DNA from: Aceticella autotrophica
Lineage (GTDB): Bacteria > Bacillota > Thermoanaerobacteria > Thermoanaerobacterales > Thermoanaerobacteraceae
Length of the DNA: 64,000 bases
Assembly (NCBI RefSeq): GCF_017357865.1
Contig: NZ_CP060096.1
Coordinates: forward strand, 1,599,001 to 1,663,000
Direction: 5' to 3'
This document shows, one piece after another, positions 1 through 64,000 of the stretch. The position numbers and the translations under genes are program-made. Positions within the stretch are counted from its first letter, which is position 1; every line of letters starts with the position of its first letter. The notes beneath the pieces were generated by a model that ran no database searches, was not told the origin of the DNA, and saw only the letters and a program-made list of their open reading frames with translations.

Positions 1-542
1 TAGGAAACACAATATTAGGATTCGGAATTATATTTTATGGACTTGAAATAATGAACTTATCTGCTGTACCCTTAAGACATTTTGAAAACATTACTTTATT
101 TCTCGATAAGTTATCAAATCCGATGATTGCAGTAATTACAGGTATAATTGCAGCATTAATTATGCAGTCCAGTAATATCGGTATTGCCATGATGCAGTCA
201 CTTGCATCATCAGGTATTTTATCTTTATCAAGTATTATACCTGTTGTTTATGGTTTAAATATTGGAACTTGTTCAGAAGCAATTATTATGAGCTTTACAA
301 CAAACAAAGAAGGTAAAAAAATAGCTCTTTTTAATATCTTTTTCAATATAGCCGGCACAATAATTTTCATGCCTTTTACACAATATTTTGCTGTTTTTCT
401 CAAATTTCTTTCTCCTGAAAATCCTGCAAGACAGATAGCCAATGCTCATATGCTCTTTAATATTTTATCAATTATTTTTATAGTTCCAATTATAAGGTAT
501 ATTTTCATTCTTATTGATAAATTAATTAATTTATTTTATTAA
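1..542 (+). CDS. Na/Pi-cotransporter family protein (NptA/PF02690-like), 3' part only
   Basis: The reading frame is open from the first bases of the window (GNTILGFGIIFYGLE precedes the first ATG at 51), so this is the C-terminal part of a gene that starts outside. The visible protein is hydrophobic and holds a QSSNIGIAMMQ stretch matching the QSS motif of the sodium-dependent phosphate cotransporter repeat, followed by LNIGTC, another family hallmark. Such proteins move phosphate or related anions with Na+ across the membrane. No PhoU-like tail follows, so this is the short form. The family call is fairly secure; the substrate is not. Confidence 0.75.
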   Translation, partial: GNTILGFGIIFYGLEIMNLSAVPLRHFENITLFLDKLSNPMIAVITGIIAALIMQSSNIGIAMMQSLASSGILSLSSIIPVVYGLNIGTCSEAIIMSFTTNKEGKKIALFNIFFNIAGTIIFMPFTQYFAVFLKFLSPENPARQIANAHMLFNILSIIFIVPIIRYIFILIDKLINLFY

Positions 543-560
543 AATCGCTCCTATTATTTC

Positions 561-803
561 TCATTTGCATAAAATATTTAATTTGTTCCACAAGCTTATC
601 ATAGGACTATGAAAGATACTTACAACTTTACTTAGAGGTTCTATTGTTAAATCAAACATCCATAAAAGGTACATAACATAACTTATAGAAATAAAGATAA
701 AGGATATAATCAATTCCTTCCATTTTTTCTCTTTAAAGAGTGGTAAAAATACTATTACTGATATTATTATGAAAATAACAGTAAGAATAATTAATTTTAA
801 CAT
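561..803 (-). CDS. small two- or three-helix membrane protein, unknown
   Basis: An 80-residue, very hydrophobic protein with an N-terminal membrane helix (residues about 3-22), a second hydrophobic stretch (about 32-50) and a weaker C-terminal one. A good ribosome binding site, GGAGGG, lies 6 nt before the ATG, which supports it as a real gene. It is divergent from the gerAB-type gene and convergent with the transporter fragment. No recognisable family; small membrane proteins of this kind are often found near spore germination permeases, but that is only context. Confidence 0.55.
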   Translation of the reverse strand: MLKLIILTVIFIIISVIVFLPLFKEKKWKELIISFIFISISYVMYLLWMFDLTIEPLSKVVSIFHSPMISLWNKLNILCK

Positions 804-905
804 TTTGGTCCCTCCAATCTAAAATTTATTATTTCATTTACAATTGAATATTATTTATTTTTTTACAAATAATAGATATATCAATGTAAAAAGAAAGGAT
901 ATGGT

Positions 906-2036
906 ATGTTTGAAAATATGAAAAAAAATGAGATAACCTCAGAAAAAAAAATATCCATAAAACAACTTATATATATCATAGTTACAATTGTTATTACTAC
1001 AGAAAGTGTATTTCTTCCCTCTTTCGTAGCCTCTTACGCAAAAGAAGATTCGTGGATCTCTGTAATAATCTCAACCATTTTTAGTGCTTTAATATTTATA
1101 ATATATTATAATCTGGCTATGATGTTTAAAGATCAGAATTTTTTTGAATACATTGAAAAAATCGTTGGAAAATTTATGGGAAAAATTATATCGATATTGT
1201 TCATCCTGTTCTTTCTTAATGTAATATTTGTTGTAACAAGACAACTTATAGAAATCATGGGGAATGCTTTTATGCCAAAAACACCTTCACTTGTATTTTT
1301 AGTCGTCACATTAATTCCTGTAATGTATGCCGTATCAAAGGATTTCTCATCTATTGTTAAGGTAAATGAAATCCTTCTTCCTTACGGATTGTTTGCATTA
1401 ATTTTTATAGTAGCATTATCTTTACCAAATATAAAAATTGATAATTTTATGCCAATATTAGCAAAAGGAATTCTGCCTCCTATAATAGGCTCATTCCCAA
1501 TAACCTCATGGGTACTGGAAAGTGTTATCCTCCTTGCTATTTTCCCACAAATAGAGCAAAAAGAAAAAGCCTTAAAAGGAGGGCTTTTATCAATATTAAT
1601 AATTGGTTTTATCTCTTTTTTGGGTCTTATTGCAATAGGAATCTTCAGTGCCGAAGTAACTACGAATATGCAGTTTCCTTTACTTGAAGTAACCAGAAAC
1701 ATAAGAACAGGAATTTATACCCAGAGGTTTGACTCTCTCATTATGTCCATATGGATTGCAGGTATCTATATAAAAATCACTGTATTTACATACCTTTTTC
1801 TTAAAGGTCTTACTGAAATATTAAAATGTAATGACCAAAAATTTGCTTTGATTCCTATGGGAATTTTTCTGTCGATTTTACCTATTTATGGATGCAAAGA
1901 TATGGGATATTTTTATCAATATCTTAAAAAAATCTTTACAACAGAAAATCTTATAGTAGAAATAATAATACCTTTACTACTTTTTTTAATAGCAAAAATA
2001 AAAGGGCTTGATAAAAAAGAACAAAATAATAAATAG
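906..2036 (+). CDS. GerAB-family spore germination permease
   Basis: A 376-residue protein with about ten membrane helices and the layout of the APC-superfamily GerAB/YndE germinant-receptor subunits (around 365 residues). An SD-like AAAGGAT lies 5 nt before the ATG at 906. In spore formers the B subunit sits in the inner spore membrane and works with GerAA and GerAC to sense germinants. Neither partner gene is present here: the flanking genes are a small membrane protein and an unrelated folate-type domain. It may be an orphan B subunit that borrows partners encoded elsewhere. Family call is good; ligand unknown. Confidence 0.85.
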   Translation: MFENMKKNEITSEKKISIKQLIYIIVTIVITTESVFLPSFVASYAKEDSWISVIISTIFSALIFIIYYNLAMMFKDQNFFEYIEKIVGKFMGKIISILFILFFLNVIFVVTRQLIEIMGNAFMPKTPSLVFLVVTLIPVMYAVSKDFSSIVKVNEILLPYGLFALIFIVALSLPNIKIDNFMPILAKGILPPIIGSFPITSWVLESVILLAIFPQIEQKEKALKGGLLSILIIGFISFLGLIAIGIFSAEVTTNMQFPLLEVTRNIRTGIYTQRFDSLIMSIWIAGIYIKITVFTYLFLKGLTEILKCNDQKFALIPMGIFLSILPIYGCKDMGYFYQYLKKIFTTENLIVEIIIPLLLFLIAKIKGLDKKEQNNK

Positions 2037-2065
2037 GGTATTTTTATATTTTGTATTTTAAAAAC

Positions 2066-2428
2066 TTAATAAAAGTCTTTGAGAATCTCATTAAGTTGTT
2101 CCACAATCTTGTTTACCTTGAAAATATTTTTTTGCATCTTTAATTTTGAAATTAATCTTCTATACTGTTTCAATGTTCCCATAATTATAATATCAGACCT
2201 ATCAATGCTTAAATTCAGGCAACCATGTTCTACTGCTGTTTCTCCCCCTATAGAAAGCATTGCCTGTTTTATAATATTTGCAGCAATAGGATGTACGTCT
2301 TTAAATTTAATTACAATAAAGACAGCCTTTGATGCCATAAGTTTAATCGGCACCTCATTTATATCCAATTTTTTCAATTCTTCTTCAGCATCTCTTAAAT
2401 TTTTTATATGTAGAATTTCACTTTCCAT
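2066..2428 (-). CDS. stand-alone domain like the N-terminal extension of clostridial dihydropteroate synthase
   Basis: A 120-residue protein with the pattern AANIIKQAMLSIGGETAV, then DIIIMGTLKQYRRLISKL. This resembles the domain of about 120 residues that precedes the TIM barrel in the dihydropteroate synthases of many Clostridia and thermophiles. Here the barrel is missing: the gene ends with a stop and is followed by the end of the convergent gerAB-type gene. It shares direction with the yjbQ gene upstream (76 nt gap). It could bind a pterin or act as a partner of a FolP encoded elsewhere. The similarity is from memory of the family; function is unknown. Confidence 0.55.
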   Translation of the reverse strand: MESEILHIKNLRDAEEELKKLDINEVPIKLMASKAVFIVIKFKDVHPIAANIIKQAMLSIGGETAVEHGCLNLSIDRSDIIIMGTLKQYRRLISKLKMQKNIFKVNKIVEQLNEILKDFY

Positions 2429-2504
2429 CTTAGTACCTGATTTATTAATCAGATATTCACCCCTTTCTTATGTATTTTATTTAATTTCCTTTTTGTTATT
2501 GATA

Positions 2505-2897
2505 TTATGATTTAACAATTTTTATATATATTTTTCTTTTTCTTGGACCATCAAACTCACAAAAGAATATACCCTGCCATGTACCCAAAGCCAGCTTGCC
2601 ATTTTCAATTATAAGATTTACTGAACTTCCTATCAGAGAGGCTTTTATATGTGCATCTGAATTTCCTTCTACATGCTTAAATCTTATATCAGGTATCATT
2701 TCCCTTAAACTCAGCATAATATCACACTTTACATCAGGATCGGCATTTTCGTTTAAGGTAATACCTGCAGTGGTATGCGGTACAAAAACAATACAACTGC
2801 CATCCCTCACTCCACATTTTTCTATTTCACTATCTACTATGTTTGTAATATCCATCATAACTTCCCTTACAGGTGTATTGATTTCATGTATAATCAC
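2505..2897 (-). CDS. yjbQ: YjbQ/UPF0047 family protein (secondary thiamine-phosphate synthase type)
   Basis: A 130-residue single-domain protein with the UPF0047 signatures HTTAGITLNENADPDV, EGNSDAHIKASL, and LGTWQGIFFCEFDGPRKR near the C-terminus. Family length is about 130-140, so it is complete. Members carry a weak thiamine-phosphate synthase side activity and conserved His/Glu residues; their main role remains unsettled. GGAGGTG precedes the ATG at 2897. It is the second gene of a short minus-strand run after the THUMP methyltransferase gene (33 nt gap). Confidence 0.9.
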   Translation of the reverse strand: MIIHEINTPVREVMMDITNIVDSEIEKCGVRDGSCIVFVPHTTAGITLNENADPDVKCDIMLSLREMIPDIRFKHVEGNSDAHIKASLIGSSVNLIIENGKLALGTWQGIFFCEFDGPRKRKIYIKIVKS

Positions 2898-2930
2898 GCT
2901 AACACCTCCAAATATTATAACTTATATTCC

Positions 2931-4085
2931 TTAAATATTTTTAACCTGCTCCTTTTGTTTTGGTCTTGGTCCAAAATATTGGTAATAATATGTTTTTATC
3001 ATACCATTATACAGTTTTCTTTTTTTAGTAGCTTTTTTCCCAAATATTTTTTCAAAATCCTCATGTGATGTAAGTATATAATATGACCATGTTTCCATGT
3101 TTTTAAAGATACGTCCCATTTCTTTATAAAGCATTTCCGCCTCTTTTAATTTCCCCATTCTCTCTCCATATGGCGGATTGCAGATTATTATACCATATTT
3201 ATCATCGGTTTTTAAATCCTTAATTGGAATATTCCTAAATCTTATGTATTTATCAACACCTGCTTTGTGTGCATTTTCTATTGATAATTTTATTGCATTT
3301 TGTTCAATATCATATCCCTTTATATTTAAGTCGATTTCTTTTTTTATAACCCCAGCAGCTTCTTCCCTTACATCTTTCCATAGCTTTCTATGTATCCTTC
3401 CCCATTTTTCAGAAACAAATTTGCGGTTTAAACCTGGCGCAATCTTGGCACCGATTAAAGCCGCTTCAATCGGAATTGTACCAGAACCGCAAAATGGATC
3501 AATTAAAGGTCTGTCATACCTCCAATCACTTAACATAATCAGAGCAGCAGCCAATGTTTCACGTAAAGGGGCTTCATTTGATACTGCTCTATATCCTCTT
3601 TTATGAAGCCCTTCTCCAGATGTGTCAATCATAAGAATTGCTTTATCTTTCATTAATGAGAATTTTATTTTATATGTTGGACCATTTTCATCAAACCACC
3701 CTTTTTTGTATTTTCTTTTTAGCCTTTCCACAACAGCTTTTTTTATAATCGCTTGGCAATCAGGTACGCTGTGAAGTTTAGATTTTAGCGAATAACCCTC
3801 AACAGGGAATTCGGCATTTTCAGGTATCCATTCTTCCCATGAAAGAGCCTTTGTTCCTTCAAAAAGCTCATCAAAGGTCAAAGCACTAAACTCCCCCACT
3901 TTTACAAGAACCCTCTCAGCCGTTCTTATCCAAAGGTTTGACCTACATATAGCTTTTTCATCACCTGTAAAAGTTACCTTTCCATCTTCTACATTTATAT
4001 CTTCATATCCCAGTGCTTTTATTTCTCTTGCCGTTACCGCTTCAACGCCAAAAAGCGTCGGTGCTATAAGTTGAATATTTTCCAT
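2931..4085 (-). CDS. THUMP-domain class I RNA guanine-N2 methyltransferase (RlmL/YpsC type)
   Basis: A 384-residue protein: N-terminal ferredoxin-like/THUMP region (about 1-165), then a Rossmann methyltransferase with LIDPFCGSGTIPIEAAL as the SAM-binding loop and IIICNPPYGERMG as the catalytic NPPY motif of N2-guanine methyltransferases. Its length and domain order match the Bacillus YpsC / E. coli RlmL N-terminal half, which modifies 23S rRNA (m2G2445 in E. coli). The exact RNA target cannot be read from the sequence. AGGAG lies 9-13 nt before the ATG. Confidence 0.88.
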   Translation of the reverse strand: MENIQLIAPTLFGVEAVTAREIKALGYEDINVEDGKVTFTGDEKAICRSNLWIRTAERVLVKVGEFSALTFDELFEGTKALSWEEWIPENAEFPVEGYSLKSKLHSVPDCQAIIKKAVVERLKRKYKKGWFDENGPTYKIKFSLMKDKAILMIDTSGEGLHKRGYRAVSNEAPLRETLAAALIMLSDWRYDRPLIDPFCGSGTIPIEAALIGAKIAPGLNRKFVSEKWGRIHRKLWKDVREEAAGVIKKEIDLNIKGYDIEQNAIKLSIENAHKAGVDKYIRFRNIPIKDLKTDDKYGIIICNPPYGERMGKLKEAEMLYKEMGRIFKNMETWSYYILTSHEDFEKIFGKKATKKRKLYNGMIKTYYYQYFGPRPKQKEQVKNI

Positions 4086-4174
4086 AATTTGTTCTCCTCT
4101 GACGTAATTTTATCACTAATTTTATTAAGACAAGTGAGAAATATATACGTTTTCCCTCTGTTAATATTTTAATA

Positions 4175-4705
4175 TTAGATTTTCTTACATAAAAATATAT
4201 CCGTATATTTAGAATGTTTTATTTCACCTGTTAGTGCAAATTTCTCCTCTAAATATTCAGTAATATCATTTATATTTAATTTAGCTTCGTGGTTTTCCCC
4301 TCTTTCATGATGTTTTCTGTCAACAAACTCTTTACCTTTTTCATTTAATTCTGTAACAAGTATATAACCATCTTTTCTGCATACCCTTACCATCTCATCT
4401 AAAACCCTTTTGTAATCTTTCATGTGATGCATAGCATTATATGTTACAACAACATCAAAGGTTTCATCTAAAAAAGGAAGTTCATGGGCATCTCCATGAA
4501 TTAAAACGATATTATCAATATTGCCTTCCTTCTTCAGATTTTCTTCAGCTTTTTTAAGAATATCAATATCGTATTCTATTGATACAACATTATAACCATA
4601 CTTTGATAATGCAGCAGCCATACGTGCAGAGCCTGTTCCAACATCAAGTACCTTTCCTTTACCATGTTTCAGCATTTCAACTGCAATTTTTGCTTCGTTT
4701 TCCAT
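4175..4705 (-). CDS. class I SAM-dependent methyltransferase (Methyltransf_11 type)
   Basis: The SAM-binding motif VLDVGTGSARMAAALSKYG is near the N-terminus, followed by acidic IEYD, DAHELPF, and the YNAMHHMKDY stretch typical of small-molecule methyltransferases. I place the start at 4705, because GAGGAGG lies 9 nt before that ATG; a longer frame back to 4759 has no comparable site. The protein is 176 residues and appears complete. The substrate is unknown. It lies 11 nt downstream of the WYL regulator's end and may share its transcript. Confidence 0.8.
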   Translation of the reverse strand: MENEAKIAVEMLKHGKGKVLDVGTGSARMAAALSKYGYNVVSIEYDIDILKKAEENLKKEGNIDNIVLIHGDAHELPFLDETFDVVVTYNAMHHMKDYKRVLDEMVRVCRKDGYILVTELNEKGKEFVDRKHHERGENHEAKLNINDITEYLEEKFALTGEIKHSKYTDIFLCKKI

Positions 4706-4770
4706 ATCATCATGCCTCCTCAATTTATATTCTAACATAAAACCGATTACTTTCAGCATAAACTTACAAA

Positions 4771-5775
4771 TTATATCTCCTTTATTTTTCCTGCCATTTT
4801 AATAATCTCCTTTTTTATTATATCTTTTAATTCAATTGGCTCAATAACCTCTGCTTCGCTTCCATATCCTAAAATCCACCTTTTGATTTCATCAAATTGC
4901 GATATTGTTTTAATGAATAAAAGACTTCCATCATCTTTCTCAATTATTTCATCAGCTCTGCACCTGTCAAATTCCTTGACAAGTCTTGCTGCATTGCCGA
5001 TAAATTTAATTTTCACCAAATACTTTTTATCGCCTTTCAGAACATCCCATGAATACATATAATATTTCACTCGATCAAAACTATGGGAAATTTCAAAAGT
5101 ATCCGTTAATATCTTAATATCCTTGATCCTTGAGATTCTAAAATCCCTTATTTCATTATGCATTTTGCAAAATCCAGTCAAATAATAGTAACCATTTCTC
5201 ATATAAATCATGTATGGATCAACTTCTCTATCTGATACACTATCGGATGTAAACGAATAATACCTGATTTTTATTCTTTTTTTATCAAGAATAGCTTCCT
5301 CTATTATTTTTAAATCATCGACCTTTACATCTATATCGGTATTTATATCCTTCTGTATTAAAAAAGCTTTGCAAAGCCTGTCTATGTAATCATTGTATAA
5401 AGATGGAATAAATGAAATAATCCTTTCAATTAATTTGAATGCAATTTCGCCAAGTTCTGATGAAGCATATTTTCTAATTATTTCTCTAATGAAATACAAC
5501 GAAAACAATTCATAAACTGAAAATATAATATTATCTATCTTGTATTTTTCAAGTTTATATTTTATTCCCCTTCCTTCTCCTTCTTCAGATATAGGAAAAA
5601 TCAAGCTTAATTCATCAATATCTCTTTTAATGGTTTTTAAAGATACCTCTTCTCCAAATGACTTTGTCAGTCTTGAATATATTTGATTTATTGACATACC
5701 TTTGTTTTCCCATGATAATATCGATAATATCCTCCACTGTCTTTCAATTTGAGTAGAACCCCCATTTTTCATCAT
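4771..5775 (-). CDS. HTH plus WYL-domain transcriptional regulator
   Basis: About 334 residues. The N-terminal part (ERQWRILSILSW...INQIYSRL...SLKTIKRDIDELS) is a DeoR-like winged helix; the middle and C-terminal part contains a WYL-type segment (RYYSFTSD..DREVDPYMIYMRNGYYYLTGFC). WYL regulators sense ligands such as nucleic-acid or nucleotide species and often control stress or defence genes; here the adjacent gene is a methyltransferase. The start is uncertain: TTG at 5814, ATG 5787, 5775 or 5772 are in frame, with AGGAAGGA at 5788-5795; I chose 5775 for spacing. Confidence 0.8.
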   Translation of the reverse strand: MMKNGGSTQIERQWRILSILSWENKGMSINQIYSRLTKSFGEEVSLKTIKRDIDELSLIFPISEEGEGRGIKYKLEKYKIDNIIFSVYELFSLYFIREIIRKYASSELGEIAFKLIERIISFIPSLYNDYIDRLCKAFLIQKDINTDIDVKVDDLKIIEEAILDKKRIKIRYYSFTSDSVSDREVDPYMIYMRNGYYYLTGFCKMHNEIRDFRISRIKDIKILTDTFEISHSFDRVKYYMYSWDVLKGDKKYLVKIKFIGNAARLVKEFDRCRADEIIEKDDGSLLFIKTISQFDEIKRWILGYGSEAEVIEPIELKDIIKKEIIKMAGKIKEI

Positions 5776-5954
5776 TAAAACTTTCATTCCTTCCTGCTTA
5801 AGTTCAAGGCGCAAAAATTAGTGAAAGCATCATAGTTGTCTATATCCCATGTGTATATATAATTTGCTGACAATAAAATTTCTTTGTTCAATATTAATAC
5901 TTCTTATAAAAAATTATACTACAATTTTAATTTTTATTAAAGCCGTTAATAGCT

Positions 5955-6953
5955 TCATAGATTATTTTCAATTAAGCTTTGTGCATTTATTTTTTTACTT
6001 GTACTGTTACTCCATTTACCACATTTATCTCCCCATCTTGATATTACCTCATCGTCTTTTATAAATTCTACTACCTCACAATGATTAGAACATCCGTTAC
6101 ATTCAAAGCCTAAAGCTCTATATTCAAAATCTGTTATTTCAAATCCTTTGAAATTGCTGTAGCCCCTTTTTTTTACAACTTCTTTGGCAAGGATCGCTCC
6201 ACCTATTGCACCCATTATACCGTAGTATTTAGGTACATATATTTCCATTCCAAGTGCTTTTTCAAAAGCTGCCTTTATTCCCTTATTTGCAGCAACACCA
6301 CCTTGAAAAACAATCGGTTCTTTTATGTCTTTACCTTTACCTACGTTATTAAGATAATTCCTTACCAGTGCTTCACAAAGTCCATTTATAATATCTGGTG
6401 TTGAATAGCCCATCTGCTGTTTATGTATCATATCAGATTCTGCAAAAACCCCGCATCTACCAGCTATTCTAACAGGATTTTTAGACTGTAACGCCATATC
6501 TCCAAACTTTTCAATGGGTATATTTAACCTGTATGCCTGCTGGTCGAGAAAAGAACCTGTTCCCGCTGCACACACCGTATTCATTGCAAAATCCACTACA
6601 ACTCCATCTCTTAGTATAATTATCTTGGAATCCTGTCCACCTATTTCCAGCACTGTATGTACATCATTGATTAGCTTTGATGCTGCAATTGCATGTGCAG
6701 TTATTTCATTTTTGACTATATCTGCTCCTACCATCAAGCCTGTAAGTTGCCTTGCACTACCTGTTGTGCCAACGCCTTTTATCTGAGCATCCTCAGGAAT
6801 CGATCCCTTTATTTCAGACAATGCATTTTGAATTGCCTTGATTGGCTGCCCCTGTGTCCTTATATATACAGAGTCTACAACATTTTCCTGATTATCAATA
6901 AGAGCTACATCTGTACTAACCGAGCCGACATCTATTCCCATATATAAATCCAT
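5955..6953 (-). CDS. 2-hydroxyacyl-CoA dehydratase-type activator ATPase (BadF/BcrA family)
   Basis: A 332-residue ASKHA-fold ATPase. GIDVGSVSTDVALID is the phosphate-1 loop, GGQDSK the phosphate-2 region; Cys128 (NTVCAAGTGSF) and Cys167 (AGRCGVF) are the two ligands that each subunit gives to the [4Fe-4S] cluster bridging the homodimer. Activators use ATP to inject an electron into a radical dehydratase or benzoyl-CoA reductase-type partner. Unlike HgdC (about 260 residues) it has a C-terminal extension with CNGCSNHC and a further Cys, as in the YjiL-type activases. No dehydratase subunits are adjacent. AGGAGG lies 8 nt before the ATG. Confidence 0.85.
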   Translation of the reverse strand: MDLYMGIDVGSVSTDVALIDNQENVVDSVYIRTQGQPIKAIQNALSEIKGSIPEDAQIKGVGTTGSARQLTGLMVGADIVKNEITAHAIAASKLINDVHTVLEIGGQDSKIIILRDGVVVDFAMNTVCAAGTGSFLDQQAYRLNIPIEKFGDMALQSKNPVRIAGRCGVFAESDMIHKQQMGYSTPDIINGLCEALVRNYLNNVGKGKDIKEPIVFQGGVAANKGIKAAFEKALGMEIYVPKYYGIMGAIGGAILAKEVVKKRGYSNFKGFEITDFEYRALGFECNGCSNHCEVVEFIKDDEVISRWGDKCGKWSNSTSKKINAQSLIENNL

Positions 6954-7085
6954 TTAATACGCCTCCTTGAATTGCATTATTTAACATTTTTACCTCAAAA
7001 ATATGCCTTACTCACCTTCTTATAAGCGTATAAATTGTAATTATTCGTATAAACTACTTTTAGTATAACATATGGGGTGAAAAAT

Positions 7086-8621
7086 ATGAAAAAAAATCCA
7101 CATATAATATTATTAACTATATCTTTATTGTTAAACATTTTATTTGCGCTTTTTCTATATTTGTCCATAAATAAGGGTACATTTATCCCAAGTTTCATAG
7201 TTGTAGTGCTTATATCTCTGATTTTAATCGGATTTGTTTTATTAAATAAAAACATCTTTGAATTGATGCCTGCAAATTATAAAAATGATATTAATAGTAA
7301 AGTTAAAGATAATGATACAAAAATACAAATAACCTTTAATGATGTAGCAGGATTAGATGAAATCATCGATGAACTAAAAATCATAATTGATTTTATGAAT
7401 AATACCGAAAAATACAAACGTATGGGTGCAAAAATTCCAAAAGGAATCTTGTTTTATGGACCTCCTGGCACAGGAAAAACCCTTTTGGCAAGTGCTTTAG
7501 CCGGTGAAACCAATTCAACATTTATAACCGCCTCCGGTTCTGAATTTGTCGAAAAATATGTTGGAGTCGGCGCCAGCAGGATAAGAGGTTTATTTACAAG
7601 AGCTAAAAAATCAGCACCAAGTATAATATTCATAGATGAAATTGATGCCGTCGGCAGTAAAAGAAACAATGATAACAATTCTGAAAAGGATCAAACATTA
7701 AATCAGCTGTTAATTGAAATGGATGGTTTTAACAGTAATGATGGCATAATCGTAATAGGCGCCACAAACAGGCTTGATATGCTGGATGAGGCACTGTTAA
7801 GACCCGGAAGATTTGACAGAAGTATTCATATAGGAACTCCAAATTTGAAAGCGCGATTTGAAATATTAAAGGTACATACCAGAAATAAACCTTTGGACAA
7901 CTCAGTATCATTAAGTGAGTTTGCAAAAAAAACCCATGGAATGACAGGCGCACATCTGTCATCAATATGTAATGAAGCCGCAATATTAGCTGTAATAAGA
8001 CATAAACAGAAAATAGGAAGAGAAGAATTTGATGAAGCAATAGAAAGGGTTTTTGCAGGTTTAAAGAAGAAAAACCCTGAAATCCTTGAAAAAGAACGTT
8101 TAATAGCAGCACATCATGAAGCCGGGCATGCTATAATAGGCAAAATTTTAAATTCCGGTTTGGTAGAGAAAATATCAATAGTACCAAGAGGAGAAGCACT
8201 TGGATATGTATTAAACTTTCCAAAAGATGATGCTTTCTTAATGACAAAGACAGAACTGCAAAATAAAATTACCATGCTCTTAGGTGGAAGAGCATCTGAA
8301 GAAATTATTTTTAATGAGATATCAACAGGTGCAGAAAATGATCTAAAAGAGGCTACAAAAATTTCTTATCAGATGGTTTGCAATTATGGCATGAGCGAAC
8401 TTGGCAACAGAATTTATGATATGCATTTATTAAAATCAACTGAAAATATCGATAAAGAAGTAAATAAAATTATCAATATTTGTTATAACAATGCAAAAAT
8501 GATTCTCATAAAAAGGAAAAATATAATAAAACTTATTGCTGAGCGCCTTCTTAGTAATGAAATCATCACAAAAGAAGAAATTGATGATCTAATGAAGGAT
8601 GAAAAGGAAATGTGTGTATAA
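7086..8621 (+). CDS. FtsH-family AAA+ zinc metalloprotease with reduced N-terminal region
   Basis: A 511-residue membrane AAA protease. Two N-terminal membrane helices (about 7-27 and 33-54) are separated by only a few residues, so the usual extracytoplasmic FtsH domain is absent. The AAA module has GPPGTGKT, IIFIDEIDAVG and the second region of homology (RPGRFDR). The protease site is HHEAGHA near residue 342, with the third zinc ligand in GAENDL. The start is ATG 7086 (GGGGTG 6 nt before) rather than GTG 7077. It is divergent from the activator gene. Probably a specialised, possibly developmental, paralogue of housekeeping FtsH (not in the window). Confidence 0.9.
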   Translation: MKKNPHIILLTISLLLNILFALFLYLSINKGTFIPSFIVVVLISLILIGFVLLNKNIFELMPANYKNDINSKVKDNDTKIQITFNDVAGLDEIIDELKIIIDFMNNTEKYKRMGAKIPKGILFYGPPGTGKTLLASALAGETNSTFITASGSEFVEKYVGVGASRIRGLFTRAKKSAPSIIFIDEIDAVGSKRNNDNNSEKDQTLNQLLIEMDGFNSNDGIIVIGATNRLDMLDEALLRPGRFDRSIHIGTPNLKARFEILKVHTRNKPLDNSVSLSEFAKKTHGMTGAHLSSICNEAAILAVIRHKQKIGREEFDEAIERVFAGLKKKNPEILEKERLIAAHHEAGHAIIGKILNSGLVEKISIVPRGEALGYVLNFPKDDAFLMTKTELQNKITMLLGGRASEEIIFNEISTGAENDLKEATKISYQMVCNYGMSELGNRIYDMHLLKSTENIDKEVNKIINICYNNAKMILIKRKNIIKLIAERLLSNEIITKEEIDDLMKDEKEMCV

Positions 8622-8642
8622 AACCGGAATCAATCCGGTTTT
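8620..8642. terminator. bidirectional intrinsic terminator
   Basis: AAAACCGG, a 7-nt loop and CCGGTTTT form an 8-bp stem with A and T tracts on both sides. It sits between the convergent FtsH-like and DUF1461 genes and overlaps the last codon of one and the end of the other, so it can stop transcripts from both directions. Confidence 0.8.
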
Positions 8643-9316
8643 AATAATTTTCTTTTAACAAAGTACAAAATAGCCAATATAAAACCAAATGTTATAATTG
8701 AATTTTTAGCCGCAAGATATACTGCATCAGAAAAAAAACCTTCAGGCAACATCTGTATTAATTTATCTCTTGCAACATCAAACTGCCATAAATTGTTATT
8801 AAAAAAATACAGATGAAAATATGTAAACCACATATTAAAATTCAATGAAATAATAATGACCCCTACAACTACAATACATAACATCCATAACATTCCTGTG
8901 AATAATGAATTGAATAAATTGTAAAGTAACCTTTTATTTATAAAGTACATTAGTAATATTAATAAAAAAATTGCAGCTACCGAAATATTCCTAAGAAAAA
9001 AACCTTTTTTAAAAAGAATACGGACATCTTCCATGTGTTTAAGCTCTCTATCGTTAAAAAGCTTTGTTTTTTTTTCATAAATAACTGTATCTGTTTGTAA
9101 ATTATCCACTTTGTATGAAAGATAATCTTGAATTCTAACAGCTGTTTTTTTTAACTGATTTATATCCATCCCAGTTGTATTTTCAACCTTGTATTTTTCA
9201 AATTCTCTTTGATAAAAATCATTATTAAATGCTACAAATTGTAAATTTGTTAATATTATACAAATAGATAATAATATTGTAATTGAAATTGCAATTATAT
9301 TATTTAAGCTTCTCAT
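8630..9316 (-). CDS. TIGR01906/DUF1461 integral membrane protein
   Basis: A 228-residue protein with four membrane helices: an N-terminal one, an extracytoplasmic stretch of about 80 residues, then three more. The segment FFNNNLWQFDVARDKLIQML and PEGFFSDA match the conserved motif of the DUF1461 family as I know it. The function of the family is unknown. Its start lies 3 nt after the stop of the long coiled-coil protein upstream, so the two are almost surely cotranscribed and may act together at the membrane. Confidence 0.75.
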   Translation of the reverse strand: MRSLNNIIAISITILLSICIILTNLQFVAFNNDFYQREFEKYKVENTTGMDINQLKKTAVRIQDYLSYKVDNLQTDTVIYEKKTKLFNDRELKHMEDVRILFKKGFFLRNISVAAIFLLILLMYFINKRLLYNLFNSLFTGMLWMLCIVVVGVIIISLNFNMWFTYFHLYFFNNNLWQFDVARDKLIQMLPEGFFSDAVYLAAKNSIITFGFILAILYFVKRKLLKPD

Positions 9317-9319
9317 CCA

Positions 9320-10813
9320 TCATAAGCCTTCCTTTACATTCTTTATTATCATATCATAAAACTTTTTGTTGCTTTTTAATTCTTTATACAAATTTATCCT
9401 CTCAAAAACAGACTTTATGATTGCAGCCTTTACATTTAAAGTCGTATCAAATTCTAATGAGCTTTTTAAATAATTAAAAAATTCATTTTCAAAATTCCCC
9501 GGCACCGGCAATATTCCAAGAAGTCTTTTCATACGGGCTTTTCTATAATCAATATTCATATTCTGGCTTATATCATCTATTAATGAAACAAGGTTTTGAA
9601 TTTCCGCTTCCACAATATTAGCATCAATCACCTCACCTGGTAAATCATCAAATAGTATCTCACTGTCATCATTAATCAAATTTTCATATTCTGATAATAT
9701 TTCAACATCATTTAGTATATTATTGTCGATAATCTTATCTATATCAGATTCAAGGTAGCTTACTTCATTTAATAATTTATTATAATTGTATAACTCAAAA
9801 AACCAGTTGGATATTTCCTGATTACATTCTTGAAGAAATTCTTTAACCTGCTTTAAGGGATAATTTCCCTTTTGAATTTCCTTGCAAATTCCAATATATA
9901 ATTTTATTTTGGGTTCTAACTTTGGAGCCTCTTCAATCAAATCTTCTGACTTATATAATATCAAAAGCCTATTTATTATCCTGATTAGTGAAAAACATAC
10001 CTCTCTCACATTTTGGATTTTTTCTATCAGTTTCATAGACTCATTTTTATATGATTCCAATTCTTCTTTTGTAATATTTTTCAAATCTAATGCCTGCATC
10101 TCTTCAATTTTATCGGAAATATCTGTAAATATCTCTCCGTAATTTTCAACAAGTTTTCCATAAAAACTTTCTTCAATCTCGAAGATAATACGCATTAATT
10201 TATTGTAACCATTATAATCATGCTTTAAGCCTTTCCTTATATAATCATAAAATCTTTTTTTAGAAAGAGCAAAAGGAACAGATGAAATAATTTCTTGTAT
10301 CCTTTCAAGCTTTTCATCCTCTTTTTCATATATAAATTCTTTTACGCTCTTGTAAAATTCATCCAAATTAACATTTCTTTCATCTGATTTGAATTTTTTA
10401 AGCTTATCATTAAAGACATCGCAACAATATCGAGCTTCTACAAAATATCCATAAAGGACATTAGCCGTATTTTCAAAATACGCCTTTTTATTTTCTATAT
10501 CATTAATCAAACTTTCTTTTATTTTATAATCTATTGATTTATAATATTTTATACTATTGACAATATCTTTATAACCTATAATATAGTCGTACATATCTTT
10601 ATCCAAATTCTTTATTGTAGCAATTATTCCACTTTTTTTAAGCAAAATATTAAAGGTATAGATAACTTCATAAATCAACTCTAAAATAGATATTACAACG
10701 ATTATTTTTTTTTGTTTGTCAAAAATCTCCTTTAATGCATTTGCAATTGATTCCGAATCACTATCTGCCTTAGATAAATTATTTTTTAGTCTTTCTATTT
10801 CGTCATGTAGCAT
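9320..10813 (-). CDS. large charged, helical protein of unknown function
   Basis: A 497-residue Lys/Glu/Ile-rich protein that looks helical throughout, with several stretches that could form coiled coil (for example the N-terminal DEIERLKNNLSKA region and around residues 225-275). One moderately hydrophobic stretch (about 37-58) could touch a membrane but is not a clear helix. I recognise no family and no catalytic motif. GAGGTG precedes the ATG at 10813. It leads a two-gene operon with the DUF1461 membrane protein, from the promoter at 10881-10911. Confidence 0.6.
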   Translation of the reverse strand: MLHDEIERLKNNLSKADSDSESIANALKEIFDKQKKIIVVISILELIYEVIYTFNILLKKSGIIATIKNLDKDMYDYIIGYKDIVNSIKYYKSIDYKIKESLINDIENKKAYFENTANVLYGYFVEARYCCDVFNDKLKKFKSDERNVNLDEFYKSVKEFIYEKEDEKLERIQEIISSVPFALSKKRFYDYIRKGLKHDYNGYNKLMRIIFEIEESFYGKLVENYGEIFTDISDKIEEMQALDLKNITKEELESYKNESMKLIEKIQNVREVCFSLIRIINRLLILYKSEDLIEEAPKLEPKIKLYIGICKEIQKGNYPLKQVKEFLQECNQEISNWFFELYNYNKLLNEVSYLESDIDKIIDNNILNDVEILSEYENLINDDSEILFDDLPGEVIDANIVEAEIQNLVSLIDDISQNMNIDYRKARMKRLLGILPVPGNFENEFFNYLKSSLEFDTTLNVKAAIIKSVFERINLYKELKSNKKFYDMIIKNVKEGL

Positions 10814-10880
10814 TTTTACACCTCACTGAATACAGATTTCCGTTGTTAAACCTTTTTAATTTTTTTATAATGTTTTTTTT

Positions 10881-10911
10881 ATTATATCATTTATACTATT
10901 GTATTTGTCAA
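10881..10911 (-). promoter_or_regulatory. sigma-A-type promoter of the coiled-coil/DUF1461 operon
   Basis: TTGACA (10906-10911) and TATAAT (10881-10886) on the minus strand, with a 19-nt spacer, longer than optimal. It points to the gene starting at 10813. Confidence 0.55.
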
Positions 10912-10965
10912 TAAAAAATAGCTGATTCTAACTCCCCACCGCAAATTTAATCCTTTTAAATTCTT

Positions 10966-11988
10966 TTATTTGATTTTTGGTTGTTTTTTCATTGTAAAGA
11001 AAAATCCTATACCAGAAAGAATTAAATAAATATAATATGTGAAAAATCTCCATATTGCAATAAAAATACCAAGTAAATTATGTGGAACAATGTTTGAAAA
11101 AATACCCGCAAAACCAACTTCCACAAAACCTGCACCACTAGGTATAAAATTGTATGATAATATATCATAAAAGATAAGCTGCCTTGCCATTACAGCAAAT
11201 ATACTAAAAGGAATATTCATCATCATTAGGATGATTGGTGCAATACTGTAAAATAAAAGCCAAAAAACAATAGCATATAATAGTTGAGAAAAAAACAATT
11301 TTCCTCCAGAACTAACCATAAAAAGCTCATTAAATCTTTTATTATATTCGTAAATTTCCTCTCTTGCCTTATTAAAATAAACCTTATAGTTCCTTCTTTT
11401 AAATAATGGCAACCCTTCAATCCAGTTTACAATTCCGATAATAAATTTAGGTCTTAATATCACATATATTACTCCTACGATTAAAAGCAGTAAAAATATG
11501 GATATTAAAATTGCAAATATAGAAAGGGTATGGGTTAATTCAAGCTGCTTTCTGAAAAAAATCAGTAATAAAGGAGGTATTGTACCAAAAAAAAGACCCG
11601 AAAATAATACTTTTGCAGTTATAATCATCAAACTTTTGTTTGGAGGAATGTGCTTTTTCTTCATTAAATAAAGGGTCAATGGCAGTGCTCCAGAGCCAAA
11701 TGGGGTTATATATGCTATAAAAAATGTAGACAGATTGAATTTAAAAAGGTATCTTAGTGACAAATCCTCTCCTAACTCGTTTAACAGTTCCTTTATTCTT
11801 AACGTATCTACCAATAAACTTAAAAATATGATACCTAAAATTAACAAGACATACGCTAAATTAATCTTAAGTATATATTCAATATTTTGAAAACCGGTAT
11901 ATTTAAATATAATTAATATTGCAGCAAAACTTAAACATAGTGCCAATATAAGCATATAAATATTTTTTCTTTCAAGAATATTATTCAA
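10966..11988 (-). CDS. YbhN/UPF0104 (lysylphosphatidylglycerol synthase TM-region) family membrane protein
   Basis: A 340-residue polytopic protein with about eight helices. GFVEVGFAGIF near the C-terminus matches the P/G-E-G motif of the flippase-like UPF0104 family, the same fold as the flippase part of MprF. Members are thought to move lipids or lipid-linked sugars. It has only the membrane domain, without the aminoacyl-transferase part. Start is TTG at 11988 with AAGGGGG 8 nt upstream. It follows the deacetylase gene by 28 nt in an envelope-related run. Confidence 0.82.
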   Translation of the reverse strand: MNNILERKNIYMLILALCLSFAAILIIFKYTGFQNIEYILKINLAYVLLILGIIFLSLLVDTLRIKELLNELGEDLSLRYLFKFNLSTFFIAYITPFGSGALPLTLYLMKKKHIPPNKSLMIITAKVLFSGLFFGTIPPLLLIFFRKQLELTHTLSIFAILISIFLLLLIVGVIYVILRPKFIIGIVNWIEGLPLFKRRNYKVYFNKAREEIYEYNKRFNELFMVSSGGKLFFSQLLYAIVFWLLFYSIAPIILMMMNIPFSIFAVMARQLIFYDILSYNFIPSGAGFVEVGFAGIFSNIVPHNLLGIFIAIWRFFTYYIYLILSGIGFFFTMKKQPKIK

Positions 11989-12016
11989 AATTATATCCCC
12001 CTTATAAGCTTTAATT

Positions 12017-12955
12017 CTATTTTATGTCATCTAAGGTTTTAAATTCATATCCCTGTGCTTTTACATCTTTTAATATCCTGTCAAGTGCAAGGGTATTATC
12101 TTTAGAAACAGCATGTAAGAGTATAACTGCACCTTGATGAATATTTTTCATTACGGTATTATAACTTTCATCAGGACCGCCCGGAAGCGGCTGCCAATCC
12201 GCAAAAGCAAGGCTCCAAAAAACCGTCTTATATCCTAATGATTTTGTAAGATAAAGTGTCCTTTCACTGTATTCACCCTTAGGTGGTCTGAAATAATGCA
12301 TTTGTTTCCCTGTAAGATTCTTATACATATCTCCAAGTTTCGTAATTTCTTCTTTAACCTTTTCATCGGAAATTGACGGTAAACTTGGATGGTTTACCGT
12401 ATGATTGCCAACTATATGACCTTCATCTACCATACGTTTTACCAAATCCCCATGCTGTTTTATATATGGACCTGTTACAAAAAATGCTGCCTTTACATTA
12501 TTCTCTTTTAATATATCAAGTATTTTAGGTGTATACCCATTTTCATATCCCTCATCAAAAGTAAGATAAACTACTTTTTTATTAGTATCACCGGTAAATA
12601 TTCCATCATATTTTTTAATAAGGTCCATAGCTTTCGAAGTTATTTCAGGTGTCTTGTGGTCAGGCATTCTCCGCAATCCCCAACCATATAATGTATTATC
12701 AAGACCACCTGTTTTCACAATTGCCTTGTTTGTCTCAGTATTCGTTCCAAAAGAATTCTTATCAATAACCGTTTTATTTTCTTGATTATTATTTTCTGTT
12801 TGAGAATTATCTTTATTTTTCTTATCTGATAAGTTTTTCCGAATAAGGTCTTCAGGTGCTTTAACCTGGGGCTTTTTGTTTTTTAATATACCACAAGAGG
12901 TTAAAGAAAAAAATATTGCCGTAATTATTGCCATAACAGTTAATTTCTTTATCAT
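12017..12955 (-). CDS. pdaA: lipoprotein polysaccharide deacetylase, PdaA-like
   Basis: A 312-residue secreted protein. The start is ATG 12955 (GGAGGG 8 nt upstream), giving a lipoprotein signal ending in SLTSC. A polar linker is followed by a NodB deacetylase domain: VVYLTFDEGYENG holds the metal/catalytic Asp pair, GNHTVNHPSL the two metal-binding His, and YFRPPKGEYS the Arg/Pro catalytic loop. The DEGYENGYT form is typical of PdaA, the deacetylase that makes muramic delta-lactam in spore cortex peptidoglycan. The lipobox is unusual for that enzyme. Function is inferred from the domain. Confidence 0.85.
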   Translation of the reverse strand: MIKKLTVMAIITAIFFSLTSCGILKNKKPQVKAPEDLIRKNLSDKKNKDNSQTENNNQENKTVIDKNSFGTNTETNKAIVKTGGLDNTLYGWGLRRMPDHKTPEITSKAMDLIKKYDGIFTGDTNKKVVYLTFDEGYENGYTPKILDILKENNVKAAFFVTGPYIKQHGDLVKRMVDEGHIVGNHTVNHPSLPSISDEKVKEEITKLGDMYKNLTGKQMHYFRPPKGEYSERTLYLTKSLGYKTVFWSLAFADWQPLPGGPDESYNTVMKNIHQGAVILLHAVSKDNTLALDRILKDVKAQGYEFKTLDDIK

Positions 12956-13038
12956 TTGACAATCCCTCCCATAACTATTTTTCATAGGTAATCTACGATA
13001 TTATTTTTAGCAATTGTTAATATATATATACAGCAATA

Positions 13039-13614
13039 TTAATCGTCGACTTTTCCATCTTCTTCATATATCTTACAAACAGTCCCTCTGCAAGGGCAAA
13101 ATCTACATTTAATAAAACTTCCTCTTTCTTCGGGGTCATATTTGCCATTTTCCATTAAACGCATATTTTTTATAATTTCCATTAAATCTTTTCTAACTTT
13201 TTTTCTGTTATATACTTCAAACATTGTATTTTGATAAATTATCCTTCCTCTTATAACCTTTTTTCCAAACACTTCTTCAATTATTAAGAAATATGCGGCA
13301 AGCTGCATTACATCCTTAAAAAGTGGGGAATTATCATCTACTTTTGTACTTTTTAGTTCTAAAGGAATTAATTCATTTCCTAATTCATAAATATAATCTG
13401 GTTTTCCTGATATACCATATTTTTCCGATTTTAGAAGCTTTCCATATATTACATTTCTGCGTTTTACTTCTTCCTGTTTATCTATATAAAGAAGTTTTGC
13501 CCGTTTAAAGCCTATTACTCTATTCATTTGACGATAAACAGGTCTTTTTTCATATATTGCCTGTATCAATACGTAAAAAACAAAGATAGAAAATATTATA
13601 TTAAGAAAAATCAT
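13039..13614 (-). CDS. membrane-anchored Cas4-like PD-(D/E)XK nuclease, C-terminal subunit
   Basis: A 191-residue protein with an N-terminal membrane helix (MIFLNIIFSIFVFYVLIQAI), then the core of a RecB/Cas4 nuclease: GKPDYI gives the Asp, LIPLELKST the E-x-K pair, and QLAAYFLIIEE the Gln helix. The C-terminus carries the cysteine set CRFCPCRGTVC used for an iron-sulfur cluster. The start is ATG 13614, which overlaps the stop of the preceding gene as ATGA, so the pair is translationally coupled. The first cluster Cys and the conserved His lie in the partner gene. No CRISPR array or other cas gene is present in the window. Confidence 0.7.
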   Translation of the reverse strand: MIFLNIIFSIFVFYVLIQAIYEKRPVYRQMNRVIGFKRAKLLYIDKQEEVKRRNVIYGKLLKSEKYGISGKPDYIYELGNELIPLELKSTKVDDNSPLFKDVMQLAAYFLIIEEVFGKKVIRGRIIYQNTMFEVYNRKKVRKDLMEIIKNMRLMENGKYDPEERGSFIKCRFCPCRGTVCKIYEEDGKVDD

Positions 13615-13883
13615 TTTATAAACTCCACAAATAAAAATAATAATATCAATGCTATAGCTATCCACATTGCAATTTTCTTGTAACGCATAATTACAATATC
13701 CCTATAATATTTTTCATGATATTCCATGCCTTTTTTGTAATTACTTAGTTCAGAGTTATTAAATCCTTCTTTTTCGCGCAATTCATTAATGTATTTATTG
13801 CCATATTTTTTTATATAATACCATTGATATGGGCAATATACAAATTGATTAATCTCAGATGCCGATATGTATTTATTTTTCAT
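13611..13883 (-). CDS. membrane-anchored Cas4-like nuclease, N-terminal subunit
   Basis: A 90-residue protein beginning with ISASEINQFVYCPYQWYY, the Cas4 N-terminal motif that supplies the first cluster cysteine. It continues with GMEYHEKYY, the conserved His helix, and ends in a membrane helix (AMWIAIALILLFLFVEF). It stops with a TGA overlapping the ATG of the next gene, which carries the remaining catalytic and cluster residues. Together the two chains contain everything expected of one Cas4-like nuclease. Each has a membrane helix at the break point, which argues against a recent frameshift. Confidence 0.68.
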   Translation of the reverse strand: MKNKYISASEINQFVYCPYQWYYIKKYGNKYINELREKEGFNNSELSNYKKGMEYHEKYYRDIVIMRYKKIAMWIAIALILLFLFVEFIK

Positions 13884-13947
13884 TCCCCATCACCGTATTT
13901 TATTATAACATATTTAATCATATGTTATAATATTTTAAAAACGATAA

Positions 13948-13990
13948 AAAGAACATTGCTTTATGGAATAAATGCAATGTTCTTTTTTAC
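13948..13990. terminator. bidirectional intrinsic terminator
   Basis: AAAAAGAACATTGC (13948-13961) pairs perfectly with GCAATGTTCTTTTT (13976-13989) around a 14-nt loop. On the minus strand it directly follows the stop codon of the nucleotidyltransferase fusion gene, and probably separates that gene from the Cas4-like pair downstream. Confidence 0.85.
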
Positions 13991-16336
13991 TTATTTTTCT
14001 GCAAGTATCTTTTTTATCGTTTGTTCATATTCATTTATAAGATTTTTTGCCTTCTCTTTTGAAGAAGCTTCCACATAAAGCCTGCATGCTGCAAGTTCAG
14101 GGTCAGGTACAATTAAAACCCATGAATCACCTAAATCAAATCTTATTCCGTCCAAAAAATCAGCAATTGTATTCTTTGAATCCTGATAAAACTTTTTTAT
14201 AATCAACCCTTTATCTTTCCAATCACACTTGACCAACTTATTTAATTTGACACTTTGAGGAATCTCTTTCCTGATTTCTGATAATTTCTTTTTTTTATTT
14301 TCAATATAATCAAATAGTTTTAATGAAAAATTTATCCCGTCAAAGCTTAAGTTGAACTGTGAGTTTGTCTTTGGAATTTCACCTTCCATCTCTAACATTT
14401 TTTTCATTTTGTCATTATAAGACAATTTACTTGAAACAGTTTTGAAATCAAATGCTTCCGACATCTCATATAAAAACTTTGAGCTATTAAAAGGTATTAC
14501 AAAATTTCTATCTCCATACTCATTTTCAATTAATAATCTAAGATAATTTAGTTCATCATCATCAAATATACTGCCGGTATCATCGTATAATTTAATGTAT
14601 TCACCATCTCGTGAAAGCTTTATTCCAACATCATAATTGTTTCCTGCTGTTATTAATACCATATTAGAATTTTTATTTATAAAATCAAACACCTCCTTCG
14701 TTATTTCATCCATAAATTTTACTTTAATACCATAAATATTTCGAGGCTTTTCCCTTAAAAGAAAATCCGTATAATCTTTATTTATATTTATATTTTTAAT
14801 AGGTTTTAAACTGTCGGAAGAAGCTCTTTTATAATCGCTTAGCATAAACTTATTTTCAATTATCTTTTCAAGGCCTCTGTCAATTTCGCAACCGTTTTCA
14901 TCCATAATTAATATTCTTAAATTATCTTCTTCCTCATTTCTTATATATACACCAGCTTTATAGTGGTTCTTCCTAACAATATATCTCAAAGCTGGAAGCA
15001 AAGCATAATCAGCATATAATACCTCTGCACCCGCAAATAACATGCCTCTAACAATGCAGTCACTTAAATACCTTGAGATATTTGTTCCATCATGTCCTAT
15101 GGCAATATTCCCTGAAAAAATATTGCCTATTACTTCTCCAAGGCTTACCAAATATTCAGGTGTCAAATCTTCATTAAATACTCCCTTTATTCCTCTTGCT
15201 CCAAATATAAGGTTTCTTATTCCCGAACCCCAAACCACATTTTTATTTACAACTATGCCACTGTCGATTATTTTATCTGGCCATATTTTAACATTGGTTT
15301 TTATTTCACTATAAGCTTTTATGAAACTATTTTCTCCTAAAACCGCATTCTCAAATATTCTCACATTCTTTTCTGTCTTTACGCCATTACATATGACACA
15401 TCCTCTTAATTCATTATTTGGTCCGATTTTAACATTATCCCAAAGTATACTGTTTTTTATTGAGGAACCCTGCTTTATAATACAACCGTTCCCAATTATT
15501 GCATTAGGACCAATAACAGCATTTTCACATATCGTTACGCAATCCCCAATATAAACAGGTTTGACTAATTTAGCAGATGATGAAATACTTGTATTTTCCC
15601 CTGTATATAAGTTCTTATTAAATCCAAGGTCAATATTACCTTTTAAGATATCAAAATGACTTTGAAGATATTGCATGCTATTGCCAATATCACACCAATA
15701 GTTTTTTGTTATATAGCCATACATAGGTATATGATTTTTCAATAGATATGGAAACAAATCTTTGCTAAAATCAAATATATTATTTTCCGGTATATTTTTT
15801 AGTACCTCAGGTTCAATAATATATATACCTGTATTTACAGTATCACTGAAGACCTCACCCCACGACGGTTTTTCCAAAAACTTCTCTATTTTACCGTCTG
15901 TATCAGTTATTACAACCCCGTATTCCAATGGTATATCAACTTTTACTAATACAAGTGTTGCTTTGGAACACTTGCTTTTATGAAACTCATATGCAGATTT
16001 AAGGTCTATATCTGTAATTACATCACCACTCATAACAACAAATGTTTCATCAATAAAATCTGAAGCATTTTTTACACTTCCTGCTGTGCCAAGGGGCTTT
16101 TCTTCAATGTAATATCTTATACTGTTCCCATATTCACCTTGAAGATAATTTTTTATTTTATATGGTAAATAAAAAAGCGTTACACCTATATCCTTGATAC
16201 CATACTTTTTAAGATGCTCTATTATATGCTTTATTGCAGGCTCCGTCAGAACCGGAACCATAGGTTTTGGTATCCCGCATGTCAAAGGTCTTAACCTGCT
16301 GCCTTCACCACCTGCCATTATTATTGCTTTCATCAT
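13991..16336 (-). CDS. sugar-nucleotidyltransferase fused to a degenerate phosphomannomutase domain
   Basis: A 781-residue fusion. Residues 1-235 are a GT-A NDP-sugar pyrophosphorylase (MAGGEGSRLRPLT loop, GDVITD metal site, KPLGTAGSV), followed by left-handed beta-helix hexapeptide repeats (about 245-370). The rest follows the alpha-D-phosphohexomutase layout but lacks its catalytic features: the TASHNP serine loop reads GVYIRNEEEDN, the DGDADR metal loop reads YDVGIKLSRDG, and the EMSGH sugar loop is not recognisable. The transferase half looks active, as mannose-1-phosphate guanylyltransferase or a glucose equivalent; the mutase half is probably regulatory or structural. Confidence 0.85.
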   Translation of the reverse strand: MMKAIIMAGGEGSRLRPLTCGIPKPMVPVLTEPAIKHIIEHLKKYGIKDIGVTLFYLPYKIKNYLQGEYGNSIRYYIEEKPLGTAGSVKNASDFIDETFVVMSGDVITDIDLKSAYEFHKSKCSKATLVLVKVDIPLEYGVVITDTDGKIEKFLEKPSWGEVFSDTVNTGIYIIEPEVLKNIPENNIFDFSKDLFPYLLKNHIPMYGYITKNYWCDIGNSMQYLQSHFDILKGNIDLGFNKNLYTGENTSISSSAKLVKPVYIGDCVTICENAVIGPNAIIGNGCIIKQGSSIKNSILWDNVKIGPNNELRGCVICNGVKTEKNVRIFENAVLGENSFIKAYSEIKTNVKIWPDKIIDSGIVVNKNVVWGSGIRNLIFGARGIKGVFNEDLTPEYLVSLGEVIGNIFSGNIAIGHDGTNISRYLSDCIVRGMLFAGAEVLYADYALLPALRYIVRKNHYKAGVYIRNEEEDNLRILIMDENGCEIDRGLEKIIENKFMLSDYKRASSDSLKPIKNININKDYTDFLLREKPRNIYGIKVKFMDEITKEVFDFINKNSNMVLITAGNNYDVGIKLSRDGEYIKLYDDTGSIFDDDELNYLRLLIENEYGDRNFVIPFNSSKFLYEMSEAFDFKTVSSKLSYNDKMKKMLEMEGEIPKTNSQFNLSFDGINFSLKLFDYIENKKKKLSEIRKEIPQSVKLNKLVKCDWKDKGLIIKKFYQDSKNTIADFLDGIRFDLGDSWVLIVPDPELAACRLYVEASSKEKAKNLINEYEQTIKKILAEK

Positions 16337-16494
16337 ATCACCTTCTTATTCCAATGCTGAAATTAAAACCGCTATCGTTAGTATCTATTAATTAAAATTT
16401 TTTATTCATTTCATTGGAATAATTCTTGTGAAAAATGAATTATAAAAATTTTATACTCAATTTGAAAATAATATAAACGTTTTCGGCTATGTTG

Positions 16495-16536
16495 ATTTAC
16501 ATATGAATTTTAAGTAAACTTAACTCATATGTAAAT
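16495..16536. repeat. 42-bp near-perfect palindrome
   Basis: ATTTACATATGA (16495-16506) and TCATATGTAAAT (16525-16536) are perfect 12-base inverted arms; the 18 bases between them contain a further TTAAGT/ACTTAA pair. It lies between the nucleotidyltransferase gene's upstream region and the stop of the H+-ATPase gene. There is no T-tract on either side, so it is not a typical terminator. It could be an mRNA 3'-end stabiliser, an operator, or the remnant of a small mobile repeat. Confidence 0.7.
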
Positions 16537-16549
16537 TTATTGTATTAAA

Positions 16550-18973
16550 TTACTCTTTAAGCATAAAAAATTTGATAAAGTCGTTTACTACAAATGAAAA
16601 TGCTGCAGATAATCCAATCACCACTAACGTATCAGCAATTGGTATCGGTTTTAATCCCGGAATCCCGTAGGTAACCAACAAAGCCACTAATAATATATCT
16701 GCTATTACAATGTAGAGCAAAGATCTACTTGGCATTGATTCCCAAAAATGTCCTCTTTCCCTAACAACAAAAACACTAAACATTCCAAAATAAAATAATA
16801 TTGAAAAAGAATAGGTTCTAATTAAATTATAATCATTTTGAATCCCTAAATATTTTAAACCGACATATAAAATAGCAAGTGACTCCAAAACTACTAAAAT
16901 TCCCAATACCATTGAGGATTTTACAATACCGCTTACATCCCAAGTATCAGGTTCTTGGGACCATCGTGCATTATCAGTAGAAATTGACAATGTGACAAAA
17001 TCTACAACAAATAAAAGCAATACAACATCAAAAGCTGAAACGATAAATCTCTTTGTTATAAGAAACGCTACCACTACAAATACAACAATTTGAAAGGTTT
17101 TAACAACTTTATTAAAAATCCAAGTCAAAAGCCTCTGATAAATCATCCTACCTACTTTTACTAAATCTACAATATTTGAAAGCCCTTCACCTGTTAAAAC
17201 TACACTTGCGGCTCCTTTTGCCACATCTGTAGCACTGCTTACAGCTATCCCTACCTCTGCTTGCTTTAATGAAGGTGCATCATTTACTCCATCACCTGTC
17301 ATACCCACAATATGCTTTTTACGTTGCAAACTTTTAACAATTGAATATTTATCTTGAGGATAAACCTCTGCAAACCCATCACTTTCTTCTGCAATTATTG
17401 CTGCCTTTTCAGGATCTTCTTTTAATTTTTCTCTATACTCAGAAACATTAATAATTTTCTCTCCCAATCCTACTTGCCTGCCTGTTTCTTGTGCTATGGG
17501 CAAAGCATCTCCTGTGAGCATTTTAACTGCTACTCCAAGGCTTTTTAATTCTTCAATAAATTTTTTAGCATCAGGACGGGGCATATCATAAAGAGCAATA
17601 AGCCCGATTGTTTTAAGAGTTTTATCATCTTCTCCCATTGCTACTGCAAGAGTTCTATATCCTTTTTTTGCAAAATCCATTGCTTTTGCATTAAGTTCTT
17701 CAACATTCTCCCCAGTTATTTCCGCTATTATGTTCACCGCACCTTTTACAACTTTGAAGGTTTTTCCTCCCACTTCAATAACAGCTTCAGTTCTTCTTGT
17801 TTTTGGATCAAAAGGATGAAAACTCTTTTGCTTATAACTATCTAAAAGTATTGCTTTTTGTTGGGCTGCAGAGATAAAAGCCAAATCTATAGGATCATGA
17901 TTTGCTTCTTGAGAAGCCAAAGCTCCATATGTTATTACCTGCTTTTCATCAAATCCCTCCATGGGGATTATTCCTGTCAAGGAAAGTTTATTCATTGTAA
18001 TCGTTCCTGTTTTATCCAAACAAAGAGTATTCATTGTTGCAGCATCTTCTGAAGCACTTAATCTTGTTACTAAAACCCCACGTTTTACTAATTCTAAAGA
18101 ACCTATTGTCATGCTTATAGTAAACATAGCTGGTAAAGCTACCGGAATAGAAGAAGCCAATAATACAAGTGCCAATGGAATTACCTCAATAAGTTTAATG
18201 CCAATAAAATAAGAAACTATAAATGCAACAGCCAATGCAATTCCTACTATTATTAAAAGCCACTTAACAATCTCTGATGTAACCTCTTCCGCATGAAGTT
18301 TAGGTTTTGCTACTTGGACAAGTTCGGTTGTTTTTCCAAAATATGTTTGATTTCCTGTTAATACTACAATTGCATTTGCTTCTCCAGATTTAATAATAGA
18401 TCCTGAAAATAACATGTCTGACTTCTTTTTTGAAACTGTTAAAGATTCTCCTGTAAGAGCAGACTGATCCACATCTAAATCTCCATTTATAAGCTTTAAA
18501 TCGGCAGGCACGAAATCCCCAGCCCTTACCCTTACAATATCTCCTGGAACAAGCTGTTTCGCGGGTATCATAATCCATTTTCCATCCCTTAAAGTTCTCG
18601 CATTTATCATTAACTTCTGTTTCAATGTATCAACTGCTTTAGATGCCCGTTCTTCCTGAAAAAATCCTATGATAGCATTGAAAATTAAAAGAGCTGCGAT
18701 TATATACATATCAAGGTATTTGTGAAGCATATAAGACAATATAATTACAACTTCTAACATCCATGCAGTGAGTCCCCAAAATTTTTTCGCAAACTTTAAA
18801 TATGGATTTTCACGTTTTTCAGGCACTTCATTGTATCCGTATATTTTTAATCTTTTTTCGATCTCTTCTTTTGTCAATCCATTATTAATATCTGATTTTA
18901 ATCTGTCGATCACCTCATCAATGGTTATCTTATCATAAAATGTTTTTTGTATTTCTTCTTTTTTTTCTACCAC
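16550..18973 (-). CDS. plasma-membrane H+-type P-type ATPase (type IIIA)
   Basis: An 807-residue P-type ATPase with the N-terminal cation-ATPase domain, the TGES actuator loop (SALTGESLTV), the phosphorylation site CLDKTGTITMN, the nucleotide-binding KGAVNII region and the hinge GDGVNDAP. Segment order and length match the proton-pumping PMA1 group found in fungi, plants and some anaerobic prokaryotes, rather than the Ca/Mg groups of about 900 residues. It would export H+ using ATP. The start is GTG 18973 with AAGGTGA 8 nt before it. It is divergent from uppP. Confidence 0.87.
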   Translation of the reverse strand: MVEKKEEIQKTFYDKITIDEVIDRLKSDINNGLTKEEIEKRLKIYGYNEVPEKRENPYLKFAKKFWGLTAWMLEVVIILSYMLHKYLDMYIIAALLIFNAIIGFFQEERASKAVDTLKQKLMINARTLRDGKWIMIPAKQLVPGDIVRVRAGDFVPADLKLINGDLDVDQSALTGESLTVSKKKSDMLFSGSIIKSGEANAIVVLTGNQTYFGKTTELVQVAKPKLHAEEVTSEIVKWLLIIVGIALAVAFIVSYFIGIKLIEVIPLALVLLASSIPVALPAMFTISMTIGSLELVKRGVLVTRLSASEDAATMNTLCLDKTGTITMNKLSLTGIIPMEGFDEKQVITYGALASQEANHDPIDLAFISAAQQKAILLDSYKQKSFHPFDPKTRRTEAVIEVGGKTFKVVKGAVNIIAEITGENVEELNAKAMDFAKKGYRTLAVAMGEDDKTLKTIGLIALYDMPRPDAKKFIEELKSLGVAVKMLTGDALPIAQETGRQVGLGEKIINVSEYREKLKEDPEKAAIIAEESDGFAEVYPQDKYSIVKSLQRKKHIVGMTGDGVNDAPSLKQAEVGIAVSSATDVAKGAASVVLTGEGLSNIVDLVKVGRMIYQRLLTWIFNKVVKTFQIVVFVVVAFLITKRFIVSAFDVVLLLFVVDFVTLSISTDNARWSQEPDTWDVSGIVKSSMVLGILVVLESLAILYVGLKYLGIQNDYNLIRTYSFSILFYFGMFSVFVVRERGHFWESMPSRSLLYIVIADILLVALLVTYGIPGLKPIPIADTLVVIGLSAAFSFVVNDFIKFFMLKE

Positions 18974-19150
18974 AAAACATCACCTTTCCTTTCTACATTT
19001 ATAATTTACGTTTTTAAAATTTTAAAATTATCATTTTTATTATAACTTTATTATAAATTAATTACAATTTATTAATATATCTCTTTATAGTAAAATTTAT
19101 TATGTTTAGTAATACTAATATTAAAATTAGATTAAAATAACTCATGTTCA

Positions 19151-19179
19151 TTGTAATATTTATAAGCTTATAATATAAT
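19151..19179 (+). promoter_or_regulatory. likely promoter of the uppP-type gene
   Basis: TTGTAA (19151-19156), 17-nt spacer, TATAAT (19174-19179), followed 35 nt later by the ATG with AAAGGAGAG upstream. The rest of the 240-base divergent region to the H+-ATPase gene is AT-rich with nothing else evident. Confidence 0.55.
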
Positions 19180-19213
19180 AAAATAAAAAACAAGCAAAGA
19201 AAGGAGAGTTAAA

Positions 19214-20029
19214 ATGACTTATTTGCAAGCTATTATATTTGCATTTGTTCAAGGAGTTACTGAACTGTTCCCAATTAGTAGTATCGCTCATACTGTATTG
19301 GTACCTTATATTTTAAGGTGGAATTTAAGTTTTGAATTTCTAAAAGAAAATTTTCTTCCTTTTATCGTTATGCTCCATCTTGGGACTACAATTGCATTAT
19401 TAACTTTTTTTGGAAGAGACTGGATTCAAATATTAAAATCTGTTTTTTATAAAAACCAATCAAAAAAATTATTATATTTAATAATTGTTGGCACAATCCC
19501 AGCAATAATTATTGGATTTTTGTTTGAAAAATTAATTAGAACATCTATGAGCAATGTCACATCTGCCTCGATATTTCTTATTCTAAATGGATTCATGCTA
19601 TACTTAGGAGAAAAATTACATTCAAAAGGAAAGAAAAGAATTGAAGAACTGTCATATAAAGAAGCTTCAATTGTAGGACTTGTTCAGTGTTTAGCTTTTA
19701 TACCTGGTTTTTCAAGGTCTGGTTCTAGTATGACAGCAGGTTTTTGGGTTGGATTGTCACATGAAGAGTCTGTCCACTTTTCAATGTTACTTGCAACTCC
19801 TGTAATTGCAGGTGCTGCTGTTATAGAAATACCCAAATTAATAAAAACGCACATAAATGGTTTGTTTCAGATTTCTATACTTGGAGGTATCGTATCTGCT
19901 GTATTCGCATTTATTGCAATTCTAATATTAGTATATTGGTTTAAAAAGAAAGAAATAAATGCAATGTTACCCTTCTCCTATTATTGTTGGATAGTAGGTA
20001 CAGCAGTACTAATTTCAAAGTTTTTTTGA
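19214..20029 (+). CDS. uppP: undecaprenyl-diphosphatase, UppP/BacA family
   Basis: A 271-residue membrane protein. QGVTELFPISSIAH corresponds to the family motif EGxTEFLPISSTGH, and FIPGFSRSGSSMTAGFWVGL to the second signature with the catalytic Ser/Arg. The enzyme removes a phosphate from undecaprenyl diphosphate to recycle the lipid carrier for peptidoglycan, and is linked to bacitracin resistance. The motif differs from canonical UppP (F for L, IAH for TGH), so it may belong to a side branch. AAAGGAGAG lies 6 nt before the ATG. Confidence 0.9.
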   Translation: MTYLQAIIFAFVQGVTELFPISSIAHTVLVPYILRWNLSFEFLKENFLPFIVMLHLGTTIALLTFFGRDWIQILKSVFYKNQSKKLLYLIIVGTIPAIIIGFLFEKLIRTSMSNVTSASIFLILNGFMLYLGEKLHSKGKKRIEELSYKEASIVGLVQCLAFIPGFSRSGSSMTAGFWVGLSHEESVHFSMLLATPVIAGAAVIEIPKLIKTHINGLFQISILGGIVSAVFAFIAILILVYWFKKKEINAMLPFSYYCWIVGTAVLISKFF

Positions 20030-20035
20030 TCATAA

Positions 20036-20076
20036 AAATAAGGCTTATCCGTATAAATATGATAGCCTTATTTTTT
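20036..20076. terminator. bidirectional intrinsic terminator
   Basis: AAATAAGGCT (20036-20045) pairs with AGCCTTATTT (20064-20073), followed by T's on the plus strand. It separates the convergent uppP and DUF1646 genes. Confidence 0.85.
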
Positions 20077-20082
20077 ATAATT

Positions 20083-21135
20083 TTATACAATAAAAATCAG
20101 CATATAATATACAAGCAAAAGAATTAAAGACAAAGGAATACCTACTGCTGCCCATTCGCGGCTCTTAATATTTAGTTTGCCTGCTGCAATAATATTAGGA
20201 ATATTTCCTGGAATCAACATACCACCACTTATTAATAATCCCATTAATATTGCTTTAATTTGTTCTACTCCCATTGCAGGGCTTATTTCCGCTGATGCTA
20301 ATGTTGCATTATCCAATACTGCAGAAGTCATATTTATCCAGTACAAAAATCTGGCATCAAGATGAACAATATAAGTTTCCACTAGTGGTTTAAATCCTGC
20401 CCCCAAAAGTTCAAGAGATAATATAAAAATGAAAATTTTAAATGAACGAACAAAAATGTACTGAAACTTTTCTATCTCTTTTATTCCCTTATTTTCTTTT
20501 TTAAAATATTTTTTTTCTTCTTTATTGTTATTTTTTTCTAATGTTTTAATATAAAATACTCCAATGATTCCCAAAATAACTATTGCACTAAAAATATATA
20601 TGCCAATTGTTCTAATAAGGTAAAAAAAATCCGTCTTTAAAATTGAAACTACTATTGTCGACAGTGGTTCTCCAATTGGAGTCAAGGTAGCACCTAAACC
20701 AATTGAAAAACATGCAATAACAATTATAGCTACTTTGTCTTTGTGCTTTAAAGGCAATACATGAACTATTTCAACCAATAGTAATGCAGCGATTATTGCC
20801 GTAATTAAGCTTGAAGTTAATCCAAGAATTACAATTAACAAAAATACAAAAGATTTTAGAGAAATATGTTTTAAAATTAAAGCTATTATATTTTTTAAAT
20901 TATCTTTAAAAAATTCAAATAAAATTCCAAATAAAAAAACAGCACCTGTTATTAAATACATTAGATGATTCATTAATATATGGGAAAAAAATTTAAATGA
21001 TAGTACACCTGATACAAGTGTTGCAATAATTCCCATAACAAAAAGAAAATACTCAATATTAACTTCGATAGTTCTAATTAAAAAAGGAAGTATTAAAATC
21101 ATAACTAATATTATAAATAAAGCTGTTATAATCAT
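20083..21135 (-). CDS. DUF1646 family membrane protein, probable Na+-linked transporter
   Basis: A 350-residue protein with about ten membrane helices. The segments GLGATLTPIGEPLSTIVV and SAVLDNATLASAEISPAMG, and LISGGMLIPGNIPNI, are repeat-like features of the ion-transporter/arsenical-pump superfamily and of DUF1646 as I know it. DUF1646 genes are typical targets of the Na+-I riboswitch, suggesting sodium or related cation export. A structured leader lies just upstream. AAAGGTGA precedes the ATG. Specificity is not shown by the sequence. Confidence 0.72.
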   Translation of the reverse strand: MIITALFIILVMILILPFLIRTIEVNIEYFLFVMGIIATLVSGVLSFKFFSHILMNHLMYLITGAVFLFGILFEFFKDNLKNIIALILKHISLKSFVFLLIVILGLTSSLITAIIAALLLVEIVHVLPLKHKDKVAIIVIACFSIGLGATLTPIGEPLSTIVVSILKTDFFYLIRTIGIYIFSAIVILGIIGVFYIKTLEKNNNKEEKKYFKKENKGIKEIEKFQYIFVRSFKIFIFILSLELLGAGFKPLVETYIVHLDARFLYWINMTSAVLDNATLASAEISPAMGVEQIKAILMGLLISGGMLIPGNIPNIIAAGKLNIKSREWAAVGIPLSLILLLVYYMLIFIV

Positions 21136-21176
21136 AGTATCACCTTTCTATTAAAAAATTTATGATAAAATTAAAA

Positions 21177-21258
21177 GAGCGGAAAACCCATCATTAAGAT
21201 GAACTTTCCACCCTGAAAGCCAAAATCTTGATTCAAGTAAAAACTTGATCAACCGAAA
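21177..21258 (-). promoter_or_regulatory. structured leader of the DUF1646 gene, candidate Na+-I (DUF1646-motif) riboswitch
   Basis: On the minus strand the leader contains GTGGAAAG and TTTTCCGC arms enclosing a CATC-TTAAT-GATG hairpin, followed by a T-rich run just before the gene. A second hairpin, TCAAGT-TTTT-ACTTGA, lies upstream. DUF1646 genes often carry the Na+-sensing riboswitch of the same name. I cannot align the consensus from memory, so the class is proposed from gene context, and only the pairing is seen directly. The remaining bases down to the mgtA end at 21425 are AT-rich and show nothing clear. Confidence 0.4.
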
Positions 21259-21424
21259 AAATTTTATTAAGTTTACCTTATTATATCATAAAATCTGAAT
21301 TAAGAAATCTGAATTAAGCAAAATTTTTTCAAATGAGCTTTTAAATTAATTTTTAAATCAAAATATATCACTGGATAGCCCATCATATTTTGTTTCATTT
21401 TCAAATTTTTTCAGTTCCATTATA

Positions 21425-24106
21425 TCATAATAAACTTCCGAATCTTTTCATAAATAATACCTTAACAAATTGTGCTAAAATCATATATGCAACAACGGTA
21501 ATTATTAAATAAATAAAATATAGTCCTGGCAGTGGTACTAAATGCAGTTGTGCACCAAATGATGTAAATGGTATAATCGTTCCAAATGCTACAGCTGCAG
21601 AAGTAAATAGCAATAGGGGCCATCCCGCGATACTTTCTATAAAAGGAATTTTCTCAGTTCTAATCATATGAACTACTAATGTTTGAGTCCATAAACTTTC
21701 AACAAACCAGCCTGATTGAAACAAGGCTACAAATCCTTGTCTTAAATTTTCTGGCAATAAATAATAAGATTTACCAAAAATCATTGGTCCTATAATAAAA
21801 AACATTAATGCATATGTTGTCATATCAAAAATAGAACTTGTAGGGCCAAACCAAACCATAAATTTGCCAATATTTGAAGCATCCCATTTTCTCGGTTTAT
21901 CTAAATAATCTTTATCCATTGTATCCCAAGGTATTGAAGTCATAGACAAATCATACGTCAAATTAAGAAAAATTAATTGCAAAGGATCCATTGGCAAAAA
22001 TGGTAAAAATGTACTTGCAACTAATACAGAAAAAACATTACCAAAATTAGAACTTGCAGTTATTTTTATATATTTCATTATGTTTCCAAAAGTTTTTCTT
22101 CCTTCTAAAACACCATCCTCCAATATACGTAAATCTTTTTCTAATAATATTATATCTGCTGTTTCTTTAGCAATATCTACTGCATTATCAACGGAAATTG
22201 CAACATCTGCTGCATGCATTGCAGGAGCGTCATTTATACCATCACCTATGAAACCGACTGTATGACCATTCTCCCTTAGAAGTCTTACAATACGTGCTTT
22301 TTGTTCTGGTGTAAGTTTCGCAAAAATAGTAACTTTTTCTATATCTTCTTTTAGCTGATTATCCTCCATATTATCAATCTGTGTCCCTAATAATATATTA
22401 TTATTATTAAGTCCTACTTTTTCTGCAATAGCTGCTGTTACAATTTCGTTATCTCCTGTTAAAATTTTTAATATTATTCCGTACTCTTTTAATGAGTTTA
22501 AAATTGCTTCCACATTATCTTTTGGAGGATCAAGAAATGCTAAATATCCGATTAAAACCATATTATTTTCATCCTTTGTCCCAAACATCCCCTCAACTGG
22601 AGGATCATTCTTTTGTGCAACGCCAATCACCCTAAAGCCATCTGCATTAAACTTATATACCGTATTAATAATCTCATTTCTTAATTCATTTGTAAGTGGT
22701 ATAACTTTACCATGATATTCAGCATAACTACAAATAGATAACATCTCTTCAATTGCACCTTTAGTAATAAGTTGAGTCTTATTGTTTTTATCTTTGACAA
22801 CTACACTCATACGGCGTCTTTCAAAATCAAAAGGTATCTCATCCACCTTTTCATAATTATCACGAATCCATGAAAATTCTTCTCCTACATGATCTAAAAT
22901 TGCATTATCCATAACATTTTTAAGACCTGTCTGAAAATAACTATTAATATATGCATGTTTCAAAACCCTGGTATCCTCTTTCCCATGAACATCCATATAC
23001 CTTTCCAAAACTATCTTATTCATTGTTAATGTACCTGTTTTATCGGTACATAATACATCCATAGCACCAAAATTTTGCATTGAACTTAACTTTTTAACAA
23101 TTGTTTTTTTCTTGCTCATGTTTACAGCTCCCTTAGCAAGATTTGTAGTAACAATCATGGGAAGCATTTCCGGTGTAAGCCCAACTGCAACAGATAATGC
23201 AAAAAGCAATGCTTGTAACCAATCACCTTTTGTGAAACCATTTATGAAAAACACAACGGGAACCATCATTGCCATAAAACGCACTAAAAGCCAACTGACT
23301 GAATTTACTCCTTTTTCAAAATTTGTAATAACATGTTTTTCTTTTAAATATTTAGCAATATTGCCAAAATAAGTAGTTTCGCCTGTGGCAATAGTAACAC
23401 AAATTGCCGTTCCGCTTATAACATTGCTTCCCATAAATGCAAGATTAAAACGCTCTATTGGATTTTTGCTTAAAGAGGTATCTGTTATTACTTTGTCAAA
23501 TTTTTCTACAGGCTGTGATTCACCTGTCAAAACAGCCTGATCTATAAATAAATCCTTACTCTTAATTATGCGTACATCTGCAGGTACTATATCACCTGCA
23601 GCAAGATAAATTATATCACCTGGTACAAGTTCAGAAATAGCTATTTCTCTTTTACCTGTTTCTTGACGTTTTACTAATGCAGTTAGACGTACCATTGCTT
23701 TTAATTCTTCAGCAGCCTTTTCAGAACGCCATTCTTGGAAGAAACGAAGAAAAGCACTGACAATTATCATAATACTGATAATTAATATCGTACTATAATC
23801 ACGATCACTTGGAGAAACTAAAATAACATCAGTAAATAATGAAACAGTTGCTATAATCATCAATACTATATTAAATGGATTAACAAATGCTGTAAAAAGT
23901 TTGTGAAATATACTTTCTTTTTTACCTTCAGCAATTTCATTTTTTCCATATATTAATCTCTTATTCTTTACAGCTTCTTCTGTTAAGCCATTTAATGAGG
24001 TATCTAAATTCTTGAATAAAACATCAATATTCATATCGCTGTAAGCCAATAATTGCTCTTTATTTAACAATTGATTGCCTTCTTTCCTCATTGTTTTCTT
24101 GAACAT
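21425..24106 (-). CDS. mgtA: magnesium-transporting P-type ATPase MgtA
   Basis: An 893-residue type IIIB P-type ATPase. It has the TGES actuator loop (AVLTGESQPVEKF), CTDKTGTLTMN, the GDGINDAPAMHAADVAISVD hinge, and C-terminal helices with NLTYDLSMTSIPWDTMD, which is characteristic of MgtA/MgtB. It brings Mg2+ into the cell. Start ATG 24106 has AAGGAGTGATG before it. The M-box riboswitch and terminator upstream show control by Mg2+. Length is normal for MgtA. Confidence 0.95.
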   Translation of the reverse strand: MFKKTMRKEGNQLLNKEQLLAYSDMNIDVLFKNLDTSLNGLTEEAVKNKRLIYGKNEIAEGKKESIFHKLFTAFVNPFNIVLMIIATVSLFTDVILVSPSDRDYSTILIISIMIIVSAFLRFFQEWRSEKAAEELKAMVRLTALVKRQETGKREIAISELVPGDIIYLAAGDIVPADVRIIKSKDLFIDQAVLTGESQPVEKFDKVITDTSLSKNPIERFNLAFMGSNVISGTAICVTIATGETTYFGNIAKYLKEKHVITNFEKGVNSVSWLLVRFMAMMVPVVFFINGFTKGDWLQALLFALSVAVGLTPEMLPMIVTTNLAKGAVNMSKKKTIVKKLSSMQNFGAMDVLCTDKTGTLTMNKIVLERYMDVHGKEDTRVLKHAYINSYFQTGLKNVMDNAILDHVGEEFSWIRDNYEKVDEIPFDFERRRMSVVVKDKNNKTQLITKGAIEEMLSICSYAEYHGKVIPLTNELRNEIINTVYKFNADGFRVIGVAQKNDPPVEGMFGTKDENNMVLIGYLAFLDPPKDNVEAILNSLKEYGIILKILTGDNEIVTAAIAEKVGLNNNNILLGTQIDNMEDNQLKEDIEKVTIFAKLTPEQKARIVRLLRENGHTVGFIGDGINDAPAMHAADVAISVDNAVDIAKETADIILLEKDLRILEDGVLEGRKTFGNIMKYIKITASSNFGNVFSVLVASTFLPFLPMDPLQLIFLNLTYDLSMTSIPWDTMDKDYLDKPRKWDASNIGKFMVWFGPTSSIFDMTTYALMFFIIGPMIFGKSYYLLPENLRQGFVALFQSGWFVESLWTQTLVVHMIRTEKIPFIESIAGWPLLLFTSAAVAFGTIIPFTSFGAQLHLVPLPGLYFIYLIITVVAYMILAQFVKVLFMKRFGSLL

Positions 24107-24131
24107 TTATCATCACTCCTTAATATAAAAA

Positions 24132-24260
24132 TCAATCATGTAGAAGGAGGTGATTAACCAATATACTCACACACCACCCACCACACAAACCGTTCGGTAT
24201 ACGGTAGTTCTGTAAATAAATAACTGAAATTACTTCAATGCATCTACTACCACCTTCCAT
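24132..24260 (-). CDS. 42-residue small ORF between the M-box terminator and mgtA
   Basis: ATG at 24260 has GGAGGTGAT with good spacing, directly after the terminator's T-run. The 42-residue product is MEGGSRCIEVISVIYLQN, then a Gly/Cys/Trp-rich part (GLCGGWCVS) and a hydrophobic end. It stops 25 nt before mgtA. A base stretch near its end (ATCACCTCC) is the perfect complement of its own SD (GGAGGTGAT), so the SD could be masked. It may be a leader peptide or a small membrane regulator of MgtA; no family recognised. Confidence 0.45.
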   Translation of the reverse strand: MEGGSRCIEVISVIYLQNYRIPNGLCGGWCVSILVNHLLLHD

Positions 24261-24280
24261 GGCATCACCTCCATTTTTTT

Positions 24281-24316
24281 GCAAAAATATAGACCCTTCA
24301 ACGAATGAAGAGTCTA
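24281..24316 (-). terminator. M-box expression-platform terminator
   Basis: TAGACTCTTCA pairs with TGAAGGGTCTA around ATTCGT on the minus strand, followed by TATTTTTGC. The upstream segment CAACGAATG at the end of the M-box can pair with CATTCGTTG inside this stem, giving the alternative antiterminator fold. Confidence 0.85.
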
Positions 24317-24324
24317 CATTAAAA

Positions 24325-24482
24325 TTATACATTCGTTGAGTTTTAGCACTATACAGCTTTAAGACAAAATTGCTCAGCCACACTAAGTAAAACCTTGATT
24401 CGGTAATACCTGTTAGCCCATTGGCATCTCTCGATGTTTCCGGGCAGCAGCGTATATCTGTATAGGAGCCTCACCTAACGTA
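24325..24482 (-). promoter_or_regulatory. M-box (ykoK leader) Mg2+ riboswitch
   Basis: The minus strand reads CGTTAGGTGAGGCTCCTATA, then ATACGCTGCTGCCCGGAAAC, then GAGATGCCAATGGG and later CTGTATAGTGCTAAAAC. These match the conserved M-box blocks of Bacillus mgtE leaders almost base for base. It binds Mg2+ and terminates transcription before mgtA when Mg2+ is plentiful. Confidence 0.95.
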
Positions 24483-24507
24483 AAATATTTAGTTCTCAAC
24501 CGCTTAA

Positions 24508-24536
24508 ATTATATCTCTTTTTTTAATCGGTGTCAA
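24508..24536 (-). promoter_or_regulatory. promoter of the M-box/mgtA transcript
   Basis: Perfect TTGACA (24531-24536) and TATAAT (24508-24513) with a 17-nt spacer on the minus strand, 26 nt before the conserved start of the M-box. Confidence 0.88.
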
Positions 24537-24577
24537 CCAGAGGTAAAAAATTTTTATTTATATGTTAAACTTATGAT

Positions 24578-25867
24578 TTAATCTACATTTTTAATGAATT
24601 TCGCAATTAAATCCATAGCGCATAATTTTCCGCACATAGTACATGTTTCTACATCTGATGGATTTTTTACATCCCTGTATTTTTTAGCTTTTTTAGGGTC
24701 TACAGCTAATTTTAACTGTGCTTCCCAATCCAACCCTTTCCGCGCTTTTGCCATTTTTAAATCCCATTCTTTTGCTCCGGTAACTCCTTTAACTATATCT
24801 GCCGCATGTGCAGCAATTCTCGAGGCAATAACGCCTTCTTTTACATCCTCTTCTGTTGGAAGTCCTAAATGTTCTGCAGGAGTCACATAACATAAAAAGT
24901 CAGCACCCGCCGCTGCCGCTATAGCACCACCTATGGCAGCGGCTATATGGTCATAGCCTGCTGCTATATCAGTCACAAGGGGGCCTAATACATAAAACGG
25001 TGCTCCATGACAAATTTTTTTCTGTAACTGAACATTCGCCTGAATCTCATTCAGTGGCACATGTCCGGGTCCTTCAACGATAACCTGTACTCCTTGTTTC
25101 AATGCTTCTTGAACCAATTCTCCCAGTATTATAAGCTCCTGAATTTGAGCACGGTCAGTAGCATCGGCAATACAACCGGGTCTTAAACCATCCCCTAAGC
25201 TTAGAGTAACATCGTATTTTTCGGCAATTTCCAGCAACCTATCAAAATGCTCATATAAAGGATTCTGCTTTTCATTTTTTAGCATCCAACCGGTAATAAA
25301 AGCCCCGCCTCTGCTTACTATATCAGTTATCCTGCCTTCCCGGCGAAGCCTTTCTACAGCTTCCAGCGTCAAACCGCAGTGAACCGTCAAAAAATCCACT
25401 CCTTGTTCAGCATGTTCCTCTATAATATCAAAAAGTTCATCAACAGTAAATTCTATTATGCTGCCTTTTTTATTCTGTGCTATAATCCCTGCTTCATATA
25501 TTGGAACCGTACCTATAGGCACATTGACCTCAGAGATTATTGCCTTACGTATAGATTTAACATCGCCCCCTGTGGAAAGGTCCATAATAGCATCAGCTCC
25601 GGCATCAATTGCAGCTTTAGCTTTAACAAGTTCAGGATGTGAATCAGGATATTTGTCCGATGTTCCAATATTGGCATTAACCTTAGTTCTAAGTCCATTA
25701 CCAATACCGCAGGGTTTTAATCCTTTATGATTTGGATTAAAAGGTATAACGATTTTCCCATCTTCTACGCCCTTTCTTATTTGTTGTGGCTCTATCCCTT
25801 CAAGTCTTGCTATTTCCCTCATCTCTTCAGTTATAATTCCTTCTTTTGCTTTTTTTAACTGAGTCAA
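24578..25867 (-). CDS. thiC: phosphomethylpyrimidine synthase ThiC
   Basis: A 429-residue protein, the short form common in Clostridia. It makes the HMP-P pyrimidine of thiamine from aminoimidazole ribotide by radical SAM chemistry. [20 protein letters not shown] and the C-terminal cluster [10 protein letters not shown] are all present. I start it at TTG 25867 (GGGAGGT 6 nt before): the longer ATG frame from 25897 begins inside the riboswitch terminator. Controlled by the TPP riboswitch upstream. No other thi gene is adjacent. Confidence 0.95.
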
Positions 25868-25884
25868 TTTAATACCTCCCAAAA

Positions 25885-25911
25885 TAAAAATCCGCATCCA
25901 GAAGAATGCGG
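25885..25911 (-). terminator. TPP riboswitch terminator
   Basis: CCGCAT and ATGCGG form a 6-bp stem around an 8-nt loop, followed by ATTTTTATTTT on the minus strand, between the aptamer and the thiC ribosome binding site. Confidence 0.82.
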
Positions 25912-25936
25912 CATATATACCGATATTTTAATATGA

Positions 25937-26026
25937 CACCTTCCCTCCGCTGGTATTATCCAAACAGGTTCAAAGGGTTTGGGAAATTCCCCATCTCAGC
26001 CGCTTATACAGCACCCCCTGGCAACG
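25937..26026 (-). promoter_or_regulatory. TPP (THI-box) riboswitch
   Basis: The minus strand carries GGGGGTGC, GGCTGAGATG, ACCCTTTGAACCTGTTTGGA and TAATACCAGCGGAGGG, the conserved thi-box elements. It precedes thiC and a terminator, so thiamine pyrophosphate would switch off transcription. Confidence 0.97.
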
Positions 26027-26093
26027 AATTTTTTAATTATATTAATTTTTTATTGTATTCTCTATTGTATAATATTCCCGTACTGATGTATAA

Positions 26094-26122
26094 ATTTTAG
26101 CATTTGTTTACGCATCTGTCAA
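26094..26122 (-). promoter_or_regulatory. promoter of the TPP riboswitch/thiC transcript
   Basis: TTGACA (26117-26122), 17-nt spacer, TAAAAT (26094-26099) on the minus strand, ending about 70 nt before the aptamer. Confidence 0.8.
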
Positions 26123-26160
26123 GAACAATAAGAAAAACTCCTTGTATCATTATTTAAGAT

Positions 26161-26508
26161 TTAAGGCTCTACAAGACATGTAACTGTCAGTTTTAATAAA
26201 TAAATAAGCTGTTTTTTGTCCAAAAGTTTTAATTCGTCAGTGGCTTCTATAAAAACCCATATATTATTTGCAAGAAATATTTTTTCAGCAGGTAAATATG
26301 TTTCATTCCCATAACCTGTTAAGTAATGCATTCTTTTACCAAGGGATTTTGCAAAATATACCTTTTTAATCGGGTAAAGTTCACAAATAAGTCTTGCTGC
26401 CTCAGTAAGGCTGTGATTCATATCCTCTTTTTCAAAAACCGCTTTTAAAAATGAAATAACCGCTTCTTTTTTAGAAGTACAAATCACGTTTACCACCTTC
26501 AATATCAT
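26161..26508 (-). CDS. unknown 115-residue protein overlapping the 3' end of the hydG-like gene
   Basis: A 115-residue protein with no family I recognise. It overlaps the upstream HydG-like gene by 38 bases, so the two are tightly coupled. ATG 26508 has only a weak SD; GTG 26487 with AAGGTGG 5 nt before it is a real alternative start. The sequence alternates hydrophobic and charged segments (AARLICELYPIKKVYFA, LANNIWVFIEATDEL) and looks like a small alpha/beta domain. Two cysteines near the ends are not arranged as a cluster motif. Context suggests a role with the radical SAM enzyme. Confidence 0.6.
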   Translation of the reverse strand: MILKVVNVICTSKKEAVISFLKAVFEKEDMNHSLTEAARLICELYPIKKVYFAKSLGKRMHYLTGYGNETYLPAEKIFLANNIWVFIEATDELKLLDKKQLIYLLKLTVTCLVEP

Positions 26509-27955
26509 TTAACATTTCCCTTAATTTCTCTGCTCTTTGCGGCTTCTCCTGCTTGAAATCCTCTAAATAAGCATTGATTACTTTTTCTCCTATCATCTTA
26601 GTTTTCGGCGAAGCATAGTTCATCAGATATTCTTTAAATGTAAGAATAGCATTAGGAGTGCAAAAATACTTTACCTTTCCTTCCTTTGCAAAGGACATAA
26701 ACTGACATCCCGTTCTTCCAGCTCTATAACCCGCCGTACAGAAAGAAGGTATATAATTTTGTTCACATAGTTCATATAAAACATCGTCAAGAGGTCGAGA
26801 GTCAGCTAACTGAAATTGTTCCCTGTTTTCAAGCCCTTCTTTTTCGGCATCTTGATATCCTCTTATTGCGATATTTGAACCTGCATCAATTTGTGATACA
26901 CCAAGAGGAATAACCTCTTTACGAAGTTTAGGACTTTCCCTGCATGTTAATATCATACCTGTATATGGTACAGAACAGCGTATAACAGCAACCAATTTTT
27001 TGAAATCTTCATCACTTACTTTATATGGCAGATTTCTGAGAAATGGTGTATTAACTGCCGGCTCCAAACGTGGGAAAGAAATAGTATGTGGTCCTACCCC
27101 AAACTCTCTTTCTAAATCCATAGCATGATAAAGCAGACCCAATACCTCAAACTTCCAATCATAAAGACCTAACAATGCTCCAATAGCAACATCATCAATA
27201 CCAGCCTCTTGCGCCCTGTGAAGAGAGAAAAGCCTCCATTTATAAAAGGATTTTAAACTGCCCTTTGGATGAACCCTTTTATATGTTTCATGATGGTAGG
27301 TTTCCTGAAATATTTGATATGTGCCTATCCCTGCTTCTTTAATCTTTTCGTATTCATCTACAAAAAGAGGAGCTGCATTAATATTTACCCTTCTTATTTC
27401 ATTATCGCCATCCTTTGTTGCATATATCTTTTCAATAGTCTTGCACATAAAATCCACATCACTGACAGGATGTTCACCATAAACAATAACTAAACGTTTA
27501 TGCCCATGGGAGGTTAAAACCTGCACTTCCTTTTCCAGCTCTTCCATTGAAAGTACCATTTCCTTTAAGCTATCATTGCTATGCCTGAAACCACAATAAG
27601 CACAGTTGTTCACACAAGGATTAGAAATATAAAGAGGTGCAAACAAAACAATACGATTTCCATATATCTGTTGTTTTATCTGGTGAGCCGTTTCAAAAAT
27701 TTCCTGCCATAAATCTTGATTCTCATTATTTAAAAGTACAGCTGCTTCTTCTGGTGTAAGTCCCTTCAATAACCTTGCTTTTGATAATATATCCCTGACT
27801 CTTTGGGGTTCAGGATTCCTATTGTTTTGTAAAATGCTTTCTATTTTGTCATCATCAATAAAGTCTTTTCTTGTTTCTTTTTCCTCATACTCGGTTATCT
27901 TTTTTGCTCTATCATCAAGCCATTCTTTTTCTTCCCTGCTTAACATATCTTTCAT
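26471..27955 (-). CDS. HydG-type tyrosine-lyase radical SAM protein with altered auxiliary-cluster motif
   Basis: A 494-residue protein whose length and sequence follow HydG, the maturase that cleaves tyrosine and builds the Fe(CO)2CN unit of [FeFe]-hydrogenase. The SAM cluster motif is C114-x3-C118-x2-C121 (CVNNCAYC). The C-terminal auxiliary cluster motif should be C-x2-C-x22-C (typically CTACYR); here it reads CTAGYRAGRTGC...C, that is C406, Gly409, C432, with an extra C417. Gly409 is a GGT codon, one base from TGT. It may thus build an altered cluster, or serve as a ThiH-like dehydroglycine source, given thiC next door. Leader RNA with terminator upstream. Confidence 0.85.
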   Translation of the reverse strand: MKDMLSREEKEWLDDRAKKITEYEEKETRKDFIDDDKIESILQNNRNPEPQRVRDILSKARLLKGLTPEEAAVLLNNENQDLWQEIFETAHQIKQQIYGNRIVLFAPLYISNPCVNNCAYCGFRHSNDSLKEMVLSMEELEKEVQVLTSHGHKRLVIVYGEHPVSDVDFMCKTIEKIYATKDGDNEIRRVNINAAPLFVDEYEKIKEAGIGTYQIFQETYHHETYKRVHPKGSLKSFYKWRLFSLHRAQEAGIDDVAIGALLGLYDWKFEVLGLLYHAMDLEREFGVGPHTISFPRLEPAVNTPFLRNLPYKVSDEDFKKLVAVIRCSVPYTGMILTCRESPKLRKEVIPLGVSQIDAGSNIAIRGYQDAEKEGLENREQFQLADSRPLDDVLYELCEQNYIPSFCTAGYRAGRTGCQFMSFAKEGKVKYFCTPNAILTFKEYLMNYASPKTKMIGEKVINAYLEDFKQEKPQRAEKLREMLNDIEGGKRDLYF

Positions 27956-27984
27956 CCCTCTCCAAGATTTTTAAAAGGGTTATT

Positions 27985-28021
27985 AAAAAAGCCTGCTTCC
28001 CATTTTGGCAAAAAGCAGACT
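27985..28021 (-). terminator. intrinsic terminator in the hydG-like leader
   Basis: GTCTGCTT and AAGCAGGC pair (8 bp, one G-U) around a loop, followed by TTTTTT on the minus strand, 30 nt before the hydG-like start codon. A terminator inside a leader implies conditional readthrough. Confidence 0.82.
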
Positions 28022-28162
28022 TTTCAGAATTTCAACTTCCGAATTTCCGTAAAGTCCCTTGCCCTCAGGAAAATACCCTTTTCGCAGGACTTTTTTATTA
28101 AGTTGTCGGACTCCCTTCAAAGCGAAATAACTCGTTTTTGTCAGGAGTATACCTTCCCCTTT
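28022..28162 (-). ncRNA. unidentified structured leader RNA upstream of the hydG-like gene
   Basis: Between the promoter and the terminator lie about 140 bases with nested helices: CAACTT (28100-28105) with AAGTTG (28033-28038), inside it AAAGTCC (28087-28093) with GGACTTT (28051-28057), then a GG...CC hairpin. The 5' part holds GGGGAAGGTATACTCC and a CGA/TCG hairpin. The composition is richer in G than the surroundings. It does not show the marks of TPP, cobalamin, FMN, SAM-I, lysine, glycine, M-box, T-box or fluoride elements. Most likely a riboswitch or attenuator controlling the HydG-like operon. Confidence 0.6.
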
Positions 28163-28168
28163 TTTTAT

Positions 28169-28197
28169 ATTATAATCTCCTTTATTATATTTGTCAA
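28169..28197 (-). promoter_or_regulatory. promoter of the hydG-like leader/operon
   Basis: Perfect TTGACA (28192-28197), 17-nt spacer, perfect TATAAT (28169-28174) on the minus strand. It lies between the end of the ChlI-ChlD gene and the leader, so the hydG-like operon is its own transcription unit. Confidence 0.88.
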
Positions 28198-28244
28198 ACC
28201 TTTTCTTGAGCGAGCTTTTTATTTTGTACTAAAACCCATATCAA

Positions 28245-30389
28245 TTAAATCTCAAGAGACTGCTTTACTGCATCTATTATTGACTCAGCTTTAAGATTAT
28301 CAATCCGATAATATTTTGCATCCATAAGGTCTGCAATTTCTTTTGCAGGAGAAATTTTTTCCGAATAATACTTTGAATAATACTTAAACAAACATTCTTG
28401 TTCAACATCAATAACAATAGCTTTTATTCCTTCATTTTTTATTGTTAACGCCAATTCACGAACTTCTTCTTTAGATTTTTTAGAACCCCTGCTTACATTA
28501 CCCCTTCCATCCGAGATTAATACAATTACAGGATATATATCAGGATTTTTATACATTTCATTCTTTATCAACTGCAATCCTTTATATAAGCCGTCAGAAA
28601 GGGGGGTTTTCCCTCCTGTAGGCAGTTCCTCCATCAACCTATATGCCAGCTCTACACTGGAGGTTGGCGGTAAAACCACTTCTGCCTCCTCACCTTTAAA
28701 TACAACCATTGCCACCTTATCTCTTTTTTGATATGCGTCGATTAAAAGGGACACAATAGCGCCTTTTGTCGCCATAATACGCTGATTAGCACTCATTGAA
28801 CAACTTGCATCAAGAACAAATACAATTAAATTTCCAATCTTTTTTTCTCTGACTTTCTCCCTTATATCCTTGTCCTTAATCGATATTGCAAGCCCTTCTT
28901 TATCCCGGCTCGTCTGGTAAGGAGCTGCTGCTCTTAATGTGGCGTCAAAAGCTATATCATTGTTTAGTCTTTGTATCCTGCTTTTAACATACCTGCCGGA
29001 TTTATTGCTGATCCTTGTTAAACTTCTTTTGCCTGAACCTTTCTTCCTTAAAGCTTTATCTTTTGGAAGAACAATATCCCTTACGGAAAATTCTTCTCCT
29101 ATTCCATATACATCCCCTTCAGAATTTTTTTCATTTTCAGCACTGCTTGTTTCTATAGATTCATCAGTTTTTTTTTTATCCTCTTCAATAGCCTCTAACT
29201 CTATTTCAGGTCGCATCTGACTACCGCTAAACTGCTGTTGCTGATTCTGAGATGATGTTGTTTCCTGTTCCATTAATATCTGCTCTGTTTTTTTTGTCTC
29301 TGTTTTTGGTTTTTGTTCCTGCTGTTGATTTTGTTCTTTAAAAATAGGTTTTTCTTTTGTTTGGAATCGTTTTTTTTCTTCCTTAAACGTCTGTTCCAAT
29401 TTTTCTTGGTCCATCTGGGATTGCTGGAAGGGTTTCTTCCTCATTCTATGCGGTAATACAAGTTCTGCCGCTTCTTTTACATCTTCTTCTGTTACATTGT
29501 CTTTGCCTTTGTATGCTGCAATGGTTGATGCTGTCTTCATCATTATTATATCTGCCCTGTGACCGTCTACTCCCATATCAAGGGAAATATACGCTATCAG
29601 TTCAAGCATCTCATCATCAACCTTTACCTTTGGCAGAAGTTTTTTGGCATTTATAATCTTTTGCCTTAATTCTTCCTGCTTCTCTTCCCATTTCTCAGAA
29701 AATTTCGCTGGGTCTTCTTCAAATGCAAGGGTATTTTTTATTATCTCCACACGGTCTTTTAGGTCTTCTATTCCTTCTACGGTTACACACAGCCCAAATC
29801 TGTCTAAAAGCTGCGGTCTTAAATCTCCTTCTTCCGGATTCATCGTCCCTACAAGTATGAAGTTGGCAGGATGTGAATAGGATACTCCTTCCCTCTCTAC
29901 AATGTTTACACCCATCGCTGCCGAGTCTAATAATATGTCTACCACATGGTCATCTAAGAGATTTACTTCGTCGACATAGAGAATACCTCTGTTGGCTTCT
30001 GCAAGTACACCCGGTTCAAAGGATTTTTCTCCTTTTTTCATTGCCTTTTCTATATCAATGGTACCTACGACCCTGTCTTCCGTAGCACTTATAGGAAGGT
30101 CTATTACACGCATTTTTCTTGTTATTGCAGGCAATTTTTCTCCTTTTTCCCACTTTTCCCTGCAATCTTTGCACATAAGAGCGGGATTCTCCGGGTCACA
30201 TCCAAAGGGACATCCTTCTACCACCTTTATTTCAGGTAAAAGCTCCGCAAGTGCACGTACTGCTGTTGACTTGGCTGTTCCCTTTTCGCCCCTTATTAAA
30301 ACACCACATAATCTTGTATTAACAACGTTTAATATTAAGGCTTTTTTCATCTTCTCCTGTCCTACTATTGCGCAAAATGGATAATACAT
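28245..30389 (-). CDS. ChlI-ChlD fused AAA+/VWA chelatase motor subunit
   Basis: A 714-residue fusion. The N-terminal AAA+ domain has [17 protein letters not shown] (Walker A) and [14 protein letters not shown] (Walker B); a Gln/Glu/Lys-rich linker follows (about 320-440); the C-terminal VWA domain has the MIDAS motif VLDASCSMS. This is the BchI/BchD or CobS/CobT type ATPase that drives metal insertion by a large BchH/CobN subunit. The organism is not photosynthetic, so its partner is most likely the CobN in the cobalamin operon at 54-58 kb. Start ATG 30389 (GAGGAGG 12 nt before) is preferred to upstream ATGs that overlap the SD. Confidence 0.85.
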
Positions 30390-30558
30390 ATTATATAAAT
30401 TCCTCCTCATTAACATTTTAAATATTCCAACATATTTTAATATTTTATTCATTTTATAATTTAATAATTATCATCTGAATTATAACATTTGTGAATGATA
30501 AATACAACTAACAGAAAATATATATTGAGATTATTTTCACATAATTAAATAAAAATAC

Positions 30559-30587
30559 TTGCATAATAAATTAAAATATGATAATAT
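30559..30587 (+). promoter_or_regulatory. likely promoter of glnN
   Basis: TTGCAT (30559-30564), 17-nt spacer, TAATAT (30582-30587) on the plus strand. The whole 335-base divergent region between the ChlI-ChlD gene and glnN is AT-rich; besides this promoter and the hairpin at 30633 nothing stands out. Confidence 0.5.
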
Positions 30588-30632
30588 AAAAAAGTAAGTT
30601 TTTAAAGTAAAATAAAATATTTGAAAATGAAG

Positions 30633-30686
30633 CAAAGGTGTTTCATTAATATATTTATGTGTGTTAATGATGCCTTTGTTTTATTT
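30633..30686 (+). terminator. leader hairpin before glnN, possible attenuator
   Basis: CAAAGG (30633-30638) pairs with CCTTTG (30673-30678) and TTCATTAA with TTAATGA around a large loop; TTTTATTTT follows. It lies between the promoter and the ribosome binding site of glnN, so it could stop part of the transcripts. Confidence 0.5.
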
Positions 30687-30725
30687 TGCAATTTTTTACT
30701 ATTATTAAATGAAAGGAGTTTTATT

Positions 30726-32825
30726 ATGACAGACAACATATTATCAACTATTTATGGCTCAAATGTTTTTAATGATGCAGTAATGAGGGAACGCCTGCCC
30801 AAAGCTACTTATAACGCTTTAAGAAAAACTATAGATGAAGGACTCCCTTTAGATCCTGCTGTTGCTGAAGTTGTAGCAAATGCTATGAAAGACTGGGCAA
30901 TAGAAAAAGGTGCTACACACTTTACACACTGGTTCCAACCATTAACAGGAATAACTGCGGAAAAACATGACTCATTTATATCACCTACAATAGATGGAAA
31001 AGTTATCACCATATTCTCTGGAAAAGAGCTAATAAAAGGTGAACCTGATGCTTCTTCTTTTCCTTCCGGCGGATTAAGGGCAACGTTTGAGGCAAGGGGT
31101 TATACTGCATGGGATTGTACATCGCCTGCTTTTGTTAAAGATAATATACTTTACATTCCTACAGCCTTTTGCTCATATACAGGTGAAGCGCTTGACCTCA
31201 AAACACCGCTTCTTCGTTCTTCAGAGGCATTATCAAAACAGGCTCTTCGTATATTAAGATTATTTAAAAATAATACGGCAAAAAGGGTTATAACAACTGT
31301 AGGACCGGAACAGGAATATTTCTTAATAGATAAAAAATTGTATGACAAGCGCAAAGACCTTATACTAACCGGAAGAACATTGTTTGGTGCAAAATCTCCT
31401 AAGGGGCAGGAAATGGAAGACCACTATTTTGGCTCCATAAAAGAAAAAGTTTTTTCCTTTATGCAGGAGCTTAATAGAGAACTCTGGAAACTTGGCATTT
31501 CTGCAAAAACAGAACATAATGAAGTAGCACCATCACAACATGAACTTGCTCCAGTATATGACACAACAAATATAGCTACAGACCACAATCAACTGACAAT
31601 GGAAATGATGAAAAAAATCGCTCTAAGACATGGCTTAGTATGTTTATTGCATGAAAAACCATTTGCAGGCGTAAATGGCTCCGGTAAACATAACAACTGG
31701 TCAATGAGTACAGATGATGGTTTAAATCTTTTAGACCCCGGAAAAACACCTCATGAAAATGAACAGTTCCTTATATTCTTATGTGCAGTAATAAAAGCAA
31801 TCGATGAATATGCAGATTTGCTCAGGGTATCCTGTGCATCACCGGGAAATGACCATCGTCTTGGGGCAAATGAAGCACCTCCGGCTATTATTTCAATATT
31901 CCTCGGTGAACAGCTTACTGATATTTTAGAACAAATTGCAAATGGAGGCGCCACAAATTCCAAGCAGGGCGGAACACTGAAAATAGGGGTTACGACACTC
32001 CCAGAACTTCCAAAGGATTCAACAGATAGAAACAGGACATCGCCATTTGCATTTACAGGCAACAAGTTCGAGTTCAGAATGGTTGGTTCATCTTCCTCAA
32101 TTGCAACAGCCAATTATATACTTAATACAATAGTAGCTGAAGCGCTTTCGCAAATTTCAGACAGACTTGAAAAAGCTGATAACTTTGATAAAGAAGTAGA
32201 AGCAATTTTACAGGAAATTATAAAGGAACACAAAAAAGTAATATTCAATGGCAATGGGTATTCCAATGAATGGATTGAAGAAGCAGAAAAAAGAGGACTC
32301 CCAAATATACGATCAATGGTTGATGCAATTCCTGTATTATTAAAGGAAAAAAATGTCGCAGTAATGGAAAAACATGGTGTCCTAAGCAAGGTTGAATTAG
32401 AATCACGTTATGAAATTTTACTTGAAAAATATATAAAGACAATAAACATCGAGGCACTGACAATGCTTGATATGGCAAAACGTCAGATATTGCCGGCTGC
32501 AATAAAATTTGCAACAAAAATTGCGGAATCAATTAATTCTATTAAAGAAACCGGGCTTAATCTTGAAACAAAACCACAAGAAGAACTCCTTAAAGAAGTT
32601 TCTTCATTAACTGCAGAATTTAAAAAGAGAATTACTATTCTTGAAGATGCTGTTAATGGCGCTGCAAAAATAGAAGATGATACATTTAAGCTGGCAAGTT
32701 ATTATAGAGATGAAATATTTGAAAAAATGAATTCATTAAGAGAAATAGGAGACCAGCTTGAAACAATTGTAGATGCAGAAATTTGGCCATTACCAACATA
32801 TGCAGATATGTTATTTAACGTATAA
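30726..32825 (+). CDS. glnN: type III glutamine synthetase GlnN
   Basis: A 699-residue protein, the length of GSIII (about 700-730) and far longer than GlnA. Family segments include [43 protein letters not shown] and [15 protein letters not shown], which carry the metal, ammonium and ATP site residues. It condenses glutamate and ammonia at the cost of ATP. Start is ATG 30726 with AAAGGAG 7 nt before; the frame is open further upstream but runs through the leader hairpin. It stands alone with its own terminator. Confidence 0.96.
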
Positions 32826-32850
32826 CTTTGCTGACAGTAATTGATATTTA

Positions 32851-32891
32851 AAAATGATATTGCCCCTTTAAAAGGTGCAATATCATTTTTT
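32851..32891. terminator. bidirectional intrinsic terminator
   Basis: ATGATATTGC and GCAATATCAT form a 10-bp stem around a 13-nt loop, with A and T runs on both flanks. It ends glnN from one side and the smpB-ssrA-tRNA transcript from the other. Confidence 0.92.
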
Positions 32892-32917
32892 ATTTATGAA
32901 TTATTAAAGTATATCCT

Positions 32918-32993
<76 letters not shown>

Positions 32994-33006
32994 ATGCTTT
33001 TATGTA

Positions 33007-33356
33007 TGGTGGAGGTGCGGGGAATCGAACCCCGGTCCGAGGGTGTCACAGTAAAAGCTTCTCCAGGTTCATTCACCAATTTGACATTCCCTCCGTGGTT
33101 CTCCTGGTGACAAGATAACCACTTCAGTAGCTTCATAAAATCCGGCTTACCTCAAAGCTTTGGCAAACCAGTTCCCCACTAAATCGACGACCAATCCCGT
33201 AATGTGGGAATCACAGGTTGAACGGCTACTTACAATTAAGCAGCGTAAGCTAAATTATCGTTTGCGTTTATATTTAAGTCCACCGTTTATCGAGCTGATG
33301 GAACCTCGACCTGCTACTCTTACCTCAACTACCCCCGTCGAAACCAGTACACCCCC
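33007..33356 (-). ncRNA. ssrA: transfer-messenger RNA (tmRNA)
   Basis: A 350-nt RNA on the minus strand. The 5' end GGGGGTGTACTGGTTTCGAC and 3' end GGTTCGATTCCCCGCACCTC-CACCA form the tRNA-Ala-like part. The tag frame at 33236-33265 encodes ANDNLAYAA followed by TAA, ending in the alanine pair that marks proteins for proteolysis. It lies 3 nt after smpB, its protein partner, so the two genes of trans-translation are together. Confidence 0.97.
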
Positions 33357-33359
33357 ATG

Positions 33360-33827
33360 TTAGATATACTGTCTTTCCTTAAAATGTTTTTCAATTTCTC
33401 TTTTTGCATCTTTCTTAGCTACTGCTTCTCTCTTATCATAAAGTTTTTTACCTACTGCAACAGCTATTTCAATCTTGATAAGTCCGTGTTTTAAATACAC
33501 CTTCGTAGGTATCAATGTATATCCTTTTTGAGTTACATACCCCATCAGCTTATTTATTTCATGTCGGTTTAAAAGCAATTTCCGTGTTCTTAAAGGGTCT
33601 TTATTGAATATATTGCCTTTTTCATATGGGCTTATATGCATATTGTATAAATAAACCTCATTATTTACAATCCTTGCAAAACCGTCTTTTAAATTTACCT
33701 TTCCCATACGTACTGATTTTACTTCTGTCCCTGTAAGTACAATACCAGCTTCATAGGTATCTTCTATGAAATAGTCATGACCAGCTTTCTTATTCTGTGC
33801 CACTATTTTTATATCTTCTTTAGCCAT
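33360..33827 (-). CDS. smpB: SsrA-binding protein SmpB
   Basis: A 155-residue OB-fold protein with [28 protein letters not shown] and the basic C-terminal tail [20 protein letters not shown] typical of SmpB. It binds the tRNA-like part of tmRNA and delivers it to stalled ribosomes. I start at ATG 33827 (GAGTGG 5 nt before); a GTG three codons upstream is in frame. A clear promoter precedes it, and ssrA follows directly. Confidence 0.96.
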
Positions 33828-33895
33828 GCTATCCACTCTTTCTTAGTTAATCTATCCTACCTATTATATTGCAAACAAGATATCTATGCTTTTAT

Positions 33896-33923
33896 ATTAT
33901 AGCACATACAATTGCTATGTCAA
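33896..33923 (-). promoter_or_regulatory. promoter of smpB (and probably ssrA)
   Basis: TTGACA (33918-33923), 16-nt spacer, TATAAT (33896-33901) on the minus strand, in the gap between rnr and smpB. Confidence 0.82.
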
Positions 33924-33952
33924 TACTGCCTGCTCAAAGCAAAAAATAAAGG

Positions 33953-36094
33953 CTAAGCTTCTGGCAATTCCTCCGGTACTGCAAGTGCAAAGTCGATTTC
34001 TCTTTTGTCTGGATTTGCAGCAACTACTTTAACATAAACTTCATCACCAATAGAAAATTTCTTTTTTGTATGTTCTCCAATCAAAGTATAATTTTCTGCA
34101 TCAAAGTGGTAATAATCATCTTCAAGCAAGTCAACTTCTACCAACCCTTCTATTGTATTGTCAAGTTCAACAAAAAATCCATAATTAGTAATATTTGATA
34201 TTATCCCTTTATAAATCTTTCCTACTTTATCCTGCATATACTCTACTTTTTTTAAAGTCTCTATTTCACGTTCAGCCATTTCCGCTGTTCTTTCCCTTTC
34301 AGATGCTTTTTCTGCTATCTCACTTAATATCCTATTATAATGGCGCTGCCTCTTTTCATTAAGTTGCCCATTAATATTCTCTTTTATAATTCGGTGTATT
34401 ATTAAATCAGGATACCTTCTTATTGGTGATGTAAAATGCGCATAATATTGTGTTGCGAGGGCATAGTGTCCCAATTCTTCCGGACTATACCTTGCCCTTT
34501 TTAAAGACCTTAATAGCAAGGTTTCTATTACTCTTTGTTCACTCTTGCCTTTGACTTTTTTTATCAGCTCTTGCAAGGCTTTTGGATGTATTTCATCACC
34601 ATTGATGCCTTTTATATGGTATCCAAGATTATGAATAAATTTATTAAAGGCTATTAATTTTTCCATATCAGGATGTTCATGGACTCTGTATACAAAAGGC
34701 ACATTTATCCAGTGCATGTGTTCCGCTACTGTTTCATTGGCTACAAGCATAAATTCTTCAATTAATTTATGAGCAATATTTCTTTCAACTTTAACAATGT
34801 CTACAGGTTTCCCCTTTTCATCTACAATTATTTTTGCTTCTTCAAAATCAAAATCCACACTTCCACGTTTCTTACGCCTTTCTTGCAGTATTAATGCAAG
34901 CTCTTTCATTAACCTAAAATCATTTATTAAATTGTCATAACGCTTTTTAAGTTCTTCATCATCCTCTTCAAGCAATTTGTATACGTTTGTATATGTCATT
35001 CTTTCCTTGCTTTTTATAACACTTTCAAATATTTTATGGTCGACAACTTCACCTTTTTTATTTATCCTCATTTTCACTGTCAGTGTTAATCTGTATTCAT
35101 TGGGGTTTAGACTACATATTCCATTTGATAATCTTTGTGGAAGCATGGGTATTACCCTATCAATGAAATATACACTGCATCCACGATTTATAGCTTCTTT
35201 GTCAAGTTCTGAGCCTTCTTTCACATAATGGCTGACATCCGCAATACTTACATATAGTATATAATCGCCATTATCAAGCTTTTGTACGCAAACAGCATCA
35301 TCTAGGTCTTTAGCGTCTTCTCCATCTATTGTCACCAAATTTAAATTGCTTAAGTTTACTCTCCTTTCCATTTCTTCAGATTCGATTTCCTGTTTTATTT
35401 CTTCAGCTTCTTTCAAAACCTTATCAGAAAATTGTTCGGGAATATTATATGACCTTATAACAGATAATACATCTATTCCTGGCTCGTTTTTCCTTCCAAG
35501 AATCTCTATTATTTTTCCTTCCGGGCTTCTCCTCCTTTCAGGCCATTTAGTAATGTTGACAACAACCTTCATGCCATTATCAGCATTCATATCATCTGAT
35601 TTTGGAATAAATATATCCTGTGAAATCTTTTTATCATCTGGTACTACAAATCCAAAATTCCTGCTTTTCTCATATGTGCCAACCACAGTCTGATTAGCCC
35701 TCTTTATTATCTTTATAACCTCTCCTTCCCATCTTTTGCCTTCCACCTTTTTGTTAACACGTACAAGCACAACATCATTATGCATTGCACTGTTCATATT
35801 ATCTGCTGATATAAATATATCCTTAATATTTTTATTGTCCGGTATTAAAAATCCAAACCCTTTTGAATTTGCATCTATTTTTCCCCGTATAAGGTCAATT
35901 TTTTCCGGCAACGTATATTTTCCGTTTTTTGTTTTATATATAATACCTTCTTTTATTAAATCCTTCAACACACCTTCAATAATATATTTCTGATTATACT
36001 CTATATCCATTAATTTTAATATATTATCTATTTTCGAAGGTTTATAATTCACACTTTCCATAAGTTCCAAAATTTTTCCTTTAATATTATTCAT
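33953..36094 (-). CDS. rnr: ribonuclease R
   Basis: A 713-residue exoribonuclease: N-terminal winged helix, two cold-shock RNA-binding domains, the RNB catalytic domain with TIDGEDAKDLDDAV (metal-binding Asp cluster) and TSPIRRYPDLIIHRI, and a C-terminal S1 domain (GKIYKGIISNITNYGFFVEL). It degrades structured RNA 3' to 5' and works with SmpB/tmRNA on non-stop mRNAs, which fits its place just upstream. Length is normal for Firmicutes. No secG precedes it, unlike many relatives. Confidence 0.96.
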   Translation of the reverse strand: MNNIKGKILELMESVNYKPSKIDNILKLMDIEYNQKYIIEGVLKDLIKEGIIYKTKNGKYTLPEKIDLIRGKIDANSKGFGFLIPDNKNIKDIFISADNMNSAMHNDVVLVRVNKKVEGKRWEGEVIKIIKRANQTVVGTYEKSRNFGFVVPDDKKISQDIFIPKSDDMNADNGMKVVVNITKWPERRRSPEGKIIEILGRKNEPGIDVLSVIRSYNIPEQFSDKVLKEAEEIKQEIESEEMERRVNLSNLNLVTIDGEDAKDLDDAVCVQKLDNGDYILYVSIADVSHYVKEGSELDKEAINRGCSVYFIDRVIPMLPQRLSNGICSLNPNEYRLTLTVKMRINKKGEVVDHKIFESVIKSKERMTYTNVYKLLEEDDEELKKRYDNLINDFRLMKELALILQERRKKRGSVDFDFEEAKIIVDEKGKPVDIVKVERNIAHKLIEEFMLVANETVAEHMHWINVPFVYRVHEHPDMEKLIAFNKFIHNLGYHIKGINGDEIHPKALQELIKKVKGKSEQRVIETLLLRSLKRARYSPEELGHYALATQYYAHFTSPIRRYPDLIIHRIIKENINGQLNEKRQRHYNRILSEIAEKASERERTAEMAEREIETLKKVEYMQDKVGKIYKGIISNITNYGFFVELDNTIEGLVEVDLLEDDYYHFDAENYTLIGEHTKKKFSIGDEVYVKVVAANPDKREIDFALAVPEELPEA

Positions 36095-36143
36095 TTGTCA
36101 TTCCCCACAATCTCAAATTTGAAAAATCTATTTCATCTATTCC

Positions 36144-36303
36144 TTATGCAGCTTGTGCTGCAGCTAATCTTGCAATTGGTATATTATGTATCTCCACCAA
36201 TCTCTTATATGGTAAATCCATTTTCTGTAGTAATTTTATGCAGTAATTCTTTTAATGTTTTTTCTATCTTATCAATCAATAGATATTTAATCACCTCGTT
36301 CAT
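36144..36303 (-). pseudogene. two tiny overlapping-frame ORFs, possible relic of a small gene
   Basis: In the 415-base gap between rnr and glyQS, an ATG at 36303 opens 32 codons (MNEVIKYLLIDKIEKTLKEL...) ending at 36205. A second frame from ATG 36221 gives 25 codons ending IHNIPIARLAAAQAA at 36144. Read together with one frameshift they would make a single protein of about 50 residues. Neither start has a good SD. It may be a decayed small gene; I recognise no family. The rest of the gap (36304-36509) is AT-rich with nothing evident. Confidence 0.3.
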
Positions 36304-36509
36304 TTAAAATTCTTTAATATAATATTTGATATTTACTAATGCTTTATTTATAAAGTTATTGAAATAATTTAAGTTTTTCAAAATATAGTAATTGATTTAA
36401 ATAGTCAATTATGTAATTGTCAAGTATATTTTAGCAGTTTCTTAAGTTTTTGCCAACTATATTTTAAATCCGGTAATGAAATAAAAAAATCAGGATTAAT
36501 ACCTGACCT

Positions 36510-37898
36510 TTAAAATTTCAACTTGTTATTAAGATATGATTCAACCTCATCTATTTTTATCCGTATCTGCTCCATAGAATCCCTTTCTCTTATGGTAACA
36601 GAATTATCATTTATTGAATCAAAGTCATATGTAATACAAAAAGGTGTTCCTATTTCATCCTGCCTTCTGTACCTCTTGCCTATACTTCCAGTTTCATCAT
36701 AATCAATAACAAATTTTTCCCTTAAATTATCGTATAATTTATATGCATTTTCACTTAATTTTTTAGAAAGAGGTAAAACAGCAGCCTTAATCGGGGCAAG
36801 GGCAGGGTGTAATTTTAGCACTACCCTTATATCACCTTCTCCAACTTCTTCCTCATTATATGCATCTATCAAAAAGGATAGGGCAACTCTATCTGCACCT
36901 ACAGAAGGTTCTATACAGTATGGTACATATTTTTCATTTGTTACAGGATCAGAATAAGACAAGTCTGCTCCAGAATGTTCCATATGCCTTTTTAAATCAA
37001 AATCTGTCCTGTCAGCTATACCCCATAATTCACCCCATCCAAATGGAAAGATATATTCTATATCTGTTGTTGCATTGCTGTAATGAGAAAGTTCTTTTTT
37101 ACTGTGATCTCTAAACCTCAGATTCTCTTTTTTAAGTCCTAAATTTAAGAGCCAGTTCATACAATACTCTTTCCAATATTTAAACCACTTAAGGTCTTCT
37201 CCCGGTTTACAAAAAAATTCAAGTTCCATCTGTTCAAACTCTCTTGTTCTAAAGGTAAAATTACCAGGTGTAATCTCATTCCTGAAAGATTTTCCAATTT
37301 GTCCTATGCCAAAAGGAATTTTTTTTCTTGTTGTTCTTAATACATTTTTAAAATTGATGAATATCCCCTGAGCAGTTTCAGGACGCAAATATATCTCTGC
37401 CTTAGAATCCTCCGTAACTCCCTGGAATGTTTTAAACATAAGATTAAATTTTCTTATATTGGTAAAATTATGTGAACCACACACAGGACATGGAAGATTG
37501 TTGTCTTTTATAAAGTTTAGCATCTCATCATTAGTCCATCCATCAACATTGACATCTTCGCCTTTGCTTTTTAAGTAATTTTCAATTAATTTATCAGCCC
37601 TGAACCGTGATTTGCAATCTTTACAATCCATTAAAGGGTCAGAAAATCCTCCTACATGACCTGAAGCAATCCAAGTTTCAGGATTCATCAGTATGGCAGT
37701 TTCTATTCCTACATTATACGGACTCTGATGAATAAATTTTGACCACCAAGCTTTTTTAATATTGTTTTTAAATTCTACGCCAAGAGGACCATAATCCCAT
37801 GTATTTGCAAGTCCTCCATAAATATCTGAACCAGGATAAACAAATCCGCGGTTTTTTGCAAGGGACACTATCTTTTCCATTGTTACGACTGATGCCAT
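36510..37898 (-). CDS. glyQS: glycyl-tRNA synthetase, homodimeric class II type
   Basis: A 462-residue class II synthetase of the alpha2 type. It has the N-terminal [13 protein letters not shown] motif, a zinc-binding insert with CKDC and CPVCGSHNF, motif 2 in [20 protein letters not shown], and the motif 3 region [15 protein letters not shown], then an anticodon-binding domain. It charges tRNA-Gly. GCAAAGGAGTG precedes the ATG at 37898. It has its own promoter with a terminator-like hairpin close to the transcription start. Confidence 0.96.
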
Positions 37899-37925
37899 AT
37901 TTTAACACTCCTTTGCTAAGTAAAC

Positions 37926-37958
37926 AAAAACCCTTTTTCCCCAATGGAAGAAAGGGTT
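37926..37958 (-). terminator. terminator-like hairpin in the glyQS leader
   Basis: AACCCTTTCTTCC and GGGAAAAAGGGTT pair across a 4-nt loop, followed by TTTTTG on the minus strand, 28 nt before the glyQS start. It begins about 12 nt after the predicted transcription start, so it could be an early attenuator, or the terminator of an upstream transcript. Confidence 0.65.
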
Positions 37959-37975
37959 AAAACTCAATTTATTTT

Positions 37976-38004
37976 AGAATACCAGATACTTATGTGCATG
38001 TCAA
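37976..38004 (-). promoter_or_regulatory. promoter of glyQS
   Basis: TTGACA (37999-38004), 17-nt spacer, TATTCT (37976-37981) on the minus strand. There is no room for a T-box between it and the gene (about 70 nt of leader). Confidence 0.7.
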
Positions 38005-38016
38005 TATAGATTAAAA

Positions 38017-38427
38017 TTATTCGGTTTTTTTCTTTTGCTCTTTAATAATAGTTATTTCTTTATTTGGTCTTTCAACTTCAATAGTACAATTTGAGACAAA
38101 TGCAAGAGCAACACCTACCAAAGTTAATTGTGGAATCAATAATGCTGAGATAGCGCCGGCAGTCACAGGTATTTCAAGTATTACCTCATCATCTTTTTTT
38201 ATTCTTATCTTTGTAACATTGCCTTTTTTAACTATATCTTTTATTTTATCAAGTACTTCTGAACCTGCAACAGATATATTCTCTGTCCAACTTTTTTTGT
38301 TTTCTTCAAGATATACCAGAGCGTCAACCACATTCCCATTGCATTCGTTTAAAGCTTCCCTTGCTTCTTTATAACTTACACCTGTTCTTTCGATTATCAT
38401 ATCTATTTTTTCCAATTCTTCATTCAT
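38017..38427 (-). CDS. UBA-like plus DUF4342 domain protein
   Basis: A 136-residue protein. Residues about 1-42 form a UBA/TS-N-like three-helix domain (TGVSYKEAREALNECNGNVVDALVYLEE); the rest matches DUF4342, with two short hydrophobic strands (AGAISALLIPQLTLVGVALAF) and a charged tail. The domain pair is common in Clostridia next to recO and glyQS. The function is unknown; the UBA-like part resembles that of elongation factor Ts and NAC. Start ATG 38427 has GGAGGTG 6 nt before it. Confidence 0.82.
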   Translation of the reverse strand: MNEELEKIDMIIERTGVSYKEAREALNECNGNVVDALVYLEENKKSWTENISVAGSEVLDKIKDIVKKGNVTKIRIKKDDEVILEIPVTAGAISALLIPQLTLVGVALAFVSNCTIEVERPNKEITIIKEQKKKTE

Positions 38428-38440
38428 TCCTTTCACCTCC

Positions 38441-39187
38441 TTACATATTTTTTATTTTATCAAGAAATGTTTTTGTCTCAAAAGCCTTTTCAAAATGTAC
38501 CTTTATATAACCACTAATTATTTTATCCAACTCTTCAGTAATAAATCCTGATATTTTAACCCTTTCTAAATTGTTGAATCCATTTTTAAGTAAATATCTA
38601 AAAGTATTTAATGAATTTTCTTTGATATAAAAAGCATCACTGCATTTATCTTTACACTTATTGCACACTACTCCTCCCATTAAAAATGAAAAATATGTCA
38701 ATTTCTCTGTATTCCCACAAGATGAGCATTTGTTTAATTCCGGCATATATCCCATAAATGAAACAAATTTTAAAACATATACAAGCATTATTATCTCAGG
38801 AGGAATTTTGCCCTTTTCTAAAATCAATAATGAATATTTCAAAAGATTATATATGTTTAAACATTCTTGTTCATTTTGCAATACTTTGTACACCAAATCC
38901 GTAAAAAACGTTGCATAGGATAAATTTAATAAATTCCCCTCAAAGCAAACAAATGAATGAATCAATTCCCATTGATCAATATAATAATAATTCTGCCCCT
39001 CAAATAATACATAATTACCCATTGATAATGGATAAGTTGCAGCAAGCATACTGCTTTTTACCCTTCTAGCACCTTTAGCAACTGCCTGTAATTTGCCTTT
39101 CCTTTTTGTTAATAGCGTAACAATTTTATCTGTCTCACCTATAAGATTGCTTTTTAATACAATAGCTTCCGTTTTTAAAAAACTCAT
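38441..39187 (-). CDS. recO: DNA repair protein RecO
   Basis: A 248-residue protein with the N-terminal OB fold (TEAIVLKSNLIGETDKIVTL, KGARRVKSS) and a C-terminal domain with a four-cysteine zinc finger (CSSCGN and CNKC). It helps RecR load RecA on SSB-coated single-stranded DNA. It starts 1 nt after the small yqzL gene and lies downstream of era, the usual Firmicutes order. Confidence 0.95.
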   Translation of the reverse strand: MSFLKTEAIVLKSNLIGETDKIVTLLTKRKGKLQAVAKGARRVKSSMLAATYPLSMGNYVLFEGQNYYYIDQWELIHSFVCFEGNLLNLSYATFFTDLVYKVLQNEQECLNIYNLLKYSLLILEKGKIPPEIIMLVYVLKFVSFMGYMPELNKCSSCGNTEKLTYFSFLMGGVVCNKCKDKCSDAFYIKENSLNTFRYLLKNGFNNLERVKISGFITEELDKIISGYIKVHFEKAFETKTFLDKIKNM

Positions 39188-39188
39188 A

Positions 39189-39308
39189 TTAATTTGCCTT
39201 TTTCAATTTATTATTCTTTTTAAATACACGTTCAAATTCTTTGTAAATCATAAAATATTCTATCTTACCCGTCTTATTAAATAAATTCCAAATAAAATGC
39301 AGCATCAT
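39189..39308 (-). CDS. yqzL: YqzL family small protein
   Basis: A 39-residue ORF from ATG 39308, directly after deoC, ending next to recO. FIWNLFNKTGKIEYFMIYKE follows the YqzL pattern (Trp-x3-Phe-x2-Thr-Gly-x-Ile...Tyr), and the position between era and recO is where yqzL sits in Bacillus. The function is unknown. AAGGGATGG, which overlaps the end of deoC, may serve as the SD. Confidence 0.75.
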   Translation of the reverse strand: MMLHFIWNLFNKTGKIEYFMIYKEFERVFKKNNKLKKAN

Positions 39309-39312
39309 ATCG

Positions 39313-39975
39313 TTACCATCCCTTTACAATTTGTATCCCTGAACTGGTACCAATTCTATTTGCGCCTGCCTTTATCATTAACCTTGCATCCTCTGAAGTC
39401 CTTACACCACCTGATGCTTTAACACCGAAATTATCTCCTACCGTTTTTCTCATAAGCCTTACATCATCTATTGTTGCTCCTCCAATTCCAAATCCAGTCG
39501 ATGTCTTAACAAAATCAGCGCCTGAATGTACAACTATTTCACACGCCCTTATCTTTTCTTCATCTGTCAGATAACAGTTTTCAAGTATGACTTTAATAAT
39601 AACATTTTTCAATGCCTTTGACTCTTTTACAACAGCTTTGATTTCCTTTTCAATATAATCAAAATCTCCGCTTTTTAGTCTCCCTATATTAAGAACCATA
39701 TCTATTTCATCTGCGCCGTTTTTTATTGCATCTTTAGCTTCGTAAGTTTTTGTCTTAATTGTATTTGCACCAAGAGGAAATCCTATAACGGTACATACTT
39801 TTATATCGCTTCTTTCTAATAAATTTTTTGCAAAATTTACATAAACCGGATTTATACATACTGAAGCAAAATTATATTCCTTAGCCTCGGTACATAATTT
39901 TTTTATATCATTATCTGTGGCATTTGATTTTAATAATGTATAATCAATCATCTTTGCAATTTCCATTAATTTCAC
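39313..39975 (-). CDS. deoC: deoxyribose-phosphate aldolase
   Basis: A 220-residue TIM-barrel class I aldolase. [11 protein letters not shown] carries the Schiff-base lysine, VKASGGVR the second catalytic lysine, and [14 protein letters not shown] the N-terminal substrate region. It splits 2-deoxyribose 5-phosphate into glyceraldehyde 3-phosphate and acetaldehyde. It lies where many Firmicutes have cdd (cytidine deaminase), next to era. Confidence 0.95.
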
Positions 39976-40000
39976 CTGCTTAAATACAATTTAACATTAT

Positions 40001-40903
40001 TTAAAGACTTTTGTCAATTAAATATCCGAAATTTTTTAGTGTATTAATATTATCTCTCCAACCTTTTTTTACTTTAACCCATAAATTCAAATAAATCTTC
40101 TGACCAAATAAATTTTCCAGTTCTATCCTGGCATCTGTTCCAATTTTCTTTAACATCTTCCCATTTTTTCCTATAATTATAGCCTTATGTGATTCCTTCT
40201 CACAATATAATATTGCCTCGATTTCAAGAATATCCTTATTCTCTTTTTGTTTCATACTGTTAATTTCAACAAAAACCCCGTGTGGTACCTCGTCTTCAAG
40301 AAAATACAACATCTTTTCCCTTATTATTTCGGATACAATAAATCTCTCTGGTTTATCTGTAATATAATCCTCCGGAAAATATTGAGGTCCTTCCGGCAAA
40401 TACTGCAATATGGTATGTATTAATAAATCAATATTTTTATTTTTAAGCGCTGAAATAGGTATAACATCTTTAAAATTAAGATGTTCTTTAAAGTTTTTAA
40501 TGGTATCATCTACAACATTATAAGAAACTTCATCTATTTTATTTACCACCAAAACTATAGGAGTACTTATTGTTTTTAAATGATTTGTTATATAAAGGTC
40601 ACCAGGTCCTATGTTAACATCCGGTTCAATCATGTATAAAATAAGGTCAACTTCATTTAATGTTTTCTTAACAGATGATATCATAAACTCGCTTAATTTA
40701 TGCTTTGGTTTATGAATTCCCGGTGTATCAATAAAGATAATCTGAAAATTATCCCCTGTTAATATACCCTGTATCGTATTTCTGGTTGTCTGGGGTTTGT
40801 CTGATGTTATAGCAATCTTTTCTTTTATTAAAGTGTTTAATAAGGTTGATTTGCCAACATTTGTTCTGCCTATCAATGCAATAAAACCAGATTTATAACT
40901 CAT
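40001..40903 (-). CDS. era: GTPase Era
   Basis: A 300-residue GTPase: G1 GRTNVGKST, G2 TTRNTIQG, G3 DTPGIHKPKH, G4 NKID, then a KH RNA-binding domain with IIGKNGKMLKKIGTDARI. Era binds the 3' end of 16S rRNA and helps assemble the 30S subunit; ybeY, which processes the same rRNA, is two genes upstream. Confidence 0.97.
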   Translation of the reverse strand: MSYKSGFIALIGRTNVGKSTLLNTLIKEKIAITSDKPQTTRNTIQGILTGDNFQIIFIDTPGIHKPKHKLSEFMISSVKKTLNEVDLILYMIEPDVNIGPGDLYITNHLKTISTPIVLVVNKIDEVSYNVVDDTIKNFKEHLNFKDVIPISALKNKNIDLLIHTILQYLPEGPQYFPEDYITDKPERFIVSEIIREKMLYFLEDEVPHGVFVEINSMKQKENKDILEIEAILYCEKESHKAIIIGKNGKMLKKIGTDARIELENLFGQKIYLNLWVKVKKGWRDNINTLKNFGYLIDKSL

Positions 40904-40924
40904 TCTGTCACCTCTTTTTACAAA

Positions 40925-41623
40925 TTATTTCATTATTTGAAAGAAAAATACTGTTATTAATATACCAATTATTCCACCAATTACAACTTCATATGTGGTA
41001 TGTATTTCCCCCTCAATTCTGCTTTCAGCAACCATAAATGCCATCATAAAAGTAATTGTAGCAATAATTGCGCTTTTTGATATAAAAGTAGCTGCAGTAG
41101 CAAGACAAAATGCAATAGCACTGTGTGCACTGGGCATGCCACCTTGAAAGGGTGTTCCAATACCAAAATGAACCTTTAAAATTATTGTGGTAAGCATTAC
41201 TATAACAAGAGTTATAAATGTTACATGTGCAGGTGATTGCTTCAATCTTGTCAATAATATGTTTGTCCAAGGATTAAGCCTGTCAAAAAAAAGTATATAT
41301 CCTACAAAAACAGCATTTATGGCTGATATTAATACAGCGCCTGCAGCAACATCCTTCGCTATTTTGGCAAGGGGATTGTATTTATCTGTTATAATATCTA
41401 TTGTAGCTTCTATAGCGGTATTTATCATTTCAGCAATAATCACAAGAGAAATTGTAGCTATTAGTGCTATGAATTCAAATTTGGAAAAATTAAAAAATAA
41501 ACTTAAGAACAAAACAATTATTGCTATTGAAAAATGAATTTTCATGTTCCACTGGGTTTTTAAAACGTGCTCTATTCCTTCAATGGCATAATTAAAACTC
41601 TCAATAAGTTTTTTTATAACCAT
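40925..41623 (-). CDS. DgkA-type lipid kinase fused to a PAP2 phosphatase
   Basis: A 232-residue membrane fusion. Residues about 1-115 are DgkA-type undecaprenol/diacylglycerol kinase (EGIEHVLKTQWNMKIH, EMINTAIEATID); the C-terminal part is a PAP2-like phosphatase with GGMPSAHSAIAF and a later His in RIEGEIHTTYE. The two halves have opposite activities on lipid phosphates. The usual first PAP2 motif, K-x6-RP, is not evident. Start ATG 41623 has AAAGGTGA before it. It lies between ybeY and era as dgkA does in Bacillus. Confidence 0.9.
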   Translation of the reverse strand: MVIKKLIESFNYAIEGIEHVLKTQWNMKIHFSIAIIVLFLSLFFNFSKFEFIALIATISLVIIAEMINTAIEATIDIITDKYNPLAKIAKDVAAGAVLISAINAVFVGYILFFDRLNPWTNILLTRLKQSPAHVTFITLVIVMLTTIILKVHFGIGTPFQGGMPSAHSAIAFCLATAATFISKSAIIATITFMMAFMVAESRIEGEIHTTYEVVIGGIIGILITVFFFQIMK

Positions 41624-41628
41624 ATTTA

Positions 41629-42117
41629 TCACCTTTTAAAATCCAAGCGTGTCATTACTTCTTCCTCTTTTTCTCTCATTATTTTTCTATCATCATCTTT
41701 TTCATGGTCATATCCCATTAAATGAAACATGCTGTGAGCCGTTAAATATGCAATTTCCCTTTCGAATGAATGCCCGTATTCTTCCGCTTGCCTTTTTGCC
41801 CTTTCAAGTGATATTACAATATCCCCTATAGGTTCAACTTCACAAAGCCCGCTGTTATTCTCTTCTTCCAAATTAATATCTGAATAAATTTCTTCAAATT
41901 CAACTAAAGGAAATGATAAAACATCTGTAGGTTTATCGACATTTCTGTAGTATCTGTTTAATTTTTGAATCTCTTCATCATCTACAAATGACACACTTAC
42001 TTCTATATTATCCACAACACCTTCAACTTCAAGTGATATTTTAATAACATCATTAATAATCTTTTCAAGTCCTTCCGAATTCACTTTATTTTGCCTATCA
42101 TCAATCAATATATTCAT
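41629..42117 (-). CDS. ybeY: endoribonuclease YbeY
   Basis: A 162-residue protein with the zinc motif H-x3-H-x5-H (HSMFHLMGYDH) and the upstream TDVLSFPL segment. YbeY matures the 3' end of 16S rRNA and takes part in ribosome quality control. It has a somewhat longer acidic insert (SDINLEEENNSG) than E. coli YbeY. Position between phoH and dgkA is conserved. Confidence 0.96.
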   Translation of the reverse strand: MNILIDDRQNKVNSEGLEKIINDVIKISLEVEGVVDNIEVSVSFVDDEEIQKLNRYYRNVDKPTDVLSFPLVEFEEIYSDINLEEENNSGLCEVEPIGDIVISLERAKRQAEEYGHSFEREIAYLTAHSMFHLMGYDHEKDDDRKIMREKEEEVMTRLDFKR

Positions 42118-42248
42118 TGTAACACCTCAGTTTTTATAATTTCAATAATCAAATGGAATATATACCCGCTATTAATCCAAAATCAATTAGAGGTTTGTCC
42201 AATTTTAGTATGATATTCGCCTCATATTTAGTAATCATAGTTTTATTC

Positions 42249-43214
42249 TCAACTTTCCTTTGATTTTTCATATAACTCATATGCCTTAACAATCTTCGCC
42301 ACAAGAGGATGCCTTATTACATCCTGTTCCTTAAGCAAAACAAATTCTATGCCTTTTATCCCATTTAAAATTTCTATTACATCTTTTAAACCGGACTTTT
42401 TATCCTTCGGCAAGTCCACCTGTGTCACATCACCTGTTACCACAGCCCTTGAACCAAATCCAATTCTTGTTAAAAACATCTTCATCTGCTCTGGGGTAGT
42501 ATTCTGCGCTTCATCTAAAATTATAAACGAGTCATCAAGCGTTCTTCCCCTCATGTAAGCAAGAGGCGCAACTTCGATTAAACCCTTTTCCATATATTTT
42601 TGAAACACTTCAGCACCAAGTATATCATAAAGTGCATCATACAGTGGTCTTAAATATGGATCAACTTTTTCCTGTAAATCTCCAGGTAAAAAGCCCAGCC
42701 TCTCGCCTGCTTCAACAGCCGGTCTTGTCAGTATAATCCTTCCAACCTCTTTATTTTTTAATGCCGTAACCGCCATCGCCATAGCAAGATATGTTTTTCC
42801 TGTCCCTGCAGGACCGATACCAAAGACTATTTCATTGTTTTTCATTGCCTTTACATAATTCTTCTGTCCATAAGTTTTACATCTAATCTGCTTTCCTCTT
42901 GAGGTAATACAAACAATGTCAGATAAAATTGACTTTAATTTTTCTTCCTCACCTATATTTACAAGTTTCATGGCATACATAACATTCTGTGGTGTAATAA
43001 TCTCACCGCTTTCAATAAATTCTATCAACTCATTAAATAACCTTTCTGCCGCATTGACATTTGTATCTTCTCCTGATATCTTGATTGTATCATCACGTAC
43101 CACAACCTTGACATTCATACCTTCCTCAATTAATTTCAGGTTTTCATCGAATTTGCCAAACAGGTTTGCAGCTTGTTCAATATTATTGATATCAATATTT
43201 ATTTCCTTATTCAA
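42249..43214 (-). CDS. phoH: PhoH-family ATPase
   Basis: A 321-residue protein: an N-terminal KH-like domain, then the PhoH ATPase with FGIGPAGTGKTYLAM (Walker A), SFIILDEAQNTTPEQMKMFL (Walker B) and TRIGFGSRAVVTGD. PhoH proteins are likely RNA helicases or nucleotide-dependent RNA factors tied to YbeY. The start overlaps the end of yqfD by 8 nt. About 130 AT-rich bases before ybeY hold nothing obvious. Confidence 0.95.
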   Translation of the reverse strand: MNKEINIDINNIEQAANLFGKFDENLKLIEEGMNVKVVVRDDTIKISGEDTNVNAAERLFNELIEFIESGEIITPQNVMYAMKLVNIGEEEKLKSILSDIVCITSRGKQIRCKTYGQKNYVKAMKNNEIVFGIGPAGTGKTYLAMAMAVTALKNKEVGRIILTRPAVEAGERLGFLPGDLQEKVDPYLRPLYDALYDILGAEVFQKYMEKGLIEVAPLAYMRGRTLDDSFIILDEAQNTTPEQMKMFLTRIGFGSRAVVTGDVTQVDLPKDKKSGLKDVIEILNGIKGIEFVLLKEQDVIRHPLVAKIVKAYELYEKSKES

Positions 43215-44400
43215 TTTGTACCTCCTGTTTATAATCTATTTTCTCTTCCATGCCTATATTTTCTAATGCCTCAACTATTACATTTGCTCTTATTATATGA
43301 TTCTCTATCATCATGGTTTTCTTTTTTTCACTGATAATTTTTACATCATTTTCAAGTCCGGATTTGATATTTTTAAGGGCTTTTTCAATAGCCAATTTTT
43401 CAGCTTCGTCTTTATTTAATTTAATGTGTTCTATTTCTGTTTCATAATAAGTTTCTTTAATGATTTTAACAGGAGAATTCTTAGATGTAATTATTTTTGT
43501 TTCCTTATCATAATGTTTAAAATCCATCTTTCTGAGAGCAAATGTAATAGTATTTTCACCTAAACTGATGTTTGTAATAGAAATTGATTTTCCTGTTCTT
43601 TTAAACGCCTGTTTTGATAAATCGACATCTGCATAGCCTTCATACCAAGTCCTTGCAATAATTTCAGCATTTGAATGTACAAATCTCGTCTTAGCATATG
43701 GTCTTTCAATAACACCAGATACTATAATATCTCCGGCTTTTACCGTATCTCCTACTTTTTTAACCGCATCCCCTTGTAATATTACCATCTTATATATTAT
43801 CCCATCTCTCTTAGCTATTATATTACATGCAACATTCGAAGGCAAAATTTCAGGTGGTTTTGTTTTTTCAACGATTTTTATGAATGCCTTGGTACCTTTA
43901 ATATCTATCCCAATCCATGCAACATTTTTCATGTCAACTAAAAATTCTGATTCGATTTTGGGAATATCTACGGAATATTTGAAAACACCTTCTTTTAAAC
44001 CAAGCTTTTTTAATTCTTCTATCACAGCCTGTTCATTTGTATTTTTTATCCCCTCTATACTTATGCACCATATAAAGGATGAAAAAATGCAAATTAATAC
44101 CATACATAATACCGCACCAAATATTAACATTTTCCGCCTTTTAAAATATAATATGATAAAAGGCAGTCCCTTTTTACCTATTATTGACACTTTGCAATTT
44201 GTTATTCTTATATGTGGTTGTAATAGTTTAAATCCTTTTAAACTTATTTTCGCAATTACTGTATTATGTCCTGTCCTTTTTATATCCCATATATAAATAT
44301 CTCTTGATATAATAAGATTTAATAATTTTTCTAAGGATAAACCTTCAATTTTAATAATAGCATAACCTCTTAAAAAATTCCACAATTTTATTGCCAGCAA
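43207..44400 (-). CDS. yqfD: sporulation protein YqfD
   Basis: A 397-residue membrane protein of the YqfD/SpoIV-related family. An N-terminal cytoplasmic part is followed by one membrane helix (about 91-112), then a long outer region with FKYSVDIPKIESEFL, KDVAWIGIDIKGT-like core and GDTVKAGDIIVSGVIE. Expressed in the mother cell under sigma-E in Bacillus. Two genes with yqfC form a conserved pair upstream of phoH. Confidence 0.92.
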   Translation of the reverse strand: MLAIKLWNFLRGYAIIKIEGLSLEKLLNLIISRDIYIWDIKRTGHNTVIAKISLKGFKLLQPHIRITNCKVSIIGKKGLPFIILYFKRRKMLIFGAVLCMVLICIFSSFIWCISIEGIKNTNEQAVIEELKKLGLKEGVFKYSVDIPKIESEFLVDMKNVAWIGIDIKGTKAFIKIVEKTKPPEILPSNVACNIIAKRDGIIYKMVILQGDAVKKVGDTVKAGDIIVSGVIERPYAKTRFVHSNAEIIARTWYEGYADVDLSKQAFKRTGKSISITNISLGENTITFALRKMDFKHYDKETKIITSKNSPVKIIKETYYETEIEHIKLNKDEAEKLAIEKALKNIKSGLENDVKIISEKKKTMMIENHIIRANVIVEALENIGMEEKIDYKQEVQIE

Positions 44401-44411
44401 GTTTATCCCTC

Positions 44412-44684
44412 CTAATCAAGTATCTCGATACTTTCTATCTTTCCTGTTATTACAATGATTTCCATCATTATAGAATTAATCATTAAATTTTCCCCACAAA
44501 TTTTAAAAATACCTATGGAGGTATTTATTCTTATCCTTTCAGGAATATATTCAATAATACCCCTGTGATTTTCCAATGTAGCCTGAGTATCCCCAATCAA
44601 GGTAAGTTTAGGCAGATTTAATAATACCTCTTTTGGAAAATCAACAAGATTAAGTATTCCTTCTTTAATAGTGTTTGATTTCAT
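44412..44684 (-). CDS. yqfC: sporulation protein YqfC
   Basis: A 90-residue YabP/YqfC family protein (LPKLTLIGDTQATLENHRGI, then IRINTSIGIFKICGENL). Normal length. It precedes yqfD by 11 nt and leads the sporulation-ribosome gene run toward recO. AGAAGGAGGGC lies before the ATG. Confidence 0.92.
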   Translation of the reverse strand: MKSNTIKEGILNLVDFPKEVLLNLPKLTLIGDTQATLENHRGIIEYIPERIRINTSIGIFKICGENLMINSIMMEIIVITGKIESIEILD

Positions 44685-44741
44685 GCATAAGCCCTCCTTC
44701 TATAAATCTTATGAGGAAGGTAATAAAAAAATTCTACATAA

Positions 44742-44761
44742 AAAAAGAGCTTTATGCTCTT
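44742..44761 (-). terminator. terminator after the alcohol dehydrogenase gene
   Basis: AAGAGC and GCTCTT flank a 5-nt loop, followed by TTTTTT on the minus strand, overlapping the dehydrogenase stop codon. It ends the hydE-amidohydrolase-dehydrogenase unit before yqfC. Confidence 0.8.
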
Positions 44762-45902
44762 ACAATGCCATCTTGTATATCATTTTGCAATCATCTTCAT
44801 TTATAGGTTTATTGAAATTTTTTATACTTCCCGTAAGTGTCATTATGGTATCCTTTGCTAAAATATTAATATCTTCTTCTTTAATCTTTAAATCCCTAAG
44901 CCTTAACTTCAAACCAACGCTTTTCAAGAATTCCTCAATAATCGTATGAATTTCTAAAGCTTCAACCTCTTTTCCTCTTAAAATAGAAGCGATTTTTTTA
45001 TACTTTTCTTCATTATATTTAAATGAAAATTCAATAAAAGATGGTAACAAAGCTGCAAGTCCAACACCATGGGTTATATTGTAACGTCCGCTTAAAGGAT
45101 GCTCTAATGCATGTACTAAGCTTGTTCCAGAAGAAGCCATCGCTAAACCGCTTAACATGGCAGCAAGCGCCATTTTTTCTCTCGCCTCTATATTATTACC
45201 GTCATCATAGGCTTTCTTTAAGTATTTATATGATAATTTTATGGATTCCAATGCATAAATATTGCTGACCTCATTTGCTTTTACACCTATAAAACATTCT
45301 AAGGCTTGGCAGAATGCGTCAACACCGGTTGATGCAGTTACACTTCTATCCATTGTCGTCATAAACTCCGGATCGATTATTGATAACCTTGGAAAGGTAT
45401 ATATACTTTTAAAGGATGGTTTAAAACCTATTTCATTGTTTTGTATTACAGCAGCTCCGTTTACCTCTGAACCTGTGCCTGAAGTAGTTGGAACTGCAAT
45501 TATCGGCAATGCCCCCCTTATAGACCTTTTCCTTGAATCAGGTCTCAAAAAATCCCAAATAGGGGATAGTTCCACACTTCCAACAGCAATTCCTTTTGCA
45601 GTATCTATAGCACTTCCGCCTCCAAGTGCAATAACCATATTACACCTATTTTCAGTTGAAACCTTAACACCCTTATCAACAGAAATACAATCAGGGTTTG
45701 AAATAACCTCATCATAAATAACATACGGAATAGTACAATTATCTAATATTTCCAGTACTTTTTCCAAAAGCCCGCTTTTTTTTGAACTATATTTTCCTGT
45801 AACAATTAAAGCCTTATTACCATATGTTCTACATTCTGATATTTGTTCTATTTTACCTCTGCCAAAAATAATACGGGTTGGAAGTAATAAATCAAAACTC
45901 AA
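44760..45902 (-). CDS. iron-containing alcohol dehydrogenase (group III)
   Basis: A 380-residue protein. ALGGGSAIDTAKGIAVG is the NAD(P)-binding glycine motif, PTTSGTGSEV the adjacent loop, and HALEHPLSGRYNITHGVGLA holds the metal-binding histidines. Iron-type dehydrogenases reduce short aldehydes to alcohols in fermenting anaerobes; the exact substrate (butanol, 1,3-propanediol or other) cannot be read off. It is the last gene of a three-gene run with hydE and an amidohydrolase. Confidence 0.93.
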   Translation of the reverse strand: MSFDLLLPTRIIFGRGKIEQISECRTYGNKALIVTGKYSSKKSGLLEKVLEILDNCTIPYVIYDEVISNPDCISVDKGVKVSTENRCNMVIALGGGSAIDTAKGIAVGSVELSPIWDFLRPDSRKRSIRGALPIIAVPTTSGTGSEVNGAAVIQNNEIGFKPSFKSIYTFPRLSIIDPEFMTTMDRSVTASTGVDAFCQALECFIGVKANEVSNIYALESIKLSYKYLKKAYDDGNNIEAREKMALAAMLSGLAMASSGTSLVHALEHPLSGRYNITHGVGLAALLPSFIEFSFKYNEEKYKKIASILRGKEVEALEIHTIIEEFLKSVGLKLRLRDLKIKEEDINILAKDTIMTLTGSIKNFNKPINEDDCKMIYKMAL

Positions 45903-45922
45903 AAAAACACCTCCCTATAATT

Positions 45923-47146
45923 TTATAGTTCTGTGATGAAAACATATTTTATTTTCTCATATGAAGATATATCTCTCAAAGGATTTCCTTCTAATGCCAT
46001 TAAATTAGGAAGTTTACCCTCCTCAATTCCTCCTATTTTATCTTCAAGACCAACAATCTTTGCAGAATTTTCAGTTGCAGCCTTAAAAATCTCTGTTGGA
46101 GAAAGACCTGCTTTTTCAAAAAGCCTAAGCTCTTCAAAATACGATATGGCGTGATATACTCCACCGGCACCTGCATCTGTACCGATACCAAGGATAACTC
46201 CCTTTTCCTGAGCTTGTTTGACTCTTATAAGCTGAGAATCTAAAGTTCTCTCAATATTTTCAATTTCTTTTTCTGTATAAAATTTACGAGTATCTTCCTT
46301 TAATTGATTTGCAACAGGAACAAGTGTCGGTACCCATGGTATTTCCTTTTTAGCCATAATATCAAGAGCTTCTTCACTAAGAAAATAGCCGTGTTCAATA
46401 GAATCCATATCAGCTTTTATTGCCATGTCAACTGCTTTTGCAGAACTTGCATGTGCCATAACCTTGAGGTTATGCCTTCGAGCTTCATTTACAATCTCCT
46501 TTGCTTCTTCAAGAGAAAACTGTAATGAGCCAACCCTTCCATATTCTTTAAAGCTTACAATCCCTGACATAAGGACTTTTATCTGATCAACCCCCTTTTG
46601 ATAAAGCATTTCAACAGCATTTTTTATATCTTCATTATTTAATATCCCTTCACCTAAGAAACTGCCGTACATTCCTTTTTTATTAAGGACAAAACCAGAT
46701 GCGAGTATAATTGGTGCATCAAGTCTTTCCCTTTTACATTTTTCTTTTGCAGTAATATTTATTAACCTTCTGTCACCTCCATCTCGTATGGCAAGGATAC
46801 CTTTTTCAAGATAATTTTTAAATTCTCTTTTTAAACGTTTAAAAAGCAACTCATCACAATCCCATTGTTCCACTGCTTTTTGAAAATTAACGCCATCAAG
46901 TGCCAGATGAACATGACAATCGATAAATCCAGCCATAAGCGTCAAATTTGAAAGGTCAATAATCCTATAATCATTAAAATTTCTTTTTAAATCATTAAAA
47001 TCTGTATTATAAATTATCTTGTTAATTATACCATTTTCTATGACAACAGCAGCATTTTCACAAGGAGGCTTATATGAACTCTCTATAAGTTTACCTGCAA
47101 ACAAAACCCTTTTATCTTTCTTCATTATTTTTATAACCTTTTTCAA
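45923..47146 (-). CDS. metal-dependent amidohydrolase (imidazolonepropionase/prolidase-like)
   Basis: A 407-residue amidohydrolase-superfamily enzyme: GFIDCHVHLALDG supplies the first metal-binding His pair, KVMAHAS and IEHGYFL further ligands, and GIGTDAGAGG the catalytic Asp. The N-terminal part (VIENGIINKIIY) forms the beta sandwich. The substrate is unknown; relatives hydrolyse cyclic imides or dipeptides. TTG 47146 with AGGGG 8 nt before it is the likely start; ATG 47125 is in frame. Confidence 0.88.
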   Translation of the reverse strand: MKKVIKIMKKDKRVLFAGKLIESSYKPPCENAAVVIENGIINKIIYNTDFNDLKRNFNDYRIIDLSNLTLMAGFIDCHVHLALDGVNFQKAVEQWDCDELLFKRLKREFKNYLEKGILAIRDGGDRRLINITAKEKCKRERLDAPIILASGFVLNKKGMYGSFLGEGILNNEDIKNAVEMLYQKGVDQIKVLMSGIVSFKEYGRVGSLQFSLEEAKEIVNEARRHNLKVMAHASSAKAVDMAIKADMDSIEHGYFLSEEALDIMAKKEIPWVPTLVPVANQLKEDTRKFYTEKEIENIERTLDSQLIRVKQAQEKGVILGIGTDAGAGGVYHAISYFEELRLFEKAGLSPTEIFKAATENSAKIVGLEDKIGGIEEGKLPNLMALEGNPLRDISSYEKIKYVFITEL

Positions 47147-47213
47147 AACGTCTTCCCCTATCTTATTTAAATGACTCTCATTCTCAAGCTGCCTATCTCA
47201 ATAATTCCATACA

Positions 47214-48272
47214 TCATAGCTTAGCAAAAAATCCAGGTTTAGGAGTATGCCCATAGTCCTTAGATACCCTTCTGCCATGCTGTAATAATTCTTTTTCCCA
47301 AGATGCAAAAGAATTATCAAAATTTAAAAGCTCTGAAGATTTTGGGTAAATTTCATAGTTGGTTTTGTAAATCATAGGAGTTAGATCAGGCATAATCACA
47401 TTTGCACCACATGATAAAGCCTTAAAACGCCCCTCAGGTGATAAATTTGCCAATGCGGTGGTAGCAGGAAGATGTGTTAAAGGAAGCAAGAGCCTTGTTA
47501 TTGCAATTACTTTCAAAACCATAGAAACAGACCCAACAGGATACCCACGAAGAGGGGTCTCAGGATGTGGAATAAAAGGTCCGATTCCAGCCATTTCTAC
47601 ATCCAATTCTTTCGTTAGCAGAATATCATCCGCTAAAGTCTCTATACTCTGCCCGGGCAAGCCTACCATAAATCCTCCTCCTATTTGATATCCAAGTTCC
47701 CTCAAATCTTTAAGTCTGTTCAATCTCCCTTGAAGAGTAGTGCCAGGTCGTAATTTTTCGAAAAGCTCTTTATCTGATGTTTCATGTTTTAATAGATACC
47801 TGTCAGCACCAGCTTCTCTTAAAATCTTATAGAAATTTTTTGAGTGTTCTCCCACCGACATAGTGATTGCAAGGTCAAGATTATCCTTCATTTTATTAAT
47901 CAATTCCGCCAATATATCAACTTTATACCAAGAATCTTCTCCTGATTGAAGCACAATCGTCATATATCCCTGATTTCTTGCTTCCTTTGCTGCTTCATAT
48001 ATCTCATCTATTGTCATCCTGTTTCTATTTACAACATGATTTTGACATCTTAAACCACAATAAAAACACTCTCTGCTGCAGTAATTAGAAAACTCAATAA
48101 TCCCCCGTAAATGTACCTCATCCCCAAAATTATTTTTTCTAAGTTTATCGGCTTCCTGAAATAACAACTCCTTATCTTTACCTTCTGCTTCAAGTAACAT
48201 GATTATTTCTTCTTTGTTAAGTTCATGAGTTATTAATGCTTTTGTTATAACCTTTTCAATTTTGGTTGTCAT
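47214..48272 (-). CDS. hydE: [FeFe]-hydrogenase maturase HydE-type radical SAM protein
   Basis: A 352-residue BioB-like radical SAM enzyme. HLRGIIEFSNYCSRECFYCG carries the C-x3-C-x2-C motif in the HydE context, followed by LQSGED, KHETSDKELFEKLRPG, GGFMVGLPGQ and PHPETPL. HydE processes an iron-cysteine complex on the way to the H-cluster dithiomethylamine bridge. It is not next to hydF or a hydrogenase here; instead it leads a run with an amidohydrolase and an alcohol dehydrogenase. A promoter lies upstream. Confidence 0.9.
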   Translation of the reverse strand: MTTKIEKVITKALITHELNKEEIIMLLEAEGKDKELLFQEADKLRKNNFGDEVHLRGIIEFSNYCSRECFYCGLRCQNHVVNRNRMTIDEIYEAAKEARNQGYMTIVLQSGEDSWYKVDILAELINKMKDNLDLAITMSVGEHSKNFYKILREAGADRYLLKHETSDKELFEKLRPGTTLQGRLNRLKDLRELGYQIGGGFMVGLPGQSIETLADDILLTKELDVEMAGIGPFIPHPETPLRGYPVGSVSMVLKVIAITRLLLPLTHLPATTALANLSPEGRFKALSCGANVIMPDLTPMIYKTNYEIYPKSSELLNFDNSFASWEKELLQHGRRVSKDYGHTPKPGFFAKL

Positions 48273-48316
48273 GGGAAAACCCTTCCCTTCTTCACTTTTT
48301 ATAACTATTTGATTGC

Positions 48317-48345
48317 ATTATATTATACTCAGTATAAAAAATCAA
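48317..48345 (-). promoter_or_regulatory. likely promoter of hydE
   Basis: TTGATT (48340-48345), 17-nt spacer, TATAAT (48317-48322) on the minus strand in the 110-base gap after the radical SAM gene, suggesting that hydE is not part of the cobalamin operon. Confidence 0.6.
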
Positions 48346-48382
48346 GATATGATTCCATATAAATCCATAAAAGTTTATAAAT

Positions 48383-49321
48383 TTATTTTATTTTATAATA
48401 CCCCGCAAAAAGCCTTTCAAGCATACGGCACTGCTTTAAATAAGGACAATTTCCCTTAAAGGTTTTCTGTTTAAAATCTTTATTCATTATATTCCCCATA
48501 TAATAATATTTTTTTTCAGAAAGCGAAGGACATGGATAAACCTCTCCATCGGGATTCACAAATATACCGCCACCATTAAATGTCCTACATTCTTCCTTGT
48601 ATCCATAATTCATAAGCCTTTCAAGAAATTTAAAAGTTATAGCACGATTTGTAATTTTTTTATGTAATTCAGCTCTTTCTATGGCAGCTTTTATATTTAA
48701 AGTAATTTCCTCTTCTGTAGGAACAGACATATCAAAAGCACTTCCTGTAAGTCTCAATACATTGAAACTTATACCTCTTATATTTCCCAAGTAATAAACT
48801 AAGTCGATATATTTATCTATGCTCGAAAGACTTTCTTCTGTTAAAACTGATGTTACATTTATGCAAATTCCTGCTTCTTTCAAAAGCTGGATACCTTTCA
48901 AAACATCAACAGTAGAGGAATGAAACATCTCATTGCGATAAGGTCGCATGATATCATTTACCTCGGGTATACTATCGATACTAACTCCTATACCTATATC
49001 CAAATCTTTAAGTTTAGATATATTCATACGATTCAAAAGGGTACCATTTGTCTGAAGCTGAAAAATGCAAGAAAGACCTTCCTTACGTAATTCTTGCACA
49101 AATCTCTCGATCAAAGGAAGATTTAAAAGAGGTTCTCCGCCTGTAAATTGAACCAAAAACATTTGAGAATCATCCTTGTTTTGCTCCTTTATAAATTCCA
49201 ATATGCTTTCTGCTGTATCCCATGACATATCACCATTCTTTCCTGTATTTTTTGAAGCGTAACAATAACGGCAGGAAAGATTACACCTCCCTGTTACAGC
49301 AACAATAAAAGTTTTAACCAT
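48383..49321 (-). CDS. radical SAM protein with truncated SPASM (twitch-like) domain, cobalamin operon
   Basis: A 312-residue radical SAM enzyme. GRCNLSCRYCYA is the C-x3-C-x2-C motif and QFTGGEPLLN the SAM-binding GGE. The C-terminal part has C-x13-G-x4-C (from ECRTFN to VYPC), the start of a SPASM domain, but then only CPYLKQC, so just one auxiliary cluster seems possible. SPASM enzymes modify peptides or tetrapyrrole side chains. It is the last gene of the riboswitch operon, 11 nt after the exporter permease, which suggests that it makes or modifies what the exporter moves. Substrate unknown. Confidence 0.8.
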   Translation of the reverse strand: MVKTFIVAVTGRCNLSCRYCYASKNTGKNGDMSWDTAESILEFIKEQNKDDSQMFLVQFTGGEPLLNLPLIERFVQELRKEGLSCIFQLQTNGTLLNRMNISKLKDLDIGIGVSIDSIPEVNDIMRPYRNEMFHSSTVDVLKGIQLLKEAGICINVTSVLTEESLSSIDKYIDLVYYLGNIRGISFNVLRLTGSAFDMSVPTEEEITLNIKAAIERAELHKKITNRAITFKFLERLMNYGYKEECRTFNGGGIFVNPDGEVYPCPSLSEKKYYYMGNIMNKDFKQKTFKGNCPYLKQCRMLERLFAGYYKIK

Positions 49322-49332
49322 GATTTACCATC

Positions 49333-50082
49333 TTAGTCGGCTGATTTTTTATTAGCTGCTACTACTGCAAAATAATACATAAATATAACCCAAATAAAAA
49401 CAGCAACAAATGGAAGAGGTGAAATCGGCTTATTTAAAGCTATACTTCTTAATGAATGGCTAATAGGAGTCAGAGGGAGCATCCAGATGAAAACTTTGAC
49501 AAGAAGAGGCATTGTATCAACAGAGAAAAAGGTTCCAGCTAAAAATGTCATAGGAAGTACGAAAAATGTTCCAAAGTTTGCCATATCAGCATGGGAATCA
49601 GCTACCATCGCCGCCAAAACTCCAAGAGAAGCAAAAGTAAAACAAGATGCAATAAGTACAAGAAAAAAAACAGGTGTTAATTTTATATGAGCGCCAAAAA
49701 GCAATCCAAGTAACAATAAAATAAGACATGAAGTTAGACCTTGAAGAGCTCCTGCCAAGACTTCTCCCAACACAACAGATGAGGTTTTGATAGGTGCCAG
49801 CACATATTGGTCAAAGGTTTTAAATATCGTCCTCCTTATATTTAAATCAGCTCCGATGGAATTATAGCTATTGTTCAAGGATGATAGTGCTATAATACCG
49901 GGTAATACAAAATCTAAATAATTGCCTCCATTAACAGACATATTTTTCCCCAGCCCCAAGCCAAATGTTGTTAAAAATAACAAAGGACTTATAAGACTAC
50001 CTGCAAATATTTTCTTGAAACGTTTTTTCCAGTATATCATTTCTCTCCAAAATATAGGATAAAATTTTAAAAATTCCTTCAT
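49333..50082 (-). CDS. ABC-2 type exporter permease
   Basis: A 249-residue protein with six membrane helices and the ABC-2 layout of DrrB-type exporters (FLTTFGLGLGKNMSVNGGNY after the first helix, TFLAGTFFSVDTMP, LTPISHSLRSIAL). It pairs with the ATPase gene just upstream. Within a cobalamin-riboswitch operon an exporter is unexpected beside an importer. The strong SD for this gene lies 45 nt upstream, separated from ATG 50082 by a hairpin. Confidence 0.88.
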   Translation of the reverse strand: MKEFLKFYPIFWREMIYWKKRFKKIFAGSLISPLLFLTTFGLGLGKNMSVNGGNYLDFVLPGIIALSSLNNSYNSIGADLNIRRTIFKTFDQYVLAPIKTSSVVLGEVLAGALQGLTSCLILLLLGLLFGAHIKLTPVFFLVLIASCFTFASLGVLAAMVADSHADMANFGTFFVLPMTFLAGTFFSVDTMPLLVKVFIWMLPLTPISHSLRSIALNKPISPLPFVAVFIWVIFMYYFAVVAANKKSAD

Positions 50083-50088
50083 AATCTT

Positions 50089-50142
50089 TTAACCTTGAAT
50101 GATGCAAAAACATCTATTCAAGGTTTCCCTCCTTTCACGCAT
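50089..50142 (-). promoter_or_regulatory. SD-hairpin-start junction before the ABC-2 permease, with a possible Cys-containing mini-ORF
   Basis: Minus strand: AAAGGAGGG (50127-50135), then a perfect hairpin CCTTGAAT...ATTCAAGG with an inner GATG/CATC (50093-50123), then 10 nt to the permease ATG. Folding the hairpin brings the SD to about 13 nt from the start. The same bases also encode a mini-ORF: TTG 50121, at ideal distance from the SD, gives MNRCFCIIQG; an in-frame ATG 50142 extends it to 17 residues. Confidence 0.6.
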
Positions 50143-50163
50143 TAATCTTAATTATAAATTACT

Positions 50164-51015
50164 TTATAGCTTGTTGCTCTCGATTAATTCTCCGCCTGTA
50201 AGTTTAACAAAAATATCTTCAAGATTTGATTCTCTTATGTTTATATCCTTATCCAAAGATTCTGCATATTTTAGTGCATCTGCCCTTGAGGAAAAAAAAT
50301 GTCTTACCGTGTTATCATTTTCAAGATATTCCAAAACAACACTTCCTACCTCCTTTTTTAATTCGTCAGGACTGCCAATCGCTATCAGTTTTCCTTTATC
50401 AATTATAGCAACCCTGTTACAAAGATTCTCTGCTTCTTCAATATAATGTGTTGTAAGAAGAACCGTCATGCCGTTTTGATTCATTGTTTTTATTAAATCC
50501 CATATCTTTCTTCTTGTCTGCGGATCAAGACCCACCGTAGGCTCATCAAGAAAAAGCACACGTGGTTTATGCATAAGAGCTCTTGCTATCATAAGCCTGC
50601 GCATCATACCTCCGGAAAATTTTTCTACATTGATATTCGCCTTGTCCATAAGTCCAACATATTCAAGAAGCTCCTGTATTCGCTTCCTTCTTTCCTCTTT
50701 TTCCATCCCGTAAAGCATACCGTTAAGCTCTAAATTTTCCCATGCCGTTAGCTCTTTTTCAAGATTTAGTTGCTGTGGCACAACCCCAATCTGTTTTTTT
50801 ACTTCTAAAGCATTTTTTCTTACATCATAGTCATTTATATATGCTGTTCCAAAAGTTGGACGCGTCAGCGTAATAAGCATCCGAATAGTTGTTGTTTTAC
50901 CAGCTCCGTTAGGTCCAAGCAGTGCAAATATTTCTCCGGAAGAAATTTCAAAGCTTATTCCCCCAACAGCCCTAACTTTACCAAATACTTTTACCAAGTT
51001 TTCTACTTTAATCAT
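50164..51015 (-). CDS. ABC exporter ATPase (DrrA/CcmA type)
   Basis: A 283-residue ABC ATPase: GPNGAGKTTTIRML (Walker A), VEKFSGGMMRRLMIARAL (signature), VLFLDEPTVGLDP (Walker B), and TTHYIEEAE (switch His). The C-terminal tail of about 60 residues is typical of DrrA exporters. It energises the ABC-2 permease downstream. The SD for this gene (51064-51074) is separated from its ATG by a hairpin, as at the next junction. Confidence 0.9.
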   Translation of the reverse strand: MIKVENLVKVFGKVRAVGGISFEISSGEIFALLGPNGAGKTTTIRMLITLTRPTFGTAYINDYDVRKNALEVKKQIGVVPQQLNLEKELTAWENLELNGMLYGMEKEERRKRIQELLEYVGLMDKANINVEKFSGGMMRRLMIARALMHKPRVLFLDEPTVGLDPQTRRKIWDLIKTMNQNGMTVLLTTHYIEEAENLCNRVAIIDKGKLIAIGSPDELKKEVGSVVLEYLENDNTVRHFFSSRADALKYAESLDKDINIRESNLEDIFVKLTGGELIESNKL

Positions 51016-51027
51016 CCGCTTTTCAGT

Positions 51028-51074
51028 GTTTTATTTCCATACATGAAGAGAAGAAATAAAACGCCTCCTCCTTT
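51028..51074 (-). promoter_or_regulatory. SD-hairpin-start junction before the exporter ATPase
   Basis: Minus strand: AAAGGAGGAGG (51064-51074), 1 nt, a 35-nt hairpin with perfect 10-base arms GTTTTATTTC/GAAATAAAAC (51028-51062), then 12 nt to ATG 51015. There is no other usable SD near the ATG. The effective SD-to-start distance after folding is 13 nt, the same as at the permease junction downstream. Confidence 0.6.
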
Positions 51075-51075
51075 C

Positions 51076-52251
51076 TCAAAAAATCCCTTGTTGCAACTTC
51101 AAAGACTTCAACATTTCTTCAACACTATTTAAAGTTTTTATATCATGACCCCCATAAACATATTGTACCTCTTTTTGATTTCTAAAGCTATATATGGGAA
51201 TATTTAAATTTTTTAGCTCATTAAGAATAATTAACTTATCTCCATCAAAAGAAAAATCGACATCAATAATTACATCAGATTCCTTAAGATTCTCTATTAA
51301 TGCCGGTATATCATTTAATTCATAAACAATTGTATCCGCTGTTTTTGAAACAAAATAATCTACATCATTCTCAGCCAAGGGTCCTACGGAAATTTTATAT
51401 CCATGTCTTGTCAAAGCTCTAATAATAGGAGCACCCTTTCCTTTTCCTGAAAGTACATGAACCTTTAAGCTTTTATTACTATCACATTTTAATTCAAGTG
51501 TTCCCATAGAGCGGCAAAAACCGGCTTTATCAACATTGTAAAGTTCTTTAACGGCTTTTTCTGTTAAAACATCCTCCGGAGGACCATATGACTTCACGCC
51601 TCCCTTTTCAACAAGAACAACCATATCACAAAGACGTAAAGCTAAATCTACCTCATGGAGTATCATTACAACCGTAACATTTTTTTCATGTGCCAAATTT
51701 CTTAAAAGTAAAAGTATTTCAAATCTATTTTTAGCATCCAAATGACCAACAGCTTCATCCAAGAGCATTACCTCCGGCTGCTGAGCCAATGCTTTGGCAA
51801 TCATGACCTTTTGATATTCTCCGTCACTGGTTTCTGTAATAAATCTGTCTTTTAGATGTTCTATTCCAACGGATTTTAGGGATTCCATAACAATATTCTT
51901 ATCATTCTGACTTAAAATTCCCATCAAACCTGTATAAGGATAACGCCCCATGCTAACAATATCAAAAACAGTCATGTTGCTTGCAGTTATACGCCCTGTT
52001 AATACAACAGATATCTTGCACGCCAATTGAGAATCTGTCATTTTGTGTATATTATGTGTGTCTATGAATATTTCCCCTTTTTGAGGTTTCAAAAAGCCAC
52101 CAAGGCATTTCATAAACGTTGTTTTACCAACCCCATTAGGACCCAAAAGGCATATAAGCTGTCCGGGATTCATTTCAATATTGATGTCATGAAGAACAGT
52201 CTTATTCTTATAGCCTATATCAATACCTTTTGCCTTAAGCACATTTATCAC
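51076..52251 (-). CDS. btuD: BtuD-type corrinoid/iron-complex importer ATPase with C-terminal extension
   Basis: A 391-residue ABC ATPase. The first 255 residues are a FecE/BtuD-type domain: GPNGVGKTTFMKCLGG (Walker A), SDGEYQKVMIAKAL (signature, with SDGEYQ in place of LSGGQ), VMLLDEAVGHLD (Walker B). About 135 more residues form a separate alpha/beta domain (VHVLSGKGKGAPIIRAL, then DVIIDVDFSFDGDKLIIL). Similar tails occur on some corrinoid importer ATPases of anaerobes; they may sense ligand. It overlaps the operon tightly (2 nt after btuC). Confidence 0.87.
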   Translation of the reverse strand: MINVLKAKGIDIGYKNKTVLHDINIEMNPGQLICLLGPNGVGKTTFMKCLGGFLKPQKGEIFIDTHNIHKMTDSQLACKISVVLTGRITASNMTVFDIVSMGRYPYTGLMGILSQNDKNIVMESLKSVGIEHLKDRFITETSDGEYQKVMIAKALAQQPEVMLLDEAVGHLDAKNRFEILLLLRNLAHEKNVTVVMILHEVDLALRLCDMVVLVEKGGVKSYGPPEDVLTEKAVKELYNVDKAGFCRSMGTLELKCDSNKSLKVHVLSGKGKGAPIIRALTRHGYKISVGPLAENDVDYFVSKTADTIVYELNDIPALIENLKESDVIIDVDFSFDGDKLIILNELKNLNIPIYSFRNQKEVQYVYGGHDIKTLNSVEEMLKSLKLQQGIF

Positions 52252-52253
52252 CT

Positions 52254-53261
52254 CTATTTTATTCCTTTTTTTAAAAGCAGAATAATAACAATAGGTGCGC
52301 CAACAATCGATGTAAGAACACTTATCGGCAGTTCTACCGGCGCCGCCAATGTACGTGCTCCGGTATCAGCAAGCACTGTAAAACTTGCACCTAACAACAT
52401 ACCAGCCGGGAGCAAATAACGATGATCAGAACTTCCAAGCATTAATCGTGTTATGTGTGGCACTGCTAAACCTACAAAGGAAATCGGTCCTGCAAAAGCT
52501 GTAATACTAGCTGTTAAAATGCTCGCAACAGCAACAGTGTAAAATCGGAATCGCTTAGGATTTATTCCCAGATTTTTTGCGTATTCCTCTCCCAAAAGAG
52601 AAGCATTAAGCTGCTTAGAACATAAAAAAGCAAGTACAAGTCCTATTGTTGTAGGAAAAAAAAGCACCTTTAACTGAGTCCATGTAAGTCCGGAAAAACT
52701 TCCAAGTGTCCATAGGGTAAAATTTTTAACCTTCTCATCAGGAGCAAATGTTATTAACACGTTTACGATGGAAGAAAAAATATATGCAAACATAAGCCCC
52801 ACAAGCAACAAGACTACAGAACTTTTAGCAAATCTTGCCACAGAAAGGATCATAATTGTAACAAAAAAGGCTCCTAAAATAGCAAGAGTCATATATCCAT
52901 ATGGCGACTGACTAAAACCTATTCCTGCTAAGATACTAAGAGCCATGCCGAGGGTTGCTCCTGATGAAATACCAAGTATATACGGTTCGGCAAGAGGGTT
53001 CCTAAACAACGCCTGTAGCAAGATACCGGAAACAGTAAGAGCCGCGCCGCCTAAAACCGCTCCAAATGTGCGCGGTATTCTCAAATTCCATATTATTTTA
53101 CTCATAACTGTTTTGGTATTTCCCCAGGTTATTAACTGGGTTATTACCTCTCCAGGTGATATCTTGACTGACCCTACCATTATACCAAATATAACTACTA
53201 ATGGAAGAAGCAAAATCAAAAACCCGAAAACCATATATCTTCTTTTTGCCATCTGCATCAT
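52254..53261 (-). CDS. btuC: BtuC-type importer permease (FecCD family)
   Basis: A 335-residue protein with about ten membrane helices and the FecCD motifs RIPRTFGAVLGGAALTVSG, RNPLAEPYILGISSGAT and GPISFVGLAVPHITRLMLG. With BtuD and BtuF it forms an importer for corrinoids; the riboswitch and neighbours make cobalamin or cobinamide the most likely cargo, but the family also carries haem and siderophores. It starts with ATGATG after AAGGTATT, 18 nt after cbiK. Confidence 0.9.
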   Translation of the reverse strand: MMQMAKRRYMVFGFLILLLPLVVIFGIMVGSVKISPGEVITQLITWGNTKTVMSKIIWNLRIPRTFGAVLGGAALTVSGILLQALFRNPLAEPYILGISSGATLGMALSILAGIGFSQSPYGYMTLAILGAFFVTIMILSVARFAKSSVVLLLVGLMFAYIFSSIVNVLITFAPDEKVKNFTLWTLGSFSGLTWTQLKVLFFPTTIGLVLAFLCSKQLNASLLGEEYAKNLGINPKRFRFYTVAVASILTASITAFAGPISFVGLAVPHITRLMLGSSDHRYLLPAGMLLGASFTVLADTGARTLAAPVELPISVLTSIVGAPIVIILLLKKGIK

Positions 53262-53279
53262 AATACCTTATTTGCCCCC

Positions 53280-54083
53280 TCAAAACTCTTCATAAGCCTT
53301 TTTTATATTGTCTATATAAATATTTACTATCTTTTCATTTTCACCCAACCCAACAAGCGAAACCTCCACCTCATAACCTTCATTTAAAAGCTGTGATTTC
53401 CATGAATCCGCATCATCACCAACCAGATCATTTACAGCATGGTCTCCTGCAACAATCATAAAAGGCATTAATTTAACCTTTTTAGCTTTTACACTTTTTA
53501 AATCCTCCTTAACCTCATCAAAGGATGGATAACCTTCCACCGTTCCCAATATAACTCTTAAACATCTATGTCTGAAAATATCATTCAAACAACCATATGA
53601 ACATGTCGCAGGATGATTCGAACCATGTCCCATAAGTACAAGGAATACATCTTCTTTTTCCTTTGCAAGCTGCTGTTTAAATATGTCAGCAACTTTTTCA
53701 TAACTTTCCATACCATAAAGAAGAGGATATCCTATCTTCAACTTTTTAAACCCAATGTCCCCCTTGGCTCCTTTCATCAAACTAAACCCGCATACAATCT
53801 CTTTTAAATCGTTATATTCGCTTCCTGGAAAAATATGCAGCGATTGAACAACCACATGTTCATAGCCTTCATCCTGAAGTTTTGCCAAAGCAAGCTGAGG
53901 ATTATCGACGTAAATCCCATCTCGCTTGGCAAGTTTTCTTCTTACAAAGTCAGAGGTATAAGCCCATCGGATCTCGATTCCCGGAAAAGTATCCCTGATT
54001 TTATTTTCTATGAAATCATAAGAGGTAAATCCACCTTTTACAGTTGTACCAAAAGCCACAAGAAGTATCGCATTTTTTCCCAT
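53280..54083 (-). CDS. cbiK: sirohydrochlorin cobaltochelatase CbiK
   Basis: A 267-residue class II chelatase. LLVAFGTT at the N-terminus, LMGHGSNHPA with a metal-binding His, and MIVAGDHAVNDLVGDDADSW with the second His match CbiK of the anaerobic cobalamin pathway. It inserts Co2+ into sirohydrochlorin without ATP. No other cbi ring-building gene is present here, and it sits beside cobN, the ATP-dependent chelatase of the aerobic pathway. Its use in this operon (insertion, removal or a different metal) is open. Confidence 0.9.
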   Translation of the reverse strand: MGKNAILLVAFGTTVKGGFTSYDFIENKIRDTFPGIEIRWAYTSDFVRRKLAKRDGIYVDNPQLALAKLQDEGYEHVVVQSLHIFPGSEYNDLKEIVCGFSLMKGAKGDIGFKKLKIGYPLLYGMESYEKVADIFKQQLAKEKEDVFLVLMGHGSNHPATCSYGCLNDIFRHRCLRVILGTVEGYPSFDEVKEDLKSVKAKKVKLMPFMIVAGDHAVNDLVGDDADSWKSQLLNEGYEVEVSLVGLGENEKIVNIYIDNIKKAYEEF

Positions 54084-54108
54084 TTCTTTCTCTCCTCACA
54101 TTAGTTTT

Positions 54109-57100
54109 TTAAGTACGTTCCTCTAATTCACCTTCAATATCTAAGTAAACTTCTCTCAGTTCATCTTTAAGTTCCTCAGAAGGCTGCCACATGTCTCTTT
54201 CAATGGCTTCAAGAAGGTTTTCCACAATGTTCTTCAAAGCCCAAGGATTTTCTTCCTTAAACCATTCCTGCATATCCTCGTCTAACGCATATTTTTTTGC
54301 CAATTCCTCATAAAGCCAGTCATCCAATACCTCTGCCGTTGCATCCCAGCCAAAGGCTGTTTCCACCATATGCGAGAAATCTCCCGCTCCTTTATATCCA
54401 TGCCGTTTCATGCTTTCTATCCATTTTGGATTAAGTATACGTGCACGGAATATATGACGCGTTTCTTCTTCGAGTGTTCTCACTTTAACCCTATCAGGGT
54501 CCGAACTATCTCCGCTATATGAATGCGGCAAAGAGCCTTTGAGAGCTTTTACTGCTGCCACCATACCTCCGTGATATGAGTAAAAATCATCGCAGTCAAA
54601 CATATCAAGTTCTCTTGTGTCTTCATTCTTAACTGTGGCATCCACAGACGCCAATCTGCTCGAAAAAACATCTTTCGCTTCAAGACCATAGGTATCTCTT
54701 GTATATACATAGCCACCCCAGGTAACATAAACATTACACAAATCCTTTTCATCTTTCCAATTTTTAGATGTAACAAGGTCACTTACACCTGCCCCGTAAG
54801 TCCCCGGTTTATCGCTAAATATACGCCACAATGCTTCTTCTTTTGCCTTGTTAAGGTCAATTCCTTTTGAAACCTTCTCTTCAATTTCCTCTCTTACATG
54901 TTTCGCCACATAATTCATATCATCCGGCTCATCAAGTGATGCTACCATTTCTACTGCTTTATCTAAAAGGTGCATAACATTCAACATGGCATCCCTAAAC
55001 ATACCGCTTGTCCTGAAGGTGATATCAATTCGAGGTCTTCCAAGTTCTTCAAGAGGAATGACAGATAAATCTTTAACCCTTCCGCTTTTTTCATCCCATA
55101 CTGGTTTCACCCCCATAAGATAAAGGGCTTCTGATACATCATCTCCTCCTGTTCTCATATTTGAGGTGCACCATACAATAATCCCTATCATTTCGGGATA
55201 TGCATTTGTTTCCTCCATATGTTTTTCCAAGAGGGAATTGGCAAGTTCCACACCTATTTCCCAAGATGAACGTGTAGGCATTGCTTGTGGGTCTATAGAA
55301 TAGAAATTTCTTCCGGTAGGAAGAATATCAACCCTTCCCCGTGTTGGAGCACCGGAAGGTCCGGGAGACACAAAATTCCCTCCAAGGGCTTCGATACAAT
55401 TTTCAATCTCCTGTGTCGTACCATTAAGAGCCGGTACGATCTTTTCGCCTATAAACTCCATGACCTGACTTAATTTAACCGTTTCTTTACCAAAAATATT
55501 TGTTATAATGTCTTTAATTTTATTCTTGTCAAAATCCTCCTCATAAAATGCCTTAATCAGCTTTTTGCTCTTTTCATCGATCATGTCCAGTATCTCCGCA
55601 TATGTAGAAGAAATCTCAGGAGAATAAAACCCGGGGTTCTTTATTAATTCTTCATAATCATAACCTAAAAATTCGGCAAGTGTTTCTCTTAATGATGGAA
55701 CTGATCCATTAGAAAGGCGCGTTAAGGCAGATATCATCTCTACAAGAGGTTCTCCTTCGGGAGGCTGACCCAGTATATGCAACCCGTCCCGAATCAAGCA
55801 ATCCTTTATATCATAGAGATAAGAATGAATCTTTTCCAAAAATTCCTCCCAGTCTTTTTCTGCTTCTTCTTTTGTTATTTTTAAATCACTGTCAAGCTTT
55901 GATGCCTCTACTTTTTCCCATATGAGAGTGCGTAAAATCGGAAGTTTTCCGGCATCCATGCTTTTAGCTTCATTATATTCTTTGATAAGCACCTCAACAT
56001 CCGCCATTTCTTCATAAGTGTCAGCTCTGGTCATTACAGGTATAAGGTGGTCAATAATGCAGGCATGAGAACGGCGTTTAGCCTGTGTTCCTTCTCCCGG
56101 ATTATTTATAATATAAGGATAAACGTTAGGAAGATCCATAAGAACTAAATCCGGATAACATTCTTCTGAAAGACCGTTTCCCTTTCCGGGAAGCCATTCT
56201 AAGGAACCATGCTTTCCAATATGATAAACAATATCGGCTTTAAAAATATCCCTGATCCATCTGTAATACGCCAGATAATGATGTGGTGGAGGCAAATCAG
56301 GACTGTGATAGATACTTGCCGGGTCCTCTAAGAAACCTCTTGTAGGCTGAACCCCTATAAAAACATTCCCTAATAATATACCTGGAATCAAAATATTTTC
56401 ACCAGAGGAAAAAATCTCTCCAGGTGGTTTGCCCCAGCTTTTTTCAAGTTGTTGTTGCGGTAATAAAGGAAAATTATTAAACCACATTTCATATTCCTTA
56501 TTATGCACCTTTCCTACAGCCCTTTTATTCATCTCTTCTGAACTCAGCCACCCTCTTTCATTTGTCAGCCCTGAAAGCATTCTTTCCATTAATGCCTTTC
56601 CATTTTCAGGGATATCTTCTACCTTGCAGCCTTCGTTTTTCATCTCTGTAAGTAATTTATGAACACTTACAGGTGAATCAAGTCCAAAAGCGCATCCAAT
56701 CCTATCATTTCTTGGCGGATAATTATGGAATATAATAGCGATTTTTTTATCACAATTGGGTTTATAACTTAGTTTTGCCCAATTAAGTGAAAGAGAAGCA
56801 ACTTTTTTTATCCTATCTTTTATGGGAACATATTTAGTCAGAACTGCTCCTGTTAGAGGATCTCTTTCAAGCTCTTCTCTCGTTGCAATGGGAACAGTAA
56901 TAATATCACCGTCAAATTCAGGAAGTGCCATGCTCATAACTACATCCAGTGGTCCGAATCCTTGTAAGCCATTTTTCCAATCAGAATAAGGTGTCATAGT
57001 AAGAATAGCCTTTATAATTGGTTTGCCAAGCCTTTGATAAAAATTTCCTCCTGCTACCCTGCTAAACGTTGGTGTGGCAACAGTCTGTGAAAACATAAGG

Positions 57101-57864
57101 GTGTTTATAACAGCATCAACAATCGATGTGCCATTTTGCATAAAATAATTATCAATTACCCATTCAATCCCTTTACTGCCAAGCTCGTCATTTTTTGATG
57201 CAGTTAAAAACACAGGAATAACTGCACCACCTTGATTTTCTATCTCTTTTATTAAATCATCCATAAATTCCAAATTTTCTGCATTCCAGTAACTTTGATA
57301 AAAAAGAATTCCTATAATCGGCTTTTTCTCATTTAATTTTTCCTGTATATAAGTTTCGGGTTTAATTTCATCTCCATAATCAGGATGATATATTCCTTCC
57401 CACGGAAGAGGTTTAGGTTCTATAACAGAAAAACAGGTCTTTGAAATCTTATTGGAAATCCAGAGAAAAAGGTTTTCAAAATTTGAAGCACCACCATAAC
57501 TCACATAATGATAAACCTTGAAATATTCTTCTTGATTTAATGTCCCCATTTTAAAAAGTTCCTGATAGTTTTCTCCTGAAGAAGGCAAAATAGCTATTTC
57601 TATTCCCTTTTCCTCAGCTATCTCACAAACCTTATCAACAACAGGTAGAGAATCAGTTCCTCCCATAAGATGAATTAATATCATATCTGAACCCAAGGCT
57701 AAATTCATGAGCTCTTTTTCTTTTTTTGAATCATCTACATCTCTTTTGCTTCTCGCAGCTATATTAACAATGGAACCGCATTTTGAACAAATATTCCTTA
57801 CAGCATTACTGACATTTGATAATTCTGTGTCAATAGCAGTATAAAACAGTATTTTTGTCGCCAT
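54109..57864 (-). CDS. cobN: CobN-family large chelatase subunit
   Basis: A 1251-residue protein of the CobN/BchH family, full length. YHIGKHGSLEWLPGKGNGLS is the strongly conserved family motif; other blocks include MIGIIVWCTSNMRTGGDDVS, DITFRTSGMFRDAM, SDKPGTYGAGVSDLV and WGGYVYTRDTYG. CobN inserts Co2+ into hydrogenobyrinate a,c-diamide with the CobS/CobT ATPases; many anaerobes use a ChlI-ChlD partner instead, and one is encoded at 28-30 kb. The pathway genes that would make its classical substrate are absent here. Confidence 0.95.
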   Translation of the reverse strand: MATKILFYTAIDTELSNVSNAVRNICSKCGSIVNIAARSKRDVDDSKKEKELMNLALGSDMILIHLMGGTDSLPVVDKVCEIAEEKGIEIAILPSSGENYQELFKMGTLNQEEYFKVYHYVSYGGASNFENLFLWISNKISKTCFSVIEPKPLPWEGIYHPDYGDEIKPETYIQEKLNEKKPIIGILFYQSYWNAENLEFMDDLIKEIENQGGAVIPVFLTASKNDELGSKGIEWVIDNYFMQNGTSIVDAVINTLMFSQTVATPTFSRVAGGNFYQRLGKPIIKAILTMTPYSDWKNGLQGFGPLDVVMSMALPEFDGDIITVPIATREELERDPLTGAVLTKYVPIKDRIKKVASLSLNWAKLSYKPNCDKKIAIIFHNYPPRNDRIGCAFGLDSPVSVHKLLTEMKNEGCKVEDIPENGKALMERMLSGLTNERGWLSSEEMNKRAVGKVHNKEYEMWFNNFPLLPQQQLEKSWGKPPGEIFSSGENILIPGILLGNVFIGVQPTRGFLEDPASIYHSPDLPPPHHYLAYYRWIRDIFKADIVYHIGKHGSLEWLPGKGNGLSEECYPDLVLMDLPNVYPYIINNPGEGTQAKRRSHACIIDHLIPVMTRADTYEEMADVEVLIKEYNEAKSMDAGKLPILRTLIWEKVEASKLDSDLKITKEEAEKDWEEFLEKIHSYLYDIKDCLIRDGLHILGQPPEGEPLVEMISALTRLSNGSVPSLRETLAEFLGYDYEELIKNPGFYSPEISSTYAEILDMIDEKSKKLIKAFYEEDFDKNKIKDIITNIFGKETVKLSQVMEFIGEKIVPALNGTTQEIENCIEALGGNFVSPGPSGAPTRGRVDILPTGRNFYSIDPQAMPTRSSWEIGVELANSLLEKHMEETNAYPEMIGIIVWCTSNMRTGGDDVSEALYLMGVKPVWDEKSGRVKDLSVIPLEELGRPRIDITFRTSGMFRDAMLNVMHLLDKAVEMVASLDEPDDMNYVAKHVREEIEEKVSKGIDLNKAKEEALWRIFSDKPGTYGAGVSDLVTSKNWKDEKDLCNVYVTWGGYVYTRDTYGLEAKDVFSSRLASVDATVKNEDTRELDMFDCDDFYSYHGGMVAAVKALKGSLPHSYSGDSSDPDRVKVRTLEEETRHIFRARILNPKWIESMKRHGYKGAGDFSHMVETAFGWDATAEVLDDWLYEELAKKYALDEDMQEWFKEENPWALKNIVENLLEAIERDMWQPSEELKDELREVYLDIEGELEERT

Positions 57865-57879
57865 ATAAAATCCTCCCTT

Positions 57880-58974
57880 TCATCTTTTGCCTGCTCCTTC
57901 TGCTATAACCTCTTCATAAGCTTTTATCATATTCTTCATGAGGTTTTCTTCTTCCTTATTTTCTATCTTTACTCCTTTAACATCAAGAATTTTCTCAATC
58001 TCTTCCAAAATTATAGAAGCTCCCCATATAGCTTCATCATTATTTAGAAGACCCCATTCTATTTGGTCTAATAAATGAATATAAAGGGATGTTAAGGTTA
58101 CAAGATTATTTTCCCTTTCAATAACATGAAGATTATGTATAAACATGGCTTTTTCTGTTTTTTCTTTTCTTTCTTTTTCCACATAAATATCCCAAAGGCT
58201 ATTTTCACTTACACCATATCGTTTAAAACGATTCAATATGCTATGCTGAAACTGAGGAGAAAGACCTGTCTGCTTATATAAAGCCTCCTTTACTGCATCC
58301 TTTACGGCAACGCCGATTAATTCTCCAAGCTTAGAATGTTTACCGGCATTTTTTAATAAAATGGGTGATTCAACATTACATACAATAATAGCGTTGTCTG
58401 TACCTGAACCTGTAGCTATCCCCGTAGAATAATTGCTTCCTGCTATTAGTTCTTGAAGAGCTGCCGTTTTGGCTTCGGTACAGGTTATAAGAGATCTTGC
58501 CATGGTATATTCAGGAAGGTTTGCATCTATTATAAGAATAATATTTATAGTTCCGTTTATTTTACAGATTTCCCCGTCCTTTTCATAATAGGAGGAAGGA
58601 TCTCCTGCCCTTCCTCCATTGACTTCTACCCCTCCCGTTACAATAGCAGTAACTGCAACTCCGTTAAAACTTTTAACTTTTATAGAAACATTTTCCATTG
58701 AAGCTGCTGTGCTCATACCTGCTGTATGTTCTTTATCAAGACCAAGCTCTTCCGCTATTAACATCATATGTTCTTCATAGGTTGGAGCCCTCAAAACACA
58801 TGCCATACCTGCTCCTGATTTCCCATCATGGTTAAAAATAGATGTAAGGTCCTCCCTGAATCCTCCATTTATACATGATGTGCTTAAAACCTTTCTATTA
58901 CCCTTAAATAATACTACAATGCTTTTAGCATAGTTATGAACCTGATCGGAGCATGATGTTTCAAATATCATCAT
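57880..58974 (-). CDS. cbiZ: adenosylcobinamide amidohydrolase CbiZ
   Basis: A 364-residue protein with the CbiZ domain in the first two thirds: AVTAIVTGGVEVNGGRAGDP, AKTAALQELIAGSNYSTGIA and TGSGTDNAIIV are hallmarks. CbiZ cleaves adenosylcobinamide (or some pseudo-cobalamins) to adenosylcobyric acid, so that imported corrinoids can be rebuilt. About 110 extra C-terminal residues (from LYKQTGLSPQ) look helical. It is the first gene after the IS607 insertion, so its distance from the riboswitch promoter has grown by about 2.6 kb. Confidence 0.93.
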   Translation of the reverse strand: MMIFETSCSDQVHNYAKSIVVLFKGNRKVLSTSCINGGFREDLTSIFNHDGKSGAGMACVLRAPTYEEHMMLIAEELGLDKEHTAGMSTAASMENVSIKVKSFNGVAVTAIVTGGVEVNGGRAGDPSSYYEKDGEICKINGTINIILIIDANLPEYTMARSLITCTEAKTAALQELIAGSNYSTGIATGSGTDNAIIVCNVESPILLKNAGKHSKLGELIGVAVKDAVKEALYKQTGLSPQFQHSILNRFKRYGVSENSLWDIYVEKERKEKTEKAMFIHNLHVIERENNLVTLTSLYIHLLDQIEWGLLNNDEAIWGASIILEEIEKILDVKGVKIENKEEENLMKNMIKAYEEVIAEGAGKR

Positions 58975-58991
58975 AATCCATTCCCTGGTTC

Positions 58992-59033
58992 AAAAAAGTT
59001 TACAATACATAACAATAATTAACTTTTGTAAAC
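58992..59033 (-). terminator. terminator-like hairpin just before cbiZ
   Basis: GTTTACAA (59026-59033) and TTGTAAAC (58998-59005) form an 8-bp AT-rich stem with a 20-nt loop, followed by TTTTTTG on the minus strand. It lies next to the right end of the IS607 element. The long loop makes it a weak terminator candidate. Confidence 0.4.
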
Positions 59034-59039
59034 CCGACC

Positions 59040-59277
59040 TCCCCATGACCAGGCTTTACACCTCCTTGATAAATTTTTCTCTGGGGTGACAGGGAGATCT
59101 CAGTCCTGGGAGTCCCACCCGGACGGGAGAACAGCGCTTTACGGGCGCAAAACACGGTCATATGGAAAACCATAAGGGTTTCCGTCTTGCGTTGACCGTT
59201 AAGCGAGACTGTAGTCTGCCTCCCGCAATCTGTTAGATTAGACTTACCGGTTGTTTCCGTACTCCGGCTAAACGGGG
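59040..59277 (-). ncRNA. candidate omega RNA (reRNA) at the IS607 right end
   Basis: The 240 bases after tnpB up to the element's end are G+C-rich and full of short helices, for example GTCCGGG...CCCAGGAC and GGAAACC...GGTTTTCC. TnpB guide RNAs come from exactly this place, with the guide part reading into the flanking DNA (here the region before cbiZ). A 93-codon frame covers it, but I read that as a by-product. Confidence 0.55.
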
Positions 59278-60975
59278 TCACCTACTTGATAAAGCAAGAA
59301 TCTTCAAGTCATGCCAGACGGAATAGAATGATTCTTGTTTAAAACGTGTCAGACCGTTAAAATTAAGAATCTTTCCGTCCAGTTTCTTGAAGAGCTGCTT
59401 CACCTTTCGGGTCATCCCTCTTCCTTCCCCAGGTAAGGAATTTGCCTTTTGATTCAGCTTCTCTTTAAAGACTTGAACTTTCTGTTTTAATTCTTTTGTT
59501 ATATGTTCTTTGTAATTCAGTGCACGACGTGCTATTACCAATGCTGCGGCATGGTGGATAGTTATGCCGTACTTCTTTTTGTACTTCCAGTAACCTATGG
59601 TTGACGTGTGTATCGGCCATACCTGCTTTACACCTACTCCTTCTTTGAAAGCCCTGCGTATGACGGCTTCAACCATCTTCTTAAAAGGGAAATTAGCTGC
59701 CATGCGGTTGAATTTTTTGTTGGTATTCATAGGTTTACCAAATTTCAGATTTTCTAAAGCTATAGGTTTACCCAATGTTTTAGCGATGTCTACCACTATC
59801 TTGGCTAATACTCCGATTAAGTAAGTACGCCGATATCCACAACTGTAAGATAGTTCGGGTATCTTGATGTAAAGAAAACCATTCGGATGTATCTTTACTT
59901 GAAATTCACCGTCAAATTTGTGCAGGGCTTTTGGGTATGATACGTTAAAATTCTTTGCCCAAGGTTTTGGCTGACCGGTATAACTGACATTTGCAAGCGC
60001 TACTCCGTCAGGGTTGGTATCCATGCCTAAATATCCGTAGTCGGGATTAGTCACTAAATTGGGCGATGTTAAGACGAAACTGATATGTGCCCTGTACCTG
60101 TCATCCTTGCCTTTGATCAGTTCTACTGTATAAGGTGCACCAGACAAAAGTAATTCATATACCTTTGAACGGTATTTGTCCGGCAGCCAGAGCCTTCCTT
60201 CTACATGGGGTGCCCTTGTCATTATGGGTCTATCTTTTTTATCCGTACCTTTTTGCTCGGACAGGTGAGAAATGGTTACTGATAAAAAGAATTCTCCGTC
60301 ATGCTCGCTTATCTTGATGTTCGGGTTGCCGCCTTTGGTCTTGTCTCCGCGGGAATATAACCTGTCTTGACGTGCCTTATGCCATTCTTCTATCGGAATC
60401 CTGCCTTTGCAAACTTTCTTCTACAAAGAATGACCACCAAAGACTACTGTTGGTATGGTGCCATTGTCTTGGTGAACCTTTAACTCGTTTAGCTTGTCAG
60501 ATAGTTTTTTCACTCTGGCTTTGCGACCATGTACAGTGCGTTTAAGATTTTTGATTTTTTCTGTATCGTTCTTTTCAACAGCTTTATTTAAGGTTCTTTC
60601 TGCCTGTCTGAGTTTCTTCTTTGCACGGGATAATTTTGTTTTTGTTTCTTCTGTTTCCATTTTTAAAAGCTCTTTTTGTGATTCGATTATGGCTCTACCT
60701 TTCAGTATGGCATCATCACAGTATCGTACGTTTAAGCCAAATACCTGCTGACCTTCTTTTTTTAGTTCTTCACGTGATTTATCTTCTTGCAGCCGGTTGA
60801 ACGCCCAGCGAGTACAAGAGCAGAACAATCTCATCTCGGTATTTAGCGGGTCCTCCATCCCACGGCTCCACTTTTTTGAGCGGAAGGCAGGGTAGGTTTC
60901 CGGGAAAAATTCGCCGCAAACGGTGTTTTTATCACCGTCAGGGCTGTATGAATTATTCTTTTTCCTTTTCTTCAT
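59278..60975 (-). pseudogene. tnpB: tnpB of IS607, interrupted by an in-frame TAG
   Basis: A single reading frame of 565 codons runs from ATG 60975 to the stop at 59278, broken only by TAG at 60421-60423 (codon 185). The sequence on both sides continues naturally (VVFGGHSL*KKVCKGRIP, where relatives read like FGxRKLFKK). The first RuvC Asp is visible in YLGMDTNPDG and the Glu in IALENLKFG; the usual D-x-N-AA third site reads IHHAAALVIARR, with His for Asp, and the zinc-finger cysteines are absent. This is the long, finger-less TnpB variety. It is inactive unless the stop is read through or the N-terminal part is dispensable. Confidence 0.75.
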
Positions 60976-61603
60976 CTGACTTCACCTCCGTTATCAGTTC
61001 CCGGAAACCCTGCCTTATCTTCTTACCTCCTCTGGTGCCATACAGCTTAGCTGAAAAAGAAGTGATTATCGCCAATAAGTCCCTGACCAGCTCGGATTGT
61101 GCGTCTTCTAATTCTTTCTCAGATGTGGCAATTACCTCTACACCACAATAATGCAAATGCCGTTCGATGTATGAATACCCAAATCGTGTCAGTCGGTCGG
61201 GATATTCGATGATAAGCTTCTTGTATTCACCACGTTCAGCCAGCTTGAATACATTTGTCAATCCACGGCGCTTATGATTTAAGCCGCTGGCTACGTCGGT
61301 GAACTCGGCAACAACATGGTAATTTGATTCATTAGCATATTGCCTCAGTCTTTCCAGTTGTCTGTTTAAATTGCCGGCATCTGCCTGCTTTTTGGTGGAT
61401 ACCCGGGCATATAAAACAACGTCTTCCTGCCCAGTGTTTATCTGTCCGGACTGCAATAGCTTATTGAGTTCGTCTATGGAGTATCGGCGCTGACCACTGG
61501 GTAAACGGACAGGCTTGATTAAACCTTGTTTTTCCCAGTTGCGCAGGCTGTTTGGATGGACACCTAACTTCTTTGCTGCTTTGCTTATAGTTAACAATTC
61601 CAT
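60953..61603 (-). CDS. tnpA: IS607-type serine recombinase TnpA
   Basis: A 216-residue transposase. A MerR-like helix-turn-helix (ISKAAKKLGVHPNSLRNWEKQG) precedes a serine-recombinase domain: VVLYARVSTKKQ with the catalytic Ser, LERLRQYA, and IIEYPDRLTRFGYSYIERHL. It catalyses insertion and excision of the element. The frame is complete. The promoter's -10 box ends 7 nt before the ATG and no SD is visible, so translation may start from a nearly leaderless mRNA. Confidence 0.93.
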   Translation of the reverse strand: MELLTISKAAKKLGVHPNSLRNWEKQGLIKPVRLPSGQRRYSIDELNKLLQSGQINTGQEDVVLYARVSTKKQADAGNLNRQLERLRQYANESNYHVVAEFTDVASGLNHKRRGLTNVFKLAERGEYKKLIIEYPDRLTRFGYSYIERHLHYCGVEVIATSEKELEDAQSELVRDLLAIITSFSAKLYGTRGGKKIRQGFRELITEVKSDEEKEKE

Positions 61604-61609
61604 AAAATT

Positions 61610-61638
61610 ATCGTATAATATTTATCATCTTTTGTCAA
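61610..61638 (-). promoter_or_regulatory. promoter of tnpA
   Basis: TTGACA (61633-61638), 17-nt spacer, TACGAT (61610-61615) on the minus strand. The expected transcription start falls at or next to the tnpA ATG at 61603. Confidence 0.65.
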
Positions 61639-61681
61639 GGTTTGTCTGAAATAAGGTAGCTGTTGCGTACCTCCTGTATTT

Positions 61682-62815
61682 TTATTTTTCAGGAAGCTTT
61701 TCAAACTCTTGCAACTTATGTCCGGTAAAATCCTTAGGATGAAATATTGCCGCCAAATCAGCAATAACCTGTTCAGTCTTGTCTAAATCTTGCCAGTACT
61801 GAGGCTGAAGGCACCAAACCTTACCTTCTTTTATAGGCTTTATATCTTTTAAAACAGGAGCTTGCTCAACCAACTTGGAAACTGAGGGCATGTAAACAGT
61901 TGAAGCTGGATAGATTAATATATCTGCATTGTTTGCTCTTGCATAAAACTCTTCTAAAGTCATGGTAACATTACCGGTTTTTGTAGGTTGTACATCTTTG
62001 AAAATATTATCTCCTCCGGCCATATCTATCATTTTTGCAACATATGAACCTCCTGTTGGAACATAAACCATCCCTTTATAGATTTGACCCCATGCTACTT
62101 TTGGTTTGTTTTCTTTTGGAACCTTATCTTTTATTTCATTGATTTTTTTCACAGCATTGTTAAAGAAATCAGACGCCTCTTTATCTTTATCATAAAAAGC
62201 GGCAAGAAACTTTATCCATTCCAGTCTGGCTATTGGGTCGTTCTCAAGCCATTCATTATCAACAGCATAAGGTACTCCGAGTTCTTTCAATTTTTTGGGA
62301 AAATCCTCTGTACCTGCCATACCTGACTGAGTATACAAAAAGACTACGTCTGGAGAAATCTTTGTTATCTCCTCATAGTTTGGTGCCGAATTCTGACCCA
62401 AATATTTAATACTTCCATTTTTCAGTCCTTGTTTTATCTCATCTATATACCACTGTTTTTCCGGTGTTGTAACACCTACCACCGTATTCAGGACACCTAA
62501 AGGACGCAAAAGTGCAGCCTGCGTTGTTGAAGCTGTAATAACCTTTTTAACTGGCGTGTAAATAACCGGTAAATCCTTGTACTTATCAGGAACTTTCTGC
62601 CCACGTAATACAAGAAGCATTTCTCTGCCGTCACCGTCAGTAACTTTTTTTATTCCATCAGATATACTCTCTATCTTGAAACCCTTTGCATATTGAACAT
62701 TTATTTCGGACTTTGCAGCCGTTTTCTCTTGAGTCTTTTCCTGTGTCTTACAGCCAGTTAAAAGCAAGGCAGCTATAAAGCAAAAGATTAAAATATATGA
62801 AATTGTTTTTTTCAT
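61682..62815 (-). CDS. btuF: BtuF-type corrinoid-binding lipoprotein
   Basis: A 377-residue lipoprotein. The signal peptide ends in the lipobox LLLTGC; a Gln/Glu/Thr-rich linker leads into a class III periplasmic-binding fold (VITASTTQAALLRPLGVLN, KISPDVVFLYTQSG, NADILIYPASTV). It delivers the ligand to the BtuC/BtuD importer encoded downstream, from which the IS607 element now separates it. Start ATG 62815 has GAGAGGAG 12 nt before; an upstream in-frame ATG (62872) would put extra charged residues before the signal. Confidence 0.9.
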   Translation of the reverse strand: MKKTISYILIFCFIAALLLTGCKTQEKTQEKTAAKSEINVQYAKGFKIESISDGIKKVTDGDGREMLLVLRGQKVPDKYKDLPVIYTPVKKVITASTTQAALLRPLGVLNTVVGVTTPEKQWYIDEIKQGLKNGSIKYLGQNSAPNYEEITKISPDVVFLYTQSGMAGTEDFPKKLKELGVPYAVDNEWLENDPIARLEWIKFLAAFYDKDKEASDFFNNAVKKINEIKDKVPKENKPKVAWGQIYKGMVYVPTGGSYVAKMIDMAGGDNIFKDVQPTKTGNVTMTLEEFYARANNADILIYPASTVYMPSVSKLVEQAPVLKDIKPIKEGKVWCLQPQYWQDLDKTEQVIADLAAIFHPKDFTGHKLQEFEKLPEK

Positions 62816-62927
62816 TATAATATTAAACTCCTCTCTACACAAATTCAATTTTTTAGTTTTTATAACTATCATACGCCATATTTCAATATTTCAAAATCCT
62901 TCTCCATAAATTTCATAATACATAAAT

Positions 62928-62967
62928 AAGCTCCGATTACAGCCTTTTACAGTCATAACCGGAGCTT
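62928..62967 (-). terminator. hairpin after the cobalamin riboswitch, probable expression platform
   Basis: AAGCTCCG and CGGAGCTT form an 8-bp stem, extended by GGTTATGAC with mostly matching CTGTAATC. ATTTATGTATT follows on the minus strand. The T-tract is broken, so it could be a weak terminator. Confidence 0.5.
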
Positions 62968-63017
62968 TAAAACAGAAATCTCCCTCATATACCGTTCCCT
63001 CCCCTCCGAAGGCCAGT

Positions 63018-63185
63018 TTAGCATTCAGGCAGGTCTCCTGGCTCTGATATCATCCTACTCCCGTTCCTTCCCGGTTTCCCAGTGGAATTAATACGGTTTC
63101 GTCCTTCATTACAGTAGCAGGGGCTGCAGCGGATTTTCACCGCTTTCCCTATTAAGCTTAAAAAGCACCTGATGCTCTTGTTATT
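63018..63185 (-). promoter_or_regulatory. cobalamin (AdoCbl) riboswitch
   Basis: On the minus strand: AGGTGCTTTTTAAGC near the 5' end, AATAGGGAAAGCGGTGAAAA, the B12-box GCTGCAGCCCCTGCTACTGT, then GGGAAGGAACGGGAGTAGGA, GAGCCAGGAGACCTGCCTG. These are the conserved elements of the class. It lies 200 nt upstream of btuF, so cobalamin represses the import/chelatase/exporter operon. Confidence 0.97.
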
Positions 63186-63203
63186 TAATTTTGCCTTTAA
63201 TTA

Positions 63204-63233
63204 ATTTTAAACTATAAATTACGGTGTTGTCAA
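63204..63233 (-). promoter_or_regulatory. promoter of the cobalamin operon
   Basis: TTGACA (63228-63233), 18-nt spacer, TAAAAT (63204-63209) on the minus strand, about 20 nt before the riboswitch and 35 nt after the selB stop. Confidence 0.75.
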
Positions 63234-63268
63234 GTAGTTATCAATTTTGTACCATTAAATTTTTATTC

Positions 63269-64000
63269 TTAATACAGTATCCTTATATCGCCAACTTTCT
63301 TTGTAAGTTTTATAGAATCAAAGTATTCAAGAATACTTACAGCATATTTCCGGCTTGTTTTTAATAAATCTCTATATATTGCAAGCGTTATCTCTTTATT
63401 TTCTTTAAGATAATTTGTCAAAATATCTTTTGCCTTTAAGAAATTATTTTCAGTTAAAAATATTTCTTCATTTATTTTAATAAGTCTACCTTCATTTATC
63501 AAATACTCAAATACAGCAGCAACCTTTTTATAATCCGGAAATTCTGTTGGTTTTGGTACATTATATCCTGCATTTTCATATACCTTCATAATTTCATTTT
63601 TAATAGTTTCCTGTTCAGGTGTTAGAACTATATTATAACCCCATAAGGAAACAAATTGTCCTCTGATTTTTATAATTTTTTCTTCTACCATTAATTCTAC
63701 AATAAATTCGTTTAAACTGCTTTTAAAATCTTTAAAAATCTTTGATTTAAATTCCTCTTTTGGCATGCCTTCTCTTAGAGGATTATTTTTATGGTACTGT
63801 GTTAAAATATTTTTTGCATTTTTACATATTTTATCAAAAGTTTCCTTATGATATAAATATCTAATGCCATTTTTATTAAGTTTAATAATTGACATATTAG
63901 CATTTATAATTTTCTCAAGATTTGAAATCCCGGCCATTCTTTCAATTTCACTAAAAGCGACAGGTAAAATAGAATTAGAAATTTTCTTTTCTATTAAAAA
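63269..64000 (-). CDS. selB: selenocysteine-specific elongation factor SelB, C-terminal part
   Basis: The frame is open to the window edge, so the 5' part lies outside. The visible 244 residues are the C-terminal winged-helix repeats of SelB, with NPLREGMPKEEFKSKIF and the closing DLLKTSRKYAVSILEYFDS, where the RKYA(I/V)-LEYFD motif binds the SECIS hairpin. SelB brings selenocysteinyl-tRNA to in-frame UGA codons, so the organism probably makes selenoproteins. None was identified in this window. Confidence 0.9.
   Translation of the reverse strand, partial: FLIEKKISNSILPVAFSEIERMAGISNLEKIINANMSIIKLNKNGIRYLYHKETFDKICKNAKNILTQYHKNNPLREGMPKEEFKSKIFKDFKSSLNEFIVELMVEEKIIKIRGQFVSLWGYNIVLTPEQETIKNEIMKVYENAGYNVPKPTEFPDYKKVAAVFEYLINEGRLIKINEEIFLTENNFLKAKDILTNYLKENKEITLAIYRDLLKTSRKYAVSILEYFDSIKLTKKVGDIRILY

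Follow-up and report, generated by a model that had tools for sequence, protein, structure and literature searches.

A leader RNA upstream of hydG in Aceticella autotrophica is a divergent member of an apparently undescribed RNA class associated with [FeFe]-hydrogenase maturation genes

Which RNA lies between a consensus promoter and the hydG gene of Aceticella autotrophica, and to what signal might it respond? This question is raised by a locus on the minus strand of the window, by which we mean the whole stretch of 64,000 nucleotides that was analysed. To our knowledge, the control of [FeFe]-hydrogenase active-site assembly in bacteria is little understood. A sequence-only reading of the locus had described a promoter, a leader of about 180 nt with nested helices and, 30 nt upstream of a HydG-like gene, an intrinsic terminator, and had taken the leader for a riboswitch or attenuator. 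The features needed for the argument are the following:

28192 to 28197, minus strand: promoter -35 box TTGACA (12/12 consensus match jointly with the -10 box, spacer of 17)
28169 to 28174, minus strand: promoter -10 box TATAAT (part of the same 12/12 match)
28110 to 28148, minus strand: domain D1 (unconstrained fold only)
28051 to 28093, minus strand: domain D2, AAAGUCCUGCGAAAAGGGUAUUUUCCUGAGGGCAAGGGACUUU (match of model R3 at 28090..28054)
28051 to 28064, minus strand: antiterminator strand GGGCAAGGGACUUU, which is the 3' strand of D2 and the alternative partner of the terminator 5' arm (predicted folds)
28027 to 28049, minus strand: small hairpin, approximately CGGAAAUUCGG...UUCUG, between D2 and the terminator and inside the antiterminator (predicted folds)
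27985 to 28022, minus strand: intrinsic terminator with a stem of about 15 bp followed by a U run (centroid fold, 190-nt fold and terminator searches)
26471 to 27955, minus strand: hydG, encoding the [FeFe]-hydrogenase H-cluster radical-SAM maturase (TIGR03955, 498.5 bits, cut-off 312.15)
26161 to 26508, minus strand: gene for a 115-aa protein overlapping the end of hydG (open reading frame; distant homologues 3' of hydG in other motif-bearing operons)

Each of the parts described earlier was recovered in the analysis. The promoter TTGACA-17-TATAAT (28197..28169) is of the sigma-A type and ranks highest among 24 promoter-like sites in 4.8 kb, and transcription is expected, by inference, to start at about position 28162 on the minus strand. 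The leader of 184 nt has a minimum free energy (MFE) of -56 kcal/mol, compared with -40.2 +/- 3.8 kcal/mol in dinucleotide shuffles (z = -4.2; 0/200). The terminator hairpin AAGUCUGCUUUUUGCC...GGAAGCAGGCUUUUUU has its 3' end 30 nt ahead of the ATG at 27955; with a loop of more than 8 it was invisible to the first terminator scan and was recovered in later searches. The downstream gene is indeed hydG, and its product of 494 aa carries BATS and radical-SAM domains. Since the genome, which consists of one 2.27-Mb contig, also contains two HydA matches over the cut-off and encodes HydE within the window (47214-48272), this organism can be expected to assemble the H-cluster.

The 115-aa protein has no Pfam or NCBIfam match. 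Proteins of 100-115 aa that likewise lack a Pfam or NCBIfam match are encoded 3' of hydG in L221, L229, L233, L235, L259 and L270, where they sit in hyd operons of the window type from several lineages; they are only 18-27% identical to the protein of the window, but a small number of P, G and R positions are invariant. The window also contains an M-box (24321-24489), a TPP (25925-26028), an Na+ (DUF1646; 21202-21254) and a cobalamin riboswitch (63011-63187), all on the minus strand, of which the M-box precedes a Mg-transport ATPase and the TPP riboswitch precedes thiC.

The element in the leader was discovered by a whole-leader DNA similarity search of the order, which returned only the 26-nt core AAGGGUAUUUUCCUGAGGGCAAGGGA. 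This core immediately precedes hydG in a sister genus, where it belongs to CUAAGCCCAAGGGGAUUUUCCUGAGGGCAAGGGAGGAG, a sequence that was found in a second genus too and in which some species have GUCC/GGAC in place of GCCC/GGGC. Model R1 drew on close relatives alone and proved too narrow. An initial model located the core in further families of the phylum, where it often stands in two copies with a terminator behind them, ahead of TM1266-hydG or hydE operons. A hand-written descriptor overlooked copies with a 3-bp P1, and a MAFFT alignment of the new copies put P1 wrongly, so that a model-guided alignment was used instead. The class consensus is CU(G/A)A-[P1]-AAGG-[P2]-CUGA-[P1']-AAGG, with a core of 37 nt that frequently occurs in tandem. 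Two near-identical internal loops, in which CUGA faces AAGG, flank a P1 helix of 4 bp. The two loops represent one motif in opposite orientations, which makes the core pseudo-two-fold symmetric. The loop bases are nearly constant and the C-G and U-G pairs beside each loop hardly vary, and the sequence of P1 is free to vary with its pairing kept, five or six pair types being found at each P1 position.

The comparison of homologous hydG leaders that the sequence-only reading had proposed revealed this common structured element and strong covariation within it. In alignment A5, which contains 23 hand-cut sequences aligned by sequence only, there are 34 cells with changes on both sides of a pair, compared with 9.8 in shuffles (0/500). 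For alignment A7, which comprises 60 copies without the window, the both-sided changes amount to 140 (shuffles, 47) and the covariation score reaches 0.61 (shuffles, 0.21), with one-column slides as a control scoring near 0.15; the A7 counts lean towards the structure because the model used for the alignment already contained P1. Moreover, L083 to L090 and L093 carry D1 copies in tandem that were recovered by model R2, although no D1 domain had been used to build it. The RNA class and its structure were established in this way by computation.

The window leader is a divergent and atypical member of the class, because P1 of D2 is not paired normally and D1 has only the outer loop. Using model R3, from which the window had been left out, D2 was the top match in the window (19.2 bits, E = 0.0064), and it also ranks first in the whole 2.27-Mb genome with a genome-wide E of 0.23. 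D2 keeps both loops of the class (CUGC..AAGG..CUGA..AAGG) together with P2, and its P0 is lengthened to about 7 bp (AAAGUCC/GGGACUUU). Its P1, with GAAA against GGGC, shows no canonical pairing. The close HydG relatives L109, L110, L264 and L265 have the CUGCG form as well, also with a poor P1; since this form is common to them, it may represent a subtype and need not be the result of decay. D1 was not detected by R3. In the predicted fold, it consists of P0 (ACUCCU/GGGAGU), a GA/AA internal loop, a P1 that pairs (CAAA/UUUG) and an apical hairpin (CGAG/UUCG), and it is thus a half-motif that retains the outer loop and has exchanged the inner one for a longer plain hairpin. By eye, a D1-like half-motif is also present upstream of TM1266 in L296, L298 and L301. 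Another R3 match in the window (2740..2700, minus strand, 15.6 bits) was rejected as probably due to chance; no hyd gene lies downstream of it and two of its P1 positions are unpaired.

How is the element distributed? R3, built without the window, was used to scan 398 genomes of the phylum at E <= 0.01 and detected the motif in 87 of them. The hydG gene is present in 79 of the 87 motif genomes and in 214 of the 398 genomes overall (Fisher p = 1.3e-16). Where hydG could be mapped, the motif genomes gave 63 hits, of which 46 are located up to 5 kb upstream of hydG in the same orientation; none is downstream of it or antisense to it. Part of those loci had been used in building R3 and many others had not. 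In named genomes, which were searched in addition, the element was found in Thermotogota, Thermosipho, Syntrophales, Caldatribacterium, Neomarinimicrobiota, Thermodesulfobacterium, Spirochaetales and Desulfotomaculum, copies from other phyla being L113, L124, L126, L137, L162 and L168. The first genes 3' of the motif encode TM1266, which is the commonest, HydG, HydE, HydF, an ECF S-component or an NMT1/SsuA-type ABC importer. The window leader fits this picture in standing before an H-cluster maturation gene on the same strand with a terminator in between. The gene association is a computational observation, and the TM1266, HydE, HydF and HydG genes behind the element bear out the link to hydrogen metabolism that had been among the suggestions made for the leader.

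The importers deserve separate description. An orphan ECF S-component (PF12822) is encoded behind the element in L219, L220, L222, L223, L226 and L227, twice after TM1266, and NMT1/SsuA-type ABC importer genes stand behind it in L225, L240, L251, L252, L254, L255 and L256, several of them directly after TM1266. Several hits were judged false because they lie within coding sequence, namely L237 and L258 (both gyrase-A-like), L224 and L262, as well as L248 and L249, which are of low complexity. A well-scoring copy in L111 (2297-2333, minus strand) is located on the strand opposite hydG and is followed by a U-rich stretch. In L008 and L013, a palindrome like TTGTTGAAnAATTAACAA, which by eye resembles a Rex operator, was seen about 60-90 nt upstream of hydG. 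It overlaps the hydG promoter in the sister genera; none was seen in the window.

The element is also associated with intrinsic terminators. A strict terminator is present within 140 nt 3' of the element in 20 of 28 loci, compared with 0.04 per shuffled locus, and in 0/28 on the upstream side. Pairing between the 3' strand of the last copy and the terminator 5' arm was compared with shuffles in 54 leaders, and the mean z was -1.2, with 83% of the values being negative. The strongest examples are L137 (z = -5.2), in which CAAGGGAUG pairs with CAUCCCUUG, L124 (-4.6) and L110 (-4.2). With 9 of the 54 leaders having a z above 0, the competing pairing is a trend and not universal. For the window, D2 and the terminator arm pair only mildly better than shuffled sequences (z = -0.9). 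The MFE structure of the window leader moves from D2 to the pairing of GGGCAAGGGACUUU with the terminator arm once the 5' arm has been transcribed. The fold path starts with D1 and D2, continues with the capture of GGGCAAGGGACUUU by the arm and ends, at 190 nt, with the complete terminator and a re-formed D2. The MFE folds of 184 nt and 214 nt correspond to the antiterminator state, and the two full-length states are nearly equal in energy. Terminator and competing pairing were both identified computationally, and in the predicted structures the leader has what defines a riboswitch expression platform, a terminator opposed by an alternative pairing.

From these folds, a mechanism may be proposed. 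The nascent RNA would first fold D1 and D2. If the ligand is scarce, the terminator 5' arm would capture the 3' strand of D2, and the resulting antiterminator would allow the transcription of hydG. A ligand bound to the loops would hold D2 shut, so that the terminator could form and transcription would stop. Since the fold path leads from D2 through the antiterminator to a terminator with D2 restored, stabilisation of D2 should end transcription, which corresponds to an OFF switch. In sister genera within the family, the same core is located directly before the start codon and would probably block translation. That the leader regulates, that it does so in the OFF direction and that a small-molecule ligand is bound directly by the RNA are inferences. 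We hold it to be somewhat probable that the leader is an OFF attenuator of an unreported RNA class, presumably a metabolite riboswitch for H-cluster assembly, and its regulation is untested. A small molecule is favoured as the signal because two unrelated importers are found under one RNA; the ligand would most probably come from H-cluster biosynthesis or be a precursor that is imported. With good confidence, the element can be regarded in more general terms as a phylum-crossing RNA sensor for H-cluster assembly, which recognises either an H-cluster-specific compound directly or TM1266 by means of its two pseudo-symmetric loops. Such a compound could be a product of HydG or HydE, a CO/cyanide-iron synthon or an imported precursor. 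The earlier reading as riboswitch or attenuator is supported, neither of the two results that would have refuted it, a strong Rfam match or missing covariation among homologous leaders, having been obtained, and the choice between a small-molecule riboswitch and a protein-bound attenuator is not resolved. A direct metabolite riboswitch is our first choice, and binding of TM1266 is its strongest rival.

It is possible, if doubtful, that the element is a protein binding site, most likely for TM1266, which might occupy the two pseudo-symmetric loops as a dimer, in the manner of LicT-type proteins on RAT hairpins; TM1266 would then sense a metabolite and control its own operon and the hyd operons by attenuation. 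The TM1266 family (TIGR03959, PDB 2NZC) has been called a putative regulator, the mechanism of which is not known. TM1266 matches PF21699, PDB 2NZC and, weakly, NikR_C, and this ACT/NikR-C-like putative hydrogenase regulator has no recognised DNA-binding domain. The gene is present in 82 of the 87 motif genomes; among the other five, three have hits judged false inside coding sequence, one has no adjoining hyd gene and one is unexamined. Of the genomes with hydG, 79/183 with TM1266 have the motif compared with 0/31 without it (p = 2.4e-7). TM1266 is also the gene most frequently following the motif, about half of 40 loci that had escaped the genome scan have the motif upstream of it, and the pseudo-two-fold symmetry of the core would suit a dimer. 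However, the co-occurrence derives in part from phylogeny and from the membership of TM1266 in the regulon, and in the family of the window TM1266 is encoded elsewhere, without the motif. The best TM1266 gene of the A. autotrophica genome (G000:C1:1061543-1061770, L289) lies far from the hyd genes, and no copy of the element was found upstream of it. We know of no RNA-binding activity demonstrated in the TM1266 family. In spite of its near-perfect co-occurrence and frequent adjacency, TM1266 is a protein of untested function and a possible partner of the element, not a relative.

It is improbable that the leader is merely a constitutive structured 5' untranslated region or stability element next to the ordinary terminator of another transcript, without any ligand-dependent switching. 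The degenerate P1 of D2 in the window and the absence of expression data behind the switching would agree with such an element, but it would not account for unpaired loop bases that are invariant across phyla, the tandem duplication, the fixed place before one pathway and the pairing that competes with the terminator.

That the leader has diverged from a class already known, such as a PyrR site, a T-box or another Rfam riboswitch, is hardly tenable, because the overlapping match to the PyrR binding site RF00515 (E = 5.7) reaches only 18.7 bits compared with a gathering score of 54 and is followed by hydG instead of pyr genes, and because no Rfam hit came from any leader that was scanned, even from those with strong copies of the class. 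When the window leader was compared with the 4227 families of Rfam 15, none reached the gathering threshold and the best match below it had an E above 0.7, in line with the earlier remark that no common riboswitch signature fits. The leaders of relatives matched no Rfam family at gathering either, and permissive thresholds gave chance hits only.

Still, the element has similarities to known systems. PyrR attenuators of pyr operons (RF00515) also have a conserved loop element that acts as an anti-antiterminator before an intrinsic terminator, but their loops and genes differ and the symmetric two-loop core is that of the hyd element. The LicT/SacY RAT is likewise a short hairpin that adjoins a terminator and contains two internal loops similar to each other; however, it is the antiterminator itself, whereas the hyd element competes with the antiterminator, and the sequences are unrelated by eye. 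No BglG-type gene was seen beside the hyd element. The glycine, guanidine-II and Moco/Wco riboswitches also have tandem copies of a single small domain, with a terminator and the genes of a cofactor pathway behind them, but the hyd element has no match in Rfam. A review on Moco/Wco riboswitches mentions hydrogenase only for Wco tandems (PMC9481103).

The RNA class appears to be undescribed, with neither an Rfam family nor a paper being found, and a description in a subscription journal is not excluded. In the literature, of which open-licence papers only were searched, nothing relevant was found on a riboswitch associated with hydG, hydE, TM1266 or FeFe hydrogenase. The main texts of surveys of RNAs in 26 and in 50 bacterial genomes, supplements apart, do not mention hydrogenases (PMC8632094, PMC11109978). 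The importers imply the uptake of a nutrient or metabolite tied to H-cluster assembly, which would be new to us, and the substrate of the ECF S-component could reveal the ligand. Moreover, the ligand or protein partner could be approached with an RNA of 40 nt. The class would also add a simple architecture to the regulatory RNAs, in which two like loops are arranged around one variable helix. An RNA switch that is common to hydE, hydF, hydG, TM1266 and two kinds of importers would provide a direct handle on the control of [FeFe]-hydrogenase active-site assembly.
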